DNA of 64,000 nucleotides, taken from assembly GCA_938743325.2 (NCBI GenBank), contig OW568901.1, positions 248,001-312,000 of the forward strand, in the 5' to 3' direction. Positions 1-64,000 of this stretch are shown piece after piece (within the stretch, counting starts at the first letter, position 1; each line of letters opens with the position of its first letter). The notes beneath the pieces are model-generated. The model worked only from the letters and a program-made list of their open reading frames with translations. It did not search any database and had not been told where the DNA came from. A program made the translations under genes and the position numbers. The DNA is from Pycnococcus provasolii (Eukaryota; Chlorophyta; Pseudoscourfieldiophyceae; Pseudoscourfieldiales; Pycnococcaceae).

Positions 1-597
1 GACGTTTCTGTCGTGCAGCTGCGCAACGACTTGCAGGATCTCTCTGCTGATGTCGCGCGCGTCGTCTTCGGACCACCCATCGGCAGTTTCCATGTCCATG
101 TCCCTCCAGTGCTCGAGGAGCGATCCGCCGTTGCATAGTTCGAGTTGGAGGTAGATGTGCGTGCTGTCCTCGAAGACGTCGAACAGAGTGACGACGTGGA
201 ATGCGCTAGACATTCTCTGGTGCAGTTCCACTTCCCTTTTGAGCATTTTCTGGTACTTGAGCGTTGCCCCGTATCCGAGCGACGACTTCGTTTTGGGTAT
301 ACATTTGATGGCGTACTCCTTTGTTGGGTCGGATCGCATGTGTGCCTTGTACACGCGCCCGTATCCTCCCTTTCCTAGGAGTGTATCCTTTCCGTTTCGA
401 AACCTCGCGCCTGTGGCCTCCATGTCGAACATTTCGTCCAAGTCGCGGCGGTACCCGAACCACGTGACGTTCGGGTCGTCCCCGTTCTTTCTGTTGTTGT
501 CACCAGACTGCTGCTGCTGCTGCTTCGAGGTTGTCGACGGGGAAGAGGATGTGGGTGTGTATTCTGAGGATGAGGATGAGGTAGCCGCTGTACACAT
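1..597 (-). CDS. Protein kinase, N-terminal part (runs off window start)
   Basis: The first 199 codons of a Ser/Thr-type protein kinase can be read on the minus strand from an ATG at 597 to the window edge without a stop. After a Ser/Gln-rich N-terminus (residues 1-35, including a run of five Gln) comes a kinase N-lobe. A glycine loop GKGGYGRVY lies at about residues 72-80, YAIKC with the ATP-binding lysine at about 98, then a VTLFDVFED strand and a hinge-like ELCNGGSL. The last visible residues, LHDRNV, sit where the catalytic HRD motif normally begins, so the whole catalytic loop is outside the window. The family is established by these motifs; the subfamily (CAMK/STE-like) is only a guess. 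The neighbour on the right is transcribed in the opposite direction. Confidence 0.85.
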   Translation of the reverse strand, partial: MCTAATSSSSSEYTPTSSSPSTTSKQQQQQSGDNNRKNGDDPNVTWFGYRRDLDEMFDMEATGARFRNGKDTLLGKGGYGRVYKAHMRSDPTKEYAIKCIPKTKSSLGYGATLKYQKMLKREVELHQRMSSAFHVVTLFDVFEDSTHIYLQLELCNGGSLLEHWRDMDMETADGWSEDDARDISREILQVVAQLHDRNV

Positions 598-1019
598 GGT
601 GCGCGACGGCGAATCTGCACCGTGCAAGCGAGACACTACACGCAAAGACAAACTGCAAGCCTTTTGCAACCTACAAGCACCCGCCCCTAACCCTATGCCA
701 CCATTACCACCCGTAGTACACCCCCCCCTGTGTTGACGAGTTTGTAGTTGTGCGCGAGATACACGACGAGGCCGAGGACGAGAAGACGCGCGAGGGCACA
801 ACGACGCAGCCGGAGCAGGAGCAGCAGCGGCGGGCATGGGCGGAGGGAAGGGCCCGCTGCCACCTGAGAATGCGAGGAGAGGGAAAGGGGCCACCTGGGG
901 GGGATCTCACGAGGCCGAGTCAGCGTTATCGAATATCTCAGGTTAGGGTTAGGGTTAGGGTTAGGGTTAGGGCTCGGGTCCCTCCCCTCCTCTCCTCTCC
1001 TCTCCTCTCGCCATATACC
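598..1019. other. Divergent intergenic spacer with TTAGGG array
   Basis: This spacer separates two divergently transcribed genes and presumably holds both promoters. The only clear structure is the TTAGGG array at 941-972 followed by a CT-rich tract (about 976-1010) immediately before the next start codon. Open frames crossing it are low-complexity readings of these repeats. Confidence 0.6.
941..972 (+). repeat. Interstitial telomere-like TTAGGG array
   Basis: Five tandem TTAGGG-type units lie about 50 bp before the ATG of the next gene, with the G-rich strand as the sense strand. Similar short arrays recur through the window. Confidence 0.95.
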
Positions 1020-2060
1020 ATGGAGGTGGTGCTCGCGCCGTCGCTGCAGCCCGCGCACGCGCACGCCACCGCAGCAATCAGGTGGTTCAGAGCGAACTAC
1101 GACTACGATGAAGACGCACAGCCGCTCACCCTCGCACTCACATCCGCGAAGCAAATGTGCGCGTCGGTTCTCAAACTCGCACTCGTGCGTGGCTCGCTCG
1201 CGTTCGACGCGCAGAAAGATGCAACATTCGTATACGTCGCTGCGCTGTGGACGCGGAGGCTCAAGAAGTTGATCAAAAATGCTCTTGCGCAAGAAGAGAC
1301 GGCGTCTCCGACTCCGACTCCAACACATAAAGTATCATTACAGCACAAAGAAAGTGCGCGCTCGGCGCTTCTCAGCACGTTGAGGTGGGCGGCAGTGAGA
1401 TGTGCTGAGAGAGCGAACGCGACGCCTGCAGTCAAGGACCTAAGAAGCATCGCCATGCATGCCGACGAACACGACGAGGCTTCGAACAGGGACAGCGGCG
1501 ACGACGAAGACGCGCTGCGACGACACCTCGCGCACATGCCGCCCGTCGTTCCAAGCAAAAGGCATCTCGGCGAACTGAAGGGGTACTACTACGGCGTACG
1601 CCACGTGCGACTGGGACGGGAAGGACCGCCGGGAGGTGTCGCGGTGCTTGGATACCACGCGGATGTCAGCACAACATGTGACGCCAAAGGAACGTGGGCT
1701 GCACACCCGACTCGCGTCTGCATCGCGGGTGTGCGTGGAGCGGTTGTTCAAGACGCCTGGACAAAGCTGGTGACAAAGGCAACAGGACACCGTCCACGCA
1801 GCCGTTTGTCTAACGAGCACGAGTGTGCATCCCTCGTGCTTATTCCTGACGACGACGGCGGCGGCGACGACGACTGCGCAGCGAGCGTCATCAACGGCGA
1901 AGTTGACGGTGCAGTGCAGACGCAGTTGACGTCTGGCGCACGTGCAGTGTGCGTGCTCGGTGCTCCCAACGTACTCGCACGCTGGCTGCGGGGCACGTGC
2001 GTTCGCGAGCATGTGAGAGAGGTGTGCGTGTCCGGTCACTTTGTCGTCGTGGCTGAGTAA
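1020..2060 (+). CDS. Hypothetical protein, 346 aa
   Basis: The frame is open further upstream, but there it reads through the TTAGGG array as a VRVRVR peptide, so the ATG at 1020 is the sensible start. I do not recognise a family. The first 120 residues look helical and alanine-rich. A Glu/Asp-rich, probably disordered stretch covers residues about 140-170. The C-terminal half contains short hydrophobic strands (GVAVLGYHADV, RVCIAGVRGAVV, RAVCVLGAPNVLARWL) separated by an acidic DDDGGGDDD loop, which suggests a compact alpha/beta domain. No signal peptide or membrane span is evident. A TGTAA motif follows the stop at 2064. It is bounded by repeats on both sides and has no obvious functional partner nearby. 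Confidence 0.75.
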   Translation: MEVVLAPSLQPAHAHATAAIRWFRANYDYDEDAQPLTLALTSAKQMCASVLKLALVRGSLAFDAQKDATFVYVAALWTRRLKKLIKNALAQEETASPTPTPTHKVSLQHKESARSALLSTLRWAAVRCAERANATPAVKDLRSIAMHADEHDEASNRDSGDDEDALRRHLAHMPPVVPSKRHLGELKGYYYGVRHVRLGREGPPGGVAVLGYHADVSTTCDAKGTWAAHPTRVCIAGVRGAVVQDAWTKLVTKATGHRPRSRLSNEHECASLVLIPDDDGGGDDDCAASVINGEVDGAVQTQLTSGARAVCVLGAPNVLARWLRGTCVREHVREVCVSGHFVVVAE

Positions 2061-2210
2061 CTCTGTAATATCTTGTGATGCAACTTCATCATGTAAAACC
2101 ATCTAAGGTACCAAAATAACATTTACCTAAGTGCGTTGTATCCCATACCTAAGAACCACCTAGAAAGGGCTAAGAGTGGACTCGAGGGCGTGACATCTGT
2201 GACCCTGTGC

Positions 2211-2236
2211 CGTAACCCTAACCCAAACCCTAACCG
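2211..2236. repeat. Telomere-like CCCTAA repeats (short, imperfect)
   Basis: Three units of the CCCTAA motif, one altered to CCCAAA, in the spacer between the unknown gene and the Aurora-like kinase. Confidence 0.85.
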
Positions 2237-2450
2237 TCCGTCGTTCCCCTCCCCTCCGAGACGTCGTCTTCGTCCGGGGCAAACGAATGCCGGTTCGCGC
2301 CCAACCGGCACCGCGCCATGGCCTCTCTCTCTCTCTCTCTCTCACGTGTGCCCGTGCAGTCTGCCTGGCTCTGTCTCAGCGATGTGTCAGGCTCGAACAC
2401 ACGTGTTAGCCGCAACTCTCACTCCTTGCACCGCTCATTCACTCCGCCTC

Positions 2451-2480
2451 TTTGCCACTCTTTGCCACTCTTTGCCACTC
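2451..2480. repeat. 10-bp tandem repeat, three copies
   Basis: Three consecutive identical 10-bp units (TTTGCCACTC phase) followed by a diverged partial fourth. Non-coding; function unknown. Confidence 0.85.
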
Positions 2481-2810
2481 TTCGCTCTCGCCGTGGACTG
2501 AACTGAACTCTAACTTCTTGGCTCTTGGGTTCTTGGTGACTGTCTCTTGGTGACGTCCTTTCGTAGCGTTACCGGCACACCCTCCAGTGGCACTCTCAAG
2601 AAGCTCATGGTGCTTTCTCCCAAGCAGTTGCTTGCGCTCTTGTTGTACGGTTTCATGCGCCGCGGCTTCCTTGTACCAACCTCAATTCTCGCACACACTG
2701 CCAATCATTCTTCAACTTCAAAGGACATTTGACGGTGATAGTGGCGGACGGACGACAGCGCTGCTCTACTCCACACTCAAAAAACAAAAAAAGGAAGGTT
2801 GCAAGAACAT

Positions 2811-3059
2811 ATGGGCTGGCCTGAGAAGCTGAGGGCGATGATCAAGAGTCAGGCGCGGTTCGCAGCACGTGCGAAAAAACGCGCACAGGAATATGATAGC
2901 GAAGAGATGGCGATGGTGGACGAAGAGTGCGCGGCAGTTTCGCAGCTCACGAGCTCGATCAGCCACAACGACATGCCACAGCGCACAGCCACACTCCAGG
3001 TGAGTTTCTTTTTTCTCGTTTTGTTTGTTCTTTCGCAACTACGCTGACACACACACACC

Positions 3060-3101
<42 letters not shown>

Positions 3102-4443
3102 CGTGTAGTCTCTGCACATCGACGGCCCTATCATCGCGCCTCTGTGTCCCACGTCCATGCGCCACAAGACGAAGTGGGCTCTGCCAGGCTTCCAAATCTT
3201 TCGCAGCTGTGGCGGTGGGCGGCACAGCTGCGTGTACAGCGCGTGCTGCCGGGCGACGGGCGTGAACGTCGCACTTAAGGTGTACCACTGGTACGAGCTG
3301 AGCGCAATCAACGTCGAGCAGGTGCAGCGCGAGGTGGCGCTGCAAGGATGCCTTAAGCACCCGAATGCCGTGCCGCTGTACGCCGCGTTCGCCGACGGGC
3401 AGAACGTCGTGCTTGCGATGGAGTACGCCGCGGGCGGTGACGTGTACAAGAAGCTGCACCGCCACGGACGGTACGCGGAGCGCGACGCGGTGGCGCAGGT
3501 GATTCTGCCCGTGTTGGACTTCTTCCAGTACATGCACGCGAAAGGGTTCATCCACCGCGACCTCAAGCCCGAGAACCTGCTGCTCACGGAGAAGGGCGTG
3601 CTGAAGGTTGCGGACTTCGGTCTGAGCATCGACGCAAAAAGCGAGCGGCCGGTGACACGGCTCGGCACGCTCGACTACATGTCGCCTGAGGTTCTCGCGT
3701 GCCCCGACAAGAGCCTGCTCGACAAGCACACGCAGGTCGCGGAGGCTGAGAGGGTGGCGTACTCGTGGAACGCGGACATCTGGGGCGTGGGCGTGCTCGC
3801 TCACGAGATTCTGACGGGGCACGCGCCATTCGAGGCGAAGAATCGCGAGCAGACGAGCGCAAGAATCTCCAAAAACCAGCGCGATCCGCTGCCCTCTTGC
3901 TTCTCTGACCAGGCGAGGAGCTTCGTGGAGGCGTGCATGCATCCGTGCGCCGCAGCTCGTCAGCCAGCCTCAGAGCTTCTGCGCCATCCTTGGATTACTG
4001 CCAACAGGCCGCGCGTGGATCCACGTTCGGCGGACGAGCGGACGAGCTCGGAGAATGCGTTAAAGAAGTCTGCTCCGCGCCCCACGCTGCTGTACGTGCC
4101 CGCGCCGCTTCCCCCGCCGGCGATAGCCCCGGGCGAGCTGGATGCGACGAATGTTGCCGCGTCGATCATTCCGTCTGGTCAAACCAACCAGCAGCACGTG
4201 CGATTTGCAAGCAAGGCGCGCCTTGAGCGTGCCAAGACGCACGCGGACTTGAATGTTGCCGCGGCGCATCAAGTGCAGCAAGCAAACTCGCGCGCTCTTG
4301 CGAAGGAGATTCTGCGACGGCGCACGGCGGTATCGAACAACCACTCCGTCAGGAGCAGCCAGTCAGTTAAGTCGTCGCATCACGGAAACAAGACGGGCCC
4401 TTCGAATTTGGCCAAGGTGCTCGCTCAGTACCTGGCGCACTAG
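2811..4443 (+). CDS. Aurora-like Ser/Thr protein kinase, 507 aa, two exons
   Basis: Exon 1 is 2811-2999 and exon 2 is 3109-4443. The intron 3000-3108 has GTGAGT and TGTAG ends and splits the frame in phase 0, joining TATLQ to SLHID. The kinase domain has a slightly degenerate glycine loop (about residues 96-104), VALK lysine at about 120, HRDLKPEN at about 210, DFG at about 232, and a T-loop ending GTLDYMSPEV. That last motif and the final HPWI are typical of Aurora and related AGC/CAMK-border kinases. A basic N-terminal tail (residues 1-80) and a basic, low-complexity C-terminal tail (residues about 365-507) flank it. All catalytic residues are present, so it should be active. Aurora kinases control mitosis, but the assignment below the kinase level is inference. 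The intron carries a long CAA microsatellite. Confidence 0.88.
3059..3100. repeat. CAA trinucleotide microsatellite in intron
   Basis: Fourteen or so uninterrupted CAA units occupy the 3' half of the kinase intron and end just before its acceptor. On the opposite strand this gives a poly-Cys/poly-Val artefact frame. Confidence 0.95.
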
Positions 4444-4547
4444 CCTGGCTGCGAAGGCGGCGGCGGGGGAGGAAGGGAGGAGGTTGAGTTCAGAGTAAGC
4501 GAAAATAGCTCTTGCTGCGGTTTGTTTTTTTCTTTCTGAGGTCGTTG

Positions 4548-5528
4548 TTACAGTCTGTTTCCGATGAGGTTGACGAAAATGCGTGGCAGCCTGCTTGGCG
4601 TTCTTGGTGTGACGCCGTGCACGGCTCGCTTGCTGTTAATGAACAGCACGAGCGTGTTCGCCTGGTACGGCACCGTCTTCGCGACGCTGACGGTGCCTGA
4701 GCCGAACTGCGTGTGCACCTTGTGTCCGGCGGAGCTTTTGATTTTGCTTGGCGGAAGTGGCTTGCACGCGCCGTTGCAGTTGTACACCTGAAAATCTCCG
4801 CCTTTGGACGTGTCGTTTGGGTGTCGCATGTAAAAGAGCGAGCCGTAGATCTTTGCGGAGTCGTCGATGTGTGGGCCACGCACGCTCGACTTTGTGAGTG
4901 TTGGCGTGTTGTACGATATCTGGCAGTCCAAGTCGACGGAGCTTTTCCTGTCTCCGCGTTTCAGGGTCCTCGACGAGACGCCCTTGAACCTCTCGTTGCC
5001 GTACACGACAGCGTTTCCGTAGCTCTTTCTGATGTGCTCTCCTGCGAGTTCTGACAACTTCTGGTAGAACGCCGACGAGATGTGGTAGTCGACGAAGCGC
5101 TGCCATAGTGCGTGCACAGGAAAGTGTGACACCGTGTTCGGGTCATAGTTTTTGAGCGTCTTGAATGCGGGCATGTCGACGCGCACGTTGTTCTTCGGGT
5201 ATCCTCGCTTGAACGCCTTGGACATGGGCGGGAAGGCTTCGGCGAGTGCGTCGTACAGTTCTTGCGGCAGCGCGTTGGTTTTGAATATATGCGGGTACGG
5301 TTCAGCGAACACGTCGTCTTTCGTCGCGTTCCCCAGGAGCGAGAAGCGGTCGTCCCCTGGCTTGTAGGAGTCTAACAGCGCGTCTGCAAGCGGCGTTCCC
5401 GTGTCAGGCACCATCGACGTCGCCCTGCCGGCAAGTGTGCAAGGCGTGTATACGAGCCACCCCATGGAGATACCTACGAGGAGTTGGAGTTTGCGAGCAA
5501 CGGCCGTGTTCTTCCTCTGAGGCGACAT
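4548..5528 (-). CDS. 2-oxoglutarate/Fe(II)-dependent oxygenase-like protein, membrane-anchored
   Basis: The product has about 326 residues from the ATG at 5528; the frame is open to an earlier ATG at 5621, which would add 31 residues without clear character. From 5528 the N-terminus is basic and then hydrophobic (LQLLVGISMGWLVYT, about residues 14-28), a signal anchor typical of Golgi/ER enzymes. The catalytic part shows GPHIDD (iron-binding His and Asp at about residues 220-222) and a later VHGVTP with the second iron-binding His at about 304, followed by an Arg-rich segment for 2-oxoglutarate. Enzymes of this fold hydroxylate proteins or small molecules; the substrate is unknown. TGTAA lies directly after the stop on the transcribed strand. 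Prolyl 4-hydroxylase relatives are possible but not shown. Confidence 0.75.
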   Translation of the reverse strand: MSPQRKNTAVARKLQLLVGISMGWLVYTPCTLAGRATSMVPDTGTPLADALLDSYKPGDDRFSLLGNATKDDVFAEPYPHIFKTNALPQELYDALAEAFPPMSKAFKRGYPKNNVRVDMPAFKTLKNYDPNTVSHFPVHALWQRFVDYHISSAFYQKLSELAGEHIRKSYGNAVVYGNERFKGVSSRTLKRGDRKSSVDLDCQISYNTPTLTKSSVRGPHIDDSAKIYGSLFYMRHPNDTSKGGDFQVYNCNGACKPLPPSKIKSSAGHKVHTQFGSGTVSVAKTVPYQANTLVLFINSKRAVHGVTPRTPSRLPRIFVNLIGNRL

Positions 5529-5636
5529 CGGACTCGGAAAGTGCCTCGGAGGCGAGAGCGCGTTTGCGATCTCTCGGGATGAACACCACAAGGCGTCTTC
5601 GAAGCAGCGACCCCACCGCACAGGAGGGGCGCGCCT

Positions 5637-5650
5637 TAAACCCTAACCCT
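5637..5650. repeat. Short telomere-like CCCTAA repeat
   Basis: Two CCCTAA units upstream of the oxygenase gene; on the sense strand of that gene it reads TTAGGG. Confidence 0.7.
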
Positions 5651-5718
5651 TGTTTTGTTAAAAAAGAAGGGCCCTAGAACCAAGGGGAGATGACATCCTA
5701 ATCCTACAGGTCAACATC

Positions 5719-6438
5719 ATGGGATGCGGCGCGTCTCGGCTACCTCTCACGTTCGAGTCGCCGTCCCCATCAAAGCCATTGCCCGTCAGCTTCGGGCCGC
5801 AGTTCAAGCTGCCCGCCGCGGCGAACCTCAACGTGCGTGAGAAGCTGTTTTCGTGGTCGGGCGACGACCTTGACATCAAGGACATAAACACGGGCACGAC
5901 GTGGTTTAAGATTAGCGCCAAGGTGTTCTCTCTCAAGGGAAACAAGAAGCTCCTCGACGCCGCGGGACAGGAGGTCTTGCAGATTGAGTCGAAACTGCTC
6001 AGCCTGCGCTCCACGTACCACATGTACACGCCAGCTGGCGCGCGCGTTGCGACCATTGTCAAAAGGGCAATGGCCATGAAGCCGACGTACCTCGTGTACC
6101 TCTGGCCGCCGGAGATGGGTCTCACGCGCGACTCGCCGACGTCGTTTGACAACCACAAGCCCGCGATGTTCGTGCAGGGCGGACTCTTCGAGGTGGAGTG
6201 GAAATTCATCCTCGGCTCCGACGAATCCCAAGGAGGGGGAAGGGTGGACACGTCGACGATGCCCGTCTGCGGGCTCGCCAACCACGACTGGACCAACTTT
6301 CAAGACCTGGTCATCGACCGTCAGATGTTCAACCTGATGATCATGCCAGGCGTCGACGTCGCGTTTGCTGTCGCGCTGCTCGTCATTATTCAGGAGCAGG
6401 AGGAGAGCGAGAGGGGCTCTGGACCCGCCTTGATGTGA
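5719..6438 (+). CDS. LURP-one-related / Tubby-C-like domain protein, probably myristoylated
   Basis: A 239-residue protein starting MGCGAS, a good N-myristoylation plus palmitoylation signal. Its body follows the LURP-one-related (LOR) pattern, which shares the Tubby C-terminal beta-barrel fold. There is a strand-rich stretch with REKLFSWSGDDLDIKD and TTWFKISAKVFSLKG, then LLDAAGQEVLQIESKLLSLRSTYHMY, and near the end a hydrophobic helix (VDVAFAVALLVIIQ, about residues 209-223) that matches the buried central helix of the fold. LOR proteins are common in plants, where some influence defence against pathogens. Membrane attachment is inferred from the N-terminus only. The same MGC-type start is found in two other genes of this window (28364 and 41288). 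Confidence 0.8.
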   Translation: MGCGASRLPLTFESPSPSKPLPVSFGPQFKLPAAANLNVREKLFSWSGDDLDIKDINTGTTWFKISAKVFSLKGNKKLLDAAGQEVLQIESKLLSLRSTYHMYTPAGARVATIVKRAMAMKPTYLVYLWPPEMGLTRDSPTSFDNHKPAMFVQGGLFEVEWKFILGSDESQGGGRVDTSTMPVCGLANHDWTNFQDLVIDRQMFNLMIMPGVDVAFAVALLVIIQEQEESERGSGPALM

Positions 6439-6482
6439 TCATCAAGTCCTTTGTTGTTGTTACTGTACAGCACACTTGATTT

Positions 6483-7400
6483 TCATCTCAAGCGATCGCC
6501 GACGTAACCTACGGCGACATTCAGCACGCCTTGCACGGCGCCGACGAGCGGCGCGCGTGGGAACGGACCACCTGCTGCGGCTTCGGGAGGGGAAGCGGGT
6601 GCCTGCAATTCTTCCGACGTACTTCGAACGGACGCGTACACGATCGCGTTGTGCCGAAACGCCTCAGATGCGCCAGACAGCGCCACGCGCTTCATGTCGT
6701 CGTCCTCGTCCACAGCCTGAAACGCGTCGTTGATGGCGCCGTACGCATCCTCAATGCATATGCGTCTAGGCTTTGGGAAGTCGAGCTGGTAGTACGAAGG
6801 TACGCTCGGCCAGCGCAGTGCAAGTCGCGTCGGCGCTCCGAGCATAGTCCCTCCAAACAAGTCGGCGAGAAAACGAGTGTAGAAGTGTCCGACGAGCGCG
6901 AACCCGTCGCTGTGTTGCGCATCGCGTTCGATGGCGTCGGCATACCGCCGTGCGGCATCACTTGGTGGAGGCGTCGAAGCAAGTTGCATCTGCTCCTCCA
7001 GACGACGCACGTCAGCCGCGAGTGGCGCCGACCTCCACAGCCAAGTTTCGTGTTGATTCCTGCCGACGAGTGCCTGTGCCCACGCGTGCTGACGTTTTTT
7101 CTCCTCAAGGCACTGCTCGAGACGTTCGTAAAAGTGAAGGTGGTCCAGCGCGAACCCCAAGAAGGCGTGCTTCGACTTCAACGCGGCGAGAGCGCCCACG
7201 CCAAACACGCGCAGGTCGTGGTTCGCGCCTGACCGCATGAGTCCATCGAGTTCCCACGCAAGTAATCGTTTGTTTTCCACAGACTCGCGGTAGATGGACT
7301 TAGACGAGCACGTTCTCACCGCCACCGATGCGACCGGCAGCACAGCGGCGTGTTGCGTTGCGCGCGCCGACAACGCCGTCATCGTCATCGTCATCATCAT
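6483..7400 (-). CDS. Heme-oxygenase-like protein, organelle-targeted
   Basis: About 305 residues from the ATG at 7400; an upstream ATG at 7556 in the same frame would add a Pro-rich segment nearly touching the next gene, so the internal start is preferred. The first 40 residues (MMMTMTMTALSARATQHAAV...) look like a plastid or mitochondrial transit peptide. The fold is suggested by KHAFLGFALDHLHFYERLE, equivalent to the heme-oxygenase segment before the first Tyr/Glu pair, and by GHFYTRFLADLFGGTMLG, which matches the distal-helix signature (HFY...GG.M.G). Heme oxygenases cleave heme to biliverdin for bilin pigments. I do not see the usual proximal-His context in the N-terminal helix; GANHDLRVF is the nearest candidate. 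It may therefore be a diverged or non-catalytic member. Confidence 0.68.
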   Translation of the reverse strand: MMMTMTMTALSARATQHAAVLPVASVAVRTCSSKSIYRESVENKRLLAWELDGLMRSGANHDLRVFGVGALAALKSKHAFLGFALDHLHFYERLEQCLEEKKRQHAWAQALVGRNQHETWLWRSAPLAADVRRLEEQMQLASTPPPSDAARRYADAIERDAQHSDGFALVGHFYTRFLADLFGGTMLGAPTRLALRWPSVPSYYQLDFPKPRRICIEDAYGAINDAFQAVDEDDDMKRVALSGASEAFRHNAIVYASVRSTSEELQAPASPPEAAAGGPFPRAPLVGAVQGVLNVAVGYVGDRLR

Positions 7401-7571
7401 CACCTTCGCGTGTGTGGGGAAGGTTGGCGGATTTCGGGGAGATGGTGACGTCACCCCAAACCCCGTTGGGGAAGGGGGCGGGGAATGGACAGGCTGGACG
7501 TGTGTAAACGAATCGTTGCACGTTTGAAAAAGAAAACCGCCAGTAGCCCGCGTCACGCTCCGCGACGTCCT

Positions 7572-8381
7572 TTACGAGTTCGCGGCGACGCGCGCCTCAG
7601 CCGCCGCCTTGGCGAGCAGTTTCTGCGCCTCGCCGGGAAGGAGCGTACCGTTCCTCATTTTGTCGACGAGCGGCGTAGCCTCAGGCCTACGCAGAAGTCC
7701 ACGAACGTTTCGCAGTCCTGTTCCGAAGCACGTTCCGCACACGAGCACGCCGCGTCCGAAGCACTGCGGGCACTCGGCAAACTCGTAGTTATCCTGCGGT
7801 CGTTTGCGCGAGACTGCGCGCCACTTTCCTGTTCCTCCGCACATGTCGCACAGCACGACGCCGCTTCCCCCGCACTCGCGACACCGATCTTCGGGCGGGA
7901 CGACGACTTGCGCCGGTTCTTCGGAAGGTGCCGCGGCACCTTCGTCACTCATGGTCGCCATTTCCGCAGCCTGAGGAGGTGCGTCGTCTCCGTCAGCGGG
8001 GGAAGGGTCAACAGTCGGTTCGTCCACCTGTATGGCGACGGGCGCGTCCGTTTCGTCGGCGTATGCGGCGAATGTGTTGCCGATGCCTGCCATGAACCCT
8101 CCTCCGAGGGACACGAGCACACCTCTTCGACACGCAGCGAACGAGCTACAGGCGGTACACGGCCTGTAGTGTTGATTATTCTCCCCCTTGTTTGTTGCCC
8201 CCGTTGCCCCAACCGCACCATCTTCCGGGGAAGCGTCCCCATGTTCGTTGGGCGATGCGAAAGGAGGAGGAGCAAGTTTTCTCAAACGAGAGCCAGATGA
8301 CAAAGATGAAGAAGGTAGGTGAGCTTCATGAGGAGCACGCAACCCTGATGAAGCCGCATGAGGAGTGGAGCTGATCGGCAT
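7572..8381 (-). CDS. Plastid DnaJ-type cysteine-rich zinc-finger protein (PSA2/LQY1-like)
   Basis: A 269-residue protein with four CxxCxGxG-type motifs in its C-terminal half: [24 protein letters not shown] and CGTCFGTG. These form the two-zinc cysteine-rich domain of DnaJ, without a J domain. The N-terminus is Ser/Pro/Ala-rich like a transit peptide. It is followed at about residues 87-108 by a hydrophobic segment ending in AYA, which resembles a bipartite thylakoid-lumen signal. Plant proteins of this architecture (PSA2, LQY1, BSD2) help assemble or repair photosynthetic complexes using thiol chemistry. Which of these it corresponds to cannot be decided here. It is followed by the heme-oxygenase-like gene on the same strand. 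Confidence 0.78.
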
Positions 8382-8746
8382 TGTTGCCCGTGGATGTGAG
8401 GACGATTAGTTCGTGTGTGGCCGGATGGGGGAATGCGGACCGGCCGCCAACTTCGTCCGTGTCTTTTTCAGGGTTGTGGAGTGGATCCCCAAACCCAAGC
8501 AAACTACGATAATAATATCCCCGATCGGATCTGAGTTTCCACAGACGACTATTTTATTCGGCGAAGGAGACGTCACTACCCTAATCCAGGGGTTAAAAAA
8601 TCTTATCCACCCCCTGCACTGCACCAGCCTTCTTCGTTTGGTTTGGCTCTAGGACGGATCCCCATTTGCTATTTTTTGCGGAGTGGCTGGGTGTGGCCGG
8701 GGATTGCTAAATCCGTCCCTCCTTCTTTCTCATTTCTCTCCATTCC
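8382..8746. other. Divergent intergenic spacer
   Basis: 365 bp between divergent genes, lower in GC than its surroundings. I see no repeats or RNA gene; the open frames in it are short and lack coding features. It must contain both promoters. Confidence 0.5.
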
Positions 8747-9505
8747 ATGCCCATGCCCATGCCAGCCGTGGTTATAATGTCGCGTGCTCCTACTCGGGCC
8801 TCTCGTGGGATCATGGGTGCTTCTCCTTCACGGCTCACAGCACCTTGTAAATGTGCTCACATTTCCTTGGCAAATAGCTTGGCACAGAAGAAGAAGAAGA
8901 AGACGACGACACATCGGTCTTGCCATCGTCCTATCCCCAAGCTTGCGCTGCGACGTGTCGCAACCAACGCGTCTTCGGAGGCGTCAGAAGAGACGTCGTC
9001 GGCGCCGTCCACAGCAGAAAAGTCCGCGGACATCGAGCGCGACGTCTCTAAGAATGCGCAGAAGATTGCGGCGACGTTCGCGCCGAGGTCGTCAACCGCC
9101 AAGAAAAACCCCGCGCAGCCCGGAACGGCGCTGCACGACATATTCGTGTACCAGAGCTATCTCAGCTTGGCGGTCGGCGGCCTGCTCGCGTTCAACGTCA
9201 TCTTTCCCAGCGACGAACCCACAATTGCACGTCTACTGGGCATGTGGAGTCCTTGGATGATCGCCGTTCCGAGCCTGAGGGCGAGAGACTGCAGCGCGAA
9301 GGAGAAAGATGCGCTGAATATCCTCTTCCTGCTCATCCCCGTGATTAACGTCGCCATTCCGTTCGTGTGGAAGAGCTTCAGCGCGGTGTTTGTCGCGGAC
9401 GTCGTTGCCATAGTTGCGCTGTACTACTACAAGGTAGGAGGTTGGCCAGCCGTCGGGAAAGACGCGGTTAATCAGGCCAACATCACCACGAGCAACGACG
9501 AGTAA
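8747..9505 (+). CDS. Chloroplast membrane protein resembling plant RPH1
   Basis: 252 residues from the first of several in-frame ATGs (an MPMPMP repeat); the ATG at 8777 is an equally plausible start. The N-terminal 75 residues are rich in Ser, Arg, Ala and Lys with a KKKKK run, as in plastid transit peptides. The mature part has four hydrophobic segments: SYLSLAVGGLLAFNVIF, IARLLGMWSPWMIAVPSL, ALNILFLLIPVINVAIPF and AVFVADVVAIVALYYY. The conserved-looking loop between the second and third is RARDCSAKEKDALN. As I recall it, this four-helix arrangement and the loop match the plant RPH1 family (RESISTANCE TO PHYTOPHTHORA 1), chloroplast membrane proteins linked to defence. That link is from memory of the family and should be taken as probable, not certain. 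Confidence 0.75.
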   Translation: MPMPMPAVVIMSRAPTRASRGIMGASPSRLTAPCKCAHISLANSLAQKKKKKTTTHRSCHRPIPKLALRRVATNASSEASEETSSAPSTAEKSADIERDVSKNAQKIAATFAPRSSTAKKNPAQPGTALHDIFVYQSYLSLAVGGLLAFNVIFPSDEPTIARLLGMWSPWMIAVPSLRARDCSAKEKDALNILFLLIPVINVAIPFVWKSFSAVFVADVVAIVALYYYKVGGWPAVGKDAVNQANITTSNDE

Positions 9506-9779
9506 GAAACCAACTATTATTTTTCCCACCAATAGAAAGGGTGGAAGGGGAGGGGATCCACACGTTGTACGCCTAGGATCTCTTTTAAAGGGGAACTACC
9601 TTTTAATAAGCTGCTTGTTGTGCGCCCCCTGTTCTTCGGATAACACTTCTCCCTCCCCCCATCCCCACGACGACACGGCGGGGGTCCATCTCCATCTCCC
9701 ACAGTTCACTCGCTTTATGCGCCGCTCCGGTTATTAGCTCAGCTCTCCCTCTCTCTTTTTCGTCTTTTTCAAATATATC

Positions 9780-12041
9780 ATGCTCACTGCGAGGATGCGT
9801 CTCTCTCCTCTCCGTGAGCAATGGTGGTTAGCAATGGCGGCGGCGGCTTCCTCTGGCGCCCTTTTCATGGGAGGTTCATTGGGAGGAACCGGCGCGCCGC
9901 CGGCACGTGCTGACTCCGACGACGACGATGACAACCTTGCCGCGACGTCAACTCGTGCTAGCTCAGCAACACAAGTGTCGACGTCAGCGGCAGCGGCGGC
10001 GTCTCCGTCGCACGACCATAGCTACCACCTCACAGCACTGCCGTGGTCCCTCTCTCACGTGCTGCGGAGCTTTCTGAGTGATGGAAGTCAGACACAGCCG
10101 TCACCACTCAACTGCGACGGTGCACAAGACTCAACGCCGTCGTCGAAATGTCCTCCGCTACCAGCACCAACAAGAAATGTCGTGTGGTTTGGATTCAAGT
10201 TGGACTTTGACGAGAAATTCGAACTGCTCGAGGAAATCGGACAAGGTGCATTTGGCAGCGTATTCCGCGCAAGAGCACGGTTTGGCAACGCCGCACCGAA
10301 CTCCAAGCACTACGCCGTGAAGCGCATCTCCAAGGAGTCCATCACCTCGGCAGATGCAATCGAGGATATGGATCGAGAGGTGGACATTCTCGCTACCGTT
10401 GGCGACGGACATCCTCACGTCATTCGGTTCCGTGACAGCTTCGAGGATGAGAACTACGTGCACATCGTGATGGACCTCTGCCGTGGCGGGGATCTGTTCG
10501 AGTACATCGCACGCGCCTTCTCAGATCATCCCAACGCCAAGCCGTCGACGGTGCTCACCGAGGCGACGGTGCGTCGGCTCGTGAAGCACATGCTGCGCTC
10601 ACTTGCACACTGCCACTTGAATGGCGTCGTCAGCTGCGACATCAAGCCTGAGAACTTCCTGTTCAGCTCCAATCCCGCGCTCGTAAGCGGCGGAGGAGTG
10701 TCGGGGAAAATCACAAAGTCCATAGGAAATGTCATGGGCAACGTCATGGGCAGCAAGACGGACAACGACTCTTCCACGTCAAATTTCGTCAAGGCATCAC
10801 GCCTGCTGTTGGTGGACTTTGGTCTGAGTCGACGGTTCACGCCAGGACGACCGCTGCGACGGGCCGTGGGAACATGCTACTACGTCGCACCCGAGGTGCT
10901 TCGCTTCGAGTATGGACCGGAAAGTGACGTGTGGAGTGTGGGCATTATTACGTACCTTCTCCTCTGTGGCAGCGTTCCGTTCGACGGACAGAGCGAAAAG
11001 GAGGTTCTGCAGAATGTTCTCGCAGGAAAGGCGGCACACGGCGGCGAATCCTACTTGGACGTGCGCAAGATTGAGTCCGATCCGGAGCATCCGCTACACG
11101 GAAGGTCGCCGGAGTGCATTAGCTTTCTCGCCATGCTGCTCGAGCGCGATCCGGGACGACGCGCAAGTGCTGCGCTCGCTCTCAGCCATCCATGGATTAC
11201 GCCCCATCGAACGGACATGGGCGTGCGTGAGCGCATGCTTTCCCTGGAAACAGCCTCGGAAGGGTCGCTGCCTCGCGCACCCGTCGGCATCACCGCGACA
11301 CAGTCCGTGACAGGACCACTGCGCACACGTTCTGGTCGAGTTCTCGATGTGGAGGAGGGGCAAGATGTTGATGATCTGCTGTCAAGCGTGACGATCGACG
11401 CCGCGGTCATCCAAGCGATTGTGTCGTTCAGCCGCGAGACGCCCTTCCGCAAGATTGCTCTGCGATCGTTGGCCAAATTGCTCCCTCCCGATCCGGCGAT
11501 TGACGCGCAGTTCGAGGCTCTCGACGTGACGAAGAGCCTGACGATTAAGAGGGAGGACCTTCGCGACGTGTTTCTCGTGTTGTGCAAGGGCAACCGAAGT
11601 TTACACTTCACGGACGACGAAGTCAACACGATCTTGAAAGGGGTGGACCTTTCGACGGATGGAACTATCGACTATTGGGAGTTTATTGCCGCCGCGACGA
11701 ACTTGCACATGGTAATTGAGGAGGTTGGCGAGGATCGCTTCATGGAATTGGCCAAAGAGGCTTTCGCGAAGTTTGACATTGACGGCACGGGATCTGTGAC
11801 GCGTGCGCAGTGGCGCAATGTTCTCAGCACGACGCGAAAGTGCTATCGAGGCGGCAGCGACGATACGTTCGTCGAGGCAGCATTTACCGAGGCGGATGTG
11901 AATGGCGATGGATCCATCACTCTTCAGGACTTTGTAAATGCGCTGCGCACAAGCCGCGATGGCTGGGATCCGCGAAGTCGGTACGGCTACATGAAAACGC
12001 CTCGTAAGACGATGAGCGGTAAGTGGAGCCGGATTGCCTGA
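9780..12041 (+). CDS. Calcium-dependent protein kinase (CDPK) with altered HRD motif
   Basis: A 753-residue CDPK. A variable Ser/Ala/Asp-rich N-terminus with a short hydrophobic stretch precedes the kinase domain (about residues 145-475). Its glycine loop is GQGAFGSVF at about 152, the lysine is in YAVKR at about 179, DFGLS at about 347, and GTCYYVAPEVL at the activation segment. The catalytic loop reads VVSCDIKPEN instead of HRDLKPEN: the catalytic Asp remains but the His and Arg are replaced by Ser and Cys. An insert of about 45 residues separates this loop from DFG. The C-terminal part has a junction region and EF hands; good calcium loops are seen at DLSTDGTIDYWE, DIDGTGSVTRAQ and DVNGDGSITLQD, with a degenerate one before them. 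CDPKs convert calcium signals to phosphorylation in plants, algae and apicomplexans. Confidence 0.9.
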   Translation: MLTARMRLSPLREQWWLAMAAAASSGALFMGGSLGGTGAPPARADSDDDDDNLAATSTRASSATQVSTSAAAAASPSHDHSYHLTALPWSLSHVLRSFLSDGSQTQPSPLNCDGAQDSTPSSKCPPLPAPTRNVVWFGFKLDFDEKFELLEEIGQGAFGSVFRARARFGNAAPNSKHYAVKRISKESITSADAIEDMDREVDILATVGDGHPHVIRFRDSFEDENYVHIVMDLCRGGDLFEYIARAFSDHPNAKPSTVLTEATVRRLVKHMLRSLAHCHLNGVVSCDIKPENFLFSSNPALVSGGGVSGKITKSIGNVMGNVMGSKTDNDSSTSNFVKASRLLLVDFGLSRRFTPGRPLRRAVGTCYYVAPEVLRFEYGPESDVWSVGIITYLLLCGSVPFDGQSEKEVLQNVLAGKAAHGGESYLDVRKIESDPEHPLHGRSPECISFLAMLLERDPGRRASAALALSHPWITPHRTDMGVRERMLSLETASEGSLPRAPVGITATQSVTGPLRTRSGRVLDVEEGQDVDDLLSSVTIDAAVIQAIVSFSRETPFRKIALRSLAKLLPPDPAIDAQFEALDVTKSLTIKREDLRDVFLVLCKGNRSLHFTDDEVNTILKGVDLSTDGTIDYWEFIAAATNLHMVIEEVGEDRFMELAKEAFAKFDIDGTGSVTRAQWRNVLSTTRKCYRGGSDDTFVEAAFTEADVNGDGSITLQDFVNALRTSRDGWDPRSRYGYMKTPRKTMSGKWSRIA

Positions 12042-12151
12042 TCGACTGAGATTGAGATGGGCGCCGTTTCTTTTCTTGTTTCTTTAAAATAGAATATCGT
12101 AAATTCGTTCCGTTACATTGTGCACACGACACGTCATTTCTTTCTTTCTTT

Positions 12152-12245
12152 TTTTCTTGGAATCATTTCTCCAGGCTGTGCAGACGTCCCATGATGTATT
12201 CTGGGATTTGAGTCTTGCCACCTTTCACTTTTGTACTCCAGAAAA
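12152..12245 (-). promoter_or_regulatory. SECIS element (form 2-like) in the GPx 3' UTR
   Basis: Starting 37 nt after the GPx stop, the transcript folds into the SECIS architecture. Helix I pairs TTTTCTGGA (12245-12237) with TCCA-A-GAAAA (12161-12152), nine pairs with one bulge. An internal loop leads to GTGA (12228-12225), taken as the 5' side of the non-Watson-Crick quartet, opposite a GA-rich 3' side. Helix II pairs AGGTG-GC-A-AGAC with GTCT-GC-A-CA-G-CCT. The apical region begins TC and AAA (12209-12207), the unpaired adenosines required for function. A mini-helix TCCCA/TGGGA then closes the tip, as in form 2 elements. The quartet starts GUGA rather than the usual AUGA. The folding was done by eye. 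Confidence 0.78.
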
Positions 12246-12281
12246 CACGCGAAAGACTAACGAAACACGATTTTTGGCATG

Positions 12282-13025
12282 TTAGCGTCCGGCATCCGCG
12301 AGCAGACGCTCGATATCCGCCTCCATGTCAAGAGGCGACGCTGCGGGGTAGTAGCGCGCAAATGCGCGTCCATCCGCGTCGACGAGGAACTTCTCGTAGT
12401 TCCAGGTCACCATGCACCCCGCGCAGTTCGGCAGGTTGTTCTGCACGGTTCTTTGGAGGAACACGTACGCGTCGCTCGCGCCGTCGCCGTTCACGACGAC
12501 TTTGTCGAACACGACGACCCCCGAGTTTTCGTCGTTGAAGTTGAGTTTGTGAAGCATGTACGCCCGCTCGCACGACGACGCGCACGGCGCCTGCGCCCCA
12601 AACTGGTTGGAGGGGAACGCCAACACCTGGAATCCTCGGTTTCTGTACTTTTGCAGAAGTTGAATGATTCCTGGGTAGTTGACGTTCTGCAAGCCTCAGG
12701 CGGACGCGACGTTGACGACCAAGGTGACGTTTCCTCGGTACACGTCGAGTTTCGCGTTTGCGTCCGAGTGCATGACTTCGATGTCGTACAAGCTTTCGTA
12801 CTTGTTTCGCATGTACGCGGGTGGCGTGTACGTGTCCGGTCCAATTGGTTTACCAAGGCACGTGCACTTCGCCGGGTCATCCGGTGCGCATGTCACGTCA
12901 GGTAAAGGTAGGTGTTCCATCTTTCCCATGGTTGAAATGTGGGGAGAAGGTGTTCGCGCGTACACCCCCAAGGTGGCAAGACTGAAAAGACTTAGGAACA
13001 CGCATACTTTGTGTCCCATGCGCAT
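12282..13025 (-). CDS. GPX: Glutathione peroxidase, selenocysteine-containing (in-frame TGA)
   Basis: The conserved peroxidase sequence runs through a TGA codon at 12698-12696. Residues before it read LVVNVASA and those after read GLQNVNY, exactly the GPx active-site context where the catalytic residue (Cys or Sec) follows VAS-x. Reading TGA as selenocysteine gives about 247 residues from the ATG at 13025, with Sec near residue 110. Other catalytic-site residues are present: Gln in AFPSNQFGAQ, and Trp and Asn in VTWNYEKF. The N-terminus after 13025 (MRMGHKVCVFLSLFSLATLG) is a signal peptide, so the protein probably enters the secretory pathway or an organelle. The frame is open further upstream, but only as low-complexity sequence. 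Glutathione peroxidases reduce hydroperoxides with thiols. The SECIS structure downstream supports recoding over a simple nonsense mutation. Confidence 0.92.
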
Positions 13026-13894
13026 ACCACCAGATGTGTGCTTTGGAAATGGAGGAGCCGTCCCCATGTACGACGCCATCGACGTCGACGACCCGAGCAG
13101 CATGTGGCCACGTACCTTCGCCAGGAGACGATTGCGGCTAACCTTTTTTAATGCGTTCCCGTGACTGACGTGTGGCTGACAACGGGAAGAAACAGGGAAC
13201 GCATGCGTAACCCTAATGCCCGAATGCAGTAATGCCCTAATACCCGAATGCCCTAATGCCCTAATCAGGCGTTCAGCAGGGTTGGGTTCTTCCCTTCCTT
13301 CCTTTGGGCGGGCGGGCGGGCTCCCTTCTCCTGCCGCGGCCTGGGCGTGGCATCCTGTGCTTTTGTCGCCGCACCTTGCGTCGACATCAAGCACTCGCGC
13401 GTCGGAGTTACGCGCAGAGGTCACTGTAGGACTGTGTCCACAGTTTCATGGCGGCACCTGCGTCTCGAAAAAAAGTCGAGGCCTCGGGAGGCGTCGCTTT
13501 TTGGAGGGGTGCCGAGGCCTCCCAAGGCCTCGCCGAAGGTCAGTCACCCCAGGGGACGAGTCCATGGAGCCATGGTTTGTGTGACGTCATGGGCTTGGTG
13601 GCCCGTAGGCGGCACGTGGGTCAAAAAAAAATGGAAAAAAATGATTCGATTTATTATGTATATTTTCAACGGATTGTTTTTTTTGCCTGTATCTTTTTCA
13701 GGCGAGTGGCGAGAGGCGAGAACCTCCCCCTACTCAAGACGTTTTTTGCCCAAGTTTTGCCGTCAAAAAAAACACCCCCCTCAAAGGGGACCCGCCCTTG
13801 GATGAAGATCCCCTGTGTTTTTCCCAACCCCCTTCCTCCCTCCCACGTGCCTGCTTCGTCACTCTCTTTTTTTTCAGGCTCCTCAGGCTCGGCC
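13026..13894. other. Divergent spacer with degenerate repeats and possible 5' exons
   Basis: This 870-bp stretch between GPx and the response-regulator gene holds a degenerate tandem array of CCCTAATG-like octamers (about 13208-13265). Clustered AGGCCT palindromes follow at about 13480-13540. A frame in phase with the downstream gene is open from 13448, but its sequence is low-complexity. Two pyrimidine tracts followed by CAG (ends near 13699 and 13877) look like splice acceptors, so an upstream non-coding or short coding exon is possible. Confidence 0.5.
13208..13265. repeat. Degenerate CCCTAATG-type tandem repeat
   Basis: About six copies of an 8-9 bp unit (CCCTAATG with CCCGAATG and AGTAATG variants). 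It resembles a decayed relative of the CCCTAA arrays found elsewhere. Confidence 0.75.
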
Positions 13895-16576
13895 ATGGCG
13901 GTCTCCCCGCCTCGGTCGGAGGAGGAGGATCGTGGTGGTGGGTTTCACAGTATGGACGAGGCTGCTCATGCTGCTCCTGCTCGTGCACCTGCGTTGGGGG
14001 TAGGCCCTGCTCCTGCACCTGCGTTGTTGGTGGGGGGCTCGTCGGCGTCTCCTCCTTCTGCTGTTTCTTTGCCTTTGGATTGGCAAAGGGGGACGGCGGC
14101 GGCTTTGGAGCGTCCTCCTGCCACCACCACAACCACCGCCAATAATAATAATAACAATAATAATAATAACAATAACGCGTCACCAGCACCTATGATGGTG
14201 GGCTTTGCCAGTGAATCGCATCAGAGGAACACGTCGGCGGCGGCGGCGATCGAACCTGCTTCATCCACAAAGACGCACCCTCGGACGATGACGCGCGTCG
14301 AAAACACATCCTCGGAGACGCAGCGTGTCCTCGTCGACGGCGAGCAAGTTCACGTGCTGCTCGTCGAGGACGAAGCAACAAGCAGGCTCATCATCGCAAG
14401 GGCGCTCAGAAAGGCGGGGTACAGAGTCACCGTCTCGCCGCACGGCGCACACGCGGCTCTCCTACTCGCGGACGCGAACGCGCACACGACGTACCACCTC
14501 GTTCTGACGGACGTCATGATGGAGGAGGGAGACGGCGTCGCTCTGCTGCACGTCATCAGAAGAGACGAACGACTCAACAGCCTACCCGTCCTCATGATGT
14601 CCGCGTGCGAGGAACTCGAAACCGTGCTGGCGTGCGTGCGCTCTGGAGCGGACGACTACATCATCAAACCTGTGGAACCTAAGGAAGTCAAAAACCTGTG
14701 GACGCACGTCGTCAGGAGAAGAGATAATATGCAGGCTGTGCCAACCACCGAAAGGGAAAGGGGACCCGCCATGTGTGCTCCCGCCTTGCCACTGCCACAA
14801 CCACCGCCACCAACGACAACCGCACTCCACGACTCACCACAAACCGCAACAACATCCACGTCGTCGGAAGAAATACGGCCTCAGCTGAAACACCCATCGC
14901 CTCTCCTGAGTGTGCTCTATGCCATACGCGATCGCATGGGTGCACACAAGTCCTCGCTGCTGCGCCGTCGAGACGCATTTGCAAAAGCCGTCACCTGGGC
15001 GAACACGCTCGCCAGTGCCGACGCCGATGAGGCTGCCACCGCCGCCGCCGCCGCCGCCGCCGCCGCAGGGTCTGAAGACGACGATCGGCTCGCCACAAAG
15101 AGACGGCGTGTTGCCGTGCATCGCAGTGCACTGGAATCCATCGCGGTGGGATGCACAAGCAACAACGAAGCGCCAGCAACAGCAACACGTGATCGCAGCG
15201 ACATTGTGCATGGCGTTACCAAGGCGGCTCAGGCTGCCGCGGCTGTGTTGGCGCATCGGCCGACGCTTCGTCCAATCGCAACATTCGTGCAGCTCTCGCA
15301 CAGTCTTGCTGCTGCAGGAGGCACAAGCGGAAGTGGAAGTGGAGGCGGAGCGAGTGCGCAGTCGCCGCTGTTTGCCATGACGCCCATCGACGGAGGAGAG
15401 CGTCTTATCGCACTGACGAATGTCGCCGGCGGATCCATGGACGTCGCCGCCGCCGCGGTTGCACAGCAAGCCAACTCTGCGGTTGCCGATACGCCGTACC
15501 ACGTCGGGGGTAGGCTGGTTGTCTTCCCATGGTCAGATATGCGTGAATCGGCACTTGAGATCATGGGCAGCCAACGTGGGAACCGATACAGAAGCAGTAG
15601 CTCCGACGATCTCGACGACGACGACGACGACGACGACGAACACGACAACGACCACGACGACGAACACGGAGATGAGGAGTGCGGTGCACCCGTGCTTCCC
15701 GCATGCGCGGCAGTTTCGGCACCTCTTCCCGCACCACCTGTTTCGCTTGGCGTCATGCCCTCCGGGGACTGGGTGATTGGCGACGAGATGGGCAACGTTC
15801 GCGTGATTACGCCGAGTGCCGTGAGTGATGCAAAGGACTGGATGGCTGGTGCAACGCGCTTCCATGCGCAGCACACCTGCCGCACAGCCGCGGTGGCTTC
15901 CCACAAGCTCGACCCGTTCGCTCTCGCATCGTGCGGTCGGGACGACAACCTGCTGAAGCTGTGGGACGTGCGCATGGGCGGAAGCCGGTGTGTCGCTCGG
16001 ACCACCGCGCCGCGCAACGCGGGCTGGAACGACGTGAAATTCTCGCCCGTGCAGCCCAACGTGCTCGCAGCTGCTCAGATGGATGGCGTGGTGCAATTGT
16101 ACGACAGGCGCAAGCTCGACGACAATCCCATTGCCGTTCGTGGAACTGACGGCGGTTCCGCATGCAGTCTTACCTGGGTAACCGGACGAGAGAGCAGTGC
16201 GCCGATGCTTCTCACACGTGACGGATGCGGTGCGACCGCCTACGGTGGAACGTTTTACGAAGAGAAGTCCGCTCAGACAGTCGCTGAGAAGGCTGCACCA
16301 CTGATGCGTTTCGGGAGCGAGAGAGAGTTCACGGCGACGATCCCTCTCGCAGGCTGCGGAAGTCTTCGAGGATCGTACTTGGCGCTTGCGTGTTCCGTCG
16401 GCGTGCGTCTGTATGCACGCGACATCCCTCACTTACCCGTGAGTCAGACGAGCGCGAAAACGTCGTGGAGGGCGCACGAGGTGACGTTCGTGCCTCGCCA
16501 AGTCGGCGCGTTGAGCGACGATGGCGACTTGTTGGTGAGCGACGTTGCAGGCTGTATGCATTTGATTTCGTACTAG
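13895..16576 (+). CDS. Response regulator receiver - WD40 fusion protein, 893 aa
   Basis: From the ATG at 13895 the protein has a Pro/Ala/Asn-rich N-terminus, then a receiver domain at about residues 150-270. The receiver keeps the acidic pair in LLVEDE, the phospho-acceptor Asp in LTDVMM (about 205) and the conserved Lys in IIKPVE (about 257), so it should accept a phosphate. Plant pseudo-response regulators usually lack that Asp. A long low-complexity linker with Ala and Asp runs follows, interrupted by a basic helix with KRRR that could be a nuclear signal. The C-terminal third (about 610-893) has WD40 blades, best seen in LASCGRDDNLLKLWDVR and AAAQMDGVVQLYDRR. This suggests a histidine-kinase-controlled scaffold. 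I know no standard name for this combination. The start is uncertain because the frame is open to 13448. Confidence 0.82.
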   Translation: MAVSPPRSEEEDRGGGFHSMDEAAHAAPARAPALGVGPAPAPALLVGGSSASPPSAVSLPLDWQRGTAAALERPPATTTTTANNNNNNNNNNNNASPAPMMVGFASESHQRNTSAAAAIEPASSTKTHPRTMTRVENTSSETQRVLVDGEQVHVLLVEDEATSRLIIARALRKAGYRVTVSPHGAHAALLLADANAHTTYHLVLTDVMMEEGDGVALLHVIRRDERLNSLPVLMMSACEELETVLACVRSGADDYIIKPVEPKEVKNLWTHVVRRRDNMQAVPTTERERGPAMCAPALPLPQPPPPTTTALHDSPQTATTSTSSEEIRPQLKHPSPLLSVLYAIRDRMGAHKSSLLRRRDAFAKAVTWANTLASADADEAATAAAAAAAAAGSEDDDRLATKRRRVAVHRSALESIAVGCTSNNEAPATATRDRSDIVHGVTKAAQAAAAVLAHRPTLRPIATFVQLSHSLAAAGGTSGSGSGGGASAQSPLFAMTPIDGGERLIALTNVAGGSMDVAAAAVAQQANSAVADTPYHVGGRLVVFPWSDMRESALEIMGSQRGNRYRSSSSDDLDDDDDDDDEHDNDHDDEHGDEECGAPVLPACAAVSAPLPAPPVSLGVMPSGDWVIGDEMGNVRVITPSAVSDAKDWMAGATRFHAQHTCRTAAVASHKLDPFALASCGRDDNLLKLWDVRMGGSRCVARTTAPRNAGWNDVKFSPVQPNVLAAAQMDGVVQLYDRRKLDDNPIAVRGTDGGSACSLTWVTGRESSAPMLLTRDGCGATAYGGTFYEEKSAQTVAEKAAPLMRFGSEREFTATIPLAGCGSLRGSYLALACSVGVRLYARDIPHLPVSQTSAKTSWRAHEVTFVPRQVGALSDDGDLLVSDVAGCMHLISY

Positions 16577-17265
16577 CATTTTACTGCAGCGCACATCGCC
16601 GCGGCAAAGATCGTGCTGGACGACACCGTCATCACGTTCGAGGAGCCTGTCGGTCACTACTTCGAAGACGTTGGTTTCGACGTGCACAGCAGCAAGCGCC
16701 ACCTCACATCCCCTATGAATAACTTTTTTTAACTACTTTGTAATAATAAATACCGATGGAACACGACTCCTAATTTTTTTTCTTTCTTCGCAACGTGATG
16801 ATCTTGGTTCGCATCATTCGATTTGATTCGATCTGGCGTGTTATCCTTGAAACTACTTACATGAACACTACTACGGATAGGTCAAAGCACATCTTGTCTT
16901 GCCATATGAGTGATCTCGTCATTGTTTTTTAAATAAAAAAAGGGTAAGGGTAATCGTGAGGAGGAGGCCAGCCTGGCACACACACACACACACACACACA
17001 TCTTCCTCCAACAAGCTGCCAACCAAGAGGTTTCCGGGAGACTTCCCCCCCGGGGGAGTCCCCGGGAAAAGGCGTCGGGGCGGAAACTCTCCAAATCGAA
17101 CTCGTCAAAGCTAGCCTAAGGTTAGGAAGTAGTGTCCGCCCTCCATGTGATGCAAGAAGGGATCCCCTGGCTCATTCGTGTCCATTTCTCCCCTTTTTAG
17201 GAATCGCCCTGATCCTGATTCCCAGGGGGGGTCACCGAGGCGTAGGGTTTTTGCTCTCCAGCTCC
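16577..17265. other. Intergenic region; first 156 bp continue the previous frame
   Basis: Directly after the TAG of the response-regulator gene, 51 further codons stay open in the same frame to a TAA at 16730-16732 and have the GC-ending codons typical of coding DNA here (see findings). The rest contains a CA dinucleotide run at 16977-17000, a lower-GC tract with TGTAA (16739), and a CCCGGG-rich patch near 17045-17070. No other gene is seen. Confidence 0.5.
16976..17000. repeat. CA dinucleotide microsatellite
   Basis: About twelve uninterrupted CA units in a non-coding spacer. Confidence 0.95.
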
Positions 17266-17981
17266 ATGGCGTCGCTGCTGAAGCTCGCGAAGACAGTAAA
17301 CGCGCTGCCCGTCTCGCGCGTCGCGGCCTCCGACGCCTTCCTGCTCACGCGCCTGTCGCGTGGCGCGGGTGGGGGGCCCATCGACTACCGCACGTCGCAC
17401 GCCGACGCGCCTCTCGTTGAAGAGGGTACGTTTTTTTGTTTGGTTGTTGTTTTTTGTTGTTTTCTGGGGTTGGTGTGTCCTTAGATGGATGCTGGCTCAC
17501 TGCCTGTTTGTTTGTGTGTGGTTCACATATGAGGGGTATGGTGTGGTGTGGTCACGCGCGCTTTCCGGTTTTCGAGTTTCGTGCGAATCCCTTTTGGCGA
17601 CGAGTGCTCGCGCTGTGGCGACTCAGTTTTTTTTTTGCGTTCCTTCTCTTGGGTATTCTTCGCTAACAGCACCTCCCCTCCCCTCCTTTACGTTTTACCA
17701 CAGATGAACTTTGGTGGACGGATGCCTCAAAGGCGGGCGAGGGTGCGCTGGACTTGTGGGCGCCGACACTGACGAACACGGAGGCGTTCACCTGCTTCGG
17801 GTTGGGACTGGGGTTCTTGTATGGCTCGGTTAAGTTCTTCCAGTACCGCGACAAAGCGTCGCAAGTGCCGTGGACACCTCGCGAATTTCCTTTCGATAAC
17901 CTGAAGGCGGAGATGGGCGGAAAGTTCAACGCGCAAATCACTGACAGGCCCTTGGAAGGCGTGGAGCTGCCGAAGTACTAA
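17266..17981 (+). CDS. NDUFB8: Mitochondrial complex I subunit NDUFB8 (ASHI), two exons
   Basis: Exons are 17266-17425 and 17704-17981; the intron starts GTACGT and ends CACAG. Splicing in phase 1 restores VEE-D-ELWW, giving 145 residues. The arrangement matches plant NDUFB8: an N-terminal mitochondrial presequence (MASLLKLAKTVNALPVSRVA), an acidic segment with DELWWTDASK, a single transmembrane helix (EAFTCFGLGLGFLYGSVKF), then DKASQVPWTPREFPFDNL with the DKAS...P.TPR..P.DNL pattern of the plant protein. It is an accessory membrane-arm subunit of NADH:ubiquinone oxidoreductase in the inner mitochondrial membrane. Another complex I gene, NDUFV2, lies 7 kb downstream on the opposite strand. 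Confidence 0.88.
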
Positions 17982-18138
17982 GCATAGTAAAAAGAAAGTC
18001 CTTGTGTCAAACAAAGAAAAATATATAAAAAGAAAAGGGTCGTGCACGCCCATGTTAGCTCGTAGTGTTACACGTGTGGTTTGGTCAACGTCGCGCGGAC
18101 GTTCCACGATACTTATACGCAAACGGAAAGGAAGTGCA

Positions 18139-18519
18139 CTACCCCCTGTATCTTTCCGAGGTGGAGACACCGGGCACAGGCATTTTTTTCGCCGTTTGCG
18201 CGTTCGTCTTGGTTCGTTGTCCGCGTACGGGGTATCCCTGCACGCGCCGCACACCGCGGTAGGTGCCCAGGTCGTAGAGCAGCTTCGCGCGTTCCTCGAG
18301 TTGTTTTCGCAGAGGGCCTTCGACATCCTTGCGCCTGTCGATCATGTGGTAGAGGCTCGAGAGCGTCGCCGGCGAGGTTTCGCTGACGAGCTGGTTGTGC
18401 GGGAGTCCGAGCGCGCCGCAGAACGCGTTCGCCTTCTTGCGCCCGACGCCGTACAGACTCGTCAGCGCGTGGCGCAACGTGCCCTTGTCCGGGATGCGAA
18501 ACAGACCGACGACCGCCAT
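18139..18519 (-). CDS. RPS13: Mitochondrial (organellar) ribosomal protein uS13
   Basis: 126 residues with the full S13 pattern. The N-terminal RIPDKGTLRHALTSLYGVGRKKANAFC helix-turn-helix is followed by a coiled region ending LLYDLGTYRGVRRVQGYPVRGQRTKTNAQTAKK, the standard S13 signature (G.YRG.RH..G.PVRGQRT..NA.T.K). S13 binds the small-subunit head and contacts the large subunit and tRNA. There is no long N-terminal extension, so an organellar location is inferred from the bacterial-type sequence, with mitochondrion most likely. The gene is intact and follows a TTAGGG-type array on its sense strand. Confidence 0.92.
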   Translation of the reverse strand: MAVVGLFRIPDKGTLRHALTSLYGVGRKKANAFCGALGLPHNQLVSETSPATLSSLYHMIDRRKDVEGPLRKQLEERAKLLYDLGTYRGVRRVQGYPVRGQRTKTNAQTAKKMPVPGVSTSERYRG

Positions 18520-18563
18520 TGAAATGAAGGGGATGAAGATGATGAGGAGGAGGAGGACGAGGG

Positions 18564-18641
18564 CCTAACCCTAACCCTCTAACCCTAACCCTAACCCTCT
18601 AACCCTAACCCGAACTCGCTAACCCTAACCCTAACCCTAAT
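18564..18641. repeat. Interstitial CCCTAA array (about 11 units)
   Basis: Blocks of two to three CCCTAA units separated by CT or CGAACTCG interruptions, 45 bp upstream of the uS13 start. On the uS13 sense strand it reads TTAGGG. Confidence 0.95.
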
Positions 18642-18799
18642 CCCTCCCTCCCTCCCCCCTGGGGATTGAGACTCTGGGATGAGGAACATGACGAACTGGG
18701 CGCGCACGTCACATTCATGGCGTGAATAGTCTATTCGAAGAAATAGTCGTCTGTGTAGCTTAATAGAGCTCGTTCATACGCACGCCGTCTTTGCTTACT

Positions 18800-19585
18800 C
18801 TAAGCCAGCTTCGTGAGTCCCTCCCCGTCCGTGACGCACTTCGTGATCGCCGCCAGCTTGTCGCCGCTCAAGCTGCACTTGGAAAATACGCCTTTGTTGT
18901 CGACGACGAGGATCATGGGTGCCTTCGCACCTTTGACGATCGACTCGATATTGTGCTTCGCGTACGCCTTCGCCTTCGCGTCGTACTTTCCGTCCGCCCA
19001 CAGGCCGAAGGTGGCCTCCTTCTTGAGGGTGCGCGCGGCGTTCGCGAACGCCGTGCTCACGGCGCCCTTAGCAGGCACGCGGAAGACGCCAATCACCTTC
19101 TTTCCAGCCTCCTTCACGAACGCGTCGTACTCCTTCTTGTCAGCCAGAGTAGTGTGTGCGGGGAGGTTGCTACGAACGAAGTCGATGATTCCCTGCGTTT
19201 CCCTGGGTCCGTTGTACTCCTCGACACTTCCCGATCGGAACACCTTAATGGTTGGGTATCCCTGCACGTCGAATCGTCCCGCAAGTTCGGAGTGCGCGTC
19301 CGCGTCAAGCTTGGCGATTCGGATCGGCGGGTCATCTTTCTCGAGTATCTGCGCTGCTTCGGCCCACTTGGGTGCGAGTGATTTGCAGTGTCCACACCAC
19401 GGCGCGTAGAACTCGACAAGCGTGAATGTTTCGCTTGCAATGAATCCGTCGAAATTACTTGGATCAAGCACGGCAACCCCTTCTTCAAGCGAGGGAGAAG
19501 CCGCAGATACAGCCGCAGCAAATGCAGCAGCACAAAGCACTAAAAGAAACAAGGCACTCTTCCACGACACACTACTCATGATCAT
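18800..19585 (-). CDS. Protein disulfide isomerase-like protein, one thioredoxin domain
   Basis: 261 residues from the ATG at 19585; the frame remains open upstream only through the telomere-like array, which reads VRVRV. A signal peptide (SALFLLVLCAAAFAAAVSAA) leads into a thioredoxin domain with EFYAPWCGHCKSLAPKW, the classical CGHC active site, followed by DVQGYPTIKVF with the cis-proline. The remaining half (about residues 140-261) looks like a second thioredoxin-fold domain without active cysteines, similar to the b domain of PDI. There is no KDEL-type retention signal at the end (GEGLTKLA), so retention may be by a partner or it may be secreted. It should catalyse disulfide formation or exchange in the ER lumen. 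The length is short compared with the four-domain PDIs. Confidence 0.9.
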   Translation of the reverse strand: MIMSSVSWKSALFLLVLCAAAFAAAVSAASPSLEEGVAVLDPSNFDGFIASETFTLVEFYAPWCGHCKSLAPKWAEAAQILEKDDPPIRIAKLDADAHSELAGRFDVQGYPTIKVFRSGSVEEYNGPRETQGIIDFVRSNLPAHTTLADKKEYDAFVKEAGKKVIGVFRVPAKGAVSTAFANAARTLKKEATFGLWADGKYDAKAKAYAKHNIESIVKGAKAPMILVVDNKGVFSKCSLSGDKLAAITKCVTDGEGLTKLA

Positions 19586-19912
19586 GATCACGACCCGACG
19601 AAGAATGGCTTCCGGAATCCGAAGAAGAAGGGGCTGGAAAGAACAAAGAACAAAGGAAACAAGACTACAAAGAGAGAGAGAGAACCCTAACCCTAACACC
19701 CTAACCCTAACCCTAACACCCAAACCCTATCATCGTAATAAGGTACCCGGTAAAGGTACGGTGTCTCTTCTCTTCTTTTCGCGCCTAGGGCCCTCCTCTT
19801 CAGAGGTGTTTCTTTTCGCCGCCATTCATTCTTCGCCGAAGATTCGCCAGAAACACCTCTAAAAGAGGTCGTCATCAGGACACCAACAAGCAAAGCAGTA
19901 GGAAGGTTCTGG
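19586..19912. other. Divergent spacer between PDI and WD40 gene
   Basis: Holds the CCCTAA array at 19683-19730 and otherwise nothing recognisable. Both flanking genes start from this spacer. Confidence 0.5.
19683..19730. repeat. Interstitial CCCTAA array with CCCTAACA variants
   Basis: Seven or so CCCTAA-type units, two of them extended by AC, 100 bp upstream of the PDI start; TTAGGG on the PDI sense strand. Confidence 0.95.
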
Positions 19913-21064
19913 ATGGCGCAGAATACGACAAGCACGTGCTGGTCACTCGACGGATTCGTGTGTCTCCAGCACTCCTCCTCATCCTCTTTAGTGTCCCTCC
20001 ATTCTAGGAACGAGCCCTCTTCACGTGGCTCAGTCGTGCTCGACTCACGTGCACATGTCTTCTGCGTGTGCGCGACGTACCTTCCCTGTTGCACTTTTAC
20101 AACTGGAGTATCTGGGGAGGTATCGCTTGTCCACGGGTTGTCTGGAATAGATAAGACGCTCCCTAGTGCACAGGCACAAGCGCGCATAAGGGCGTTCGCG
20201 TGTGTGCTTACAGATGGAGGAATACGCATACTCGCTGAGAGACATCCGGAGAACGCAAAACCGTCGTCGTCGGCGGCGTCGACACCAACGCATGGACCCT
20301 GGGAACTCCTAGCCTCCCCAGACGCGGGAGGCATGGCGTCAAAGGCAAAAACGGGCGGAGGACCGCCCGCAGATGCCGCTTTTGCACCCGCAAACACATC
20401 CGCGGGCACCACACTGGCAGTCTTAAACGAACAAGGCGACGTGCGTCTCCTTGCGCCGAGAAAAGGACGGCCGGCGTCGTGGGAGTGCGTCGACACGCTC
20501 GCGGCAAACAACTCGTCCGAGAACGGAACCTGCTTAGCGTGGCGCTCGCCGAACCGTGCGGCGGCAGATCAGGCACACAGCAAAGCAGACGCCGAACAAC
20601 TCACGCGCGCGTTCTTAGCCGTCGGACACACGTCGGGCGTTGTTGTGTGGGCACACAGGCCAGAGCTGCGACGCTGGGAACGCGTCGCCAGCATAGCCAC
20701 GCAAACACCTGTCACGGCAATCTGCTTCCGCCCGCCGGTGGGTGCGGTGGCGGACGGACGCGACGCAATCGCAGTCGCAACCGGCGAGAACGTTACGAGG
20801 TACACGCTCGCACCCGCGTCAAGCGGCGCTCTGCCTTTCACGGCCGATCCGATGCCGCTTTCTCCCGTCAACATGAAGCACCCCTCATCCGTCTGGCGCC
20901 TTGAGTACAACGACGCGGCAACGGCTCTTCTCGCGTGCTTCGAACACGCGCCGGACCACTGGTCGGACAACATTCCGTGCGCGTGGGTGTGGGCGCCCGA
21001 CCTGACAGGCGAGTGGGCATCGCGCGCGGAGGTAAACCGCGACGGCAGCCTGCATCCGCTTTGA
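19913..21064 (+). CDS. WD40-repeat-like beta-propeller protein (possibly Seh1/Sec13-like)
   Basis: A 383-residue protein with no signal peptide or membrane segment. Several weak blades can be seen: FACVLTDGGIRIL, TLAVLNEQGDVRLLAP with the W-containing SWECVDTL after it, LAVGHTSGVVVWAHRPELRRWERVASI, and VTAICFRP. The final part, HPSSVWRLEYNDAATALLACF, then a WAPDLTGEW tail, resembles the last blade of Seh1, where VWRV.WN..GT.LA.S is followed by a tryptophan-rich strand. Seh1 and Sec13 are shared by the nuclear pore and the GATOR complex. The propeller call is reasonable; the Seh1 suggestion is weak. TGTAA follows the stop at 21069. Confidence 0.75.
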   Translation: MAQNTTSTCWSLDGFVCLQHSSSSSLVSLHSRNEPSSRGSVVLDSRAHVFCVCATYLPCCTFTTGVSGEVSLVHGLSGIDKTLPSAQAQARIRAFACVLTDGGIRILAERHPENAKPSSSAASTPTHGPWELLASPDAGGMASKAKTGGGPPADAAFAPANTSAGTTLAVLNEQGDVRLLAPRKGRPASWECVDTLAANNSSENGTCLAWRSPNRAAADQAHSKADAEQLTRAFLAVGHTSGVVVWAHRPELRRWERVASIATQTPVTAICFRPPVGAVADGRDAIAVATGENVTRYTLAPASSGALPFTADPMPLSPVNMKHPSSVWRLEYNDAATALLACFEHAPDHWSDNIPCAWVWAPDLTGEWASRAEVNRDGSLHPL

Positions 21065-21410
21065 GTGCTGTAACTACACGTTTTGAACCTCTCGTCGCGC
21101 TTGTCGTGCACGTGCGCCGTGTGAGCTCCGCGAAGGTGGACGCACACCCCTACCCCAATTTTCTGCCCGTGACGGACTTGCCGCATGGTCTTATATGGAG
21201 GGTTGTTTTCAGGGCCCGCCTAAAATCGCCGGTATAAATAGTCCAGTCAGCCGCCCTCCTCCGACTCCGAGCAGCCTTGCACGCGTGTGACGACGCCTCA
21301 GAGACGGCTTTGGGCGCTCGTTGCGGTGAAACGCGCCTGCGCGCGCGGCCGTAACGCGCATCAGCCCGCGAAGCATATCTCGAGCACTTGATATCGCTCT
21401 GGTGCGCGGC
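21065..21410. other. Intergenic region upstream of glycosyltransferase gene
   Basis: About 345 bp between two genes on the same strand. A TATAAATA sequence at 21233-21240 lies about 170 bp before the ATG and may be the TATA box. Nothing else stands out. Confidence 0.45.
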
Positions 21411-23059
21411 ATGGCCTCCTCGTGGCGCTCTCTTGTTTTGACCTTCTCAGCGCTCCTCGTGTTCTTCTCTTCTGTAGCGCCAGTGCCCTCGGCGCGCGCG
21501 GAGCTGGTCTCCGTGTACGGCAATGTCAACACCGTCGACCCGAACGAAAAGGGAATCACGTACGAAAAGCTGCTCGCGAAGTTCAAGACGTACAAGCAGT
21601 CGACAGTCGTCGTGTGGTGCATCGAGGATGTCTTCTGGGGTGAGCACCCAACCATCCTGCAGACGCTCACGTCCAACACGAAGAGGTTCATGCACCCGCA
21701 GGTATTCAGGCCGTTCTTCCACTCCACGCGTAAGTCGACGTGCGAGAGGGTGACGGTGCAGACTGGCTTTGACTGCGAGGTGGTGACATACGCGGACAAG
21801 TTCACGCGCGACCCGCGATCCGAGCGCCTGTGGATCGACCGCGTGTGGGTGCTGAAGACGGCGCTCGAGGCTGGCAAGATCGCGCTCATGATGGACGTAG
21901 ACGTAAGGTTCATGCAGGACGTCGCGCCTATCGTGGACCCGGACGGGCCGTACGGGAGCATCGACATCATCTTCCAGGACACCGGCCGGCGTTCGGCGGA
22001 CGATGACGGCGTCGAGGGCGACGGCATATTCGGCTTCTGTGCCGGCTTCTACCTTCTGCGTCCCACCGCGAATGCGATCAAAATGGCGGACTACACGCTG
22101 AAGGAGATGCACATCGTGCGCCACAACCCGTACATCAACCTCCCTTCTCAATATAAGCAGTTGATAGGGAAGGAGTTCAAGCAGCGCCTCGTCGACGCCA
22201 CGTCTTACGACCAAGACGTGATGTTCGACTCGCTGGTGAGCTTGCTCGACAGCAGGCGCGTGCAGAAGCGCAAGCTGTGGGGCGCGCAGCGCGTCGCAAA
22301 CGAAGAGAGCAGGTCGAAGGGCGGTGGCGAAGCGGTGAAGGAGGAGCACCAGAACTCGCTGATCGTGAGGGGTGCGAAGGCGACGTACAACGCAGACACG
22401 ACGGTATTATTCGAGAGTGCCGACGGCACGTTCCGCGCGCTCGCGAGCGGCATGACGCTGTTTGTCGGTTGGCACGAGCACCACGGCGAGAACCAAGAGA
22501 ATGCGTGCATGAGGTTCAAGACGTACACGGGTATACACTGCAGTGGCCGTCCGCCGCGGTGCTTGCAGATCGACCAGGAGTGCTCGGCTTACCTCGATGG
22601 TAAGCCGGCGGACGAAGCGACGGCGTCGAGCGTGCGCGAGGCTGACATGCAACGCCCCTTTGAGCCTCCGCCGCCGCCCATCAGCCCACCGCCGGCGCCT
22701 GAGCCACTGAGAAGGAGAGGACTGCTAGGGCGTCACAACTTTGCGCCGCACCTGCCGCTCAGACGTTCGTCTTCAGGTGCGTTGGAGTACAATGTGGACG
22801 ACGAACGGCAGACATCTTTGTCTTTAGAGGAGACTGTGCAGACATTTGACCCGAGGTGGGAACCAGTTGATCCAGAGGGTGTCAAGCGGTTCGCGCAGCA
22901 CTTGCAGGTCGTGCACAGACACGCGAGGGCGTACCGAGCGGCTGTGCATGTGACGCAAGATCGCCACGATGAAGCAGCTAGGAAAGATTATCTACATACT
23001 ATGCACATGCACGAAATGATAGGACGTGCACGCGACAACAAGCTGTTTCGAGGCGTCAA

Positions 23060-23090
<31 letters not shown>

Positions 23091-23117
23091 GCCACCACCA
23101 CAACAACGATGGTGTAA
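21411..23117 (+). CDS. GT77-like nucleotide-sugar glycosyltransferase with signal peptide
   Basis: 568 residues from the ATG at 21411. The N-terminus (SLVLTFSALLVFFSSVAPVPSA) is a signal peptide or signal anchor. The following domain has the layout of family 77 and related transferases: VVVWCIEDVFWGEHP near the start, RLWIDRVWVLKTALEAG before the metal-binding ALMMDVDVRFMQD (DVD at about residue 161), and later FGFCAGFYLLRPT, the usual acceptor-side motif. SYDQDVMFDSL continues the family pattern. Such enzymes add sugars to cell-wall or secreted glycoproteins in the Golgi. After the domain there is a proline-rich hinge (PPPPPISPPPAPEP) and a tail ending in a run of Thr encoded by an ACG repeat. 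A pyrimidine tract and TTTAG at 23142-23146 could instead be an acceptor for an alternative last exon (about 44 codons). Confidence 0.8.
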
Positions 23118-23814
23118 TATGTAATGTGTCCCTTACATTCCTTTAGGTGCCGGAAGGAATGCGCAGATCCTCGACGGCGTACGGCGTGTTTCCAAACGAG
23201 GCGCGCGAAATTGAAGATCCGGGCGGTTGTCCGTCGTCTCGATCGCCTCTCCATGTCGTACGGCCGTCGTGCGTTGCGTGAGGAACCGCAATCCCTCGTA
23301 AGTCGGCGTCCACGCGCCGTCCCGTGTCGCGGATTCATCTGAATTGCAACTCTGTAATGCTCACGCGCAGGTTGAGGGGTGCCATAAAATGACACTTTCC
23401 GTCGTCAACGCGGTCTGCACTAACAGCAAACGCGTCATCGTCGCCTGGATATGGACTTCGTTGTTTTTCTTGTTGTCCTTTTTGCGTCCATGCCAGCGCC
23501 GCGGGAATATCACCCGTTCGGAGAGGAACGTCATCGCTGAATCGCAAGGATGGCGGTGCTCTGAAAGAAGGCGGCGGCGTATTGAAGGTATGGCGTCATT
23601 CAATTGACAAATCGCCACCAACAACAAACTATTGTGCCGACCGGGCGGGATCCCAAAAGGACAAGGTTTTCCCGTGGCAGCCTGGAATGGAGTCTGAAGA
23701 AGGAAGGAAGGGCCAATCAATTCAATCCATTGAAAAGCACCAAAGAGGGATCCCCAAGTTCGGGTTTCTAAACAACTTTTTCGGATTTTCGCCTCGCCAT
23801 CCCAGAAGTTCTCC
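23118..23814. other. Intergenic region
   Basis: About 700 bp. The first part, after TTTAG at 23146, is open for 44 codons with fairly coding-like codons and might be an alternative last exon of the upstream gene. The rest shows no repeats, RNA genes or convincing ORFs. Confidence 0.4.
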
Positions 23815-24135
23815 ATGGCGAGCCGGTACAGCTCGTACTCGCGTTTTCTCTCGCGCGGTCCCAAGAAGCGCTCGTCAGTAGCATCGCAGGGCTCTCTCTC
23901 CCCCTCCTTCCTCATGGGCGTCGCGGTCGTCTCGTTCGTGACCGGCGCTGCGATGGAGTCGTTCATGATCGCGACGGGCTTCTACTCGAAGGTGACCGCG
24001 ATCGAAGCGGACCGGCGAAGAGAGGCGCAGGAACTCGGCCCGCCGTCGTGGGTTGAGGATATGATGAAGGTGCATAAGCACGGCTCAGGTGGCGACGCGT
24101 TGCCATCACCGGCGACGTCGCAGTCAAAGCCGTGA
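23815..24135 (+). CDS. Small single-pass membrane protein, 106 aa
   Basis: A short protein with a Ser/Arg-rich N-terminus (SRYSSYSRFLSRGPKKRSS) suitable as a mitochondrial presequence. One hydrophobic segment (SFLMGVAVVSFVTGAAMESFMIATGFY, about residues 31-57) follows, then a charged helix KVTAIEADRRREAQE. The layout, with a TM helix followed directly by an amphipathic charged helix, is common in small mitochondrial inner-membrane assembly factors. I have no firm family name. The codon bias, the clear domain plan and a TGTAA at 24161 support a real gene. Confidence 0.72.
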   Translation: MASRYSSYSRFLSRGPKKRSSVASQGSLSPSFLMGVAVVSFVTGAAMESFMIATGFYSKVTAIEADRRREAQELGPPSWVEDMMKVHKHGSGGDALPSPATSQSKP

Positions 24136-24437
24136 GCAACACACTACACGTATAGATTATTGTAACATGATTAGATTTTTTCTAAGCATTCAGGCAGGCA
24201 TGGGCCACACCACCACCCAACCAGCCCCCAGGGATCTTGTCCAGGTGCAGCCATGCAATAGTAGTACTTGGCATGAATGAATGCAAGACTACGATACAAC
24301 TGCATTCAGTGATGTCACTTGTGTTCGAGGAATCAAAGTCATTTACAAACACACTTCCACGTGTTCGACGCCGACGCCATTCCATTGCCCATTTTCCTTT
24401 AGGCACAAACCAATGTGCCGCCAATCGCTTGCGCGCC
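24136..24437. other. Convergent intergenic spacer
   Basis: About 300 bp between convergent genes; it should contain both 3' UTRs. Apart from TGTAA motifs I see nothing. Confidence 0.5.
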
Positions 24438-25859
<1,422 letters not shown>

Positions 25860-26215
25860 GGCAGGCCGCAGGATGACGACGACGACGACAGGGGGGCAGG
25901 GTTTTGGGGAACGGGTCCCGCGAGTTCGGGGTGAAATAAACTCCCCCGGGGGTGGGGGGGATACCGGTTCGGAGAATCGGAGGGGAACCACAACAGCACA
26001 GGCACAGGCACAGCAAAGCACGCCTCGCTGCACAGCACAGCACAGCACGCTTAAGTACCCTTACAGCCTTACTTGTCGGTTGATTGATTAGGCACGAGTA
26101 TGTACTACGATAGCCTTATTTGGTACTTCGTATGGGTCGGGTCGGGTCAGGTTTTGGAGTCAAACGGATGATGTGCTTACTTACTTACTCACTTAAGTAA
26201 GGCAGGAGGTCACTT
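25860..26215. other. Intergenic region upstream of NDUFV2
   Basis: Contains a GGGG/CCCC-rich patch (25937-25962) and an imperfect CAGCACAG run (25989-26050). Frames through these are low-complexity. Promoter of NDUFV2 and 3' UTR of eIF3l are expected here. Confidence 0.5.
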
Positions 26216-27784
26216 CTATGCCGTCGTCTCGCCCTTTAAGAGCACGTCCAGGCTCTGAAGCGCGCTCGCAAAAAAAGGCGCGTAGTTGCTCGATGCGCCG
26301 TGCCCTCGCGTCTTCGCATCCGCGCCGTCAATCACGCGAACGACGTCGCCCTCAATTTTGAAGTCGATGCGATCGTAGGAAAGGAACGTGCCCTCCGTCG
26401 CACTCGCGCTCGCGTTGTGCGCTGCCGACGCTGGAACCGTCTTGATCTGGCTCTGCGAACGAAGGGACATGAGGCTCTGCCGCACGACGGAAACCTCCTC
26501 GCCGCTTAAGACGGCGAGCTTGTCCAGGCTGATGGACGAGTACAGCCTCAGGTACGAAGCGACAGAAGCGGCGGCGATGCGCGCGCGCACGTCGTGCATG
26601 AACAGCGCGAGCTGAGCTCGAAAAGCCTGCGTGTGGTCATCCTCGACGAGCGTGACAAACTTCGGACAGCCGTACGAAAACAGCTCGTCGAACAAACCCT
26701 CCTCACCACCCTCGAGACGCGACATGCGCGTTGCCCAGACATCCGTCTTGAGCGTCGTGGCAACAGCCTCGTCCACCGCCTCCCATCTAGGCACGAGCGC
26801 GAGGCAGCACGCGAGGAGCGCGTAGCTCTGCTCCGCGCGCTTCAGCAGAGCCTCGAGCGTGCTCGGCGTTCCTCGGAATCCAACGCGCGCGCGCGACACC
26901 GCAACGCACGCGCCACTCAAGCACCGGATGGCGTCCACGTACCTCCGGCTTGCCATGTAGGCGAAGCCTGCGTGGTAGAGAACGCTCGCGTGGCTCGCTG
27001 GCACGCGCACGTAGTACCCTGGCCTGCTGAGGTGGATGGGGCTCAGCACGTCGAGCGCACTGTGAAAGTCGCCGAGAAGGCAGTGAACACGGCACAGTCC
27101 GACGAGCGAGTAGTATCCGAGCAGAGGGAGCACGTTGGAGATGTGCGCGTTTTCGAGGACGGACGCGTCGCCACGTCCAGTTGCGTTTGCGCGCTTGAGT
27201 TTCTCCACCACCTCGCTTTTGTCGACGAGCGCCTGGAGGTAGTTGAGCACGTGCGACGGGTTCCAGACGTTTTCCTGCTGCGCCTGCGCGAGCACGGCTG
27301 TTTCTTCGTCCGATCGCGACGACGCGTCTTTCGCGCGGTAGTGCTGAAAGCTCTGAAACTGGTACGCGAACTCGTCGATCATGCTGAAGAGCCACGACGG
27401 CGGCAGGAACATGTTCGGGTTTCCGTGCAGGATGACCCCAAAGAGCGCCTGGTAGTTGGCCCAGCTCGCGACGCGGTGTTCAATGAGCGGCGCCGGTTGT
27501 CGGTAAATGTGTCTGTAGTACAGTTCCTTGTAGAGCAGCATGAATACGTGGTCGTGGTCGACGAGTGCGGCAACAGCTTCTGGTGACGGCCACGCGGACG
27601 CCTTGAAGTACCTTTCGGATAGTTTCGGGAACGAGCTGTTGATCATGACGTGTATTTCTGGAACGTTTCTTTCGCGTATGTGTCTGTAGAGGTAGCTGAC
27701 GAACTGGCGCGCGAGGTCAGGCATGCCAAGAAATGGGGAAGGATGGTTACCCTCACCACCAGGAGTGGAGGAGGAGGACGCCAT
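26216..27784 (-). CDS. EIF3L: Translation initiation factor eIF3 subunit L
   Basis: 522 residues from the ATG at 27784 (an open extension to 27910 lacks family similarity). It shows the eIF3l course: an N-terminal QFVSYLYRHIRERNVPEIHVMINSSF-type helix, ERYFKASAWPSPEAV, LLYKELYYRHIYRQ, the AL.D.L.PI....Y..R helical repeat part (SALDVLSPIHLSRPGYYVRV), and YVDAIRCL. A C-terminal PCI-like winged helix follows, with LRLYSSISLDKLAVLSG and FKIEGDVVRVIDG near the end. This non-core subunit of eIF3 helps recruit mRNA to the 40S subunit in the cytosol. The gene is intact and its start lies 165 bp from a TTAGGG-type array. Confidence 0.92.
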   Translation of the reverse strand: MASSSSTPGGEGNHPSPFLGMPDLARQFVSYLYRHIRERNVPEIHVMINSSFPKLSERYFKASAWPSPEAVAALVDHDHVFMLLYKELYYRHIYRQPAPLIEHRVASWANYQALFGVILHGNPNMFLPPSWLFSMIDEFAYQFQSFQHYRAKDASSRSDEETAVLAQAQQENVWNPSHVLNYLQALVDKSEVVEKLKRANATGRGDASVLENAHISNVLPLLGYYSLVGLCRVHCLLGDFHSALDVLSPIHLSRPGYYVRVPASHASVLYHAGFAYMASRRYVDAIRCLSGACVAVSRARVGFRGTPSTLEALLKRAEQSYALLACCLALVPRWEAVDEAVATTLKTDVWATRMSRLEGGEEGLFDELFSYGCPKFVTLVEDDHTQAFRAQLALFMHDVRARIAAASVASYLRLYSSISLDKLAVLSGEEVSVVRQSLMSLRSQSQIKTVPASAAHNASASATEGTFLSYDRIDFKIEGDVVRVIDGADAKTRGHGASSNYAPFFASALQSLDVLLKGETTA

Positions 27785-28363
27785 GGCTGCTACTGATCCC
27801 TCGAGATTCGAGGAGCTCTCCCGGGATTTGTTTGGAATGATTTGGCAGTGGCGGCGGAGGAGGTCTTGGAGGAGGAGGGGGAGGGAGAAGAAAACCCAAG
27901 GAAGGCTCAAGGCCCTAGGGGATACCGGTTACTTGTCTCCGAGCACGAACCCTAACCCTAACCCTAACTCCCTAACCCTAGCTGGAAACCCTAACCTTAG
28001 TACCTTTGACTTTCTAACCCTAACCCTAACTGGAAACCCTAGTCTATCGTAAAGTTCTGACCGAGATTCTTCTTCCTTCTATTTTCCTACCCTACCAGCG
28101 TACCTCGTACCTCGTAAGCTTAACGGTCTCACTCCCTTGCGTCGTGCTTATTTATTTTATTTCCGCCTGGGCAGACTTTCCGCCCCACACGCACGGCCGC
28201 ACCGTCCATCACTCCATCGTCACATCGATCAGCTTGCAGGCCGTGTCAGTGTGTGTTCGTGTCAGTCGTGCCGTTAAGGTCGTCGACGTGCGGCTGGGTG
28301 TGGTGTGGTGTGGCTCGCTTTGGGCCGGGTGGAAGAAGCGGGTGGACAGCCTGAGAGAGAGAG
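27785..28363. other. Divergent spacer with telomere-like repeats
   Basis: Holds the CCCTAA array (27949-28041) and, nearer the right-hand gene, a GTGTG-rich tract. Both flanking genes start from here, so two promoters are expected; no other feature is visible. Confidence 0.55.
27949..28041. repeat. Interrupted interstitial CCCTAA array
   Basis: Blocks of CCCTAA units separated by CTGGAAA- and CTCCC-type spacers. The repeated block AACTGGAAACCCTA occurs twice. TTAGGG on the eIF3l sense strand. Confidence 0.95.
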
Positions 28364-29812
28364 ATGGGATGCGGGGCGAGTACCCCCATAGACTATAGTG
28401 AATATGTAATTCAGGCGCGCCCTCCAGCACAGGCGCAGGCAAGTGCGCAGTCTCGTGGTGGAGCAAGCACCGCCAACGCTAGCGGGGCAAGTAGTACAGG
28501 CGGCTCAGGAGGGGAGAATTTGCACGACCTGATTAAGCGCAAGAACTGGGACGGCTTGCGTGCACGCATCCAAAGCAACCCTGGAGAGGTGAGACAGAAG
28601 GACTTTAGCGGGTGGTTCCCTCTGCACAGAGCGGCATACAACGGAGCTCCCTTGGACGTGGTGCGTTACCTCGTGGAGCAGTATCCTGACGGCGTGAGAG
28701 AGAAGGACGACAACGGGCAGCTCCCCCTGCACGAGGCAGCCGGGAATGCTCCCTTGGACGTGGTGCGCTACCTCGTGGAGAAGTATCCTGACAGCGTGAG
28801 AGAGAAGAACGCCATCGGTGATGGGATGCTCCCCCTGCACAATGCGGCATTCCACGGAGCTCCCTTGGACGTGGTGCGTTACCTCGTGGAGCAGTATCCT
28901 GATAGCGTGAGAGAGAATATCGGCAGCAGCGGGATGGTCGCCCTGCACTGGGCGGCTGGGAATGCTCCCTTGAACGTGGTGCGTTACCTCGTGGAGCAGT
29001 ATCCTGACGGCGTGATGCAGAAGGACAGCGTCGGGAATCTCCCCTTGCACGACGCAGCCTTTAAAGCTCCCTTGGACGTGATGCGCTACCTCGTGGAGCA
29101 GTATCCTGACGGCGTGAGAGAGAAGAGCAACGGCGGGAGTCTCCCCCTGCACGCGGTGGTATGCAACAAAGCAGCAAACTTGGATGTGGTGCGTTGCCTC
29201 GTGGAACAGTATCCTCAAGGCGTACACGTGCGTGGAGAAGAGAACAAAACCCCGCTTGAACGGGCAGAAGAAAGAGAGGCCTCCTCCGAAGTGATTGCGT
29301 TGTTAAAACAGGCGGAGACGGCAGGCATTAACTCACCTGGTGCATGGGATGTATTTATCAGTCACTGCCAACGTGACGCGAATGCCGTCGTGATGGCCGA
29401 GGCTCTGTTCGCGAGTTTTGAGAAACGTGGATTGCGCGTGTGGCTTGATGTGAAGATGAAGAAGCGCGATGTCGCAGCAATGGAGGAGGGTGCCAAAAAC
29501 TCGACGATGGTGCTTGCGATCGTCACAGGCGGCGGCGACAATCCCGATCACGCATTTTTCCGCCGCGACTTTTGCCTCCAAGAGCTGAGATGGGCGCAGA
29601 GCGTCGGCGCATCAATCCAGCCCGTGATTACGGTTGACGACAAGAAGCGCGTCGGCGAATTCCTGAGCGCTGCCCCATCTGACTTGCAAGCTCTCGGTCA
29701 AGTAGACTGGATCGATATGAATCGCGGCGCCGTGCAATACTGGGAGGTTGGCGTGGACATGCTTGAGGAACGCTTGGAGGAAGCGCGAGCGACAAGGCAA
29801 CGGCAACGTTAA
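28364..29812 (+). CDS. Ankyrin repeat - TIR domain protein, probably myristoylated
   Basis: 482 residues starting MGCGAS, a myristoylation/palmitoylation signal. After a low-complexity linker come six to seven ankyrin repeats (about residues 60-300), most with the core LPLHxAA..APLDVVRYLVEQYPDGVREK and strikingly alike in sequence. A TIR domain follows at about 325-475: WDVFISHCQRDAN (first strand and box 1), GLRVWLDVKMKK (box 2-like), AIVTGGG, and FCLQELRWA, where the Glu of CLxEL corresponds to the catalytic glutamate of plant and animal TIR NADases. Ankyrin repeats would recognise a partner and the TIR would signal. The function in this organism is inferred only. The unit is unlike the plant TIR-NB-LRR order and closer to algal and animal TIR/ankyrin proteins. 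Confidence 0.88.
   Translation: MGCGASTPIDYSEYVIQARPPAQAQASAQSRGGASTANASGASSTGGSGGENLHDLIKRKNWDGLRARIQSNPGEVRQKDFSGWFPLHRAAYNGAPLDVVRYLVEQYPDGVREKDDNGQLPLHEAAGNAPLDVVRYLVEKYPDSVREKNAIGDGMLPLHNAAFHGAPLDVVRYLVEQYPDSVRENIGSSGMVALHWAAGNAPLNVVRYLVEQYPDGVMQKDSVGNLPLHDAAFKAPLDVMRYLVEQYPDGVREKSNGGSLPLHAVVCNKAANLDVVRCLVEQYPQGVHVRGEENKTPLERAEEREASSEVIALLKQAETAGINSPGAWDVFISHCQRDANAVVMAEALFASFEKRGLRVWLDVKMKKRDVAAMEEGAKNSTMVLAIVTGGGDNPDHAFFRRDFCLQELRWAQSVGASIQPVITVDDKKRVGEFLSAAPSDLQALGQVDWIDMNRGAVQYWEVGVDMLEERLEEARATRQRQR
28606..29230 (+). repeat. Tandem ankyrin-coding repeats, about 100-108 bp each
   Basis: Six copies of a unit coding for the same ankyrin core, with long stretches of identical nucleotides (the GACGTGGTGCGTTACCTCGT core recurs). 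Recent duplication or gene conversion would explain the sameness. Confidence 0.85.
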
Positions 29813-29825
29813 CTGATTATACTTT

Positions 29826-29905
29826 CTAACCCTAACCCGAGCTGTAAACCCTAACCCACCCGCTTGTTGGGGAGATCTGCTTCGCCCCCCCCCCCCCCCC
29901 CCCCC
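29826..29905. repeat. CCCTAA repeats followed by a 21-bp C run
   Basis: Three telomere-like units (29826-29857) followed by an uninterrupted run of 21 cytosines at 29885-29905, in the 139-bp gap between two genes on the same strand. Confidence 0.9.
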
Positions 29906-29951
29906 TTTTTTCATCCATGCATCATTCCCGGGGGCGCTACGGTAGAATAGA

Positions 29952-30389
29952 ATGGCGTTTCTGGATGTGTTCCATGACGCGCTCGCTGAAAACGCGCCTC
30001 TGGATTCTGATTCTGCCGCTGAGCTTATTTCTCCTGAGTTTATCTTATCATCAAGGGCGTTGACGCGTGGATTCAAAACGCCGCCGCCTCCTGGGTGTGG
30101 TTCTGGGGGCTCTCGTGGCTCTGGTGGTTCTCGTGGGGGTGGTGGTGGTGGTTCTCGTGGGGGTTCTCGTGGGGGGGGTGGTGGTGGTAATGCGGGACTG
30201 GTCGCGGCGCAAACACACGCGGACCCGGCGCTCGTCGGATCGGCAGCTGCGGCGTTAAACGCAGGGGCGAACCACAACGCCATGCCCTTCCACGACGCGT
30301 CCACAATCCTTGAGGAGGCGGCGGCGGCGATGAACGCTCCCAACACCACGATATCACGGATGGAGAAACATATCACACGCATCGAGAAA

Positions 30390-30433
<44 letters not shown>

Positions 30434-33400
30434 TAAGAATAATCACACGGAGGAAGAATACCACTCCTGCCAGAAAATGTTCGCATCGGCGTCGTTCGCG
30501 CGACAAACGTGGGGAACGGTTCAGCTTTACCTAGAAAGAAGTCGTGTCGCGAGGCAAGCCGAGCGACAACAACAACAACCAACAACCTCTTCATCCTCCT
30601 CCTCGTCGTCGTCAAACAGCTATGTGTACCAACGTGTTCCCCTCGCCGTCATGGACGTGTGGCTGGACTCCGTCTCGGACCCCGCCGCTGACGTCAAGCA
30701 ACTTGCAAGACATCACGCCATTTTAGTGCGAGCGAGGTGGTCAGCCGCGTGCCTGGAAACAACACAAACACAGCACAAGTCTGCGTCGCACGTGCGATTT
30801 CCACGCGTTGCCGTCATACCACGAAACGCACACCACGACGTCGCCTTCAACGTGCTTCCCATACCACCGCCACCTATGCTTGCCGAAGACGTGCTTGAGG
30901 CGATGCGAGAACGAGGTGCGCCGCCGAGCAGAGTCGCGTGGCTCGTGAACGCCGCGACGGCGAGCTCAGATACTGACGAGTTGGCGCATCTGAGAGCTGA
31001 CGAGGTGGGATACGCCGCCGCGCTCGTTGCGCACCTTAAGGATGCGTTGTGCCGCATCGCCGAAAATCACGCCGCCGCCGCCGCCGCCGCTGGTGACGAT
31101 GAAGAAGCAGGAGAAGGAGATACAGACGCAGAAGAAGAAGCAGACGCAGACGCAGAAGGAGAAGGAGAAGATGCCGCCAACGCAAACGCAAACGCAAACG
31201 CAAACGCAAACGAATTGCTGGTTCTCGCAAGGTGGAAATACTACTCCGCAGCCACATTCCGACTGCTCAGCAGCAGCCAGAAAAATGATAATGGTCGCAT
31301 CATGAGTCTTGCCGCAGCTTTGGCTGGCGCGGTGGCGATGGGTGCATCGGCAGTTCTAACCGCGCTGCGGCACGACGAGAGCAAAGGAGCTCATGCCGAA
31401 CGGCAGTGTGCCGCCATCTTGCGTGGTGTAGCCGCTCTCTTGCAGTGCACCGCCCTGCCAGCAAGCTTCATGCCATCCGACCAACTGTCGCGCCTCTGTG
31501 GCGCAGTGACGCACGCGAGCAGCAAACTCAAATACTCTTCGAGTCGGCAGCTCCGTGCAGCGGTGGCTCATCTCGCAGATACCGTGCTTGCGATACCTAC
31601 TGGGGCTGACATACTCGCGCAGCTCGACGCGAATTCGGGACCTGTGCCACCGATCGCTGCGACGCCAAACGCCACGACAAGAGAGGTGAGACACATGCTC
31701 GCGGAACGTGCTAAGCTTGCGGCGCCCTCTGCGATGATGGGCGGAGTCGTGCATGCGTTGCACGCCTTTCGCCGCGCGACGATAGAGGTGTGCAACTTCG
31801 CATCGTCGGAAACCTCGTCGCCGACGGCTGCTTCTGATGCTCTGCGTGCTGGCGGCTCCCTCGCTGCGGCATCGGCGGCTATATTTGCCCTCGGAACGAT
31901 GTCGATGTCGCCGAGCTCCACCAAAAAACGACGTGGTACGCCACCGCCCACGCCGTCGTCGAAGCGTGCTAGACGCACCAGCTCGGGGATTGACGATCGC
32001 ACCGTAACAGCGGCTCGTAATGATCACGATCATGACAACGATGAGCAGAACGACGAAGAAAGCATTCTAGAGGACGATGACGCATACGCGCGTACCGTGT
32101 CGAGCGCGTGGCATCGAGCCTCGCGTTGCGCTCTTGTGGCACGCGAGATGAGTGCCACATCTCCGGATTCTGTCAGAGGATTTAGACATGTGATCGCATC
32201 TCTGCTGGGTGGTAGATCGCTGGAGGTTGAAGATGCTCTTGCGGTAGTGTCAGATGCAACGGAGTCGGATGCGCTTTCCCTTGCTGCGGCACTCGTAGTT
32301 ACAGGCGTCGCGCGAGGCGAGGCGTCGACGGACGCTGACGCCGCGGCGCTTGTGCGCGATATTCTCGATACAACGCAGACGTCAGGAGATCATGGCATGG
32401 CGTCCAAGCTAACGCGATGCATACATCTCGCTCGTGCAGCGGCGGAAGGCATTCGTCGTGATGAGGCGCTCACGTTTGACGCCGCGGCGCTGCGGGGAGC
32501 ACATGAGCAAGCTGTGCACGTCGCGTATGCCGTGCGCGCGAGTAAGGCTATGGCGGCGGCGGCGGCGACGGCGGCGGAGCAGGAGAACACGGGCGATGAT
32601 GACAACAGTCGTCTTACGTCAGCGTGTACGACAGCATGGCTCGCATGCCGGCACGTCGCTGCATGTGCCCTGGGTCCCGGTGCTATCTCTGCCAGCGTCA
32701 AGTCGCCAGCAACTATCACCACTGCTTCTACCAATTCTTGGGACTGCAGTCGCGCCTCGCGTGCAACGTTCATCGCTGACGCTGTTCAGGGAAAGAGCAA
32801 TGTGGCGGAGCAGCTGATCTCGGCAGTCACATTCTCAGCCACCGATGACGAGGTGAACGCTGCTGCAGCCACATGTCTTGGAAACCCTCCTCTGGCTGAA
32901 CTTCGCGAGCTGATGCTCCGACGTATTGATGGTGATGATGACGATAACAACTGCAATCACGAGAAGGCGACGTCGGTGGCACTCGATGCCGCACATGCAG
33001 CGATCGTGCTAGGAACTGGCGTGCCTCTCTCCACCGTGATTGCTGCCACGGCAACTACGCTCGTGCGCGCGGCGATTGCTGCGGATGAAAGTGAGCTTGC
33101 GGAGGCTGACTGCGTCGTATTGCGATCGGCGGCTGTCCGTGCCGCATGGTTAAGCATTGACAGCGATGCCCTTGTCTGGCGGCTAGGCCGTGCGGCACTC
33201 AGCGCAGAGCTGGCGGCACGAGGTGGGGATGATAAGGCTGTGGCGGAACGTTCTGCCGCAGCTGCGGCATCTGCAGTGCACCTGATTGCGACCAAGTTTG
33301 ATGCTGGCGGCATGGAGGTGAGGCGATCGCACTACACGTGCGAAAGCTCGAGTGAGCGTAAAAAGGCGCGTCGTCAAATTCTCGCGGATGTGCTTCGCGA

Positions 33401-34001
33401 CGTGCAGGCATCAAGCGTCGCTGCGCATGCCGCGGAGGTGCGCCTGGTGCTGGCGGCGGAGGCGGCTGCGGAAGCGGCTGAAAAGGCAGCTTCGAATCGG
33501 AGGAGGGATGGTTCTAGCAATGCGGCTAATTCCGCCGCGCGCACGACATTCGCCCGTACGCTTGGGTATGCGCGTCGTGCCGCGGCCACAAGCGAGTGTG
33601 CACCCTTCCAGAAAGAGCTCGACGAGATGGATTCGAAGGCTGCGCACCGCACGGGTGGCAACGACTGGTTCGGCGAGCAGGAGGACGGTGCCGTTGACGA
33701 GTCGCCATTTCCCGAGCTCGGCAAGTCGGCTTCGGACTACGTGCTTTCTTGCATAGCACTGAAGCCACAAAACGCGTGCGCGTATGCCGAGCTGGCACGT
33801 CGCGTGGGAACTGCGATGGAGACTGACATCCTGTTCCAGGCGCACGCTACGCTTCGGCACGGCATCTCGTCGACGGCGGCATCGAATACCGAGGGAGTCC
33901 CACTCGCTGCCATGTACGGCCGCGTATCTCTCGCAGACGCTCTTCAGGAGCGTGGTGCTGCTGCGCTTGGCGCAGAGCACGTCATGCATCCAATAAAGGA
34001 A

Positions 34002-34032
<31 letters not shown>

Positions 34033-34721
34033 CACCCTTTCGAGTCGCTCGCGGATTCCGCGACTTGGTAGTGGGTGCGCTCGCACGTGGAGATGCGGCG
34101 CGGCGTTCAAAATTCCAGAACCTGCTCGTGGAACAATGCCAGCTGCTAGCGGATGCAGTTCGTGCGAACGAGCTCAATCCTGAGCAGATGGAGGCTGTCT
34201 TGCTAGGGAAACGCAAGCACCTAGCGAGCGCCGTGTCGCTCCGTGTGTGGCTGCTTGCACCACTGCTGCCCGCTCTGTACGTCAGCGATGGCGCGGCTGG
34301 TCCAGCGCGTCCCTCCCTCGAGGCACGGGGCGGTGGTGGCGGCGGCGGAGGTGGCGACCCCTACGCCAACGCAACGACGCGTCAGAGCTTGGTCATTTCT
34401 CTAAGCACGCTGCTTTGTCACTGCGGCGTGTGGACTATGCCTGACCACACAACGGCCGCGGTAGACCTCGCGGTGGCGGCGGTGCGTGCGCTATGCGCAA
34501 GCCAGTGGGCAGGGTGGCTTGTTAGGTTACAGTCGAGCGTTCGCAGGCTTCCCGCGGTTCCCGCGCTTGGAGAGACGAGCCAAGCATGTCGAACCGCCGC
34601 GGCGCGTCTCGATCAGGCGAAGAACATGCCAGTTTGGCTTTGGGCACGTGCGCGCGCGTCGCTTCCCCTGCCAGTGGGGAAGGCGAGCTTCAGTTGGGTG
34701 CTGCGCAATACACAATTGTAA
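29952..34721 (+). CDS. Large alanine-rich protein of unknown function, 1589 aa
   Basis: A single very long exon. I do not recognise it with confidence. The N-terminus contains a Gly/Ser/Arg repeat (about residues 45-80) and a 17-residue Gln run (about 145-165). Acidic runs occur at about 375-415 and an eight-Asp run near 1355. A basic KKRRGTPPPTPSSKRARR stretch at about 658-676 is a probable nuclear signal. Most of the rest is alpha-helical and Ala-rich, suggesting a helical repeat scaffold. The last 200 residues, with AVSLRVWLLAPLLPAL followed by two more helices, faintly resemble the C-terminal part of Mediator subunit MED12, which is only a hint. A nuclear scaffold role is plausible; nothing more can be said. 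Confidence 0.8.
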
Positions 34722-34734
34722 TGTTACTGTATAT

Positions 34735-35868
34735 TCAATCTTCGTCCTCGAATATGTCTTTTAAGTTTGTGGCGTCTCGTTGCAGCCACGTGGTGAAGGT
34801 AGTCGAGTTGGAAGGTAGCCAGGATGTGCACTCTTCCAGAGGCGCGACGGCGTTTGTTAGACCGTCGTTCGCGGAAGGGACGGGATCACTGAGACGCACG
34901 CGTCCATACGACGCGGCGACGTGAGCTAGTGCCGCCTGAATCCAGATGGCGTAGACGTCGACAAGCTCCTCCTCCTCCCCCTCCTCTCCTTCCAAGAGTT
35001 CCACATCTTCCACGTTGACTTCTTCGATACTTGATGCTTCGTCGCCGTCGTCGACGTCGACGTCGAGGCTTGCGTGGATGGCACACGAGGAGGCGTACCC
35101 GAGTGCCACTTCGACGGAACGCCAGTGTTGCCGTGCTTCCACGGCGGCATCTGGCGCGTCGTTTCGCATGCCCGCGGCGAGGTTGTGTTGCACTTCTCTC
35201 CTGAGTTTGGTGGCATCGTTTGCCACACCAAGCAGCTGGTGTGCTTCGTCCCAAGCGTCCTGTGACGGCGGTAACGCCGCCGACTGCTGCAGCGCGTCGC
35301 ACAGAGCCACGGCGGTTTCGTCGAGAGCAAGCTGCGCGGCGGCGTCGGCGGCGGCGGCGGCGGCTCGGCGTGCGTTTTGTGCCGTTGGGTCGTCCATGGC
35401 TTGTACACTGCGTTGGATGGCTTGTTCGATTTGTGCATTTTCTTTGAACAGGGGAAAGAACGCGTTCAGGCGTCGCAGGGCTGCAGCTTCCCCCGCGTGT
35501 TTGGACGTCTCGAAAAGTTTTTCCAGTTCTGCGTAGAAAACTCGAGCGAGAAACGCGTCGTCAACGATCAGAGGTGTCGAGACACGTGACGATGCCGAAG
35601 CTATAGAGGCGGGTGAAGGTCGCGATCCGTCTTCTTTGAGTAGATCGAAACGCACGTCAGACGTGGATTCTAACCCATCACCACAAAGTTCTTCATTCTC
35701 AGAAGAGGCTGATGAGGCTGAGGAGGCTGAAACTCTCAGTGATCGGCCCTGAGAAGAAGAAGGAAGGCGAACACGAACACGTGCACGTGTATGAACCCTG
35801 AAGACGCCAATGCGTGATCCCATGAAAACCTTGGGGTTGCCTTTGTTGACGACGACATGGACGGACAT
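34735..35868 (-). CDS. Putative plastid-targeted helical protein, 377 aa
   Basis: From the ATG at 35868 the protein has a basic, Ser-rich N-terminus (GSRIGVFRVHTRARVRVRLPSSSQGRSLRVSASS) typical of a chloroplast transit peptide. The rest is helical and Ala/Glu-rich, with an acidic stretch (SIEEVNVEDVELLEGEEGEEEELVD, around residues 285-310) and a hydrophobic VYAIWIQAALAHVAASYGRVRL after it. The ending DIFEDED is acidic. I do not recognise the family. The gene is convergent with the previous one and only about 13 bp separates their stops. A Mutator-like transposon has inserted about 43 bp in front of this ATG, so its present promoter must lie inside the transposon end or be very short. Confidence 0.7.
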   Translation of the reverse strand: MSVHVVVNKGNPKVFMGSRIGVFRVHTRARVRVRLPSSSQGRSLRVSASSASSASSENEELCGDGLESTSDVRFDLLKEDGSRPSPASIASASSRVSTPLIVDDAFLARVFYAELEKLFETSKHAGEAAALRRLNAFFPLFKENAQIEQAIQRSVQAMDDPTAQNARRAAAAAADAAAQLALDETAVALCDALQQSAALPPSQDAWDEAHQLLGVANDATKLRREVQHNLAAGMRNDAPDAAVEARQHWRSVEVALGYASSCAIHASLDVDVDDGDEASSIEEVNVEDVELLEGEEGEEEELVDVYAIWIQAALAHVAASYGRVRLSDPVPSANDGLTNAVAPLEECTSWLPSNSTTFTTWLQRDATNLKDIFEDED

Positions 35869-35902
35869 CTTTTCTTTTCTAAAAAATAAAAAAATAAAAT
35901 AA

Positions 35903-35911
35903 AACAAGTTT
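35903..35911. repeat. Target site duplication, left
   Basis: AACAAGTTT, repeated exactly at 38933-38941 on the other side of the transposon. Nine base pairs is the usual Mutator-type duplication length. Confidence 0.9.
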
Positions 35912-36073
35912 GGGAGAAATACAGTACGCCCCGAGCCAGAAAATCGAAATTGCAGTACGCCCCGTTTTCGTCCTAGTTCGCCCCGGAAAGAAATCCTAAT
36001 TACAGTACGCCCCGGTCTGAAATTCTAACCCTAACCCTAACCCCAACCCACTGTATTCTGTCGTTGTCCGGTT
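35912..36073 (+). repeat. Left terminal inverted repeat of MULE
   Basis: 162 bp, inverted copy of 38771-38932. Inside are four related blocks, three containing CAGTACGCCCC or ACAGTACGCCCC and one TAGTTCGCCCC, spaced 30-45 bp; these are probable transposase binding sites. The inner part carries CCCTAA-type units at 36029-36051. Confidence 0.95.
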
Positions 36074-36114
36074 GTTGCCACTTCGGAAGGAACTCCTTAT
36101 CCTCACCGTATCTC

Positions 36115-38724
36115 TCATTCTTCTCCAGATTCTTCTTGGGGCATCATGAACTCCTCCTCTTCATTCTCGTCGTCCTCATCTCCTCCAGGGAGCGCCAAAG
36201 TCGTGTCGTGAGCTGTGAGACTGAACTTTGGGCACTGCTTTGAGCGTGCATTGTGGCCTTTCATGCCACACACTTTGCACTTGTGCTGCTTGGCTGCATC
36301 CTCCACGGCGCTGAGATGCCTCTTCGGCTCTGCAGGACGGCCTTTTGGGCGAGGGCCTGCGACAGGATCCTTCAACGGGTGTTCAGGGAGTAGCGCAAGA
36401 TCCGCTATGCACGGGATTGTTTTGCCTGCACGCCATTGGTGTACATACTCCCACTGCTCACGCCATCGCTTAGTAGTCTCCTGCGGCGGCAAAAACTTCG
36501 CAAGATCCACACCAGCAGACTTCGCGGCGCTCGCAAGAGAAACGCAGAAAGGACCTCCCACAATTTCAGGACGACAGCAAGTACACGTACCGTCATTTAG
36601 GTTCACTGTTTGGCAGATCCCTGGATACGACTTGTGCCACACTTTGGCGACACGTCGCAGGTTGTTTTGAAACACAACGACGCGGTCGCGGACCTTCTTT
36701 TTCGCCTCGCCGCCTGAGTTGAGCAGGAGACGAATCTTTGGCGGAGCGGCGTCAGTTCGTTTAGCCGCCGCCGCAATTCTTTTCTCCGTCTGGTTCTCGA
36801 TTCCGTCCATCAGGTTCAAGAAACTTTGCACCACGTTCGCGTTGTGACGGACGCTCTGGTTTGTCATCCAATTGTTCCAAGACTCAGCTGGGGAGGATAC
36901 GGCATATCCGCGGAGATGCGCACCAGCTTCAAAAGCCGCGCGAAGATACTGACATTTGTCCGGCAGCTTTTCCAAGTACGCCTTTGTTTGGGCGTTCATG
37001 ATGCTCTTCGCGTGCGCGAGCTTCGCCGCAGAGTATCCGTACACAGCCTCACGATACGCGTCGCGCCCTGCCGAGCCGACGCCGGGCTGGACGCGTACGT
37101 TTTCGCTGCGGTGTCTTTCGCACGAAAACCCAAGCATGTTCGGGAACACCTCCGCACGGGACGGCTTCAGGCCCTTATCTCCGTCGGTGATGTTTGCATG
37201 GGTGCTGACATCAAGAGCAGGATAATGTTCTTTCACGGCGCGGTAATGACTCGTCCAACTTTCCTTGTCTTCATTCATGATAGTCCAGGTGACACACATT
37301 GGAAGCAAATGGCGATTCGCGTCAAGTGTCGTAGTCGAGAGGAAAGTTCCTCCGAACGCACCCTCGCTATGCGCTCCATCTGCAAAGCTCGGAGTCTTCT
37401 CGACGAGCCCAGCGTTCCACAAAGCTTTGATTGCACCTGGTACGTACGTGTACCCAGTGAGGTATTCACCCCCTTCGTCGGTTATGTGTTCTGTGTTAGG
37501 CTCGACGAATGGAGTCTTTGCTTTATCAGGTAGATCCTTCTCCTTGAGCTCATGCTCTGCCTTCATGCGCGCCTTGTAGATCTTTTTCATCCCCTCCGCG
37601 TTCGTCGTGTGCACCGTGAGGTGACCGATGCCAGATGCGTTCACCAATTCAGCCAACGGCTTGAATTTGCTTGCAGATAAGGAGGCGGAGGCGAGCGCCT
37701 TCGCCTCCTTCAAGACCTTACCAGCGAACGCGTTCGTGACATCCTTCCCCACGTACGGCTGTACGTGGGCGACTGCATCGTTCGGCTTCATGTTGGCGTT
37801 CCTCGCCAGGGCCTCGGTCAATACGGGCGCGAGTTCGGGAGCAGTGTAAGCGTGGAAGTTTCCTTTCTTCTTGAACTCCGGCAAGACAACGCAAGTGTGG
37901 GCCTCGTGGGCCTTGCACAACCACTTGCCGTGGCAAAGTCTGAAAGATGTTTTGAAGGCACAGCCCTTTACAGGGCAAAGTGCGCGAACAAAATCAGCAC
38001 TTTTTTGGCCTTTTCCATTAGGTCCGTCAGAGAAAGACAAAGCTTTCTTGTCTCTCTCTGCACACGCCTTAATGTTCGCAAGTACTGCACTGCGGTGCGG
38101 ATAAGTTGTTGACCCAGCCACAAAGGTAACGTGCTCCGCCTCGCTGACTCTCATTGGCTTCAAAGGGCTTTCCATTTTCAAAATCTCAGCAGCCTCCTCC
38201 CGCCGCCTTTGCTGAAGCTCCTTCTTCACCTTCTTCTTTTCCGGAGTTGAAATTGGGGATACTTGAGCTGGACGTCCACGTCGCCTTTGTGTACTAGCAT
38301 CCTCAGGATCATGCGCACCGTCTGCCGGAGGATCATGCGCACCGTCTGCCGGAGGTTCAAGCGCACCGTCTGCCGGAGGATCATGTGCATCGTCTGCCGG
38401 AGGTTCAAGCGATTCCGCTGCCGGAGGATCATGTGCATCGTCTGCCGGAGGTTCAAGCGCTTCCTTTGCAAGATCACCCCGCGTTTGAACTCCTCCACGT
38501 GCACGGCGCGTAGAGTGTGCCCGAGTCCTTGAAGCATCGTATTCTCCAACGCCACGACTTGAACCAGCTTGCGCGGTAAACAACGCGCGACTTGTAGCCG
38601 CAGATCGTCGTGTAGCTCCTCGCGATGTTGATGTCTGTGTGTTGTTCTCACGATTAAGTTGCAGCAATGTTGCTGCGACGTTCCCACTTGGACTAGCTAG
38701 TACGGCACGCTGCCTGGGTGCCAT
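36115..38724 (-). CDS. MULE transposase, 869 aa
   Basis: The single gene of the transposon. The N-terminal 200 residues are low-complexity with eight or so EPPADDAHDPPA-type repeats and a basic nuclear-signal-like stretch. A zinc-binding module of the WRKY-GCM1/FLYWCH type follows (CPVKGCAFKTSF then CKAHEAHTC). The DDE catalytic domain has SFADGAHSEG (first Asp), NITDGDKGL (second Asp) and a later Glu, probably the one in SSPAESWNNWM. After it come CTCC...FC, a SWIM-like cysteine motif, and a CCHC zinc knuckle (CKVCGMKGHNARSKQC) near the acidic C-terminus. Transposases of this kind cut and paste the element between its inverted repeats. No frameshift or stop interrupts it. Confidence 0.95.
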   Translation of the reverse strand: MAPRQRAVLASPSGNVAATLLQLNRENNTQTSTSRGATRRSAATSRALFTAQAGSSRGVGEYDASRTRAHSTRRARGGVQTRGDLAKEALEPPADDAHDPPAAESLEPPADDAHDPPADGALEPPADGAHDPPADGAHDPEDASTQRRRGRPAQVSPISTPEKKKVKKELQQRRREEAAEILKMESPLKPMRVSEAEHVTFVAGSTTYPHRSAVLANIKACAERDKKALSFSDGPNGKGQKSADFVRALCPVKGCAFKTSFRLCHGKWLCKAHEAHTCVVLPEFKKKGNFHAYTAPELAPVLTEALARNANMKPNDAVAHVQPYVGKDVTNAFAGKVLKEAKALASASLSASKFKPLAELVNASGIGHLTVHTTNAEGMKKIYKARMKAEHELKEKDLPDKAKTPFVEPNTEHITDEGGEYLTGYTYVPGAIKALWNAGLVEKTPSFADGAHSEGAFGGTFLSTTTLDANRHLLPMCVTWTIMNEDKESWTSHYRAVKEHYPALDVSTHANITDGDKGLKPSRAEVFPNMLGFSCERHRSENVRVQPGVGSAGRDAYREAVYGYSAAKLAHAKSIMNAQTKAYLEKLPDKCQYLRAAFEAGAHLRGYAVSSPAESWNNWMTNQSVRHNANVVQSFLNLMDGIENQTEKRIAAAAKRTDAAPPKIRLLLNSGGEAKKKVRDRVVVFQNNLRRVAKVWHKSYPGICQTVNLNDGTCTCCRPEIVGGPFCVSLASAAKSAGVDLAKFLPPQETTKRWREQWEYVHQWRAGKTIPCIADLALLPEHPLKDPVAGPRPKGRPAEPKRHLSAVEDAAKQHKCKVCGMKGHNARSKQCPKFSLTAHDTTLALPGGDEDDENEEEEFMMPQEESGEE

Positions 38725-38770
38725 GGGCTCGAAATGTTTTGGCGCGAGAAATGGACAAAAAGGTCCAAAA

Positions 38771-38932
38771 AACCGGACAACGACAGAATACAGTGGGTTG
38801 GGGTTAGGGTTAGGGTTAGAATTTCAGACCGGGGCGTACTGTAATTAGGATTTCTTTCCGGGGCGAACTAGGACGAAAACGGGGCGTACTGCAATTTCGA
38901 TTTTCTGGCTCGGGGCGTACTGTATTTCTCCC
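38771..38932 (-). repeat. Right terminal inverted repeat of MULE
   Basis: 162 bp, inverted copy of 35912-36073, including the TTAGGG-type units at about 38795-38820 and the CAGTACGCCCC-type blocks. Confidence 0.95.
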
Positions 38933-38941
38933 AACAAGTTT
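38933..38941. repeat. Target site duplication, right
   Basis: AACAAGTTT, identical to 35903-35911. Confidence 0.9.
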
Positions 38942-38988
38942 TGTTCGAGGGGAGAGGAACGAGGTTCAAAAGGAGGGGGAGAAAAGAA

Positions 38989-39031
38989 AGGGTTAGGGTT
39001 GTAAGGGTTAGGGTTACGGGTTAGGGTTTAG
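38989..39031. repeat. Interrupted TTAGGG array
   Basis: TTAGGG units alternating with GTAAGGG and TTACGGG variants, just outside the right end of the transposon. No gene lies in the surrounding 38942-39160 spacer. Confidence 0.9.
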
Positions 39032-39160
39032 TAGTCCTCCTTCATCGCAACCCCCTCCCCCGCCTGATATCAGTCCCCCTTTCCACGTGTCGATTACGAG
39101 TCTTGTCCCTTGAAATAAATGTTCCTCATGCCGCTCTCATGTTCCGCCTCATTCTCATTC

Positions 39161-40789
39161 TCATTCCGATTCGTGTTTCTTTGCTTTGCGTGTTCCTGTT
39201 TCTTTGTTGTTTCCTGTGCACGCGTGTTTGTGCCCGCCGCCATGTTCCTTCCAGTCGTTCAGCTGGCACTCGCGGCTGCAGTATGCGCGACTGCCGCACC
39301 CGCCGCACTTCTTCAAATCGGTCGACTCTGTGCCGCACATGTCGCAAAACGTCGTGTAGCGCTCAGGAACCTGAAGCCAGCGTGCCCACTGATTCAGCTC
39401 CGCATACATCTCCGCGGCTGATGCGCCGTCGTCATCGTCAGCTCCCACGCCGAAGTTGGAGCTGGAGTTCGGGTTTGAGTTTTCCCTTCCGCCGTCGAAA
39501 AACGCGATGTCCTGAAACCAAGGTAAATCCTTGGCGAAGGCAACGCGCACGCGCTGCTCCGAGTCACTATCGTCGTAGTAGATGACCTTGCCTATGCGGT
39601 TGTTCGGCGTTTGATGGGCACGCCGCCCACCGCGTCGAGCACGTCCTGTGCCCAACAAGCGTTTAAAGGCGAACGCACGAAGACCGTTGGGAGAATTCTC
39701 ACGGTCTATGCCGCCAGAAAACAAGTTTACGCCGCCGAGTGCTGCACTCACGCGCCGCTCTCCGCCAAGCATCTTCGCGAGCGTCGACATGCCGGCAGCA
39801 GACAGAAGCCCTGCGGCGATGATGAGGTTGCTTCGCCTCTGTTGCATATCTATGCTCAGGTCGTCGTCCTCGCCTTGTAGTGCACGCGTGTACGCCTTCA
39901 CGGCGCCCCTCTTGTCGCCAGTGCGTCGAAGTGCGACGCCCAGGTTGTTTAGTTGAGTACGTACGTCGGCTACCGGGTCGCCGTGCACTTCGGCGATTTT
40001 GCAAAGCTCTTGGTAGACGTCGACGGCACGGCTTGGCTTTCCCATCGATTCGTACGATTCGCCGAGTATTTGTCTCATACAACACGAGTCGAATGTCACT
40101 TCTCCTTGCGCTGCTTCACAAAATGGCAAGCAGAGTGATATGAGAGACGCCACGGCAGCGTTCATGTGCATTTGTTGCATAATCCCCGTCGCCACTAGGA
40201 CGAGCGCATCGCAAGTGCACATTTCGCCGTCGTCGAGGCGGTCAATCAGCGCGGTGAGAAGAACGGCGTCGCGGAATGTTTGCGCCTTGTGCACGCTCAG
40301 TCCCGAAGTGGAGAAGTCCGGCACAAGAGACATTGGTCCACGACCACAACGTCCATTCGACACGCCAAGTTTTACGTCGATGTGCGCCTCGATTCCATTT
40401 TTATGAGTGCGTGTGACGCGGTAGACGGCGAACGCGTCGAGGTCCGTCGCGTCCTCTTCCCACGCCATGACAGCTTGTTTGCGCACGACAGCGTTTGACT
40501 CCGAGGCGTGGGCATTTTCGATGCGTGTGATTCGCGCCTGCTCAAGAATGTGCTCGCGTGCCTTTTTGAGGTCTGCTTTCACGGCGTCGAAACGAGGCAC
40601 TTCAGCGCTATTCATGCGACGGAAGAGAGCTTCCAACGAGTTGTTGAAAGACCTGTATCGTGAAGAACCTGGGCTACTTGGCGGCGACGCGGGCATTGAT
40701 GCCGTCCCGCCATAGAGCCGAGGATTCATGTCAGTGTGAAGAGTTGTTGTGTCACTGTCAGTCTCCCCACTACTACTCGTCGACGCCAT
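39161..40789 (-). CDS. TPR-like protein with C-terminal MYND zinc finger, 542 aa
   Basis: Start at the ATG 40789, since the upstream open part is AT-rich UTR. The middle of the protein is helical with at least one clear TPR pair: YESMGKPSRAVDVYQELCKIAEVHG followed by TQLNNLGVALRRTGDKRGAVKAYTRAL. The C-terminus has a MYND finger with the standard spacing, CDMCGT, KKCGGCGSRAYCSRECQLNDWKEH and a last HKHAC. MYND fingers bind proline-rich partners. TPR plus MYND proteins are abundant in algae and amoebae but mostly uncharacterised. The 5' flank has a diverged copy at 45874-45952 on the far side of the NACHT-WD40 gene. Confidence 0.85.
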   Translation of the reverse strand: MASTSSSGETDSDTTTLHTDMNPRLYGGTASMPASPPSSPGSSRYRSFNNSLEALFRRMNSAEVPRFDAVKADLKKAREHILEQARITRIENAHASESNAVVRKQAVMAWEEDATDLDAFAVYRVTRTHKNGIEAHIDVKLGVSNGRCGRGPMSLVPDFSTSGLSVHKAQTFRDAVLLTALIDRLDDGEMCTCDALVLVATGIMQQMHMNAAVASLISLCLPFCEAAQGEVTFDSCCMRQILGESYESMGKPSRAVDVYQELCKIAEVHGDPVADVRTQLNNLGVALRRTGDKRGAVKAYTRALQGEDDDLSIDMQQRRSNLIIAAGLLSAAGMSTLAKMLGGERRVSAALGGVNLFSGGIDRENSPNGLRAFAFKRLLGTGRARRGGRRAHQTPNNRIGKVIYYDDSDSEQRVRVAFAKDLPWFQDIAFFDGGRENSNPNSSSNFGVGADDDDGASAAEMYAELNQWARWLQVPERYTTFCDMCGTESTDLKKCGGCGSRAYCSRECQLNDWKEHGGGHKHACTGNNKETGTRKAKKHESE

Positions 40790-40904
40790 CGTGTACAAAA
40801 TAAATAAAATAAATAAAAATAATGAAATGGAATGAAGACGTGTGTTGTGTGACAGATGATTTGAATCCCGGATTTTATCCGTTCGGGACAAGTCACAAGC
40901 AAAA

Positions 40905-40979
40905 GGGCTAGGGTTACGGGTTAGGGTTACGGGTTGTAAGGGTTAGGGTTGTAAGGGTTAGGGTTACGGGTTAGGGTTT
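40905..40979. repeat. Interrupted TTAGGG array
   Basis: Seven TTAGGG units alternating with TTACGGG and GTAAGGG variants, about 310 bp upstream of the NACHT-WD40 ATG and in the same order pattern as the array at 38989. Confidence 0.92.
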
Positions 40980-41111
40980 CCATGGAGCCGTCCTTCCTCC
41001 TCCCTCCTCCTCCTTCCTCATAAGGTAGGCCACACCCTCCATCCCCCTGGAGCCATAATCAGCCCGAGGATTTTCGTGCAAGCAGCGTGCAGCGTGCAGC
41101 GTGCAACGTTC

Positions 41112-41225
41112 AAGTGCAAGTGTGAGTAAGTGTAGCAAGAAGTGCAAGTGTGAGTGGAAGTGTAAGTGCAAGTGCAAGTGTAAGTGTAAGTGATAGAGTA
41201 CAGTAAGTGTAGCAAGTAAGTGCAG
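41112..41225. repeat. AAGTGC/AAGTGT hexamer-rich tract
   Basis: About fifteen imperfect copies of AAGTGY with short interruptions, directly upstream of the NACHT-WD40 gene. Confidence 0.8.
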
Positions 41226-41287
41226 CTTTCAAGATTGATATTGGCCGGTGCTTGAAGCAATTATTGGCCGAGCAACTTGAAGCAATC

Positions 41288-44200
41288 ATGGGGTGTGCGT
41301 CGTCATCAGAGACATCAGTGGCGGCGGTACACGGCATTGATGCGGCGTTGTTGGCGGAGTCAACAGCGGTGCCAGTCAAGCCACCTAGTAGGCAAATCTT
41401 CGATGATGATGCGAAGAATCAGGCGCAGGAACACTCGTCCGAGTCGCCCGTGTACCGCGCAGTCGCTTTAGCTTGGCTTGCACAGTTTGTTAAGGCGCAC
41501 GACGGAACGACGCAAAGCTGGGACGTCGTCAAGGAGTTTATGAGTGAGGAGGATGGAGGTGGCCAGGATGCGGTCTTAACGGTGACACCGCACAATCTTG
41601 AGACGCACCGCGATAAGCGACGAGCTGCTGAGAAAGCAAAGAGTGGCAAGCCGGTTCCGGTGCAGTACCGTGACATTCCGTTCGAACAGATGTACACGAC
41701 GGATATCGTCGAGTGCTTCGTGCGTTCGCTGGCACGCAAAGAGCACATGAGCTACGCGCAAGCGAAGAACCTTCCTGTGGGCGCGCCGTCGTACTTTGTC
41801 TCGCACGCGTGGGGAAGCACTTTCGTCGACCTCGTGAAGAGCGTGACTGGGGCACTCGCAGGCGCTGCTCAAAACGATACGTACGTGTGGCTGGACATTT
41901 TCGCCATCAACCAGGACGATACGGGTGGCGTGTTTTCGGCGATGGCTGAACTAGATGATGGCAAGACGCTCGCAAGCACCGTGGAAACATCGCGCGCGAC
42001 GCTCGTCGTGCTGGATAAGGAGCGCGTCATCCCGCTGACGAGATTGTGGTGCCTATACGAGATCGGGTCGACACCACCGCAGAAGCTGCAACTCGTCACG
42101 CACGGGTTCTCGGAAAAGGACGTGTCGCATCACATTCGTAATATCGACGCGGAGACGGCGCTGTGCTTTTCGGAAGACGATAAGAAGATGATTCGCGGCG
42201 AAATCACGGGCAAATTTAAGTTTGAGAGTCTGAAGCACTTCACGGAGGAGCTCAAGCTGCGTTTCATGCTCCGTCCGATGAGCTATGAGTCGGATTTGCA
42301 GGCGCTGCGAGAACGTGGACAGAGCAACAACTACCAGCTGGACGAGCTGCGTGCACATGTGACGTCGACCGGTGGACGTCTTGCATGCATTGTTGGCGGA
42401 CCAGGCGAGGGCAAGTCGAGCGTGGCTGCGGCAGCCCTCGACTTGGTTCACGCGTCACACTTCTGCAAACGTGCTGATGTCAGGCGCCAGGACGTGCTTG
42501 AGATGGTGAGGTCGCTTGGCTTTCAGCTTGGTCAACGATTTGACGTTGTTCGCGAATGCTTGATTGATCTAGAGGAAGATACCGCCGCGAAGGCGCTCGT
42601 TGACCCGGATGTCGCGGTGAATGCGCTTTTGGTGGATCCGCTGAAAAAACTTGCTAAAATTCAAAAGCATGCGGTGATTTTGCTGGATGCGCTCGACGAG
42701 GCGGACGATGACCGGCACATCTCCAATGCTGCAGTCGGGTTGCTTCGGCATCTCGCTCGTGATGTGCGCTCGAGTGTCTCTGTGCTTGTGACGACGCGCC
42801 CAGATGCGGATGGGGACTATCCTCGTCGACGTGTGCTGGAGCACGATTGGGAGGGGGGCATGTGCGTGATGGAGCCTGCACAAGTTCTTGGACCGGCCCC
42901 GGTGGAAGTGAAAAAGGAGGAGAGTCGCCTTCCAGGACCCTGGGAAGAGGCGATGCGCAACATGCAGAGCATAAAGGTGTACCAGATTGTTGCTCGCGAG
43001 TTTGTCAAGCGGCATGGAACGAGCTCGAAGTCACCACCTGCGGACATTGATGCCGCGTATAAGCTTTGGTTTGATCGCGCAGCGAAGGATGACGAGGATG
43101 TTCGTCGGCTGATTGACATTGTGCTCGCTTCGCGTGAACCTCTCTCGTCAGCGCATGTTGATAGATTGCGTTTGCGAGAGACGTGTGAGCACCTACCTGG
43201 TTGGGGACTGCTGTTTGAAGAGCGCGATCACCTGCTGCAGACGTTGCACTTGTCACTGCGTGAATTTTTAGGAGACGCGAAGCGATCAGGTGAGCACGCA
43301 GCAGACGTATTTCGTGGACATCGTGAGCTGGCGCGATCGTGCCTGGACATTTTGAAACGTGGCGACGACGAGAAGGGGCCGGCTGTGGCATATTCCTTGC
43401 GACATGCACACGCGCACTTGACCGAGGCGGTTGAGAAGATGCAGCATGGTGACGATGAGACGTTGGCGATAAATGTGATGAAGGAGTGGCATGCTGCGTT
43501 TATGGTTGATCGTGAAAAGGAGGCGTCGATGATTCCTGAGGGATACGAGGCGTCACCGTGGTGTGCGACAGAGTTTGCGGGTCTGTGGTTGAAGCGTCAG
43601 ATGGAGGCAGGTCGAAGAGGTGTGCTCGTGGTGGAATTGCTGCGCCTCGAGAAGGCGCTATTGGAAGCGAAAAACAAGTTCGCGAATGATGCTACTGGGT
43701 TGATGGCGACTGTGGAATCGATGCATGCCTTTGTTCGCGTACTTCGGTGGGGAGTTGGGACGTATTCGGAGGTTGGATTGATTGCGGCGAATCTGCCGTG
43801 TACGAGTGCATGGCATCAGAGTCCAGGACAGAGGGTGCTGTCGTCTTGTACGCCAAGTCTTTGCATACCAGCTCGTGTGGATATTGATGCTACGATATTG
43901 AACAACATGAATAGCCATTCTTCTGGGGTGACTTCCGCATCGTATTCCGCGGATGGTACGCGCATCGTCTCCGCGAGCTTTGACACTACCGTTCGCGTCT
44001 GGGACGCGACGACAGGCGCGTGCATATCTGTGCTGGAAGGCCATTCTAGTGTGGTGACTTCCGCCTCGTATTCCGCGGATGGGACGCGCATCGTCTCCGC
44101 GAGCTGGGACAAGAGCGTTCGCGTCTGGGACGCGACGACCGGCGCGTGTATATCAGTGCTGGAAGGCCATACTCGTGCGGTGAGTTCCGCCTCGTATTCC

Positions 44201-45649
44201 GCGGATGGGACGCGCATCGTCTCCGCGAGCGACGACTCGACCATTCGCATCTGGGACGCGACGACCGGCGCAAGTATATCTGTGCTGGAAGGCCATTCTG
44301 GTGTGGTGACTTCCGCATCGTATTCGGCGGATGGGACGCGCATCGTCTCCGCGAGCGTGGACAAGACCGTTCGCGTCTGGGACGCGACGACCGGCGCGTG
44401 TATATCTGTGCTGGAAGGCCATTCTAGTACGGTGACTTCCGCATCGTATTTCGCGGATGGTACGCGCATCGTCTCCGCGAGTGACGACAAGACTGTTCGC
44501 GTGTGGGACGCGACGACCGGCGCGTGTGTATCTCTGCTGGAAGGCCATTCTGATCGGGTGCTTTCCGCATCGTATTCGGCGGATGGGACGCGCATCGTCT
44601 CCGCGAGCGACGACTCGACCGTTCGCATCTGGGACGCGACGACCGGCGCAAGTATATCTGTGCTGGAAGGCCATTCTGGTGTGGTGAACTCAGCGTCGTA
44701 TTCCGCGGATGGGACGCGCATCGTCTCCGCGAGCGACGACTCGACCGTTCGCATCTGGGACGCGACGACCGGCGCAAGTATATCTGTGCTGGAAGGCCAT
44801 TCTCGTGCGGTGACTTCCGCATCGTATTCCGCGGATGGGTTGCGCATCATCTCCGCGAGCAAGGACAAGACCATTCGCGTGTGGGACGCGACGACCGGCG
44901 CGTGTTTATCAGTGCTGGAAGGCCATTCTGATCGGGTGCTTTCCGCATCGTATTCTGCGGATGGGACGCGCATCGTCTCCGCGAGCCACGATAAGACCGT
45001 TCGCATCTGGGACGCGACGACCGGCGCGTGTGTATCTGTGCTGATAGGCCATTCTGATTGGGTGTTTTCCGCCTCGTATTCCGCGGATGGGACGCGCATC
45101 GTCTCCGCGAGCGACGACTCGACCGTTCGCATCTGGGACGCGACGACCGGCGCAAGTATATCTGTGCTGGAAGGCCATTCTGGTGTGGTGAACTCAGCGT
45201 CGTATTCCGCGGATGGGACGCGCATCGTCTCCGCGAGCGACGACTCGACCGTTCGCATCTGGGACGCGACGACCGGCGCAAGTATATCTGTGCTGGAAGG
45301 CCGTTCTCGTGCGGTGACTTCCGCATCGTATTCCGCGGATGGGTTGCGCATCATCTCCGCGAGCAAGGACAAGACCATTCGCGTCTGGGACGCGACGACC
45401 GGCGCGTGCATATCTGTGCTGGAAGGCCATTCTGATATGGTGTATTCCGCATCGTATTCCGCGGATGGTACACGCATCGTCTCCGCGAGCGGGGACGAGA
45501 CCGTTCGCGTGTGGGACGCGACGACGGGTGCGTGTCTATCTGTGCTGGAAGGCCATTCTGATGGCGTGACTTCCGCATCGTATTCCGCGGATGGGACGCG
45601 CATCGTCTCCGCGAGCGAGGACAAGACCGTTCGCGTGTGGGATGTATGA
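41288..45649 (+). CDS. NLR-like STAND protein: TIR/HET-like effector domain - NACHT - 14 WD40 repeats
   Basis: 1453 residues from the ATG at 41288, chosen because it gives MGCASSSE, a myristoylation-type N-terminus; the frame is open 12 codons earlier. An N-terminal effector-like domain (about residues 60-330) has SYFVSHAWG at about 168, YVWLDIFAINQDD and RLWCLYEIGS, motifs reminiscent of both TIR and HET domains. A NACHT-type NTPase follows with P-loop GGPGEGKSS at about 370 and Walker B VILLDALDEA at about 463, then VLVTTRPDAD as sensor 1. A helical linker leads to 14 WD40 repeats of 42 residues from about 875 to the end. Such STAND receptors oligomerise on sensing a ligand through the WD40 part and activate the effector domain. 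The function here is inferred from the architecture. No intron or break is seen. Confidence 0.93.
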   Translation: MGCASSSETSVAAVHGIDAALLAESTAVPVKPPSRQIFDDDAKNQAQEHSSESPVYRAVALAWLAQFVKAHDGTTQSWDVVKEFMSEEDGGGQDAVLTVTPHNLETHRDKRRAAEKAKSGKPVPVQYRDIPFEQMYTTDIVECFVRSLARKEHMSYAQAKNLPVGAPSYFVSHAWGSTFVDLVKSVTGALAGAAQNDTYVWLDIFAINQDDTGGVFSAMAELDDGKTLASTVETSRATLVVLDKERVIPLTRLWCLYEIGSTPPQKLQLVTHGFSEKDVSHHIRNIDAETALCFSEDDKKMIRGEITGKFKFESLKHFTEELKLRFMLRPMSYESDLQALRERGQSNNYQLDELRAHVTSTGGRLACIVGGPGEGKSSVAAAALDLVHASHFCKRADVRRQDVLEMVRSLGFQLGQRFDVVRECLIDLEEDTAAKALVDPDVAVNALLVDPLKKLAKIQKHAVILLDALDEADDDRHISNAAVGLLRHLARDVRSSVSVLVTTRPDADGDYPRRRVLEHDWEGGMCVMEPAQVLGPAPVEVKKEESRLPGPWEEAMRNMQSIKVYQIVAREFVKRHGTSSKSPPADIDAAYKLWFDRAAKDDEDVRRLIDIVLASREPLSSAHVDRLRLRETCEHLPGWGLLFEERDHLLQTLHLSLREFLGDAKRSGEHAADVFRGHRELARSCLDILKRGDDEKGPAVAYSLRHAHAHLTEAVEKMQHGDDETLAINVMKEWHAAFMVDREKEASMIPEGYEASPWCATEFAGLWLKRQMEAGRRGVLVVELLRLEKALLEAKNKFANDATGLMATVESMHAFVRVLRWGVGTYSEVGLIAANLPCTSAWHQSPGQRVLSSCTPSLCIPARVDIDATILNNMNSHSSGVTSASYSADGTRIVSASFDTTVRVWDATTGACISVLEGHSSVVTSASYSADGTRIVSASWDKSVRVWDATTGACISVLEGHTRAVSSASYSADGTRIVSASDDSTIRIWDATTGASISVLEGHSGVVTSASYSADGTRIVSASVDKTVRVWDATTGACISVLEGHSSTVTSASYFADGTRIVSASDDKTVRVWDATTGACVSLLEGHSDRVLSASYSADGTRIVSASDDSTVRIWDATTGASISVLEGHSGVVNSASYSADGTRIVSASDDSTVRIWDATTGASISVLEGHSRAVTSASYSADGLRIISASKDKTIRVWDATTGACLSVLEGHSDRVLSASYSADGTRIVSASHDKTVRIWDATTGACVSVLIGHSDWVFSASYSADGTRIVSASDDSTVRIWDATTGASISVLEGHSGVVNSASYSADGTRIVSASDDSTVRIWDATTGASISVLEGRSRAVTSASYSADGLRIISASKDKTIRVWDATTGACISVLEGHSDMVYSASYSADGTRIVSASGDETVRVWDATTGACLSVLEGHSDGVTSASYSADGTRIVSASEDKTVRVWDV
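43912..45646 (+). repeat. 126-bp tandem repeats coding for WD40 blades, 14 copies
   Basis: Each unit codes for GHSxxVxSASYSADGTRI, SASxDxTVRVWDATTGAC and a linking ISVLE. Copies are almost identical in DNA except at a few codons. Repeats 6-8 and 10-12 form nearly the same three-unit block, so part of the array was duplicated as a block. The last unit ends at the stop codon. Confidence 0.97.
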
Positions 45650-45762
45650 AGCACGATGTAATTTAGGGAGTGACGTGTTGTTCGCTTGTAAACATGTTTT
45701 GTTATGAACGAAAAAGCGCTCCAATAGGATAGAAGAAAGATGTTAAGGGGAACTGATCTTGA

Positions 45763-45873
45763 TCAGTCCCCCACCAAGGCACCAAACCTGTCGTATGTTT
45801 TGTCCCAAGAAGAAATATTCCGGACTATATCATGAACCTGGCGGCGCGGTGTGTACGCTGAGTCACGAGCCAT
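45763..45873 (-). CDS. Small ORF (36 codons) behind a MYND-like 5' flank
   Basis: The ATG at 45873 occupies the same position relative to the duplicated AT-rich flank as the real start codon of the MYND gene does at 40789. The ORF begins MARDSAYTPRRQ and ends ALVGD. No similarity to the MYND protein is seen. It may be a promoter copy that captured a new short frame, or merely chance. Confidence 0.25.
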   Translation of the reverse strand: MARDSAYTPRRQVHDIVRNISSWDKTYDRFGALVGD

Positions 45874-45952
45874 GTATGTATGTATAAAATAAAATAAATG
45901 AAAATAATGTATTGAAATGGACCGAGGAATGAAGGAAGACGCGTGTTGTTGT
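45874..45952 (-). repeat. Diverged copy of the MYND gene 5' flank
   Basis: Aligns with 40790-40855 with small indels: the shared core blocks are ACACAAC, CTTCATTCC, CCATTTCA, TTATTTT and ATTTATTTTATTT, in the same order and ending at an ATG in both. Both copies are on the minus strand and bracket the NACHT-WD40 gene. Confidence 0.8.
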
Positions 45953-46619
45953 GTGACAGGACTATTATTTGAGATGCGCGAAACGCCTCCGAATCCCCTC
46001 GAGAGAATTCCTCCTCGAGCGAGCCAGCCTGGTTTCCATGAATGAATGAGGGGCCCCCGTTGGAATAGACCGAAGAAGGAATAGACACTATCGTAAAGGG
46101 TACAGGAAGTAGGGACCCGTTCAGCAGCTCCGATCCGATCCCAATAAGGCAGCTCCGGCCTAATAAGCTCCTCCCTGACGGCATGACCATGACCATGATC
46201 AGGGAAGAGAGGACTTGCAGCTGAACGAGGTAGCTGAGCCCGGTCCCCAGGAGGCCGGAGAAGACGACCTGGGCACGGTTTCGGACTTGCAACACAACAA
46301 GGCGTGGTTCCATGGAAGGCCAGCCGTACCATGGTAGTCTATTAGGGTCCGTTGGGAATTGGGATCCCTCCTTCTGGCAGGAAAAGAAACGAAATCTAAG
46401 AAGGGGACGCGGAGAGAACGGAGGAAACGAAACGAGTCATGCCAGCAAAGCAAGAGCAAGGCGAAAGCGCGTGTTCGGTTGATTTGAGGGGGGAATGCAG
46501 TTGCAGTCGGTTGCTTTGATTTGATTCCCAGGCACCAGGGGGGGGTATTCCAGGGGGGAGGAAATCCGACGTCGGTCGATTCTGAAACACGCCCCCCCCC
46601 CCTTCCCATTCAGACATCC

Positions 46620-48326
46620 ATGTCGCGTCCTCCATCTCTGTCTCTGGGATCCTCGGAGGATGTCCGTCGTGCGTTGGTGCGTTCGTCGCGGTTGGCAGGG
46701 TTGGTTAAGAATGGTGGGGGAGATGACTCCTCCTCGAAGTCCTGTCTTAAGTCTTGTCGTGCTGCTTTACTTTTAGCGGATGCGGTTGTCCTGCGTGCGG
46801 CTTTGTCCTTGCGGCTCTTGAATCATCGTTCGTCTCGGGGGGGGTCATCCACATCTGCTTGGTCGTCAGGGTACTCGTCAGGGTCTTCGATCTCTGGGTC
46901 ACGATTCTCATCTGGTGGTGGTGGTGCTAGTGGTGGGGGATCGCCGTCGTCAACAGGCAGTGGCGGCGGTGGCGACAACACCAACGTCAACGTCGGTGGA
47001 GGATCAGGTGGTTTTGTTGTTGGCTCACCATCTTCAGCTTCAGCTTCATCATATTCATATTCAGGAGGGACTTCTCAAACTTCGATCGCTGCCGTGATTG
47101 CATCCGCGTGCGCGTCTGACGAAGACGCCGCGCTCGCGGCGCAGTGGCTTGAGAGAAGGAGACTAAGCTCTTCTCAGAAAGCCGTGTACAGACTTGCGGG
47201 ATTTTCCGCAAAAACATCGTCGTCAAAACTCGTCGAAGAAGGCACGGACGAAAACGAAGTCACAACCACCGCCGAACTCACCACCGCGCACGCAGCGAGC
47301 GGCGTGTTTCTCACGTACCTGCCACAGCACGTCATGATTGCCCTGCTCGTCATTCCGCCCTTTTTGGTCTCTTTCCAGACGCTCGTGATCGCAATCACCG
47401 TCGTCGCGGCACTGTACCTGCCCACATATCTAGGAAGGCCGTCAACGCGCCCGTGGCGCGCGTCAAAGCGAATTAAGCGATTCCTCACGCGGTGTGCCGA
47501 GGCGGCGAGCACGAGGTGGTACCCGTCGATGTGGATCGCGTGCGACACGTGGCCAGAAACGACATTGTACGACTCGCAAAAGCTCATGTTCGGATACCAC
47601 CCGCACGGACTCTGCCCCGCGCTGTGCATCTGGGCGCCTCTGACGCGAGCTTGGGGTGGCGCACTTGCCGCGGCGGCGAGGTGGGATAAGGCACGCGCCG
47701 CACCTGCGCCGCTCGTCGCTTCCGTGCTTCACCGCATTCCGATTCTGCGCGACCTGCTGCAGGCGGTGGGAAGCTTGGAGGCTTCCAAGGAGGCGATCCG
47801 AGGTGTGCTGAGCAAAGAGGATAACAACGGTGTGCTCCTCGTCCCTGGAGGTATCTCCGAACTCATCGAGGACGGACGGGCGGGTCACGCCGCGGTGGTG
47901 CTCGTATGCAAGCACAAGGGGTTCGTGCGAGAGGCACTGCTGTCTGGTGCATCGCTCGTTCCCGTGTTCTGCTTCGGCGAGCATCGCGCACTGCGCAACC
48001 TCTTCCCCTGGCGTTCCGCGATGAGAGCCGCCTATAGGCTGTTCGGCATTCCCCTGCCATACCTGCCAAGTGGACACGGCATGGGTCTGCTCCCTCTGCC
48101 CGCGACGGATCCCATCGCCGTCGTCGTTGGCGCACCTCTGCCTCCGCCGAGTGACGTGACGCCTGAGCAGCTGCGCGACGACCCGCAGCTCCTCACGCGC
48201 ACGATTGATGCCCACCACTACCGATACTACTGCAAGCTATCAGCGTTGTACTATCGCCACCGCGCCGCGTTTGGATACGGCGACGTTGGGCTCGTGCTCG
48301 ATCATCTATCGTCAGCCTCTTCCTGA
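46620..48326 (+). CDS. DGAT2: Diacylglycerol O-acyltransferase type 2 (DGAT2)
   Basis: 568 residues from the ATG at 46620. The N-terminal 200 residues are a low-complexity Ser/Gly tail of a kind absent from compact DGAT2s. A hydrophobic pair (HVMIALLVIPPFLVSF and VIAITVVAALYLPTYLG, about 238-275) anchors it in the ER membrane. The catalytic part has FGYHPHG, the HPHG active-site motif at about 326, then VPGGISELIE, in the position of the conserved glycerol-phosphate-binding block, and VPVFCFGEHRALR. DGAT2 makes triacylglycerol from diacylglycerol and acyl-CoA and is often present in several copies in algae. Related wax or monoacylglycerol acyltransferases share these motifs, so the substrate is probable, not proven. 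Confidence 0.88.
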   Translation: MSRPPSLSLGSSEDVRRALVRSSRLAGLVKNGGGDDSSSKSCLKSCRAALLLADAVVLRAALSLRLLNHRSSRGGSSTSAWSSGYSSGSSISGSRFSSGGGGASGGGSPSSTGSGGGGDNTNVNVGGGSGGFVVGSPSSASASSYSYSGGTSQTSIAAVIASACASDEDAALAAQWLERRRLSSSQKAVYRLAGFSAKTSSSKLVEEGTDENEVTTTAELTTAHAASGVFLTYLPQHVMIALLVIPPFLVSFQTLVIAITVVAALYLPTYLGRPSTRPWRASKRIKRFLTRCAEAASTRWYPSMWIACDTWPETTLYDSQKLMFGYHPHGLCPALCIWAPLTRAWGGALAAAARWDKARAAPAPLVASVLHRIPILRDLLQAVGSLEASKEAIRGVLSKEDNNGVLLVPGGISELIEDGRAGHAAVVLVCKHKGFVREALLSGASLVPVFCFGEHRALRNLFPWRSAMRAAYRLFGIPLPYLPSGHGMGLLPLPATDPIAVVVGAPLPPPSDVTPEQLRDDPQLLTRTIDAHHYRYYCKLSALYYRHRAAFGYGDVGLVLDHLSSASS

Positions 48327-48383
48327 AGCGCTTTCTTTTGTTTCATTATATATTACATTTTAGAAAAAAAGTGTTACATTGTT

Positions 48384-50075
48384 TTACATTTTCTGTTCCA
48401 CACGGCGCTCCTGTGCTTCTTCCTCGTCGTCGCCATCGTCGGCGGCGTCAGCCACTAGTCCGGCTGCGCGCCTCTTTGCGCGCTTCTTTTCGATCCCTCG
48501 TTCCCATCGAATGCGAAACTTTAGGTACAGGAGTAGAGCAGCACGCGCATCCTCCGCAGGATGGTGGCCTTGGTCGCTCGTCTGAATGCGGTGCCCGAGA
48601 AAGCTGAGAGTGAGGTTCTTTAGCCGACGTGGACGGCCACGGTACGTCAAAGGGCCGTACGTCGCGGTGTCGCGCGTCTGCGATTTCGGGTGTGTCATCT
48701 GAAGAGCCTTTAGGTCACTGTCAAGCTGATGTCCGACGAGCAGCTTGCCGCGAAGAAGGGCACGAACGCGCGCCTGCACGTCGTCGAACGGCGGTGCGCC
48801 GCGCACGTGCTTTTGCTCGACTCCCGAGCACCACGTGCGATAGTCCGTGATGAGCCGAAGATCGCCTACAGCATTGCAGTACGTGTCGATCAAAATCGTT
48901 CCCGCGCCATCAATCACACACGCTCGCGCAAGAACGCTGTCAATGCCGCCAGGACCGACGCCCACCATTTCGCAGTCGAGAGCGACGACTTCGCTCGCAA
49001 ATGCCAGCGTCGTGCGTGGTATCAGATGCGAGAGACTGTCACCCGATGACGCATCATCGGCGTCATCGTCATGCTTACCTTGACTACTTGTGCGCGACTT
49101 TGGCGTGACGAAGCTTGCGGCATCGCGGCACTCCGTCTCAAGCAACGATCCTTGTTCCTTTTCACCACCACCAAGGGTGCCCATGATGAGCGATGTGAGG
49201 CATGCACGCGAGCACGTGCGATTTCCTGCTTGCAGATCACCCGGGGCACGCTTGCCGATAGCCACGCGCGACGCAGCCGCCTTTGCAAGCTGATCAGCCA
49301 TCTCGTTGCGCGTCACACCCTTGTGAGCCGTGACGTACGCAAACCGCGTGGATGCGCCGCACGTCGCGCGCAGCTCGAGCAGAAGAGCGAGTTCCGCGAG
49401 CAGCGCGTAGTGCGCGGCACGAGTGTGCTCAGGTACAGCGCCAAGTTTCCCTCGTCCAGTCCCATCGCCGTGGCGGTCGCTGTTGTCGTTGGCGTACGCA
49501 ACCGCCGCGACGGACAGAAGGGTGGTTCTTGAGTCGCTTAAGATTCGCACGTTCTGATGGAGCGGTTGTCTGGCGAGGCTGAGGAGCACCGCGAACATCT
49601 CGACGACGTTGTTGTCGCTGGTTTCGTGACGTCTGCAGCTGTGGCTCCCAAGTGGCGTGAGCGTGTGGTCGTGCAGCGCCACGGACGCGTTTGCACTGTG
49701 TGATCGCGCCACGAAGATTCCCACGCCGCCGTGCGCCTCTTGGTTGACGGACCCGTCAACGAATATGTCGAGGAGGGAGGAGGGTGAGACTTTTCCTCCT
49801 CCATGACCATGACTCGCTGATGCGACAGCTTTCGACGCCGACTTCGCATTCACCTTAATGCGAGAGGAGGCGGATGATGAGATGGAATTTAGATGTAACC
49901 CCAGACATCGAAACTGGGAAAGCGAGAGAGAGAGAGAAAGCAGGTACGAAGCCAAATACCCTAGTGAACATGATGACCTGACGAGGGCGAGGTGCACCAA
50001 GTACACGCCTAAAAGACGGACAACATCGTTGGCATTGGCGCGGAGCATGCTGGTACCACCACTGGTGTGCGACAC
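48384..50075 (-). CDS. RNase HI - 3'-5' exonuclease (REXO4/ISG20-type) fusion
   Basis: 563 residues. The N-terminal part is hydrophobic and Ser-rich and could be a targeting sequence; an internal ATG at 50048 is an alternative start. An RNase HI domain follows, with the catalytic Asp in FVDGSVN (about 107), Glu in NNVVEMFA (about 159), Asp in ILSDSRT (about 181), and HKGVTRNEMADQLAK near its end. A DEDDh exonuclease domain occupies the C-terminal half: VVALDCEMVGVG (about 364), VGHQLDSDLKAL and HHPAEDARAALLLYL, the REXO4/ISG20 signature set. The basic tail RRLKNLT and KKRAKRRA could bind RNA. One enzyme could thus cut RNA in RNA-DNA hybrids and trim 3' ends. The fusion is read from one uninterrupted exon. 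Confidence 0.88.
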   Translation of the reverse strand: MSHTSGGTSMLRANANDVVRLLGVYLVHLALVRSSCSLGYLASYLLSLSLSLSQFRCLGLHLNSISSSASSRIKVNAKSASKAVASASHGHGGGKVSPSSLLDIFVDGSVNQEAHGGVGIFVARSHSANASVALHDHTLTPLGSHSCRRHETSDNNVVEMFAVLLSLARQPLHQNVRILSDSRTTLLSVAAVAYANDNSDRHGDGTGRGKLGAVPEHTRAAHYALLAELALLLELRATCGASTRFAYVTAHKGVTRNEMADQLAKAAASRVAIGKRAPGDLQAGNRTCSRACLTSLIMGTLGGGEKEQGSLLETECRDAASFVTPKSRTSSQGKHDDDADDASSGDSLSHLIPRTTLAFASEVVALDCEMVGVGPGGIDSVLARACVIDGAGTILIDTYCNAVGDLRLITDYRTWCSGVEQKHVRGAPPFDDVQARVRALLRGKLLVGHQLDSDLKALQMTHPKSQTRDTATYGPLTYRGRPRRLKNLTLSFLGHRIQTSDQGHHPAEDARAALLLYLKFRIRWERGIEKKRAKRRAAGLVADAADDGDDEEEAQERRVEQKM

Positions 50076-50325
50076 TGTCAGAGCGAAAACGACGAAAATG
50101 GCGGAAATGGGTGTCGGCGGCGAAACCTACTGGTGACTGGGGGATCTGTAACCCCTAATCGTTACCCGAAACCCGAATCGATATATGTACCATTTGGGAT
50201 TTTTGTTGTTTTTCTATATATTTTTATAAATATGTTTCTTGTTTGATAGACTATCTTACACAAGGAATATTCAAAGGGTCTATGCACTCCTTTTTCATAT
50301 CATAGATTATTCTCGTTGTAGTATT

Positions 50326-53300
50326 CTACGCAAGCTCTGCTGTGCCAGCCTTGCTCGAACCGCCGAAGGATTCCAGACGCGGCTCCAAAGGCTCGTCTCG
50401 CTTGAAAGCAGGAGTAGGAGAAAATGAGGCAAACTCGGAGAGACGACTTGATGGTAGAGTCGTATTCTCGCGCAGGTCGACGTCCACGCCATTCGCAACG
50501 TGCGAAGCGAGCAGATCGCGAGCGGAAGACACGCCGGATGCGCTCGCGTTCACATTGGAAAGCTTCAGGCTGCGCAACGAAGAAAGGGACGCCGCAGCTG
50601 CGGCGACGACAGCCAAGCCTTCGTCACACAACGAATTCCAGCTCAGATCAAGGCGCTGCAGAGCGCAATCGCTGCCCCCGACGTCCGCCATCAGAGTTTC
50701 AGCGTGCACGGTACTGAAGCTATTCCAGCGCGCGGCTATCGACTTCAGGTGATTCTTCTGCACCTCCAGGAGCTTTCCAAGACTTCGCGCGCTTGCCACG
50801 GCGGCGCGATTCGAAGAAATGTCCAACTCCTCCAGGGTACCAAGAAGCTGCATCGAATCGATAAGAGGACTTAGCGACGCGTCCGTGAGATTGTTTTCGG
50901 CAACGGAAAATCGACGAATGCGCTGGTGGTGATGCCGCGCGCCCTCGTGACCTCTGCGCACGCGCCCGGCGTGAGTGACAAAATCAAAAAATTGCGTGAG
51001 CGCATTTGCGCCGCGGCTGCCGATCAGGTTCCCGTCAAGCACGAGAACCTCGAGAGGGAAGTGGTCGCAGTCAAGAAGTGCCTTGACGAGTGCCTCACAT
51101 CCGTCCGGCCCGATTTTCGTGTGCACGAGCTCAATGTGAGTGAGATCGAACCGCAGGTTGTACCCTTGCGCGTAACCAGCCTTCATGAAACGATCCATCG
51201 GATTTAAGTGCGTGCTTTCCTCTTGCACGTCCGTGTGATCGGCAATGGCAGCTCCAAGCTTTGCCCGTGCCTCGTACTCATGTTCCGTTTGCTGCACCGT
51301 GTTGCGCACTAACAGCGACGTGTCATTCATGTAGCGCGCACGCTCGATGAGGGAGACGCTGCCGTTCCTGCTCGACTCTGCGGCAAGGCTATCATTCGCC
51401 GGGAGATTCGTTGTGTCAGGAGGAAGCCCCACATCCTTTCGCCAGGCGTCTGTGAGATTGGGCACCTTCGGTGCCTGTTTCGCCCGACTCCCTGTACGCT
51501 GTCCGCTGCGCCGCGTCAAGTCAAGGTGCCACTCAGCCTCGCCAAACTCTTCGTGAATGTTGATATTCTCGTCCGAAACTCGAATGAGCGTCGATGCAGC
51601 CGACGCGCCATCACCGATGTGTGTCTCGCTGAGCGCCTCTGCCAGCGCCTTCATGCCAGACGGGCCGAGATGATAGCCTGTGACGCGCAGCTCGTTCTTC
51701 TCGAGCTGCCGCACGATCGAATTCGACGGCGCAACGCCGTGACGATTGCACGCCCTGCCGTAAGCCGCGAACGGCGCGCACCACGCGTCGTATTCCTCGC
51801 AGCTGTCGTTGTCGATATCAGCGAGAAAGTCGAATGCGATTTTCTTGTCCTTCTCGTCGTGTCTTCCGTCATTGGTGCTCCACTGCCTGCGCAGGTGCGC
51901 GTACGGCTTATTGTTGACGCCCTTATGTATGGCATCTTGTATCCTTTGGATTTTCTCGTCATTCTCCTTCAGCTTATCCACGCCGATGTGCAAGGTTGCA
52001 CCGATTGCACGCAGCGCGCGCAATTTCTTGAAGTGCGCCCACTGGCCGATTCCAATTTCGTCCAGCGCGCCTTTCCACTTGCTACCGCCTGCTTCTTCCG
52101 AAGGCTCCGAGCTGTCGCCCGTCGGCGAATTGGGCACGGGAAGCATCATCGTGCCCAGCGCCTCCTTCTTCCTCCTTTCGTGATCGAGCTGCCGCTGCCT
52201 CGCCTGCTCGTCGTACTTGGCACGGTCGATGAACAGCAGCGAGTCGACGACGCGCGCCGCATTCCACGGCGCCCAGAGCGCGGAGTGCTTCTCTCCCTCC
52301 TCGCGGCGGTGGGGTGAAGTCTCACGCGCCATCGACGCGGAGCGGTATTTGCGCTCCAAGCGCGCGACGATGCTTCCTCGCCTTTCGCGCCTCGTTCCTG
52401 GATCTGCCTGCGCCTGCGCGTTGTTTTCTTTCGCGGCGGTTCGCGCCTCCTCGTTCTTCGCGAGCCGCTCTCTCGCGCCCCCGTGTCCTTGGTGGGTGGC
52501 AGCAGCCATGAGCGCCTGACGGCGCCGTCTGCTCGCCTCCTCGCTTTCTCTGGCTGTGAGTGCGCCGTATGCGGCGGCGAGCACCCTGGCTGGCCTCTTC
52601 GCTGCGCGCGACGTCGAGTCTGCGGCTGTTGCGGATGCGTGCATAGACCTCACAAAGTCGGAGAAGGAGAAGTTCTTGAGTCGGTCAAGCAGCTCGCAGA
52701 GCGCGTCGAGTTCTTCGCGCGTCATGGTTTTGCACAGTTTCCCGAGTTGCGCCGCCGCGAACTTGTCTCCCGTGCACAGTACGTGTAGCTGCGCCTGAAC
52801 GTGCGTGACAGACTTGAGTGCAAGTTGTCCGACTTGAAGTTCCGTTTCCTTGTCCATTTGTTCGTTGTTTGCGGATGGCGTCCCAAGTCTTTGGAATGCG
52901 ATGTGCGCGGCGTTGTTTCCGATTCCGATTGCGTTATCTTCCGCCGCTAGCGCGACGGCGAGCGCTTCCCTCGCTCGCCTGAGGTGTTTGACCGCGTGCG
53001 GAATCGCGACTCGCATTTGCTCGAACGCCGCAGTCACCACCTTACGCGTGTCAAGCGCGACAGTTCCCGGACGACACGAGAAGCCAGGAACATGCGTACG
53101 CGAGTGTGTCCTGCCTGCTGCAGGACCGTAAGTTCGGTCTGTGAGGGAACCACCGCCACCACCACCCGTGGCCTTCTTCTTCCCCATCAACATCCTCCTC
53201 GTGGAACTTCCAGGGGTACGAGACGAAATCGAAAAGGCCCCCCTGGAAGACCCGGACGAAGCGGGCGGGTGCGGCTGCCGAGAAGGAGGACGACTGCCGC

Positions 53301-53427
53301 CAGCAGTGCCCGTGCGTGCGGGACCAGTACCAGACTCTGCATAAGCACCATTACCACTAGGTAGTTGAAGACGAGGCAACACAGGCTTGGCAGTGACGGC
53401 ACCACTGGGACCACTGGGCGGCGCCAT
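50326..53427 (-). CDS. Leucine-rich repeat (RNI-type) protein, 1033 aa
   Basis: The N-terminal 130 residues are Pro/Ser/Gly-rich. A helical region (about 130-300) with formin-like features (QLGKLCKTMTREELDALCELLDRLKNFSFSDF) and charged coiled-coil-like helices comes next. The C-terminal third holds leucine-rich repeats of the ribonuclease-inhibitor type: LTHIELVHTKIGPDGCEALVKALL, LEVLVLDGNLIGSRGANALTQF, LEELDISSNRAAVASARSLG, LQRLDLSWNSLCDEGLAVVAAA and LRSLKLSNVNASASGVSSARD. Such repeats mediate protein binding. I cannot assign a role. There is no signal peptide. TGTAA lies shortly after the stop on the transcribed strand. Confidence 0.82.
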   Translation of the reverse strand: MAPPSGPSGAVTAKPVLPRLQLPSGNGAYAESGTGPARTGTAGGSRPPSRQPHPPASSGSSRGAFSISSRTPGSSTRRMLMGKKKATGGGGGGSLTDRTYGPAAGRTHSRTHVPGFSCRPGTVALDTRKVVTAAFEQMRVAIPHAVKHLRRAREALAVALAAEDNAIGIGNNAAHIAFQRLGTPSANNEQMDKETELQVGQLALKSVTHVQAQLHVLCTGDKFAAAQLGKLCKTMTREELDALCELLDRLKNFSFSDFVRSMHASATAADSTSRAAKRPARVLAAAYGALTARESEEASRRRRQALMAAATHQGHGGARERLAKNEEARTAAKENNAQAQADPGTRRERRGSIVARLERKYRSASMARETSPHRREEGEKHSALWAPWNAARVVDSLLFIDRAKYDEQARQRQLDHERRKKEALGTMMLPVPNSPTGDSSEPSEEAGGSKWKGALDEIGIGQWAHFKKLRALRAIGATLHIGVDKLKENDEKIQRIQDAIHKGVNNKPYAHLRRQWSTNDGRHDEKDKKIAFDFLADIDNDSCEEYDAWCAPFAAYGRACNRHGVAPSNSIVRQLEKNELRVTGYHLGPSGMKALAEALSETHIGDGASAASTLIRVSDENINIHEEFGEAEWHLDLTRRSGQRTGSRAKQAPKVPNLTDAWRKDVGLPPDTTNLPANDSLAAESSRNGSVSLIERARYMNDTSLLVRNTVQQTEHEYEARAKLGAAIADHTDVQEESTHLNPMDRFMKAGYAQGYNLRFDLTHIELVHTKIGPDGCEALVKALLDCDHFPLEVLVLDGNLIGSRGANALTQFFDFVTHAGRVRRGHEGARHHHQRIRRFSVAENNLTDASLSPLIDSMQLLGTLEELDISSNRAAVASARSLGKLLEVQKNHLKSIAARWNSFSTVHAETLMADVGGSDCALQRLDLSWNSLCDEGLAVVAAAAASLSSLRSLKLSNVNASASGVSSARDLLASHVANGVDVDLRENTTLPSSRLSEFASFSPTPAFKRDEPLEPRLESFGGSSKAGTAELA

Positions 53428-53830
53428 AGATGGTTGTTATTGCTATGAAGTGCTTCTTAGTGCGCCTTAACGACTGTATCCGAGCAAGCGAGCTCGAAAT
53501 ACTCACACAGCTCACACACAAGCAAGCCAGAGCTCACACAGCACACAATGAAGAGCTCACAGCTCACACACAGGAGTGATGCTCGCAGCTCCCGCACGAA
53601 ACGACAGCAAGAGGTACGTTCCTGTACGTAACACGCCGGCCACGGTATCACGAGTGTGTCTCGAATGAGTGTCGCTCGCTCGCTCGCTTAGATACACACG
53701 GGGCACCCAGTACTGATACACTGATGAGCCGAGTGTGTCTCGAATACACTTAAGGAGGGAGGCTCAACAAGACTCGAGAGCCACAACAAGGCTGCTTGAG
53801 CCAAATGTTCGAGCTGGACCGATGCTGTGG

Positions 53831-53858
53831 TTGCTGCTGCTCGCTGCTGCCGCTGCTC

Positions 53859-53890
<32 letters not shown>
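53831..53890. repeat. CTG-type trinucleotide repeat
   Basis: Imperfect then pure CTG/TGC units, about 18 triplets, in non-coding sequence. Confidence 0.92.
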
Positions 53891-53897
<7 letters not shown>

Positions 53898-54634
53898 TGC
53901 TCCAAAGCTGCTGCTAAAAAGTTGCTGTAAGGAGGCTCAACAAGACACCAGGCTGCAACTTAAGCGCTCGCCCTCAAGTAATACGCCTTAAGAGACTCGC
54001 ACAACAAGGCCGCACAATAAGCCGAGGCTCGCACGTAATACGCCGAGAACAGATTCGCACAGCAAGGCTGCTTATATAAGCCGTTGAGAGGCTCGCCACA
54101 ACGATGTTGTTGTTGACAAATCAAGACGTTCCGGAGGGCGGTCCCCCTGGGGTGGAGTGTTTTTTCTTCCCCCTGCGGTTGGTTTCTTCAACCTCGTGCT
54201 TCTGTGCCAGGACTCCAGGAGCCTGTTTTCTTGCGTGGGAAGAAACAGTCCCGTGGGAATATCCCCCCTTGAGAATACTTCTCGCTTGGTTGGGGCCCGC
54301 CCATGACCGGCATGGAGGAGCTCCCAATTGCAATTGGGATGGACAGAACGGCAAAAGAAAGAAAGAAAAAAACAAGGGAACGGGTTGACCGGAATAATAC
54401 AGTAATAAACGACACGGAATACTACCTTAAACGACATGCATGGATGAAACAAACGACTGATGATAGACTAATAATTTACTGTAAGGGCCTTTTATCATCC
54501 GACGGATCAGAGCAACATCAGGCTGGCTGTCAGGAGGTCGGTCCTTTGGGCCTTTTTTAAGGTAGTGTTTTTTTTCTTCGAAGGGTCACGTCGGATGGAA
54601 ATCATCTGCCCAGGCGGTGAGGACGGATCCTCGC

Positions 54635-54722
54635 ATTAGGGTTAGGGTATTAGGGTTAGGGTTAGGGTTAGGGTTAGGGTTAGGGTTAGGGTTAGGGTTA
54701 GGGTTAGGGTTAGGATTAGGGT
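54635..54722 (+). repeat. Longest interstitial TTAGGG array (about 14 units)
   Basis: Eleven uninterrupted TTAGGG units with a variant at each end, 118 bp before the ATG of the next gene and in sense orientation. Confidence 0.97.
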
Positions 54723-54840
54723 CCGGCCTGCTTTGCCAAAATTGGTTTCCCTCCCAACCTTCCGGACCCTGTCCTGTCCAAACGCACGCTCGTGCTCCAT
54801 CATCGTTTCGCTTTTTTTATTAAGCTTAGCTCGAGCTGCC

Positions 54841-57800
54841 ATGGAGCAGGAGCAGTCGTCGTCGCCTGCGTCATCGTCGTCGGCGTCTTTGCCTTTGTCA
54901 CGTGCTCGCAGTGAAGTGCGTCGTCATTCTGAACCTGTGTCAGAAAGACACGTGTTTGTGTTTGGCGACGACGACGACGGTAATGGTGGTGGTGGTTTTT
55001 CCAGTTCTCGGTATCAGCCGGTATCAGCCGCTCTCAGTGAACCTCGACAACCTCGGCGCAACATCGCGGACCTGCGCTTCGAACGCAACAATTCGGACAG
55101 CAGCGAGAATAATATCAGCAACCCAGCCACGCCGGTGTCGCCAGCATCAGTCAGCCTCACCACGTCTCCGGAGACAAACCGGAAGTCCCCCGCAAACCTG
55201 CACCACCCGCTCTCGCGACGGAAAAGCAGCCAGAGCCCAGGGGGCATGTCGTTCGTTCGCGACGTCGCTCCGCACGCGAAAGCACGACTGCTGGAACCCG
55301 ACTTCTGGAGCAACCTGCCGCTCGCATCGCAGGCGTTCCTCATGCTGTGCGCCGCTGGAACCATCATGTGCCTCGTGTACGCCGTTTACCTGCTGACAAA
55401 CAAAGACGTGCGAGCACGACACCCAGGATCCGTCGCCGACCAGCTTGCCACATTTCTCATCGCCACCGCCGTCGCGTACATGTGCCTCGTGCTTGACGCC
55501 GTGCGCAACGAGAACGCGTTCCAGCTCTTGCTCAGCGTCGGTTTCGAGCTCGCGATGGCGCTGCGCGCAGCCCTGCTCATTCTCAGCTATGAGCCAACGG
55601 ATGCAGAGGCGGGAATCCTCGTCGTCGGCTCGCTCATGCAAGTGGGCGTCATCATGCTCGCGAGAACGACGTATCGGCAATTCGGATGGCGCATCTACTC
55701 GCGATGTGCCGTGGACCTGAGAGATCACGACGCAGAACAGCTCAGGGAGAGATTTCTCAACACGCAGCGCCTGTACACAGCCATCAAGGTGGACATTGCC
55801 CTGCTCTTGCTCACGTGCCTTGTGGGAGCGACGGGCGCGATTTACGACGAGACGATCGCACGCGAGGACTCGACGTGGCTTGCGCTCCTGCTTGCAGGTG
55901 TTGGCGCAAACACCGTGCAGGCTGCGTGCGCAATCTGCGCCGCACGCCTTGAGAGTCGCGCGTTTCTTCGCGCCGCGCTCATCTTGGCGCCGCTCGCGCT
56001 GGCTTACACGGCGATGTGCATCTCCGCCGCCGTCATGCAAAAACTCATCAGCAGCGACCTCAGTCCGGCATACATGGTTGTCGCGTGCATCCTCTTCACC
56101 GCGAACCGCGTTCTCGTGCTGCACACTCTGCTGCAGCGCGCAAAGACGTGGCGTATTGACTCTCTGAGTAATGTGGAGTCGCTCGTGGGCATGGGATTCA
56201 AAAAGTCTCTGGCGGCTGTGCTTGGGATCGGATCGACAGGGCGCACGTCACCATCGTCGTCGCGAAAAAATGGCGAAGAGAAGATCTCGCCACGCGATAA
56301 GTCGTCGCCGCCTGGCGAGTTCTCGCAGGCTGTGGCAGGGACGCTCATGGACGAGCCGAAAGGCCCGCGTCTCACGTTCTACTCAGCAGCCCAAATGGCG
56401 CGCACGGTTGCCATCTTTCAGTCCGCCGTCAAGCGAGGTAAGGTTGACACCGAGCGCAAACGTCGGGTCAGCGATCACATGAAAAGCCGCGGCTTGATGG
56501 AGCGCCTGAAAAGCTTGCCAAAGGTTCTGAGACCGCTCGTCTTTGGCGTGTGGGTGCGCAAGCTAAATGCCAGGCAGTACGCTCAGATCTTGAACGAGGC
56601 GCAGGTTGGTGAACTGCCGACTGTGGCGCCAGACGCACGGTATTCGTCGGACGGAAGCGACAACAACGATCCATCTGTGCTTTCGCGCTTCAAGGCATTG
56701 TGGCGTCGCGCATTCGCCGGCAGCGCCTCCGGTGAGCTTTCGCGTGCAGTCTCTCGCCGCATAACATCTGCATTTGGGGTTGCTTCTGCCCACGTGGGCA
56801 AGCGCCGCTTCTTCCAGCTTGCCGCCGACGGCACGATGCTTCGCTGGGCGTGGGAAAAGTACGTTCTTCTGCACTACATCGACGATGTTGCTTCTGACGA
56901 GGATACACGGACCATTTCCATCTCGTTCGTGCTCGGCGTTGATCCTCCTCTCAACCTTCAATTTGACGACGCGAAGACGCACTTGGCGTGGGCTGCAGGC
57001 TTGATGTATCTGCTAAGTGTCGGCGGCGAGATACACGGCATTAACGAGGAGGAAGGGGAGGATGGCGGCGGCAAGCAGGAGTGGCAAGCTGACTTGCCAT
57101 CAGCCATACAGCTTGATGCTATGCTCAAGTCTCAGCGCAAGGAAAAGGTTAGTCAGGTTTGGAACAATAAGCCGTCGACGCGCCTTTCGAGCTATCTGAA
57201 TATAGACGTTCTGCGAGACAAGGATAAGGGAAGCAGGGGTCCTACGCCTAAGCATGGAAGCACTCCCACGAAATTTTCACAGCGTTCGTTGAGATCGAAT
57301 AGCGCGATCATGAAGGCCAACAGCATCAGGGAGGATGAGGAGGAAGGTGGTGATGGTGGTGGTGACGGGAGTGAGCGTGCTGAACGGGAGAATGATGATG
57401 GCACCGAAGCGAAGCAGGATTTGGGTAAGCCGCCTTCTGTGCCAGGCTTGCGGCCAATCAAGACGAAAGCTGACTCCTTGCCGTCCGGTGCGTCGTCGCG
57501 ACGCTCTGACACATCTTCTGACGAGGGCAGCGGCATGCTTTCGCCGTCGCGGTCGTCGTCCGGCCTTACGGTGTTTCAGCCGCCGAGTCCGAGAACGGCG
57601 TACAGGCAGTACGTTGCCGCCAGCTTGCAGGTGCTGCGCACATCATCGAATGATGTCAAACTCGGCCGATTTTTGGGTGGTGGAGCGGAGGGTCAGGTGT
57701 TCACCGCTACGCTGAAAGGCTCGCCTGTGGTGGTGAAGTTCACCGGCCCTGCCGAGGCGACGATGAGCGCTTTTGCAACGCATCCACCTCACGAAAATAT

Positions 57801-58629
57801 CGTGGCGATGCGCGGCGTTCTCTTCGAGGAGGAGGCTGCTGAGGTGGTTCAAAGGCACGGCGTGATGGTGGACGAGGACACGGTTGGTATCGTTTTCGAG
57901 TACTGCACGCGTGGAAGCCTTCGTAGTTTAATTTCGCATACGAAGGGTGCTCTGCTGAAGGATTCCTTCAAGACGGCGAAGCTTGTTCAGGACATTGCCG
58001 TGGCGATGGCGCATCTGCACGACCGCGCGATTCCTATTTTGCATCGGGACTTGAAGACTGCAAATGTTTTTGTGAGCCGAGGTCTTGGATTGAAAGTCGG
58101 CGACTACGGGCAGGCGAGGACGCTGGACTATAGCGGCGCCGACGACGGCAGCGGTGGTGGTGGTGGCGGCGGTGGCGGGAAAAATAACGCAAATTCGATT
58201 CTGCGACGTTCGCTTACCGCGGGCACGGTGGGAACGTGCGCGTACGCAGCCCCTGAACTGATTAGTCCTCCGGATGAGCGAGGTGCTACCACAGTTCACG
58301 ACGCTCGCGCGGCTGACGTGTACTCGTTTGGATGCGTGGTGTACGAGATGCTTACCGGCAACATTCCATTCGGTGGTAAGGACACGTGGGAAATCCAGCG
58401 TGACTATGCCATGGCGGCGGACGACGTTCATCCACTCAGCAATTGTGGTGGGTCGAGCTTACCTGCACCCACTTTTGAGAATCCGGATGAGGCGCATCCT
58501 GCAAAGCTTATGATGTGGGATTTGGTCACTCGGTGTACGCAGATGGACCTCAAGAAGCGGCCGACGTTTAACGACATCGTGGCTGTGATTGGAGATGGCT
58601 TGAGCCAAGGAACACCTGGTGGTATTTAA
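54841..58629 (+). CDS. Multi-pass membrane protein kinase (seven-TM-like region + kinase), 1262 aa
   Basis: From the ATG at 54841. A Ser-rich cytosolic-type tail (1-155) precedes about seven hydrophobic segments between residues 158 and 445, for example SQAFLMLCAAGTIMCLVYAVYL, LATFLIATAVAYMCLVL, DIALLLLTCLVGATGAIY and YMVVACILFTANRVLVLHTL. A region around residues 670-755 (KRRFFQLAADGTMLRWAWEKYVLL) resembles a PH domain. The kinase domain lies at about 938-1262: GGGAEGQVF loop, VVVKF lysine, ILHRDLKTANVF, then VGDYGQAR in place of DFG, and APELISPP. HRD and the lysine are intact; the Phe-to-Tyr change in DFG is tolerated in some active kinases. It may be a surface receptor kinase with a G-protein-receptor-like membrane part, a layout known mainly from amoebae and algae. 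Confidence 0.85.
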   Translation: MEQEQSSSPASSSSASLPLSRARSEVRRHSEPVSERHVFVFGDDDDGNGGGGFSSSRYQPVSAALSEPRQPRRNIADLRFERNNSDSSENNISNPATPVSPASVSLTTSPETNRKSPANLHHPLSRRKSSQSPGGMSFVRDVAPHAKARLLEPDFWSNLPLASQAFLMLCAAGTIMCLVYAVYLLTNKDVRARHPGSVADQLATFLIATAVAYMCLVLDAVRNENAFQLLLSVGFELAMALRAALLILSYEPTDAEAGILVVGSLMQVGVIMLARTTYRQFGWRIYSRCAVDLRDHDAEQLRERFLNTQRLYTAIKVDIALLLLTCLVGATGAIYDETIAREDSTWLALLLAGVGANTVQAACAICAARLESRAFLRAALILAPLALAYTAMCISAAVMQKLISSDLSPAYMVVACILFTANRVLVLHTLLQRAKTWRIDSLSNVESLVGMGFKKSLAAVLGIGSTGRTSPSSSRKNGEEKISPRDKSSPPGEFSQAVAGTLMDEPKGPRLTFYSAAQMARTVAIFQSAVKRGKVDTERKRRVSDHMKSRGLMERLKSLPKVLRPLVFGVWVRKLNARQYAQILNEAQVGELPTVAPDARYSSDGSDNNDPSVLSRFKALWRRAFAGSASGELSRAVSRRITSAFGVASAHVGKRRFFQLAADGTMLRWAWEKYVLLHYIDDVASDEDTRTISISFVLGVDPPLNLQFDDAKTHLAWAAGLMYLLSVGGEIHGINEEEGEDGGGKQEWQADLPSAIQLDAMLKSQRKEKVSQVWNNKPSTRLSSYLNIDVLRDKDKGSRGPTPKHGSTPTKFSQRSLRSNSAIMKANSIREDEEEGGDGGGDGSERAERENDDGTEAKQDLGKPPSVPGLRPIKTKADSLPSGASSRRSDTSSDEGSGMLSPSRSSSGLTVFQPPSPRTAYRQYVAASLQVLRTSSNDVKLGRFLGGGAEGQVFTATLKGSPVVVKFTGPAEATMSAFATHPPHENIVAMRGVLFEEEAAEVVQRHGVMVDEDTVGIVFEYCTRGSLRSLISHTKGALLKDSFKTAKLVQDIAVAMAHLHDRAIPILHRDLKTANVFVSRGLGLKVGDYGQARTLDYSGADDGSGGGGGGGGGKNNANSILRRSLTAGTVGTCAYAAPELISPPDERGATTVHDARAADVYSFGCVVYEMLTGNIPFGGKDTWEIQRDYAMAADDVHPLSNCGGSSLPAPTFENPDEAHPAKLMMWDLVTRCTQMDLKKRPTFNDIVAVIGDGLSQGTPGGI

Positions 58630-58760
58630 CTTCTAAAAAAAGTGCTGCTTGCTTGCTTGCTTGCTTGCTGATGTGTGAGAAGTGAGAGTAGTGCTTCATT
58701 GTAGAAATAATTTGTATCTGAAATTAAAGTATAAATTTATTTCCTTCTATACTTCTCAGA

Positions 58761-59002
58761 TTAGATAGACCCCTTCCTCGCCTTCTTTCCCCCACCCTGG
58801 CAGTGCCTCGAAAAACACGGTCGTCCGGTCTGCGGACTGCAAATGTAGATGCACGTCGCTCTGCGGTTTAGACACTCCGGGCAATGCCACGGCGTCTCTT
58901 GCGAGCAATACGAGCAATGCGTGCAAGCGTTTGCCGCCGTTTTCGCCAGTGAGTGATCTTCCGGCGCTTGCGACGCGTTGTCCTGCTGCGGGCCATCGGC
59001 GG

Positions 59003-59033
<31 letters not shown>

Positions 59034-60463
59034 GGCGGCGAGCTCATCCATGGCCTTTGATCCCCTTTTCGATGTTGCTCTGGCAACGTCGTTCGCAGGA
59101 ACTCCGCGTAGCACTCCTAGACTTTCCAAACGACTTTGCAACGCCGCACGCACGTCATCCTCTTGCGACATCTTATTTGCTTTCAAGAGACTTTCAACCT
59201 TTCCTATCAACCAATCAACGTCGCTCTGCGTTTTAGATAGTTTCGCGATTCTTGGATTTACCAAGAGTGCGAACGCCTCTACTCGCACAGTGAAATGCAA
59301 GGTTTTGTCGTCATGTTCCGACGGAGAGTCGACGAGGGTGCGGTAGCCGTTGCCTTTGCTGGCTTCCTCCTCGCCCTCGTGCGCCGGTACCTTCGGATTG
59401 ATCTTTGACCATTTGCTTGTGCCGGCGCTTTGCTTTAGCGACGGGCCACGCGACAGTCGCGCAATGTGCTCGGCCACCACCTCCATCAGATTTTCCAAGA
59501 GAGATTTCGCATAGTAGGCAACGTCTTCTTGCTTAGCAGGGATCGCGTTCACCTCCGTTTGTAGGATGAGAAGTTTTTTGACGAACGATGCCACGTTGTG
59601 CTGCAAACCCACGCCCAACTCTCTCAAGAAGTCTTGCGGCGTTCCTTTCAAAGCTTTCAACCGTTGTACCAGGACATCCTTGAACGCTCCAAGGTCCGGC
59701 GGCGGACGAACCGTTTCGCTTATGAGGTTGTGCCCTTCTGCGATCACAAGTGCGTCGTTCTCGTCTTCAACAACGCGGACCCATGGCCCCTTACACGGCC
59801 GTAGTAGAACTACTAATTAGGGCCCTAATTAGTAGAACTACTACAGTATTTTCGACCCACTAAGGCCACTATAAAAACCCTTAGATTAGGTGCAAACATA
59901 GCGGCGCGTACTGCAAATGAAAGCCCTTGATGTGTACTTTCAGCTACACAAGAGATCATAACGATTGCATGCTTTCGTGAAAAGTTACTAAATGTTGAAG
60001 TGCATGCACTCAATTTGCGTAGTAGAACTACTACGCAAAACGTGTGATTAGCCACCCACCCATGCGTGTAGCGTTTGTCGTTGTTGCCAGCGGTTGCCAG
60101 GTGGTCGAGCATGAGGTACCGCGTGTTCCCTGCTAACAGCTTGTACTCCACGTCCTCGCCCTCGCCGACTTTAAGGGCGAAGCCTGGCATACTAGAGTCC
60201 CAACCTTGCACTGTGAGGGACTCGTACATGTCGCAGAGCCTGTACTCTTCGGTGCCTTGCTCGTGTGTTTGGCGTGCACTGTGAGGAAGTTGCTTGATGA
60301 AGGCGTCGGCGACCTTTCGGTCCCGTGTACGCTGGCGTTCCCCGAACACCATGCGCCCAACTTCAACCTCTATAGGTTCTCCAACCTTCTTCTCAGCCGC
60401 CCAAAACTCATCTATGAGTCTCTTGCGGTCGTCGGTGGTGGTGTTGTCGTTCGCGTCAGACAT
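58761..60463 (-). CDS. ParB-like domain protein with C-terminal Cys/His cluster, interrupted by a palindromic insert or intron
   Basis: Two adjoining frames fit one protein. The first starts at the ATG 60463 (MSDANDNTTT) and contains KVADAFIKQL and YKLLAGNTRYLML, which resemble the ParB nuclease-like fold (the GNTRY segment corresponds to GERR in ParB). The second, from about 59789, begins GPWVRVVEDENDALVIAEGHNLI. It is helical, has an Ala run and ends in a Cys/His cluster (CSYCSQETPWHCPEC, then CFSRHC) like the zinc ribbons of some DNA transposases. A candidate intron 60055-59790 (GTGGCT to TGTAAG, 266 bp, phase 0) would join them into 478 residues, but both sites are weak. The gap contains the palindromes described below. 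It could be a spliced gene, a gene broken by an insert, or a domesticated transposon remnant. Confidence 0.55.
59801..59844. repeat. 44-bp near-perfect palindrome with TTAGGG-CCCTAA centre
   Basis: Two arms meet at TTAGGGCCCTAA; each arm contains GTAGTAGAACTACTA or its close relative. A third copy of the 16-mer GTAGTAGAACTACTAC is at 60019-60034. The copies bracket about 175-230 bp of AT-richer DNA inside the ParB-like gene. Confidence 0.92.
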
Positions 60464-60473
60464 TATGAGGCCG

Positions 60474-60593
60474 GGTGCAAGGTGCAAAAGTGAGCTCGGT
60501 CGGCCAAGGGGGAGGTGCAAGGTGCAAAAGTGAGCTCGGTCGGCCAAGGGGGAGGTGCAAGGTGCAAAAGTGAGCTCGGTCGGCCAAGGGGGA
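60474..60593. repeat. 40-bp tandem repeat, three exact copies plus degenerate remainder
   Basis: Units begin GGTGCAAGGTGCAAAAGTGA and end CCAAGGGGGA. Degenerate parts continue to about 60655. The array starts 11 bp before the ParB-like ATG. Confidence 0.95.
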
Positions 60594-60656
60594 GGTGCAA
60601 GGTAGGTGCAAGGTGAGACCAAGGGGAGATGCATGGTGCAAGGTGAGCTCGGCCAA

Positions 60657-60683
60657 GGGCTCTTGATCCACGATCAAGAGCCC
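60657..60683. repeat. Perfect hairpin, 12-bp arms and 3-base loop
   Basis: GGGCTCTTGATC, loop CAC, GATCAAGAGCCC. Possible RNA 3'-end or cruciform structure; no adjacent T run. Confidence 0.9.
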
Positions 60684-60690
60684 CCAAACT

Positions 60691-60958
60691 AACCCCCAAA
60701 CTGGGTCTCTGGTTCGTCTTGTTTCGGGGTTAGTTAGCCATGGCTAACACTAACCCCCAATCTGGGTCTCTGGTTCGTCTTGTTTCGGGGTTGAATGCGA
60801 GCATGCGCCGGGGCGAAATGCAACAGTGTATCCCTTCGCGTGACGCAATCAACGGGAATTTAAGACGGAAGTGTAGCCGGACACAACGAGTTTTTTCTCC
60901 CAACCCATGTCCTATACTAAACCCCAATCTGTTCTCTGGTTCGTCTTGTTTCGGGGTT
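60691..60958. repeat. Three dispersed copies of a 41-bp unit starting AACCCC and ending GGGGTT
   Basis: Copies at 60691-60731, 60752-60792 and 60919-60958, sharing CTCTGGTTCGTCTTGTTTCG. Copies 1 and 3 are followed by AGTTAGCC; the ends are complementary (AACCCC and GGGGTT). Confidence 0.92.
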
Positions 60959-61285
60959 AGTTAGCCGTTTGTATCGGGTAGACCATGTTGGTATTACATT
61001 TCCTCTTGGACCTTTTTGGTCGGGAACCGCGGGGACCTCACTCGAGAGAGCAAACTGCCACTCAATCGACTTGACCACCTTAATCAACGTGATGCAACAC
61101 CGGCCGCGAACGTGCATTCGTGCAAGCCTCCTGAAAGCTCGCGGCCGGTGTGCAAGGTAAGTACGACCGTGTGATCAAGAAAGCGTTTTTACGAAAGTTG
61201 TCCGGACAGACGAGAGATTATTTGGTCACAAAATTCCAAAGCGTCGTTTTTACAAAACGTGTGCAACAATCCTCATTCCCACCTT

Positions 61286-64000
61286 TCACTCGAAGTCGCT
61301 GTCATCACCGTCCTCCTCCTCGCTGTCATCATCAAAGTCGTCGTCGTCAGATTCTTCGACGACCACCGCCTTTTTCGCCGCACGCTTCGGCGCCGCCGCG
61401 CGCGGCGGCGGCGGCGAGACTACCATGCAGTCGTCGTCGTCGTCCTCCTCCTCATCAGAGTCCTCCACCTCCACCACTACCGCAGCCTTCGCGGCGCGCT
61501 TCTTCGCCGCAGGCTTCGCGGACGGCGACGGCGAGTCGCCGCCACGCTTCGTCGCAGCCGGCTTTTTCGTCGCAGCAGCCGGCTTCTTTGCTGCAGCCTT
61601 CTTCGCCACTGGCATGGGCGGTGGCGGAGCCGCCTTCAGCGCCACCGCGTGCTCCACCATCGCGGCGTCCCAGGCTTGTGTGAACGATTCGAGGTCGTCC
61701 ATCCACGCCTCCTTCGGCGTGCGCGCGCGCAACGTCGCCACCAGCGCCTCCTGCTCTCCACGCTTCGCGAGGAGTGCGTCGACCCGCTCACGCGTGAGCG
61801 ACGACAGCGGCAGCTTCAGCAGGTACTCGTAGCTGCCACCGCTTTTGCTGCCCTCGTCCTCCTCCTCCTCGTCGTCGTCCTCATCAGCAGCAGCCTTCTT
61901 CTTCTTTCCATTCTCAAGCCTCGGCAGACCCATCTTCTCGAGTTCCTTCTCGATCTGCGCCTTGGCCTTCTTGGCCAGCGTCAGCTTCCCGTCGCAAACC
62001 GCGAGAATGAATTTCGCCATCGCGCTCAACTTGACCATCTCCGCCTCCGCGCTGGCGAGCTGAGCAGCCTTGCGTGCCTCGTACAGCTTCAGGCGAGCGT
62101 TGTAGAAGTCTTCGATGATCGCCTCGGGCGTCGCGTACTTCTTGATGCGACCGTCGGCTGCAAACAGGTTCATGTTGCTCGTGCTCATCTGCGTGCTGAG
62201 CTTGAACGTCTTCCACAGGCCAGTAGCCTCCACCTTCTCCATCTGCGCCTCCGTCATCGTCACCGTGAACGACACCATCGTGTCCGTGTGGTTCTCCTTG
62301 AAGTCGATGATGCTCGCAGGCTCGCCCTTCTCGCCAGGCTTCATCATGCCCTCAAGCATGTCTTTCGTGCCCTGCGTCCAGCTCCTCACAGGCAACTCTG
62401 TGATGATCACCGTCGTCGCATCCTTCTTCTCGACGCAGCCACTCACGGTGTAGCTGCGGCTGCCCTTCTGATCAGCCTCGTTGCGCACGACGTGCCCCGC
62501 AAAGCCGCGCCACCACGGCGTCATCTCCTCCATCTCCTCGCCGAGCATGAGCCTCTTCAGGTTGTCGACGATGTCCTTCGGGTTGTAGTTCGGAACCTGC
62601 GTGCTCCATCCCGTTCCAATGCCGTCTGCGCCATTCACGAGCACCATGGGCAGAATCGGCGCGTACCACTCAGGCTCGATGCTCTGTCCCTCCTCCGTCA
62701 GGATCTTCAGCTGGTTGTCATCCGCCTCGGGGAAAAGCAGCCTTGTCATAGGTGCAAGTCGCGTGAACACGTAACGCGGGCTCGCGGCATCTTTGCCACC
62801 CTGCAGGCGCGTTCCAAACTGGCCGCTCGGAACCAGCAGGTTTACGTTGTTAGATCCCACGAAGTCCTGAGCCATCTGAATGATCGCCTGAGCAAGACTC
62901 GTCTCGCCGTGGTGATACGCGGCGTGCTCGCTGACGTAACCCGCAAGCTGCGCCACCTTGATGTCCTTCGTAAGCTTGCGACGGAAGCATGAAAACAAAA
63001 TCTTGCGCTGCCCCGGCTTCAGTCCATCCATCACGCTGGGAATCGAGCGCTGCAGATCCGCCAAGCTGAACAGGATCAGCTCCTTGTTGACAAACTCCTT
63101 GTACGTCATCGAGTCGCACTCATTGTCCAGAAACGTGCCCGGCTCGTGCGCCATCATCCACTCCTTACGATCTTCGACACGCTTCTTGCTGAATGCCAGA
63201 TCAATCGCATTCGAGTCCTGCGCATCCTCGTAGACGAAATCCTTGCGGTGCTGGTCAAACGCCTTGAAGTACTGCTTCGCTTCCGCGGCTGTGGAGGTAC
63301 CGAGACCCTTGTAGTACTTCAGGTTCCATCCTCGTGTGTTTGTGTTCTCGCACCACGCCTCGTACTCAGGCATTGTGTAGAACGTTTTCGTCTGCGATCC
63401 CTTCGTCGCCTTGACGATCGGCGTAACGAACTCCTGCAAAAAGTTGTTGCGCTGCAGCAGCGAAGGGAAGTGCGAGTCGAACATGTTGATCAGCAGACCC
63501 TTGATGTGCGAACCGTCGTGATCCTGGTCCGTCATGATGAGCACCTTGCCGTAGCGCAGGCTCTTCGTGTCCTCGTACTTGTGGCCATGCTTCAGTCCCA
63601 AGATCTGCTTGAGGTAGTTCAGCTCGGCATTCGCCATCACCTGCGTGTGCGTCGCCTCACGCACGTTCAGCAGCTTACCGCGCAGGGGGAACACGCCGTA
63701 GTGGTCACGCCCGACGACGCCGAGGCCGCTGACTGCAAGCGACTTGGCGCTGTCACCCTCCGTGAGAATGAGCGTGCACTTCTGGCTGTTGCGTCCACCC
63801 GCGTCGTTCGCGTCGTCGAGCTTGGGGATTCCCGTGAGACGCGTCGTCTTCTTGCCGTCGTTCTTCTTCAGGTCCTTGTTCTGCTTCAGGCTCGCAAACG
63901 AAAGAATGGCGTCGATGATGCCGCTCTTGCTGATGACATCCTTGAGAAACTTCTCGCTCAGCTCGCACGTCGAACCGAAACGATCCTTGCGCAGCGTCAT
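61286..64000 (-). CDS. TOP2: DNA topoisomerase II, all but the N-terminal ATPase part (runs off window end)
   Basis: 904 residues are visible and the frame is open at the window edge, so the ATPase (GHKL) domain lies outside. The Toprim domain shows LILTEGDSAKSLA and MTDQDHDGSHIKG, which bind the catalytic magnesium. The breakage-reunion domain has GYVSEHAAYHHGE and SPRYVFTRL with the active-site tyrosine (about visible residue 409), then NGADGIGTGWST. The C-terminal 200 residues are Lys/Ala-rich blocks (KKAAAKKPAAATKK) alternating with acidic runs, as usual for the regulatory tail of eukaryotic type II enzymes. It passes one duplex through another in the nucleus during replication and mitosis. 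No intron is seen in the visible part. Confidence 0.97.
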   Translation of the reverse strand: MTLRKDRFGSTCELSEKFLKDVISKSGIIDAILSFASLKQNKDLKKNDGKKTTRLTGIPKLDDANDAGGRNSQKCTLILTEGDSAKSLAVSGLGVVGRDHYGVFPLRGKLLNVREATHTQVMANAELNYLKQILGLKHGHKYEDTKSLRYGKVLIMTDQDHDGSHIKGLLINMFDSHFPSLLQRNNFLQEFVTPIVKATKGSQTKTFYTMPEYEAWCENTNTRGWNLKYYKGLGTSTAAEAKQYFKAFDQHRKDFVYEDAQDSNAIDLAFSKKRVEDRKEWMMAHEPGTFLDNECDSMTYKEFVNKELILFSLADLQRSIPSVMDGLKPGQRKILFSCFRRKLTKDIKVAQLAGYVSEHAAYHHGETSLAQAIIQMAQDFVGSNNVNLLVPSGQFGTRLQGGKDAASPRYVFTRLAPMTRLLFPEADDNQLKILTEEGQSIEPEWYAPILPMVLVNGADGIGTGWSTQVPNYNPKDIVDNLKRLMLGEEMEEMTPWWRGFAGHVVRNEADQKGSRSYTVSGCVEKKDATTVIITELPVRSWTQGTKDMLEGMMKPGEKGEPASIIDFKENHTDTMVSFTVTMTEAQMEKVEATGLWKTFKLSTQMSTSNMNLFAADGRIKKYATPEAIIEDFYNARLKLYEARKAAQLASAEAEMVKLSAMAKFILAVCDGKLTLAKKAKAQIEKELEKMGLPRLENGKKKKAAADEDDDEEEEDEGSKSGGSYEYLLKLPLSSLTRERVDALLAKRGEQEALVATLRARTPKEAWMDDLESFTQAWDAAMVEHAVALKAAPPPPMPVAKKAAAKKPAAATKKPAATKRGGDSPSPSAKPAAKKRAAKAAVVVEVEDSDEEEDDDDDCMVVSPPPPRAAAPKRAAKKAVVVEESDDDDFDDDSEEEDGDDSDFE

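Follow-up and report, generated by a model that had tools for sequence, protein, structure and literature searches.

The gene described here occupies positions 41288..45649 of a 64,000-nucleotide stretch of Pycnococcus provasolii DNA (the window). It is a single open frame without interruptions, running from an ATG at 41288 to a TGA at 45647-45649. All of its features lie on the forward strand:

41288..45649, +: whole gene, one uninterrupted open frame, 1453 aa (ORF reading)
41288..41305, +: MGCASS start (sequence reading)
41435..42277, +: N-terminal effector-like domain, residues ~50-330 (sequence comparison; weak TIR similarity from profile comparison)
41801-41812, +: conserved SHAW in the N-terminal domain
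within 41885-41914, +: conserved W-x-D-x-F...INQ in the N-terminal domain
42041-42061, +: conserved R-L-W-C-L-x-E in the N-terminal domain
42362..42799, +: NACHT-type STAND NTPase core, NPHP3_N (Pfam profile match)
42395-42421, +: Walker A, GGPGEGKSS, residues 370-378
42674-42709, +: Walker B, VILLDALDEADD, residues 463-474
43094..43426, +: winged-helix-like segment (HTH_TANC1, 20.6 bits, below the cut-off of 27)
43913..45646, +: 14 WD40 repeats of 126 bp / 42 aa, repeat k starting at 43913+126(k-1) (TRF, Pfam)
44543..44920, +: repeats 6-8, first copy of an internal three-repeat duplication (97.6% over 378 nt against repeats 10-12)
45047..45424, +: repeats 10-12, second copy of the duplication (DNA comparison)

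Domain architecture

Mechanical reading of the frame begins further upstream, at a TTG (41252). We took the ATG at 41288 as the start because it yields the MGC start common to most paralogues. Read from each gene's first MGC, the sequence MGC(A/G)(A/S)S opens 10 of the 12 genes of the family; the remaining two (C44 and C3) have an EF-hand-like segment at the start instead, with EF-hand Pfam models in their counterparts P0007 and P0010. By its motif, the MGCASS start presumably resembles an N-myristoylation/palmitoylation signal.

The N-terminal domain had been described in the first-pass annotation as TIR/HET-like. Among Pfam models, neither TIR nor HET matched the N-terminal 345 aa at E<=10, and the HET half of the description was not upheld. 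The TIR half holds weakly, through profile comparison: the single PDB profile match was the TIR protein 3h16 (E 0.41), and hhalign against four TIRs gave a P of 0.0013 and an HHsuite probability of 18.5%, with a score of 30.1 versus 25.5 for the best of 44 decoys. We therefore regard the domain as weakly TIR-like. A genome-wide HET search gave no match, its controls being equally silent, and a remote kinship with HET may exist. Foldseek matches of the N-terminal model, itself of poor quality (mean pLDDT 63), were set aside as being at chance level (best E 0.76).

The NTPase assignment, in contrast to that of the N-terminus, is clear. NPHP3_N matches residues 359-504 with 55.0 bits against a cut-off of 24.8, and both of the predicted motifs are in place, GGPGEGKSS as Walker A and VILLDALDEADD as Walker B. 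The Pfam NACHT model stays under its cut-off in this gene (24.1 vs 26.7) and exceeds it in the paralogues C7, C21 and C30. Features that characterize STAND/NACHT NLR-like proteins are thus present: a P-loop NTPase with Walker A and B, and a tripartite layout of N-terminal domain, NTPase and C-terminal repeats.

The number of repeats read from the sequence at first pass was correct, since Pfam finds 14 WD40 stretches; repeat 14 is shortened to 32 aa. TRF reports a 126-bp unit repeated 13.7 times at 43914-45642. The repeats are homogenised, as had been noted, but calling them nearly identical in DNA was somewhat overstated because TRF matches are at 87%. The closest solved structure is 2ymu, a 'highly repetitive propeller' (E 1.6e-40, 41% identity), of bacterial origin. 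It resembles the array in its near-identical WD40 blades; being a solved propeller only, it offers a structural likeness. AlphaFold2 places strands of repeat 2 at unit positions 6-11, 17-22, 26-31 and 37-42 (mean pLDDT 83.7). The propeller fold is clear from the 2ymu match, and the 14 units (AlphaFold2 pTM 0.57) may build two seven-bladed propellers.

Gene family and exchange between repeats

The genome carries 12 dispersed genes of this kind, the 11 others being 79-90% identical in the N-terminal part, so that a search for paralogues sharing this domain, as had been suggested, did find them. The genome also contains a branch of genes in which the same N-terminal domain is combined with TPR repeats that have variable sites of their own. 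NACHT was not found in the four TPR-branch proteins scanned, one of them judged on its best 25 families only. At 4 of the 12 loci, 5' parts of the genes also occur as flanking copies in inverted orientation.

How freely do repeats move within this family? At scaffold positions, the nucleotide difference is 0.0747 within genes and 0.0809 between them, a small contrast that none of 2000 label permutations reached. When different genes are compared, same-number repeats differ by 0.0808 and different-number repeats by 0.0809; arrays of paralogues thus lack positional homology, repeats in matching positions being no more alike than others. The arrays of C21 and C32 are alike (alignment z 16.5), which probably reflects the copying of one array between chromosomes 21 and 32. 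Within the gene described here, repeats 7 and 11 share one DNA sequence, which is also that of repeat 4 in the C7 paralogue. The three-repeat duplication, the array copied between loci and the repeat shared with C7 bear out the proposal that repeats are exchanged. They do not single out unequal crossing over, the mechanism proposed, because gene conversion explains all three equally well.

Variable codons and differences between strains

Amino-acid entropy over 121 repeats from ten genes, a set that still included a few misaligned repeats (C23a, C7), ranked positions 23, 5, 4, 7 and 25 highest of the 42, with values from 3.47 to 2.26 bits; the next, position 38, reached 1.50. The first-pass annotation had picked out unit positions 4, 5, 7 and 23, all of which stand, and had overlooked 25. 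In each blade, the five codons fall in the b-c turn and within or beside the d-a loop, so variation is indeed concentrated at loop positions.

For pN and pS, filtering of the repeats of ten genes kept 124 and dropped 13, and exclusion of C32 as an array copy left 111 complete repeats from 9 genes; C30 and C33 were not used. Pairwise counting, which is approximate here as it operates near saturation, gave a pN of 0.564 at codons 4, 5, 7, 23 and 25 (0.52-0.59 by bootstrap over genes), compared with a pS of 0.159 and a pN of 0.051 at scaffold codons. Apparent pS at the variable codons was raised too (0.334). One could suppose that the propeller recently grew from a single blade by neutral amplification and that the variable sites are merely unconstrained loops. 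In a propeller, constraint is weakest in the loops, and young, highly repetitive propellers are widespread, some of which, in the view of their discoverers as given in the part of the paper available, never became useful (PMC9218822). Such growth, however, predicts a variable-codon pN close to scaffold pS, whereas the observed ratio is 3.0-4.3 (bootstrap), and codons adjoining the variable ones are not raised (pS 0.127). Moreover, the arrays of different genes and strains share one scaffold consensus and mostly have 14 units, a pattern more in keeping with upkeep of the arrays than with separate recent amplifications. We consider neutral amplification very unlikely.

Localised hypermutation of particular codons, in place of selection, might also generate such diversity. 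It would be in keeping with codon 4, where the third base is T in 98 of 111 repeats and change at the first and second bases approaches saturation. Yet selection predicts the same constancy, and third bases do vary at codons 5, 7, 23 and 25, making hypermutation a most improbable source. The codon 4 pattern also led us to consider retroelement-like targeted mutagenesis, an idea that we did not adopt.

We compared six genes with their orthologs in other strains, in which the N-terminal parts are 91-97% identical. In-register identity at the variable sites was 0.23, 0.27, 0.18, 0.10, 0.20 and 0.16 (random, 0.195), and array alignment gave, in the same order, z of -0.1, 2.5, -0.7, -0.7, -1.3 and -1.4. 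Five of the six pairs have arrays without detectable positional similarity; the pair C12-P0004 (z 2.5) retains the first repeat and some order. The positive controls of this comparison were C21-C32, already mentioned, and the TPR pair L055-P0039, which is conserved between strains (0.97). Repeat number differs in C12 (12, against 14 in P0004) and C6 (14, against 13 in P0008) and is otherwise mostly 14. Length polymorphism of the kind known from the fungal genes is weak, because eight arrays of this genome have 14 units (parser count). With arrays lacking positional memory in five of six pairs and variation concentrated in loops, we observed neither of the two outcomes that the first-pass annotation had named as speaking against its proposal, namely identical repeat number and sequence in divergent strains or no bias toward propeller-face codons.

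These strain differences could instead reflect hidden paralogy or mis-assembled arrays. Orthology was assigned from protein similarity and the similar size of the carrying contigs, the strain proteins are deposited gene models, and short reads are known to fail in the assembly of highly conserved repeats, as noted in the accessible portion of one study (PMC12222747). A search for synteny of a neighbouring gene (DGAT) returned only a single protein, 97% identical over 75%, whose sequencing contig was short. Against paralogy, the N-terminal ends pair one-to-one: the two outermost 50-aa bins are 92-100% identical in the six pairs, compared with averages of 65% (outermost) and 84% in 13 paralogue pairs. 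Over the 50 aa just ahead of the array, mean identity falls to 86% in the six pairs and is 82% in paralogues; in the C12 and C7 pairs it is undiminished at this point (96% and 94%). Against mis-assembly, the genome of P. provasolii CCAP190/2, which the present one matches, was built from PacBio HiFi reads at 444-fold coverage with a QV of 58.2, according to the section of its report that we consulted (PMC11130579). Assembly errors would, moreover, alter repeat number and order rather than make new residue combinations, and only 4 variable-site combinations are common to strains, with 1.7 expected by chance. We judge these artefacts very improbable. The scarcity of shared combinations also means that new mutation under selection must matter besides exchange.

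Variable residues have thus apparently been replaced almost wholly between closely related strains. A more radical possibility, which seems doubtful to us, is a dedicated, array-directed diversification: WD40 and TPR arrays on a common effector would be rewritten as units between loci, aided by the flanking inverted 5' copies, leaving related strains with largely unrelated repertoires on the same chassis.

Proposed function and known systems

We think it likely that these genes encode a family of intracellular NLR-like receptors, whose candidate double-propeller sensor diversifies by repeat exchange and selection. The upper propeller faces would bind a protein or another ligand, releasing nucleotide-dependent oligomerisation of the NACHT part; the TIR-like N-terminal domains might then cluster and trigger defence or cell death, perhaps at a membrane via the MGC start. 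Exchange within and between genes would keep the scaffold uniform and regroup the units, and new specificities could arise by diversifying selection at the five codons.

A variable-repeat sensor may also have a non-immune role, in sensing of symbionts or prey, in mating or cell-fusion compatibility, or as a scaffold of signalling complexes. The sequence is silent on which non-self is recognised, and architectural counterparts in fungi act in heterokaryon incompatibility, as reported in the available text (PMC12222747). Indirectly, the TPR branch, in which this N-terminal domain is joined to variable sites of a different kind of repeat, favours a broad recognition repertoire over a single fixed partner, and we regard a non-immune role as unlikely. 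NLR-like proteins with rapidly evolving repeat sensors are known best from fungi, and the same codon-level pattern now appears in a picoplanktonic green alga, together with an apparent replacement of variable residues between related strains. If the receptor interpretation is true, this would suggest that unicellular primary producers maintain recognition repertoires that differ from strain to strain. Pycnococcus can be cultured and has a long-read genome, and so lends itself to asking which targets phytoplankton recognise, be they viruses, bacteria, parasites or other phytoplankton cells, and how such distant lineages arrived at one solution.

The closest counterparts are the HNWD/NWD genes of Podospora anserina (het-d, het-e, het-r), which, in the available parts of the papers, form a family of ten with an N-terminal effector, NACHT and 42-aa/126-bp WD40 repeats, evolve in concert, exchange units between genes and have been proposed to form a double seven-bladed propeller (PMC1805685, PMC2873952, PMC12222747). 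Algal unit codons 5, 7, 23 and 25 correspond to the positively selected codons 7, 9, 25 and 27 of the fungal unit as given there (PMC1805685, PMC2873952), with the offset read from repeat motifs in the present analysis. At these four, excess nonsynonymous variation was found by pairwise counting with bootstrap over genes, and the 42-aa WD40 repeats are highly conserved internally; an HNWD-like pattern in an alga, as claimed at first pass, is therefore confirmed as to host and codons. Our best reading is that the family would work like the HNWD genes, although no Pfam HET model matched the 345-aa N-terminus at E<=10. Further differences are the green algal host, an NPHP3_N-type NTPase, an MGC or EF-hand start, 14 conserved repeats rather than 11 conserved and 3 cryptic ones, the absence of positional similarity in five of six ortholog pairs, and a TPR branch carrying the same effector.

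Among the matches listed in our literature search, limited to open-licence papers, none described this Pycnococcus family. Fungal NLRs with highly conserved WD, ANK or TPR repeats likewise have homogenised 42-aa WD and TPR repeats, with variable sites under selection, while Viridiplantae have very few highly conserved repeats (0.4% of repeats), according to the excerpt consulted (PMC4986451); the TPR branch differs from the fungal TPR NLRs described there in that NACHT was not seen in the four proteins scanned. Among algae, the NACHT-WD40 proteins of Chlamydomonas and the NB-WD40 proteins of red and green algae also join an NTPase to WD40 repeats, and homogenised arrays and variable codons go unmentioned in the accessible parts of the papers (PMC4773052, PMC7145615). 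The brown algal ROCO-LRR genes likewise encode candidate immune receptors; their repeats are shuffled, and the repeat surface is under positive selection. As far as the available text describes them, they have other domains and encode one LRR per exon, with exon shuffling and splicing (PMC11378527), whereas the Pycnococcus gene is a single open frame.

Architecture of the gene and its family

The gene, which is predicted to encode an NLR-like receptor, is a single unbroken frame of 1453 amino acids (window 41288–45649, + strand) with the following parts:

N-terminal domain, + strand, roughly 280 residues long and preceded by an MGC start
NACHT-type STAND NTPase, + strand, Walker motifs present (NPHP3_N 55.0 bits, cut-off 24.8)
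Winged-helix segment, + strand, weak match
WD40 array, + strand, 14 repeats forming the C-terminal part

The Pfam NACHT model itself reached 24.1 bits, slightly below its cut-off of 26.7. In DNA the array is a tandem repeat of a 126-bp unit with 87% matches; an antisense frame of 612 amino acids across it mirrors this periodicity and was not taken as a gene. The assembly comprises 46 contigs and 32,333,900 bases, and the genome note for strain CCAP190/2 gives 32.2 Mb and 44 chromosomes. Since the same note reports HiFi reads at 444-fold coverage and QV 58.2 (PMC11130579), the array is probably assembled correctly.

Several features lie nearby. A MULE-type transposon (window 35910–38934), whose terminal inverted repeats of 167 nt are 99% complementary, is located about 2.4 kb upstream; its transposase frame (36115–38724, − strand) scores 25.1 with the MULE model, just under the cut-off of 27.6. 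Another receptor-like repeat gene, encoding an ankyrin-TIR protein (28364–29812), lies 11.5 kb upstream and holds a 102-bp tandem repeat (28646–29153). Interstitial TTAGGG/CCCTAA-type telomere-like arrays occur at 941–979, 18564–18645, 19683–19729, 40904–40978 and 54636–54722, one of the five being close upstream of the gene.

Close named homologues come from Pseudoscourfieldia marina and Pycnococcus provasolii, with two weak ones from Volvox africanus. Searching the genome with the N-terminal part (N-part) revealed 11 further genes, 79–90% identical, spread over ten other contigs, with C23 having two of them (family genes are named here by contig), together with truncated copies and fragments. 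Ten of the 12 proteins start with MGC(A/G)(A/S)S, and two begin with an EF-hand-like segment instead. Long arrays are present in 11 of the 12. The repeat parser found 14 units in eight arrays, 13 in C23a (plus a 91-residue gap with room for one more), 12 in C12 and 12 in the degenerate array of C30. The remaining gene, C33 (locus L015, C33:271244–273982), apparently shifts frame within its first WD40 repeat and ends shortly afterwards; it is likely a pseudogene.

Apparent turnover of arrays between strains

Six genes have clear counterparts among public proteins (P numbers). Their orthology is supported by N-terminal ends and similarly sized contigs, rather than by synteny.

Strain pairs: N-part identity; in-register variable-site identity (random pairs 0.195); z of order-preserving alignment
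C41–P0002: 95.0%; 0.23; −0.1
C12–P0004: 97.0%; 0.27; 2.5
C6–P0008: 96.1%; 0.18; −0.7
C7–P0006: 95.7%; 0.10; −0.7
C44–P0007: 93.1%; 0.20; −1.3
C3–P0010: 91.4%; 0.16; −1.4

By these variable-site and alignment scores, array order is undetectable in five of the six pairs; in C12–P0004 the first repeat is kept. In-register identity of the scaffold, the remainder of the repeat, is 0.87–0.92, the level of random pairs (0.90). Scoring left out C21–P0005, as P0005 has two repeats, and C23a, C23b, C30 and C32, which are without a clear counterpart; C33–P0008 was among the candidate pairs, but C33 has one repeat. A related gene with a TPR array serves as a control: L055 and P0039 share 99.3% of the N-part and 0.97 of variable sites. 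Thus, turnover does not affect all genes of this sort, and the method detects conservation when it is present.

Variable codons and probable repeat exchange

Across 121 repeats, entropy was highest at positions 23, 5, 4, 7 and 25 of the 42-residue unit. In 111 filtered repeats from nine genes (without C30, C33 and C32, the last of which probably has a copied array), pN was 0.564 and pS 0.334 at these codons, compared with 0.051 and 0.159 in the scaffold; codons adjoining the variable ones had a pS of 0.127. If relaxed constraint acted alone, pN at variable codons divided by scaffold pS should be about 1, whereas bootstrapping over genes gave 2.96–4.29, with the proviso that such counting is rough close to saturation. 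Third bases also vary at codons 5, 7, 23 and 25. The array modelled with AlphaFold2, at a mean pLDDT of 83.7, has strands at positions 6–11, 17–22, 26–31 and 37–42 of repeat 2. This would place residues 4 and 5 in the d–a loop and residue 7 where strand a begins; residues 23 and 25 would fall in the b–c turn. For the fungal repeats, Paoletti et al. describe selected codons 7, 9, 25 and 27 in the d–a loop and b–c turn, at the top of the propeller (PMC1805685).

The first-pass annotation had suggested that specificity could evolve by repeat exchange, and patterns that fit exchange are visible within the genome. Scaffolds differ by 0.0747 within genes and 0.0809 between them, a small but consistent contrast (a gap this large in 0 of 2000 label permutations). 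When genes are compared with each other, a shared repeat number brings no extra similarity (difference 0.0808, n=421, against 0.0809, n=5050, for the other repeats). In the gene itself, repeats 6–8 and 10–12 are 97.6% identical over 378 nt, and repeats 7 and 11 match each other, and also C7 repeat 4, exactly. C21 and C32, with N-parts 93.0% identical, have alike variable sites across the full array (0.94, z 16.5). In 200-nt bins their DNA identity is 91–97% until nucleotide 2400, rises to 97–100% between 2400 and 4000, and is back at about 96% over the final two bins, so the array was probably copied recently between these loci. In the 118 repeats of this genome that remain when C32 is omitted, all five variable residues coincide in 13 pairs, with 1.2 expected from independent columns. 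Between these and 108 repeats from eight strain proteins, only 4 combinations are common (1.7 expected); exchange that draws on a shared pool of units is therefore insufficient, and new residues must arise.

Inverted copies of the 5′ flank and 5′ part flank four of the 12 family genes (locus pairs L019/L022 and L014/L021 on C23, L018/L024 on C3, L013/L047 on C32). Their arms are 1.5–3.3 kb long and 97.6–99.9% identical, with spacers of 3.2–4.2 kb; the second of the C23 pairs runs up to the end of the stretch analysed. No inverted arms of at least 100 nt were found at the other eight genes, including the gene studied here, within the stretches tested. These copies underlie our boldest reading, which we consider improbable: that WD40 and TPR arrays on a common effector are rewritten as units between loci, with the inverted copies having a hypothetical role in the exchange.

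Effector domain, mechanism and relatives

The first-pass annotation had described the N-terminal domain as TIR/HET-like. Pfam gave no TIR or HET match in this domain. Searched against PDB at E≤5, a seven-sequence profile hit a single entry, the TIR protein 3h16, with E 0.41 and over the SHAW...VWxD part. Profile comparison with four TIR domains gave P 0.0013 and a score of 30.1, but the HHsuite probability was only 18.5%; the best of 44 decoys (40 column-shuffled and one reversed, plus NACHT, DGAT and TPR) scored 25.5. The alignment sets Glu258 of RLWCLYE opposite the 'C-L-x-E' glutamate of TIR domains, the catalytic residue in those TIRs that cleave NAD. From these sequence comparisons, we call the domain TIR-like rather than TIR. 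HET relatives have been reported beyond the fungi, green algae included, as has a HET–TIR relation (PMC4986451).

Because no HET domain was found, we do not class the family with HNWD, the HET-NACHT-WD40 receptors of Podospora anserina; the likeness lies in the working of the sensor and its evolution. By analogy with established knowledge on NLRs (PMC12222747), binding by the sensor would come first, followed by NTPase-driven oligomerisation, which would in turn activate the effector. NACHT-WD40 proteins are already described from green algae (PMC4773052), as are shuffled and selected repeat receptors from brown algae (PMC11378527). Among the papers listed in our searches of open-licence literature, no green alga combined homogenised WD40 arrays, variable codons of this kind and an apparent replacement between strains.

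The N-terminal domain also heads proteins with arrays of 42-residue TPR units. The genome search gave 13 matches to it at 35–41% identity, and eight of these loci were retrieved; all four scanned with Pfam have TPR arrays and two have EF-hands, among the families listed. In 42 units from seven loci (L058 left out), pN was highest at positions 17, 27, 30, 37, 40 and 41 (0.43–0.65). Apart from the stable control, best TPR matches between strains, of unsure orthology, have N-parts 84–93% identical and in-register variable-site identity of 0.13–0.43 (random 0.19); unit counts differ in the looser ones (e.g., 10 in L057, 5 in P0032). A further relative, P0023, combines EF-hand, NPHP3_N and ankyrin repeats, and C7 carries its counterpart.

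TIR_2 has 18 matches in the genome at E≤1, 16 of them above cut-off. Two loci, L049 (C42:145154–148870) and L050 (C15:471000–475022), combine a TIR_2 match with long WD40 arrays akin to the gene's and are 80% identical across 764 residues. A broken piece of the family N-part occurs in seven dispersed copies (L025–L036; C2, C3, C4, C5, C13, C15 and C31), probably a recently spread mobile element; six are 98.6–99.5% identical over 2.5–2.8 kb in the pairs listed, the C31 copy being outside those pairs.
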